NCBI GenBank assembly: GCA_004525875.1
Contig: SPBQ01000045.1
Span: 1 to 10,219 of the forward strand
Direction of reading: 5' to 3'
DNA length: 10,219 nucleotides
Source: Myxococcales bacterium
GTDB lineage: Bacteria; Desulfobacterota_B; Binatia; UBA1149; SPBQ01
In this document: in pieces, positions 1 to 10,219 of the stretch
Position numbering within the stretch: the stretch's first letter is position 1
Layout: the number at the start of each line of letters is the position of its first letter
The notes under the pieces: model-generated
Databases searched by the model: none
The model's input: the letters and a program-made list of their open reading frames with translations, nothing else
What the model was told of the DNA's origin: nothing
Translations under genes and position numbers: made by a program

Positions 1-390
1 ATCGGGCCCCGTCTTCTGGTTCTCGAACCAGATCTTGCCGATCGTCATCAGCTCCTTGAGACCCGGAGCCGCGGCCACGAAGTAGCGGTAGATCTTGCTC
101 GCGAACACGCCAGCCAGGAGCCTGCGGATCGGGAGCACGATTTCAAGATACTCCGAGAGCGCGGTGTCACCCTCCACGTACGCGATGGAGAGACCCGGTC
201 GCACCTCCAGCGGCGCACCGGGCTCGTTCGGGATGCGCTCGAACAGCCGGCACAGGCCGCCCGGCTCGCCAAGCTCCACAGCCAGAACGCGGCGTCGGGG
301 GGTAGCGGCGGCGAGCGCCATCGCCGCCGTCAGCGTGGATTTGCCGACACCGCCCTTGCCGACGATGAAGTGGAGCCGCTTTCCTGACAC
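1..390 (-). CDS. ArsA-like anion-transporting ATPase family protein, N-terminal part (runs off left edge)
   Basis: The reading frame enters from GTG at 390 and stays open for 130 codons to the window edge, so the C-terminal part is missing. A deviant Walker A of the ArsA/Get3/MinD class, GKGGVGKST, lies at residues 11-19 right after a hydrophobic beta strand, followed by a second strand (RVLAVEL, about 34-40). The segment AAPGLKELMTIGKIWFE near 107-123 resembles what I recall of ArsA-like ATPases in deltaproteobacteria. The family uses ATP for conformational work as a dimer (arsenite export, tail-anchored protein targeting, or unknown roles); no ars genes are visible, so arsenite is not supported. 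The GTG was chosen because an in-frame TGA lies 21 bases upstream of it and it directly precedes the P-loop strand. No clear Shine-Dalgarno is seen. The gene diverges from bamD across about 164 bases. The family call is firm and the role unknown. Confidence 0.85.
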   Translation of the reverse strand, partial: MSGKRLHFIVGKGGVGKSTLTAAMALAAATPRRRVLAVELGEPGGLCRLFERIPNEPGAPLEVRPGLSIAYVEGDTALSEYLEIVLPIRRLLAGVFASKIYRYFVAAAPGLKELMTIGKIWFENQKTGPD

Positions 391-517
391 AGGGAGTCGC
401 GCCGCGTGGCCGCGTCATGCCTAACACGGACGACCGCGCGAGCCGACCGGCGGCGGCGGACGGCGGAGCTCGCAGCGCGACGCAGCGACGCACGCGCGCC
501 CGAACGCACGCTGAATG

Positions 518-545
518 TGGACCCGTCGGCGCGCTGCGATAGAAT
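518..545 (+). promoter_or_regulatory. Candidate sigma-70 promoter for bamD, nearly leaderless
   Basis: TGGACC at 518-523 and TAGAAT at 540-545 are separated by 16 bases; the -10 matches the consensus at five of six positions. Transcription would start near 552, only a few bases before the ATG at 555. No Shine-Dalgarno is seen, which fits a leaderless or near-leaderless mRNA. Pattern match only. Confidence 0.35.
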
Positions 546-554
546 CCGCTGACC

Positions 555-1301
555 ATGCCTCGAAGACTCAGACCCCGCCGGCCGAGCACGCCGGCGTTCC
601 TGCTGACCCCACTCATAGTGCTCGCCCTGTCGGGCTGCGGTGCCCCGCCGCCTCTCGGTGAACAGCAGCTCTACGCCGAGGCGAACAATGAATTCGAGCA
701 CGGCAACTTCAACCTGGCGAGCCAGCGATACGATGAGCTCCTCGAGCAGTACCCCTTCTCCGAGCTCTCGGAGATCTCCCGGCTGCGTGTCGGCCAAGCC
801 TACTATCTGAACGGCGATTACGACAAGGCCGTCGCGTCGTTCACCGACTTCGAGCGCCTGCACCCGACCAGTCCCCTGCTACCGTTCGTCGAGTACACGA
901 TCGGCATGAGCCACCTCGACCAGGCTCGTTCCCGCGACCGAGACAAGTCGGCCACCGACAATGCCCTGCGCCAGTTCGACGGCGTGAGTGAACGCTATCA
1001 CGCGTCCATTTACGGCCGTCTCGCCGACTACCGCATGGGGCAGTGTGAGCAGAAGCTCGCCAGCCATGAGCTCTACGTCGGCGACTACTACGTGAAGATC
1101 GGCCAGGTCACGGCCGGACTGGCCCGCTACCGATACATACTCGATTTCTACCCGAGCAGCGATGCCGCAATCCTCGGCGCCGAGCGTCTCGGACTACCGA
1201 CGGAGGACTACGGCCCGGACGCGCCCGAGCGCAACTCCGGTGTCGAGATCGTCGAGATCCCGGCCGAGTCGGTGTTGGACGAGAACCTCGGGCTGGAGTG
1301 A
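555..1301 (+). CDS. bamD: Outer membrane protein assembly factor BamD-like lipoprotein
   Basis: The 248-residue protein has a basic N terminus, a hydrophobic segment (about 15-25) and a lipobox LSGC, so Cys28 should be lipidated and the mature protein held in the outer membrane facing the periplasm. TPR-type repeats follow: residues about 37-66 (LYAEANNEFEHGNFNLASQRY), 75-105 (GQAYYLNGDYDKAVASF) and the C-terminal repeats. The block from 157 to 200, with HELYVGDYYVK and ARYRYILDFYP, is typical of the BamD/YfiO/ComL family. BamD is the essential partner of BamA in folding beta-barrel proteins. The length matches E. coli BamD (about 245). The C-terminal tail after residue 215 is acidic and probably disordered. 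Start: the only ATG ahead of a sensible signal peptide. It stands alone between a divergent and a convergent neighbour, so it is probably monocistronic. A plain TPR lipoprotein is the alternative, less likely. Confidence 0.9.
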   Translation: MPRRLRPRRPSTPAFLLTPLIVLALSGCGAPPPLGEQQLYAEANNEFEHGNFNLASQRYDELLEQYPFSELSEISRLRVGQAYYLNGDYDKAVASFTDFERLHPTSPLLPFVEYTIGMSHLDQARSRDRDKSATDNALRQFDGVSERYHASIYGRLADYRMGQCEQKLASHELYVGDYYVKIGQVTAGLARYRYILDFYPSSDAAILGAERLGLPTEDYGPDAPERNSGVEIVEIPAESVLDENLGLE

Positions 1302-1331
1302 GCGGGCGGAGAGAGCGACGTGGCCCGCTCA
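1299..1331. terminator. Hairpin shared by two convergent genes, stop codons in opposite arms
   Basis: TGAGCGGGC at 1299-1307 and GCCCGCTCA at 1323-1331 form a perfect 9-bp inverted repeat with a 15-base loop. The bamD stop is the first three bases of the left arm; the stop of the minus-strand phosphatase is the outer end of the right arm. No T-run follows on either strand, so a bidirectional terminator or 3'-end stabiliser is inferred from position only. Confidence 0.45.
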
Positions 1332-2075
1332 GTCCGTCAGCAGACTCCGTCGCATCGCATCGACGGTCGCGCACCCCACGCCGATCGATTCGAGATAGCC
1401 CAGCGTCGATCCCCATCGACGGTCGAGCTCCGCAAGAGTGTGGCGCATACGCTCGGGCGGGCTCGAGGTGAGATACGCGATGGCTTCGTCGTCGAGGCCG
1501 CGGCTCTCGAGCTCGCCGCGGTAGGATTGCAGGATCGTGCGCAGGTGCCGCTCCGAGACGGCATAGTCGGCGACCACCTCCTCGTCGGGCACTCCGAGCG
1601 CCCTGAGGATAACGGCTGCCACGACGCCGGTACGATCTTTGCCCCCGGTGCAGTGGAAGACGCAGGCGCCGGCACCGGGCTCGGCCAGCCACTCCACGAC
1701 TCGGCAGATCGTCCCCCCTCCCTGCTGGAGCATCTCCACGTAGCGCTCCTGGAGATTCATCTGCAGCCAATCCAGCTCCGCATCGAACGGGCTCAACGAA
1801 ACCTGGACGAGTGGAACATGGACGTGGCGGCGCGCCGAGACGAACTCGCCGACACCATCGTTCTCGAGTTCGGTCCGGCTGCGAAGATCGAAGACGATCT
1901 CGATGCCGAGTGGATCGAGCACCGGCGCGTCGGTGGCACCGAGCCGGTGAAGCGCGTCGGCGCGATACGCGCGGCCACGGACGACACGACGGCCGCCGAG
2001 GGTCGGGTGTCCGCCGAGATCGCGAAAGTTGACCGCGCCCTCGAGCGCAATGGGTTCAGAAGGCCGGGCGACCAT
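1329..2075 (-). CDS. Tyrosine-protein phosphatase, Y_phosphatase3 / MptpB-like family
   Basis: The protein has 248 residues. The active-site P-loop is HCTGGKDRTG at 141-150, a CX5R signature with nucleophile Cys142 and Arg148; the Lys-Asp-Arg inside the loop is characteristic of the MptpB/LipA-like group, which acts on phosphotyrosine and in several members on phosphoinositides. Other family marks are NFRDLGG (16-22), a conserved strand and turn VFDLRSRTE (61-69), and a helical C-terminal region after 160 ending YLESIGVG. No signal peptide is seen, so the protein should be cytoplasmic; secretion as in Mycobacterium is not suggested by the sequence. Start: ATG at 2075, just before the conserved N-terminal block. 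It is transcribed away from the sulfur cluster and I see no functional link to it. Family call secure, substrate unknown. Confidence 0.9.
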   Translation of the reverse strand: MVARPSEPIALEGAVNFRDLGGHPTLGGRRVVRGRAYRADALHRLGATDAPVLDPLGIEIVFDLRSRTELENDGVGEFVSARRHVHVPLVQVSLSPFDAELDWLQMNLQERYVEMLQQGGGTICRVVEWLAEPGAGACVFHCTGGKDRTGVVAAVILRALGVPDEEVVADYAVSERHLRTILQSYRGELESRGLDDEAIAYLTSSPPERMRHTLAELDRRWGSTLGYLESIGVGCATVDAMRRSLLTD

Positions 2076-2079
2076 GACC

Positions 2080-2148
2080 GCCGCTTTTAACGGCCCCGGC
2101 CGGCCGGGGAAAGCGGCCCGCTCCCGCTCTGCGGGCCTCGGCCGCTTT
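2080..2148. repeat. Alternating inverted repeats in the divergent intergenic region
   Basis: GCCGCTTT at 2080-2087, AAAGCGGCC at 2110-2118 and GGCCGCTTT at 2140-2148 form two mutually exclusive hairpins that share the middle element. The second has a perfect 9-bp stem with an inner CCCGC/GCGGG option and ends in TTT. A perfect 16-bp palindrome (CCCCGGCCGGCCGGGG, 2094-2109) sits in the loop of the first. The first element directly precedes the phosphatase start codon. Possible roles are an insulating terminator, an operator, or phosphatase 5' UTR structure; none is proven. Confidence 0.5.
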
Positions 2149-2171
2149 GACTCCCGGCGGATCAGGAGTTA

Positions 2172-2333
2172 GCCTTTTCGAGCCTTATCAAGAGTGGTGG
2201 AGGGATTGGGCCCTGCGAAGCCACAGCAACCGACCTGCCAGCTCCGGCACGCGGGAATTCCCGGCCTCTCCGGCCCGGGTTCCCGGCAAGCCGGCCGCGG
2301 GTGCCAGGTGCTAAATCCTACGCCCCGGGAAAG
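2172..2333 (+). promoter_or_regulatory. SAM-I (S-box) riboswitch aptamer
   Basis: The S-box core is clear: CTTATCAAGAG (2184-2194), a P2 helix GTGG (2194-2197) with CCAC (2221-2224), a GGGCCC segment (2208-2213), the kink-turn-like GCGAAGCC, GCAACC (2226-2231), and the P4 block GGTGCTAAATCC (2307-2318). P1 can form from TTTTCGAGC (about 2175-2183) with GCCCCGGGAAA (about 2322-2332), with one mismatch and a bulge. The P3 arm (about 2232-2306) is unusually long, with nested GC-rich hairpins, among them GGCAC/GTGCC. This class binds S-adenosylmethionine and shuts off methionine and cysteine genes, which fits the genes that follow. Known biology: class and ligand. Inference: that it controls the whole cluster. 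Confidence 0.93.
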
Positions 2334-2334
2334 A

Positions 2335-2346
2335 AAGGGGGTGATC
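2335..2346 (+). promoter_or_regulatory. Exceptionally strong Shine-Dalgarno for the ATG at 2348
   Basis: AAGGGGGTGATC matches the 12 bases complementary to the 16S rRNA 3' end (AAGGAGGTGATC) at 11 positions and lies right after P1 of the riboswitch. It points to the ATG at 2348, not to any start in the frame of the E1 gene. CCCC at 2323-2326 could mask its G-run. Confidence 0.7.
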
Positions 2347-2347
2347 G

Positions 2348-2416
2348 ATGAGGCAGGGAACGCAACACAGCCTCTTCCTTGCCCGTCCGCGAGAGGAAGA
2401 GTTTTTTGTACCCTGA
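2348..2416 (+). CDS. 22-codon leader ORF, or true 5' end of the E1 gene in a shifted frame
   Basis: ATG at 2348 with a near-ideal Shine-Dalgarno opens a 22-residue peptide (MRQGTQHSLFLARPREEEFF, then VP and stop). It runs through the attenuator hairpin and its T6 tract and stops at 2414-2416, inside the E1 reading frame. Loss of a single T from the six-T run at 2402-2407 would join it without a stop to the E1 protein (GAG TTT TTG TAC CCT GAC GAC), giving about 276 residues. It is thus either a leader peptide whose translation crosses the terminator, or the real N terminus of the E1 with slippage or a homopolymer error. I cannot choose from this sequence alone. Confidence 0.5.
   Translation: MRQGTQHSLFLARPREEEFFVP
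2352..2383 (+). promoter_or_regulatory. Candidate antiterminator helix
   Basis: GGCAGGGAA (2352-2360) can pair with TTCCTTGCC (2375-2383) over nine base pairs, one a G-U, with a 14-base loop. The right strand is the 5' arm and loop start of the terminator at 2372-2407, so the two folds exclude each other. How SAM binding would disrupt this helix is not obvious, because P1 does not overlap the left strand. Confidence 0.4.
2372..2407 (+). terminator. Riboswitch-controlled intrinsic terminator (attenuator)
   Basis: CTCTTCCTT (2372-2380) pairs with GAGGAAGAG (2393-2401) over nine base pairs (the innermost a T-G wobble), with a 12-base loop and an immediate TTTTTT (2402-2407). Its place 39 bases after the S-box aptamer is the usual arrangement for SAM-I transcriptional control: high SAM, termination; low SAM, read-through. 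Confidence 0.82.
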
Positions 2417-3179
2417 CGACCCCAGCACCGGTGACCGCCGCCCCCCACGCATCCTCGTCGTGGGTGTCGGCGCGCTCGGCTGCCCTGCGGCGGAGATTCT
2501 CGCGGCCGACGGGGGCGTCTCGTGCACGCTCATCGACGACGACCGCGTCGAGACGTCCAACCTCCAGCGACAGATCCTGTTCGACAACCAAGCTGTCGGC
2601 CGACCGAAGGCGCGCGCGGCCGCGGCTGCGCTCGAGCATCGCTTCCCGGACACGCATATCGTCTACCTCGATACCCGTTTCGCAGCGGACAACGCGTGCC
2701 AACTGGTCGACGAGCACGATTTCGTGATCGACGCCTGCGACGATCCAATCACGAAGCTGCTCATCAACCAGACCTGCGTGGCTACCGGCACGCCGTTTGT
2801 CTACGGCGGCGTCATGCGCACGGGCGGGCAGACGATGTCGGTAGCTCCGGGTGCGTCGGCCTGCCTGGCCTGCATATTCCCCGTGCTCACCGACCCGGCC
2901 GCCTCCGGCTCCGGCGATGACGATGCCGAGTCGTGCAGCCGCATGGGCATTCTCGCACCCGTGGCCGGCGTCGTCGGTTCGATGCAGGCGCTTGCGACGC
3001 TCGAGACGCTGGCCGGCCGTGGGCGGCCGGGCCGGATGCACATCTACGAGCTGAGGGGGGCGCGCTGGCGCTCGGTCGACTTCGATCCGCGGCCGGGCTG
3101 TCCGGTCTGCGATCGCCCGGCTACTCGCCGCCACACCGAAGACGATAAGCCCAGGAGGCAAGAGACATGCCCTACCTGA
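2379..3179 (+). CDS. E1-like sulfur-carrier adenylyltransferase (ThiF/MoeB/HesA family)
   Basis: Expected reaction: ATP-dependent adenylation of the C-terminal glycine of the small carrier encoded at 4511. Numbered from the TTG at 2379 (266 aa): nucleotide-binding GVGALG at 29-34, acidic strand end LIDDD (51-55), ATP-contacting NLQRQ (61-65), Lys77, DACDD (118-122), zinc pairs CLAC (162-165) and CPVC (241-244), and Cys186 in SCSRMG, where MoeB and ThiF carry a conserved cysteine. The MoeB/ThiF domain is otherwise complete, but the usual N-terminal RYxRQ segment is missing; a protein with that segment is encoded at 6008. The start is unsure: the TTG lies inside the terminator stem and has no Shine-Dalgarno, whereas the strong one serves the ATG at 2348 in another frame; TTG 2406 is also possible. 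The 3' end overlaps the next gene by 13 bases. First structural gene after the riboswitch. Confidence 0.88.
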   Translation: MPVRERKSFLYPDDPSTGDRRPPRILVVGVGALGCPAAEILAADGGVSCTLIDDDRVETSNLQRQILFDNQAVGRPKARAAAAALEHRFPDTHIVYLDTRFAADNACQLVDEHDFVIDACDDPITKLLINQTCVATGTPFVYGGVMRTGGQTMSVAPGASACLACIFPVLTDPAASGSGDDDAESCSRMGILAPVAGVVGSMQALATLETLAGRGRPGRMHIYELRGARWRSVDFDPRPGCPVCDRPATRRHTEDDKPRRQETCPT

Positions 3180-4432
3180 ACGGAATGAAGTGCAGAGAGT
3201 GCGGGGAGGGCTACGAGCTCGCCCCCATCAACGTCTGCGAGTTCTGCTTCGGCCCGCTCGAGGTCCAGTACGACTACGACGCGATCGCAGCCGACATCAG
3301 CCGCGAGAAGATCGAATCGCGGCCACCCAACCTCTGGCGCTACCGCGAGCTACTGCCCTGCGAGGGCGAGCCGCACATCGGGCTCTACTCGGGCTATACT
3401 CCGCTGGTTCGCGCCGACCGGCTTGCCAAGGAGCTCGGCGTCAAGGACCTCTACGTCAAGGACGACTCCTGCAATCACCCCTCGTTCTCCTACAAGGACC
3501 GGGTCGTGTCGGTAGCAATCACCAAGGCAATCGAGTTCGGCTTCGACACCGTCTCCTGCGCGTCGACGGGTAACCTCGCCAACTCGGTTTCCGCGCACGC
3601 GGCGCGGGCCGGGCTACGATGCTTCATCTTCATCCCGGACAACCTCGAGCGGGGCAAGGTTCTCGGCTCGGCGATCTATGCGCCCACCACGGTCGGCATT
3701 CGCGGTACCTACGACGACGTGAACCGGCTGTGTACGGAAATCGCCGACAAGTACGGCTGGGCCTTCGTCAATATCAATCTCCGAGCGTTCTACACCGAGG
3801 GAGCGAAGACCTACGGCTTCGAGGTCGCGGAGCAGCTCGGCTGGAAGCTGCCGCGGCACATCGTCGTCCCGACCGCCGGAGGCACGATCCTCCCAAAGGT
3901 CGCGCGCGGCTTCGAGGAGATGGTCCTTGTCGGCCTCGTCGAGGACACTCCCTGGAAGATCTACTCGGCGCAGGCCAGTGGCTGCGCGCCGGTGGTCAAC
4001 GCGATCCATCGCGAGAGCGAGCTGATCGAACCGGTCAAGCCCGACACGATTGCCAAGTCGATCGCGATCGGCAACCCGGCCGACGGTTACTACGTGCTCG
4101 GCGCGGTGCGCAAATCGGGCGGCTGGGGCGACTCGGCTACGGACCGTGAGATCGTCGAGGGCATCAAGCTACTCGCCCGTACCGAGGGAATCTTCACGGA
4201 GCCGGCCGGCGGAACCACCGTCGCCGTCACCAAGAAGCTGATCGAGAAGGGCAAGATCCCTCGTGACGAGTCGATCGTGATCTGCGTGACCGGCAACGGC
4301 TATAAAACGCTCGAGGCGGTAGCGGACAGCGTCGAGGAGCCGCACCTCATCGGCGCGCGGCTCGGCGAGTTCGACGAACTCTACGCGGGCTTCTCCGACG
4401 AGGTCCGGCAGGCCAAGCGCGGAGTCGCGTGA
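3167..4432 (+). CDS. Threonine-synthase-like PLP enzyme with N-terminal zinc ribbon
   Basis: A 421-residue fold-type II PLP enzyme. Cys9/Cys12 (CREC) and Cys24/Cys27 (CEFC) form a rubredoxin-like zinc ribbon found in one group of threonine synthases. The cofactor lysine is Lys110 in SFSYKDR; the phosphate or substrate loop STGN is at 133-136, PTAGGT at 235-240 binds PLP phosphate, and TGNGYK lies at 375-380. Classical threonine synthase turns O-phosphohomoserine into threonine. Here the gene follows a SAM riboswitch and E1 and precedes a sulfur carrier, so I infer it may instead replace the phosphate with carrier-borne sulfur to make homocysteine, or supply a linked step. Start: ATG 3167 with AGGAGG at 3153-3158, overlapping the end of the E1 gene, so translation is probably coupled. 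Family certain; reaction open between threonine and homocysteine. Confidence 0.88.
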   Translation: MPYLNGMKCRECGEGYELAPINVCEFCFGPLEVQYDYDAIAADISREKIESRPPNLWRYRELLPCEGEPHIGLYSGYTPLVRADRLAKELGVKDLYVKDDSCNHPSFSYKDRVVSVAITKAIEFGFDTVSCASTGNLANSVSAHAARAGLRCFIFIPDNLERGKVLGSAIYAPTTVGIRGTYDDVNRLCTEIADKYGWAFVNINLRAFYTEGAKTYGFEVAEQLGWKLPRHIVVPTAGGTILPKVARGFEEMVLVGLVEDTPWKIYSAQASGCAPVVNAIHRESELIEPVKPDTIAKSIAIGNPADGYYVLGAVRKSGGWGDSATDREIVEGIKLLARTEGIFTEPAGGTTVAVTKKLIEKGKIPRDESIVICVTGNGYKTLEAVADSVEEPHLIGARLGEFDELYAGFSDEVRQAKRGVA

Positions 4433-4455
4433 CGCCCCGCGGGGATCTCGCCGAG

Positions 4456-4486
4456 TTGCGCGATTCCGGGCCCTGACGCATATAAT
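4456..4486 (+). promoter_or_regulatory. Candidate internal promoter ahead of the carrier gene
   Basis: A perfect TATAAT (4481-4486) stands out in this GC-rich DNA; TTGCGC at 4456-4461 is a weak -35 at a long 19-base spacing. The start would be near 4493, leaving a leader of about 18 bases holding the Shine-Dalgarno GAGGAGGG (4498-4505). It would let the carrier, cysM-like, NIL and pseudo-E1 genes be made independently of the riboswitch. Confidence 0.45.
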
Positions 4487-4510
4487 GACACATTTTCGAG
4501 GAGGGTCCCG

Positions 4511-4789
4511 ATGGCAGTCCAGGTGAGAATTCCGACCCCGCTGCGCAAGTTCACGGGCGGGCAGGAGGCCGTGCCGGCCGACGGCGGTTCGATCGGCGAG
4601 ATCATCGACGATCTCGAGCAGAAGCATCCCGGCCTGAAGGATCGCATCTGCGAGGCCGACGGCAGGGTACGGCGCTTCGTCAATCTCTACGTGAACGGTG
4701 ACGACATCCGCTTTCTCGATAACCTGGGCTCCCCGGTGAAGGACGGCGACGAGGTCTCGATCGTGCTCGCCATCGCGGGCGGCGCCTGA
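4511..4789 (+). CDS. Ubiquitin-like sulfur-carrier protein, CysO/HcyS/MoaD type, with Gly-Gly-Ala tail
   Basis: A 92-residue beta-grasp protein. It starts MAVQVRIPTPLRKFTGGQ and has FVNLYVNGDDIRFLDNL at 56-72, then DGDEVSIVLAIAGGA at 78-92; from memory this follows M. tuberculosis CysO closely, whose chain ends at Gly-Gly. The carrier's terminal glycine is adenylated by an E1 and converted to a thiocarboxylate that donates sulfur to a PLP enzyme. Here one Ala follows Gly90-Gly91, so the end must be trimmed before it can be activated, as described for HcyS-Ala and the metalloprotease HcyD in Wolinella succinogenes. No JAB/MPN protease is recognisable in the window. Start: ATG 4511 with a strong Shine-Dalgarno. 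It sits 78 bases after the threonine-synthase-like gene and 29 before the cysteine synthase gene. ThiS or MoaD function in thiamin or molybdopterin synthesis is less likely in this setting. Confidence 0.9.
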   Translation: MAVQVRIPTPLRKFTGGQEAVPADGGSIGEIIDDLEQKHPGLKDRICEADGRVRRFVNLYVNGDDIRFLDNLGSPVKDGDEVSIVLAIAGGA

Positions 4790-4818
4790 CGGACGCACGC
4801 CGCCCGCGGCGCCCGTAC

Positions 4819-5757
4819 ATGTCGGAGACCAAAACAGCCCAGCGCATTCCGCAGATCCTCGAGCTCATCGGCAGGACGCCGATGCTGGAGATCCGGCGGC
4901 TGCGCGGCGACACGCCCGAGCACGTGCGCCTGTTCGCGAAGCTGGAGGGATACAACCCCGGCGGCTCCGTGAAGGACCGCCCGGCGTGGAACATGATCCG
5001 CCGCGGCCTGGACACGGGTGAGCTGCGTCCCGGAAAGACCATCATCGACTCGACCTCGGGCAACACCGGGATCGCGCTCGCCATGATCGGCGCCGCTCTC
5101 GGCTATCCGGTCGAGCTGGTGATGCCCGAGAACGTTTCAGCTGAGCGCAAGAGCGTGATCCGCGCCTACGGTGCGAAGCCCATCTACTCGAGCGGGCTCG
5201 AGGGGTCCGACGGCGCCCTGCTGCTGTGCAGGGAGCTCCACGAGGCCAACCCGGAGCGCTACTTCAAGCCGAATCAGTACTACAACGAGGCCAATCCGGA
5301 GGCTCACTACCTCACCACCGGCCCAGAGATCTGGAACCAGACCGACGGTCGCATCACGCACCTGGTCGCGACGCTCGGCACCGGCGGTACCGCGATGGGA
5401 ACGGGGCGCTACCTCAAGGACCAGAATCGTGAAGTGCAGGTGATCGGCGTGGAGCCGGACGACGCGTTCCACGGGATCGAAGGGCTCAAACACATGGAGA
5501 GCTCGATCGTCCCTGGGATCTACCACGAGGAAGAGCTCGACGTGAAGCTCGGCGTGTCCACCGAGGCTGCCTACGACATAGTCCACAGGTTGGCCGCGGA
5601 GGAAGGCCTCATGGTCGGACAGTCCAGTGGCGCGGCTCTCGTCGCCGGCCTGCGAGTGGCCCAGCGGCTCGAGCAGGGCTGCATCGTGATGATCTTCTGT
5701 GACTTCGGTGACCGCTACCTGACCACCAATCTATGGTCCGGTTTCGGCGACGCCTGA
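4819..5757 (+). CDS. cysM: Cysteine synthase, CysM-like (possible carrier-dependent enzyme)
   Basis: A 312-residue fold-type II PLP enzyme of the cysteine synthase family. Lys52 in GGSVKDRPA is the Schiff-base lysine; STSGNTG (78-84) is the substrate loop, GTGGT (187-191) holds PLP phosphate, and GQSSGAA (267-273) contacts the pyridine ring. The path from EGYNPGGSVKDRPAWNMI onward and EPDDAFHGIEGLKHME resemble CysM of M. tuberculosis, which uses O-phosphoserine and CysO thiocarboxylate. By a remembered alignment, Lys224 falls where that enzyme has the phosphate-binding Arg220. The chain ends about 11 residues earlier than I recall for mycobacterial CysM. Start: ATG 4819, without a visible Shine-Dalgarno, so coupling to the carrier gene 29 bases upstream is likely. 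Cystathionine beta-synthase-like activity or an O-acetylserine substrate remain possible. Confidence 0.88.
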   Translation: MSETKTAQRIPQILELIGRTPMLEIRRLRGDTPEHVRLFAKLEGYNPGGSVKDRPAWNMIRRGLDTGELRPGKTIIDSTSGNTGIALAMIGAALGYPVELVMPENVSAERKSVIRAYGAKPIYSSGLEGSDGALLLCRELHEANPERYFKPNQYYNEANPEAHYLTTGPEIWNQTDGRITHLVATLGTGGTAMGTGRYLKDQNREVQVIGVEPDDAFHGIEGLKHMESSIVPGIYHEEELDVKLGVSTEAAYDIVHRLAAEEGLMVGQSSGAALVAGLRVAQRLEQGCIVMIFCDFGDRYLTTNLWSGFGDA

Positions 5758-5771
5758 GACGGAGCTCCGCC

Positions 5772-6011
5772 ATGTCGACGCAGCGTTTCTACCTCACGTA
5801 CAGCGAGGCAAAGATCAAGGAGCCGATCATCTACCTGGTCGGCAAGAAATTCGACGTCGTCACGAACATTCGCGGAGCGTCGGTGTCGGACCACATCGGC
5901 ATCGTGGCTCTGGAGCTCGAAGGCGAGGAGAGCGTCATCGAGAAAGCCGCGCGCTGGATCGCCGGCCAAGGCGTCAAGGTCGAGCCGATCCAGAAGAACG
6001 TGATCGAGTGA
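5772..6011 (+). CDS. Stand-alone NIL domain protein
   Basis: A 79-residue protein that is essentially one NIL domain: an N-terminal strand (RFYLTYS), a helix from KEPIIYLVGKKF, strands around DVVTNIRGASVSDHIGIVALELEG, and a second helix (ESVIEKAARWIAGQ) before the strand VKVEPI. NIL domains form the methionine-sensing C terminus of the MetN transporter ATPase and occur in small proteins and ferredoxins linked to homocysteine synthesis in methanogens. I infer a sensor or assembly partner for the PLP and carrier proteins. Start: ATG 5772 with GGAG at 5761-5764, seven bases upstream; an upstream in-frame extension overlaps cysM and lacks domain character. The stop overlaps the start of the next gene. 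Family call strong, exact role unknown. Confidence 0.85.
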   Translation: MSTQRFYLTYSEAKIKEPIIYLVGKKFDVVTNIRGASVSDHIGIVALELEGEESVIEKAARWIAGQGVKVEPIQKNVIE

Positions 6012-6565
6012 AGCGCGCGCGAGAATCCCCCACGCGCCGCGCGCCCGGGCCCGCGCAGGGAACCGGCGCCCCGCTCTCCAACACCGACATCGACCGCTTC
6101 TCGCGGCAGATCATCATCCCGGGGCTGGGCGCGACTGGTCAGGCCTGCCTGATGGCGAGCTCGGTGTTCGTCGTCGGCGATGGTCCAGCCTCTGCACTCG
6201 CCCGCAGCTACGCCCGCGCCGCCGGGCTGCAAATCGCGAAAGATCCGGCATCCGCGAACTGTAGCGTCGTCGGCATCGAAGACCGACTCACCGCCGAGCA
6301 GCAAGGCTGTTTGGAGAACGCACGTTCACCGATCGTATGGTACCGCGTCGACGGCGCAGAGCTGCGTGCAGGCGTGGTCGAGCGCGTCGAGGACCTCGCC
6401 ACGTCAGCCAAGCCATCGACGGACACAGCAGCGGCACAGCCGACGGACGAAGCAGCCCGTCGCGCGATGCTCGCGGTAGCGGCCTGCGACGCGATCGCCT
6501 CGACGATAGGACTCTTGCTCGGCTGGGCCCACGCGGACGAGGATCATCGGGTGCGCCTTGCTTAG
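6008..6565 (+). CDS. Degenerate E1-like (pseudo-ThiF/MoeB) protein
   Basis: A 185-residue protein starting at GTG 6008, which overlaps the previous stop (GTGA), a sign of coupled translation. After about 25 low-complexity residues comes DIDRFSRQIIIPGLGATGQACLMASSVFVVGDG (27-59), matching the N-terminal Arg-finger helix and first Rossmann strand of MoeB/ThiF. After that the catalytic parts are absent: GDGPAS stands for GxGxxG, there is no NLxRQ block, no DxxD, no Cys-x-x-Cys pair and no conserved cysteine, and the second half is Ala-rich. It can hardly adenylate by itself. The E1 encoded at 2379 lacks just the segment present here, so I infer that this is a pseudo-E1 partner giving Arg30/Arg33 in trans, much as the inactive halves of eukaryotic heterodimeric E1s do. 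A decaying duplicate is the alternative. Confidence 0.75.
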   Translation: MKRARESPTRRAPGPAQGTGAPLSNTDIDRFSRQIIIPGLGATGQACLMASSVFVVGDGPASALARSYARAAGLQIAKDPASANCSVVGIEDRLTAEQQGCLENARSPIVWYRVDGAELRAGVVERVEDLATSAKPSTDTAAAQPTDEAARRAMLAVAACDAIASTIGLLLGWAHADEDHRVRLA

Positions 6566-6592
6566 CCCGGTCCATCTCAAGGTGAACCGGGC
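6565..6592 (+). terminator. Weak hairpin after the last cluster gene
   Basis: GCCCGGT at 6565-6571 and ACCGGGC at 6586-6592 form a perfect 7-bp stem with a 14-base loop, starting on the last base of the pseudo-E1 stop codon. There is no T-run, so it is at best a Rho-type or mRNA-end hairpin. Confidence 0.3.
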
Positions 6593-6857
6593 CGCGGGCG
6601 GGGCACGCTCGTCGGACGCGAACGCTACTACGAAGCCCTCGAGCACACCGCGAGAATCTGCCCCAGCGGGACCGTCTGGAACGACCTCGTCGTCAGCCTG
6701 TCGATCATCCCGTCCCCGAACCCGAGGACGTCGCCCTGTGTACGCCCATCTCTATGCGGCGGTTCGCGAGGCACGCATCAATGTCCAGTACGTGCGCGAC
6801 CTCGGCTATGCGATCACGCCCATCGAAGCTCCGCTATTTCGCGGGAGAGGATGCTAA
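6593..6857 (+). pseudogene. Frameshift-broken coding remnant, family not recognised
   Basis: No intact gene is seen between 6566 and 7058, but protein-like stretches occur in successive frames on the plus strand. Frame of 6608: LVGRERYYEALEHTARICPS and on to VWNDLVVSLS, up to about 6704. Frame of 6703: VDHPVPEPEDVAL, to about 6735. Frame of 6738: VYAHLYAAVREARINVQYVR, then DLGYAITPIEAPLF, ending at a stop at 6855-6857. Joined, they read as one plausible protein of about 80-90 residues, needing two small indels, one near 6700 and one near 6737 (removing two bases there gives ALYAHLYAAVREA). A further piece, LLSPVHLKVNRAAG, in the frame of 6558 may be its start. Either a decayed gene or sequence errors. 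No HxH metalloprotease motif is present, so I do not call it the missing carrier protease. Confidence 0.4.
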
Positions 6858-7058
6858 ATTGGATGTCGCCGTGAGCAGCTTCTACCGATCCCAGCTCGGT
6901 GGGCGTGCGGTGCGGGGGCTTTCCGAGCTGAGGCGACGTTTGCGTGTCAGGCGGGTCGGCGAGTCGTTCGATTCCTCGCAACTCTAAGACTGCGCGGCAA
7001 TCGCGCTCCTGGCCTGACAAGCATCCGAAGCCCCTCCAGTAGGACTCGCGTAGCTCGC
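6858..7058 (+). other. Intergenic stretch before the transporter, no clear gene
   Basis: The frame through 6871-6987 encodes GTG-start SSFYRSQLGGRAVRGLSELR and on to the stop at 6985-6987, about 38 residues and Arg-rich; it may be the tail of the broken gene upstream or chance. Two short GC hairpins (GCGCG/CGCGC at 6992-7006; GCGAG/CTCGC near 6959-6979) are too weak to call. No promoter with a good match was found. Confidence 0.3.
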
Positions 7059-8480
7059 ATGGATGTCGTCGTCGACACCCGGCCTCTGTGGGTCGCCATT
7101 CTGTCCCGGTCCGCCCGGGTGCTGCAGCTCGCCGTCGGCATCGTCGTCTTCTGGGCGATCTGGACGATGGAGACCCCGGACGGTCTCACGGTCGAGGGAC
7201 AGAAAGCGCTGTCCGTATTCGCGCTGTGCGTCAGCTACTGGGTGCTGAACGTCCTGCCGCTGATGATCACCAGCCTGCTGGCGATCGCGTTGATCGCACT
7301 GACTGGCGTGATGAGCTCCGAACAGGCCTACTCCCTGTTCGGGAACTCGGCGGTATTATTCATTCTCGGCGCGTTCATCCTCGCCGCCTGCTTGATGAAA
7401 TCGGGGCTTTCCACGCGTATGGCCCTCGTTTTCCTGCAACGCTTCGGCCGCTCGCCAAAGTCGCTACTAGTCTCGATCTTCTTGTTGAATGCCTTCATGT
7501 CGTTCTGGATGTCCCAGCACGCCGTGGCCGCGATGAACTTCCCGATCGTGGCGGAGATCGTGGCAGTGCTCGGCCTGCGCCCGTTCCGGCATTCCTACGG
7601 CAAGGCGCTGTTCGTGGCGCTCGCTTGGGGCTCCACGATCGGGGGCGTGGCCACCCTTCTGGGTGGCGGTCGGGCACCGCTGGCACTGGCCGTTCTGGAG
7701 CAGATCACCGGTGAGCAGCCGTTCGATTTTCTGAGCTGGACGCGTCACGCGCTCCCCACGGTCGTCCTCATGCTGGCCGCCGGATACTTCGTCATCACAC
7801 GCTGGTTCCCCGTCGACATCGAGAGCGTCTCGCAGGCCGAGGAAGTCCTCGCCGAGCGTGTCAGGAAGCTCGGACGCATGCGCTACGAGGAGAAGGAAAT
7901 CGCAACGGTGATGATCGGAACCGTCGCCGTCTGGGTCGGCTTCGGCCACGAGCTCGGGCTCGCCAACGTAGCAATCATGGCGGTTGTCGTGCTGTTCGGC
8001 CTGCGTCTGGTCGCCTGGCGCGACGTCGAGGAGTACGTCAACTGGGGGATCATCCTGATGTACGGCGGCGCCATCTGCCTCGGCAAGGCGCTCGACGCGT
8101 CCGGAGCGGCGTGCTGGCTGGCCGAACTCTCCATCGGGCTGTGGGCCGACTCGCCTCAAGCGATCATCGTGTCGCTCTCGTTGACCACATGGTTACTCAC
8201 CGAAGCGATGAGCGATTCGGGTTTCGTTGCACTCATGATGCCAGTGGGGCTCGGTCTGGCGCGCGACGCGGGCGTGGTGCTGTCGACGATCGCGCCCACG
8301 ATCGCGATCCCCGCAGGACTGGCGATCGCGTTCCCGATCGGGACGCCCGCCAACGCGATCGCATACAGCTCGGGCTATCTCCGGCTACGCGACCTGATCG
8401 TGCCGGGCATTCTGCTCGGCCTGATGGCTTGGCTGGCCTTCAACCTGACTGCCGCCCTGTACTGGCCGCTCCTCGACTGA
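7059..8480 (+). CDS. DASS/SLC13-family anion transporter
   Basis: A 473-residue polytopic inner-membrane protein with about 11-12 hydrophobic segments and the internal repeat of the divalent anion:sodium symporter family. The first re-entrant region, FMSFWMSQHAVAAMNFPIV (146-164), and the second, LLTEAMSDSGFVALMMPV (379-396), lie where family members carry the Ser-Asn-Thr motifs that bind sodium and substrate; here these read SQH and SDS. WGSTIGGVATLLGG (190-203) and FPIGTPANAIAYSSG (425-439) are the matching conserved loops, the latter close to consensus. A cytoplasmic charged stretch sits at 254-281. The family carries dicarboxylates, citrate or sulfate; sulfate or another sulfur oxyanion would suit the neighbours but is only inferred. 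Start: ATG 7059, AGGA 14 bases upstream, weak. It is separated from the sulfur cluster by about 490 bases, so co-transcription is uncertain. Confidence 0.88.
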   Translation: MDVVVDTRPLWVAILSRSARVLQLAVGIVVFWAIWTMETPDGLTVEGQKALSVFALCVSYWVLNVLPLMITSLLAIALIALTGVMSSEQAYSLFGNSAVLFILGAFILAACLMKSGLSTRMALVFLQRFGRSPKSLLVSIFLLNAFMSFWMSQHAVAAMNFPIVAEIVAVLGLRPFRHSYGKALFVALAWGSTIGGVATLLGGGRAPLALAVLEQITGEQPFDFLSWTRHALPTVVLMLAAGYFVITRWFPVDIESVSQAEEVLAERVRKLGRMRYEEKEIATVMIGTVAVWVGFGHELGLANVAIMAVVVLFGLRLVAWRDVEEYVNWGIILMYGGAICLGKALDASGAACWLAELSIGLWADSPQAIIVSLSLTTWLLTEAMSDSGFVALMMPVGLGLARDAGVVLSTIAPTIAIPAGLAIAFPIGTPANAIAYSSGYLRLRDLIVPGILLGLMAWLAFNLTAALYWPLLD

Positions 8481-8498
8481 CGTCGCAGCCAACAAGGC

Positions 8499-8514
8499 GC
8501 ACACCTGGATGTGC
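8499..8514. terminator. Small hairpin between convergent genes
   Basis: GCACA (8499-8503) and TGTGC (8510-8514) with a 6-base loop lie between the transporter stop and the end of the minus-strand operon. On the minus strand it is followed by a mildly T-rich stretch (GCCTTGTT). Weak candidate for a shared terminator. Confidence 0.25.
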
Positions 8515-8552
8515 ACGCACAGACAGATAGATGAAGCCGAGAGGTCGAGTGA

Positions 8553-8864
8553 TCAGCGCTGTTGCTGCGCCGGGACGGCGAAGCTGATCTCGTAGCCGAA
8601 CACGGCCGTCAGGAGATAGTAGACCGCCATCAGCGCGGAAACCGTGGTTATCATCGCGCCCACCGCGATGCCCGAGAGCATCACCACACCGACGACGCCA
8701 GCCGCGGCGACGATGGGCGTCAGAACGGCCGAGCGGTTGAAAGGGTCGATCGGCGACATGAGCGAGGCGAGCCCGCCCTCGCGCGTCTCCTCGTCGAACG
8801 CATCGAACAGCCCCTGCACTTGCTCACCGACCGAGGACCACATGTCGTCGAAGTTCCAGCCCAT
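8553..8864 (-). CDS. Small membrane protein of unknown function, last gene of the ECF operon
   Basis: A 103-residue protein. The N-terminal 45 residues are hydrophilic and acidic (MGWNFDDMWSSVGEQ; FDAFDEETREGG). Two adjoining hydrophobic segments follow (about 47-69 and 71-90), the second with aromatic residues (VYYLLTAVFGYE), then a short tail ending AQQQR. This gives a two-helix hairpin with both ends on the same side. I do not recognise the family. The ATG at 8864 directly follows the stop of the upstream gene (TAA then ATG), and the Shine-Dalgarno GGGAGGGG lies within the end of that gene, so the two are co-transcribed and probably coupled. Conservation with the ECF sigma/anti-sigma pair would be the clue to its role. 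Confidence 0.75.
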   Translation of the reverse strand: MGWNFDDMWSSVGEQVQGLFDAFDEETREGGLASLMSPIDPFNRSAVLTPIVAAAGVVGVVMLSGIAVGAMITTVSALMAVYYLLTAVFGYEISFAVPAQQQR

Positions 8865-9380
8865 TTACTCCCCTCCCTGACTCAGCGCCTCGAAGTTTTC
8901 GATCGACGGTTGCTCCGCGGCCCGGATGCTCACGATGATCGTGCCCGCATCGGTCCGACTGCTCTTCAGAAGCAGGTTGGCGTTCCGGCTCAGCTTAACG
9001 TCCGCGTTCAGCACCGGCCGGTTATCCTGGATGAGCAACAGGCGCATTGAGAAGTGTCCCGGCGTGCTCTCGGTCGTGTTCATCTGCAGATAGCCTCCCC
9101 CCGGAATGTCCATCGAGCACTGATCGCCGGTGGCGAACTTGCAAGAGTGGACCGCGAGGAGCTGGTAGCTGCGAAACGGGAACCCACGAAGCTGCGGGCG
9201 CAGGTGCTTCAGTCTCGGATCGATGCCGCGCCCGTCGCGTGAGGCGAGGACTGCCGAGACCTGTACGATCGACCTATCGAGCGCGACAGCGACAGCGTCA
9301 TCGGCCAGTGCGTGGTTGGCCCAACCGATCCCTCCTCCACACCACAGCACCAACCCCGAAATCGCCGCGAGTCGGAGCAT
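8865..9380 (-). CDS. Exported protein of unknown function, ECF-operon partner
   Basis: A 171-residue protein with a Sec-type signal peptide: hydrophobic core about 4-20 and a likely cut after ANHALA (residue 26). Cys14 lies in the hydrophobic core, preceded by Trp, so it is not a lipobox. The mature part begins DDAVAVALDRSIVQVSAVLA, contains DPRLKHLRPQL, two cysteines about 10 apart (in HSCKF and DQCSM) that could form a disulfide, then a beta-rich half (GGGYLQMNTTE; MRLLLIQDNRPVLNADVKL). I recognise no named family. ATG 9380 is three bases after the anti-sigma stop. Periplasmic location and its place right behind the anti-sigma gene suggest that it is a target of, or takes part in, the signal sensed by the anti-sigma factor. 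Confidence 0.75.
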   Translation of the reverse strand: MLRLAAISGLVLWCGGGIGWANHALADDAVAVALDRSIVQVSAVLASRDGRGIDPRLKHLRPQLRGFPFRSYQLLAVHSCKFATGDQCSMDIPGGGYLQMNTTESTPGHFSMRLLLIQDNRPVLNADVKLSRNANLLLKSSRTDAGTIIVSIRAAEQPSIENFEALSQGGE

Positions 9381-9383
9381 CGA

Positions 9384-10040
9384 TCAGCGCGTACTGTCGG
9401 TGGCAGCAATATTGCCCACGCCGAACTCGTCACCCGGGTCGTTGACCCAAATTACTTGCGTCCGCGTCCGCGGCCTCGACCAGATGGAGACAGAGCTGCC
9501 GGCCGCGATGTCGACGTTGTCGATGCTTACGTCCCTAGTGCGAAGGTCGTCGTGGCGGCTGATGATCGTCGGAGCCCCGACCTTCTTTCTGGCGATCGCG
9601 TGGCCGAACTTCGTGCCGATGTCGGTGCTGCCGGCCAGAACGAACAGCGCCAGAACCACGGCCGCAGCCGCAAAGACGCCGGCGCGCAACGGAGCCGGCC
9701 CCAGGATCGCGAGGACGAGATCGCGAGCACGGTCGAGTTGTCGTGCCCATCCTACCTTGCCTACCTTGGCGCCGGAGAGCTCGGGACGCGCCAAAGCCAA
9801 CGTGCCGCGCTCGGCCTCGAGCCGAGCCTCGATCGACTTCCACAGGCCTGAAACGTCAACGGCCGCAGCCTTGTCGGCTACGGCCGTTCGCAGCAACGCC
9901 GAAGCGTGCTGGTAGCTCGTGACGAGCTTGTTACACCCTTCACAGCCGCGCACGTGTTCCGCCGCGGTCTTCATATCCGGCCCCGACAGCACCACGTCGA
10001 GGTACCGATCGATATTCGCCTCGAAGGCACGACAATCCAC
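9384..10040 (-). CDS. Membrane anti-sigma factor with zinc-finger (ZAS/zf-HC2) domain
   Basis: A 218-residue protein. The N-terminal cytoplasmic part has Cys3, then HVRGCEGC with His29, Cys33 and Cys36: the Hx3Cx2C zinc signature of ZAS anti-sigma factors that bind ECF sigma factors. A helical linker (about 60-112) leads to one membrane segment (about 118-136, LRAGVFAAAAVVLALFVLAG). The periplasmic part of about 80 residues includes SSVSIWSRPRTRTQVIWVND at 182-201 and no recognised sensor domain. It should hold the sigma factor encoded just upstream at the membrane until a signal arrives. GTG start at 10040 (AGGGAG 11 bases before it), two bases after the sigma stop, indicating coupled synthesis of the pair. 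Which envelope signal it senses cannot be read from the sequence. Confidence 0.88.
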   Translation of the reverse strand: MDCRAFEANIDRYLDVVLSGPDMKTAAEHVRGCEGCNKLVTSYQHASALLRTAVADKAAAVDVSGLWKSIEARLEAERGTLALARPELSGAKVGKVGWARQLDRARDLVLAILGPAPLRAGVFAAAAVVLALFVLAGSTDIGTKFGHAIARKKVGAPTIISRHDDLRTRDVSIDNVDIAAGSSVSIWSRPRTRTQVIWVNDPGDEFGVGNIAATDSTR

Positions 10041-10042
10041 TG

Positions 10043-10219
10043 TCAGATAAGCTCCCTGAGCTTCGCTTGCAGCTTCTTCCTGGCGTAATGGAGCCTGCTC
10101 ATGACGGTTCCGAGGGAGCAGTCGAGGGTTTGGCTGATCTCCTCATAGGAGAGGCCTTCGATCTCGCGCAAAATTATGACCGCCCGATGATCTGGCGTCA
10201 AATCGTCGATTGCGCGAAA
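10043..10219 (-). CDS. ECF-family RNA polymerase sigma factor, C-terminal part (runs off right edge)
   Basis: The last 58 codons of a sigma-70 family gene. LTPDHRAVIILREIEGLSYE at about 7-26 and EEISQTLDCSLGTVMSRLHY at about 26-45 are region 4, whose helix-turn-helix binds the -35 element; the chain ends KKLQAKLRELI. The motif and its pairing with a ZAS anti-sigma gene mark it as an extracytoplasmic-function sigma factor. The N-terminal region 2 lies outside the window. It leads a four-gene minus-strand operon and presumably activates its own promoter beyond the edge. Confidence 0.92.
   Translation of the reverse strand, partial: FRAIDDLTPDHRAVIILREIEGLSYEEISQTLDCSLGTVMSRLHYARKKLQAKLRELI

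Follow-up and report, generated by a model that had tools for sequence, protein, structure and literature searches.

Organization of the gene cluster

The window (the whole stretch of 10,219 nucleotides that was analysed) contains a six-gene cluster on the + strand. Its first gene encodes an E1-like enzyme devoid of the N-terminal arm (arm-less E1) and its last gene a degenerate E1 that has kept this arm (pseudo-E1). The two genes thus bracket one cluster, as stated in the preliminary description of this DNA. A ThiS/MoaD-like carrier, an E1 and a PLP sulfhydrylase-type enzyme are found together between these limits.

Table. Features of the cluster and of its leader region, with their positions in the window.
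Feature	Position	Strand	Remarks
SAM-I riboswitch aptamer (S box), heads the cluster	2182..2354	+	Rfam RF00162, 67.4 bits (gathering threshold 44.4)
Hairpin followed by a U run	2372..2407	+	fold of -19.5 kcal/mol, z of only -1.63 (weak)
Arm-less E1, ThiF/MoeB family, ATP and zinc residues complete	2406..3179	+	start at 2379 in the same frame
Threonine-synthase-like PLP enzyme	3167..4432	+	
ThiS/MoaD-like sulfur carrier, C terminus ...AGGA	4511..4789	+	Pfam ThiS, 59.5 bits
CysM-type cysteine synthase	4819..5757	+	TIGR01138, 384 bits (slightly below the cut-off of 394)
NIL-domain protein	5772..6011	+	Pfam NIL, 45.5 bits
Pseudo-E1, N-terminal arm retained, ATP and zinc sites gone	6008..6565	+	
Codons of R30 to R33 (RFSR) in the pseudo-E1	6095..6106	+	R33 equivalent to MoeB Arg14 / ThiF Arg11

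The 3' arm of the leader hairpin includes a ribosome-binding-like stretch, GAGAGGAAG. This hairpin is a possible switch arm of the riboswitch; the pattern scan called no terminator at this position. Among relatives, the riboswitch scan covered 13 loci. The counterpart of the threonine-synthase-like gene in eight related genomes is one of two thrC-family genes above the cut-off. No JAMM protease was detected among the 10 window proteins scanned, and 10 of 12 related genomes gave a Prok-JAB match above the cut-off.

The first gene encodes a complete E1 domain lacking the arm

The 257-residue product of the first gene contains a ThiF domain (Pfam, 190.3 bits for a cut-off of 28.1). In the alignment of its family with ThiF no inserted domain is seen, and both ThiF and MoeB align with the profile of its relatives across the whole domain beyond the arm. 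The window E1 holds the equivalents of MoeB G38, G40, G43, D62, R73, K86 and D130, as well as both Cys pairs. Among 101 E1s of the class, the seven ATP-site residues are all present in 100 and six of them in the other. The catalytic-cysteine domain and the ubiquitin-fold domain used for E2 transfer are absent from this short protein. No RYxRQ-like arm was found upstream of its GxGxxG motif, whichever start is considered (2379 or 2406). Pfam, the alignments and the upstream sequence therefore confirm that this E1 has its ATP and zinc motifs and lacks the RYxRQ N terminus, as had been claimed.

The initially proposed start, a TTG at 2379, is doubtful: the database protein P0004 begins at 2406. 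The latter, also a TTG and directly preceded by a likely ribosome-binding purine run, is the more likely start. Other relatives of the E1 begin at LYP/MYP, and the longer N terminus (MRQGT...) of relatives P0005-P0007 looks like riboswitch and hairpin sequence translated in frame. An ATG at 2347 lies in a different frame and encodes a 22-residue peptide devoid of the RYxRQ motif. The possibility that a frameshift conceals the arm was discarded, the three-frame check upstream in 78 loci giving a single match, in another frame (L232).

The last gene encodes an E1 remnant under purifying selection

In the product of the last gene, residues 22-74 match the N terminus of the MoeB/ThiF models only, and no Pfam family, including the ThiF domain, was found above cut-off. 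R33 aligns with MoeB Arg14 and ThiF Arg11, residues named arginine fingers in PMC13139853. Downstream of the arm, the first Gly alone remains of GxGxxG. The initial reading of this protein, a DRFSRQIIIP arm followed by the loss of the catalytic motifs, was thus upheld. Structure prediction gives the window pseudo-E1 a ThiF/MoeB-like E1 adenylation-domain fold.

The 103 homologues of the class retain 0 to 4 of the seven ATP-site residues, and none has kept the ATP site. The finger Arg was present in all of them, 102 by profile alignment and the last (L171) by eye, although the detection of pseudo-E1s itself leans on the arm. RQ was likewise found in the 102 profile-aligned proteins; L171, not placed by the profile, is the same gene as L095, in which IERWSRQ is read. 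This invariance is quoted from the profile alignment because the rows found by pattern themselves demanded RQ. Many other arm positions vary. As the profile scores mostly the arm, a pseudo-E1 having lost it could escape detection. The dN/dS ratio had a median of 0.32 and a maximum of 0.59 over 44 pairs (60-97% identity, moderate dS only) drawn from 102 of the 103 proteins. Pseudo-E1s are under purifying selection.

Arm-less E1 and pseudo-E1 occur together

The class of the closest relatives, represented by 148 genomes, was surveyed again with the E1 profile, because a survey based on the pseudo-E1 profile would miss arm-less E1s without a partner. An arm-less cluster E1 was present in 98 genomes. 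Armed pseudo-E1s accompanied it in 95, in the same region for 89; in G311, the pseudo-E1 is located away from the cluster. In two of the 98, the contig ends ahead of the pseudo-E1 position. The arm match of the window pseudo-E1 is not due to chance, as 89 further genomes show the two genes paired in this way. Conversely, no pseudo-E1 was detected by genome searches (E <= 1e-3) in any of the 33 genomes whose cluster E1 is armed. The position following the cluster was reached in 28 of these (20 through additional stretches, 8 without), by only about 0.2 kb in L276, and no pseudo-E1 was seen there; in the other five the contig ends. Among the other matches in these genomes, L293-L297 were read and all look like ordinary E1s, although one is split between two frames and some are truncated where their contig stops; the remainder were judged ordinary E1s by their frame lengths (392-492 codons).

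The co-occurrence check suggested in the preliminary description strengthens the split-E1 reading. Clusters without the second gene, which were regarded there as evidence against the pairing, do exist in the 33 armed genomes, where every E1 is self-armed; the one true exception is G302 (L244), whose arm-less E1 lies on an intact contig and whose genome yielded no pseudo-E1. In addition, two other E1s, L019 and L047, read RHSGH and are thus devoid of the finger Arg, and no pseudo-E1 was seen in their loci; L077, which is cut off, was excluded from this set. The rows counted include L139 and omit L240 (an armed E1 truncated where its contig stops) and L255 (misplaced). One locus set was limited to 80 loci and is not exhaustive. 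Finally, comparison of distances in the 89 genomes, less 7 without all four proteins, showed that E1 and pseudo-E1 co-vary.

Evolution of the proposed split

Relatives seem to represent three stages, namely one E1 with its arm, then a complete armed E1 on either side of the cluster, and finally the split pair. The second is found in L155, with one complete armed E1 at each of the two positions; judging from these genes, it looks like the pre-split state. The 3' copy of L155 groups with the pseudo-E1s (0.90) only if the tree includes the arm columns. A separate tree, from which the second E1 of L155 and L239 were excluded, was built with the 85 rows (of 146) that remained when these had been thinned at 75%. 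Its best topology needs three changes of arm state, and the well-supported branches force one. As the outgroup does not form one side of this tree, the topology fits gain as well as loss of the arm, and one as well as several origins.

L155 and the co-variation of E1 and pseudo-E1 fit a heterodimer originating inside this bacterial class. At the gene level, the co-occurrence counts, L155 and the co-variation support the earlier proposal of a bacterial heterodimeric E1 that arose separately. A complete armed E1 would have been duplicated within one bacterial class, and the copies would have decayed in complementary ways. We are reasonably confident that this is an independently evolved heterodimeric E1 serving one sulfur carrier, with three living stages and a dead half reduced to arm and interface.

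Proposed mechanism and alternative explanations

The gene pair corresponds to one putatively active and one putatively inactive E1-derived subunit, the finger arm being on the inactive one. In the mechanism that we propose, the arm-less E1 would bind ATP and adenylate the ThiS/MoaD-like carrier at its C-terminal glycine. The pseudo-E1, a degenerate E1 copy, would take the place of the second subunit in a MoeB-type dimer, its N-terminal arm offering Arg33 to the ATP phosphates of its partner. The adenylated carrier would then be converted to a thiocarboxylate, whose sulfur would go to homocysteine through the threonine-synthase-like enzyme and to cysteine through CysM, with the pathway under SAM feedback. 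From its gene content, the cluster may make homocysteine and cysteine via such a thiocarboxylated carrier. Taken as a whole (heterodimer, finger in trans, carrier thiocarboxylate, origin by duplication and complementary decay), this explanation is the one we favour, with good confidence. However, two reports describe the arginine finger as non-essential in MoeB and ThiF (PMC13139853) and APPBP1 as merely accelerating NEDD8 activation (PMC6031683). An E1 active on its own is therefore a live possibility. What the analysis establishes is the gene pair with its residue complement, co-occurrence, selection and predicted folds, and the riboswitch; the association of the two proteins, the action of the finger in trans, the substrate, the pathway and the order of losses are what we infer.

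The pseudo-E1 might instead bind the E1 as a scaffold or solubility partner, its arm serving the dimer interface and the finger Arg adding little to catalysis. This possibility, which we regard as tentative, shares the heterodimer with the favoured explanation and departs from it on the finger in trans, and our confidences in the two overlap. It agrees with the description of APPBP1 as chiefly a scaffold (PMC6031683) and with the yeast Tcd1-Tcd2 enzyme, in which Tcd2 needs Tcd1 for stability and solubility, yet the Tcd1 finger is dispensable, R59A having no significant effect (PMC13139853). The finger Arg of all 103 pseudo-E1s amid otherwise variable arm positions argues against it, but with the bias of detection mentioned above. 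Less probable, and indeed unlikely, is an arm-less E1 acting as a homodimer, the pseudo-E1 doing other work, for instance as a regulator or a carrier-binding decoy. Finger-less E1-like enzymes do exist, such as E. coli TcdA (same source), and G302, L019 and L047 could be read in this way; nevertheless, the opposite distributions of the pseudo-E1 with armed and arm-less E1s speak against it, since a pseudo-E1 with an unrelated role should not follow the presence or absence of the arm.

It is very improbable that the pseudo-E1 partners a different E1 of the same genomes. In 10 of 12 genomes another frame matches the arm profile (E <= 1e-10; 266-644 codons, eight of them 399-422), but what matches in these E1s is an arm region of their own, so that they lack nothing. 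Moreover, it is with the cluster E1 that the pseudo-E1 co-varies, and it is absent where the latter is armed, though other E1s are mostly present there. As for a decaying pseudogene, the last frame is truncated, fast-evolving and deprived of catalytic residues; this reading has a negligible probability and is already contradicted by the dN/dS values and by an open frame with arm in 103 genomes.

Comparison with known systems

No precedent for a bacterial heterodimeric E1 was found in our searches of the open-licence PMC literature. Yeast Tcd1-Tcd2 and SAE/NAE may be regarded as analogues of the bacterial pair. According to PMC13139853, Tcd1-Tcd2, the tRNA ct6A dehydratase, consists of two E1-related paralogues; in a structural model the arginine finger of the inactive one enters the ATP site of the active one, and the inactive paralogue is required for product formation. 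It differs in being eukaryotic, in its tRNA substrate, its C-terminal extra domain and the absence of a carrier protein; by our reading of the same source, Tcd1 also retains more of the ATP site than the bacterial pseudo-E1.

In MoeB and ThiF homodimers, the arm and the ATP site are both present in every subunit, whereas in the window these lie on separate genes. SAE1-SAE2 and NAE1(APPBP1)-UBA3 also pair a catalytic adenylation half with a dead one, and in eukaryotic E1s the finger arginine of the UBA1 Arg57 type is located in the dead half. The likeness of UBA1 Arg57 to MoeB is noted in PMC12355090. SAE and NAE differ from the window pair by their Cys and ubiquitin-fold domains and by the transfer of a thioester to E2s (PMC12355090). 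The window E1, unlike them, is a ThiF-sized domain alone.

A carrier thiocarboxylate and a PLP enzyme produce homocysteine or cysteine in the Wolinella HcyS/HcyF/HcyD and Mycobacterium CysO/CysM/Mec+ routes, as proposed for the window. To our knowledge, their E1 is a single gene, unlike the window pair, and they do not involve a threonine-synthase-like enzyme. A further difference is that no JAMM protease was detected among the window proteins scanned. The cluster suggests that homocysteine is made by a carrier-dependent route controlled by SAM.

In eukaryotes, the emergence of E1s made of a live and a dead half is so old that its reasons are difficult to investigate. One class of uncultured bacteria appears to possess an arm-less working half and an armed dead half resembling the two-part E1s of eukaryotes. 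A similar change seems to have occurred in bacteria, in small enzymes devoid of E2 domains and with every stage represented among relatives. Whether such a split is driven by stability, by an arginine finger acting in trans or simply by a ratchet of losses becomes testable.

A database search with the window pseudo-E1 as single sequence returned three relatives including itself, as if the gene were private. This reading was overturned by the profile search, which gave 315 proteins at E <= 1e-10 (best 7998 candidates scored). Among the database matches listed, 120 of 120 retain at most four of the seven ATP-site residues, which suggests that many database proteins labelled 'hypothetical' or 'adenylyltransferase' are E1 pseudo-subunits.

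The cluster and its two E1-like proteins

A single cluster on the forward strand fills the window from 2182 to 6565. The preliminary description placed the start of its E1 at 2379; the reading frame was correct, but the TTG codon at 2406 in the same frame is the likelier start. In alignments, this E1 keeps the glycine-rich loop, D62, R73, K86, D130 and both cysteine pairs (MoeB numbering). The N-terminal RYxRQ segment, or arm, is absent and is supplied by neither start, so the protein has the ATP and zinc motifs without the arm, as first described. The last gene encodes a 185-residue pseudo-E1, which carries the arm as DRFSRQIIIP. Its R33 aligns with MoeB Arg14 and ThiF Arg11, described in excerpts of PMC13139853 as arginine fingers supplied by the adjacent subunit. 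The reported loss of the catalytic motifs after the arm was also confirmed: no Pfam family was matched by this protein, and the NCBIfam MoeB/ThiF models matched over only about its first 50 residues. Its closest relative (74% identical) comes from a Candidatus Binatia MAG, which makes Binatia the probable class of the window.

Features of the window cluster
Feature	Position	Strand	Evidence
SAM-I riboswitch	from 2182	+	67.4 bits
E1, ThiF/MoeB family	likely start TTG 2406	+	profile match
Threonine-synthase-like PLP enzyme	3167-4432	+	profile match
ThiS/MoaD-like carrier, C-terminal end AGGA	within cluster	+	profile match
CysM-type cysteine synthase	within cluster	+	profile match
NIL-domain protein	within cluster	+	profile match
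185-residue protein (pseudo-E1), last cluster gene	to 6565	+	DRFSRQIIIP arm

The riboswitch hairpin has a U run whose end seemingly makes up the E1 start codon; an arm of the hairpin holds a ribosome-binding-like stretch (2372-2408). In many of the closest E1s the C terminus is a short RRxxxC-type tail whose final residue is S or T (window, about 3150-3176).

Pairing across genomes

Scanning one genome per species for E1 relatives gave at least 79 loci, of which L077 was cut off. Among the matches listed, 12 loci had an arm-less E1, always with an armed pseudo-E1 at the cluster end (12/12). Another 66 had the arm segment (56 [YF]xRQ, 7 HHRQ, RYARH in L035, RHSGH in L019 and L047); none of these loci showed a pseudo-E1. 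Hosts named for these 66 include Planctomycetes, Bacteroidetes, Gammaproteobacteria and others. The E1s of L019 and L047 keep the arm outline and have lost the finger arginine, and no pseudo-E1 was seen there.

The 148 genomes available for the class of the window's closest relatives were searched with a pseudo-E1 profile and then with an E1 profile, because selection by the former biases the survey. At each locus the arm and seven residues of the ATP site were checked, and the tallies are by genome. In 89 genomes an arm-less E1 shared its region with an armed pseudo-E1, and 33 had one armed E1 alone. The pseudo-E1 lay elsewhere in the assembly in six, mostly owing to contig breaks; one of these, G311, has an intact cluster and a relocated pseudo-E1 gene. 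In eight genomes the pseudo-E1 was present with the E1 lost or partial, in one (G361) an armed E1 was broken at a contig edge, and seven had no readable cluster E1. One genome (G068, locus L155) had armed E1s with all seven residues at both positions. In three genomes with an arm-less E1 the pseudo-E1 was not found, two of the contigs stopping before its place. Co-occurrence, proposed initially as a check, was thus borne out, with a partner for 95 of the 98 arm-less E1s in the class: the two genes form a complementary and conserved pair.

Clusters keeping the E1 without the second gene had been named as evidence against a split enzyme. There are 33, all armed, which favors the split. In these genomes a whole-genome search (E <= 1e-3) matched only that E1 and other E1s, and no pseudo-E1 was present 3' of the cluster in the 27 where at least 0.7 kb was readable. 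The unpaired arm-less E1 of G302 argues the other way: its cluster is intact past NIL with no pseudo-E1, and the sole match in the genome is a separate frame, a 418-codon E1. At L183, L202, L228 and L232, the E1 and pseudo-E1 genes adjoin or overlap, and the stretches fetched held no carrier or PLP gene.

The pseudo-E1 had a median dN/dS of 0.32 (range 0.17-0.59; 44 pairs, 31 genomes) and the E1 one of 0.24 (102 pairs), by a simple counting method on non-independent pairs. Across 82 genomes, pseudo-E1 distances correlated with those of E1 at r 0.79, versus 0.63 for CysM and 0.61 for the carrier; after controlling for the other two, the values were 0.55, 0.10 and 0.08 (pairwise values non-independent, no significance test).

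Proposed origin of the split

The complete armed E1s of L155, at 2413-3501 (-) and 5997-6983 (-), stand at both ends of the same cluster. L155 is likely a living intermediate, which suggests that a complete E1 was duplicated, after which one copy lost the arm and the other the ATP site. In a tree of all columns, the 3' copy groups with the pseudo-E1s (0.90) and the 5' copy with the arm-less E1s (0.55-0.75). When the arm columns are removed, the 5' copy still falls in an arm-less group (0.76) and the 3' copy leaves the pseudo-E1s. The fuller tree is compatible with various numbers and directions of arm changes. That the bacterial split is separate from the eukaryotic one is argued from distribution rather than from the tree, because it is seen within one class whose one-gene relatives have an ordinary E1. 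Excerpts of PMC1779556 and PMC12250964, both on bacterial E1-like enzymes, contain no such pair ('heterodimer' 0 times in each, 'homodimer' 5 times in the latter), and no precedent for a bacterial heterodimeric E1 was found in the open-licence literature.

Proposed mechanism

The E1 would bind ATP and the carrier, and the pseudo-E1 would stand in for the second subunit, its arginine entering the E1 active site. Sulfide would then be added to the adenylated carrier, and the carrier thiocarboxylate would be consumed by both PLP enzymes. The same excerpts of PMC13139853 weigh against a catalytic arginine: MoeB and ThiF do not depend on the finger, TcdA of E. coli has none, and R59A in Tcd1 has no significant effect. 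APPBP1, in an excerpt of PMC6031683, mainly speeds up NEDD8 activation. Since the finger is dispensable elsewhere and APPBP1 is mainly an accelerator, the partner may, by analogy, serve the split E1 in stability more than in catalysis. The role of the arginine would then change, and the heterodimer reading would stand.

Possible link to sulfur metabolism

Of 13 related loci scanned, 9 have a SAM-I riboswitch 5' of the E1 (4/4 one-gene and 5/9 split types). Eight related genomes with the threonine-synthase-like gene in the cluster have a second thrC-family gene elsewhere, over cut-off; four with no such gene in the cluster have one thrC-family gene. The riboswitch position and these copy numbers therefore suggest that the cluster enzyme makes homocysteine, not threonine; the window enzyme may be a carrier-fed homocysteine synthase. 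Many carriers have one residue past GG (A, R, L, V and others; window tail at 4780-4789), which would have to be trimmed off for adenylation to proceed. The cluster itself showed no protease; among 12 related genomes, 10 have a Prok-JAB protein over cut-off, which would fit this role. Next after the cluster comes a gene for a DASS-family anion transporter (7059-8480), an arrangement shared by a number of related loci; it may have a sulfur or substrate link to the cluster.
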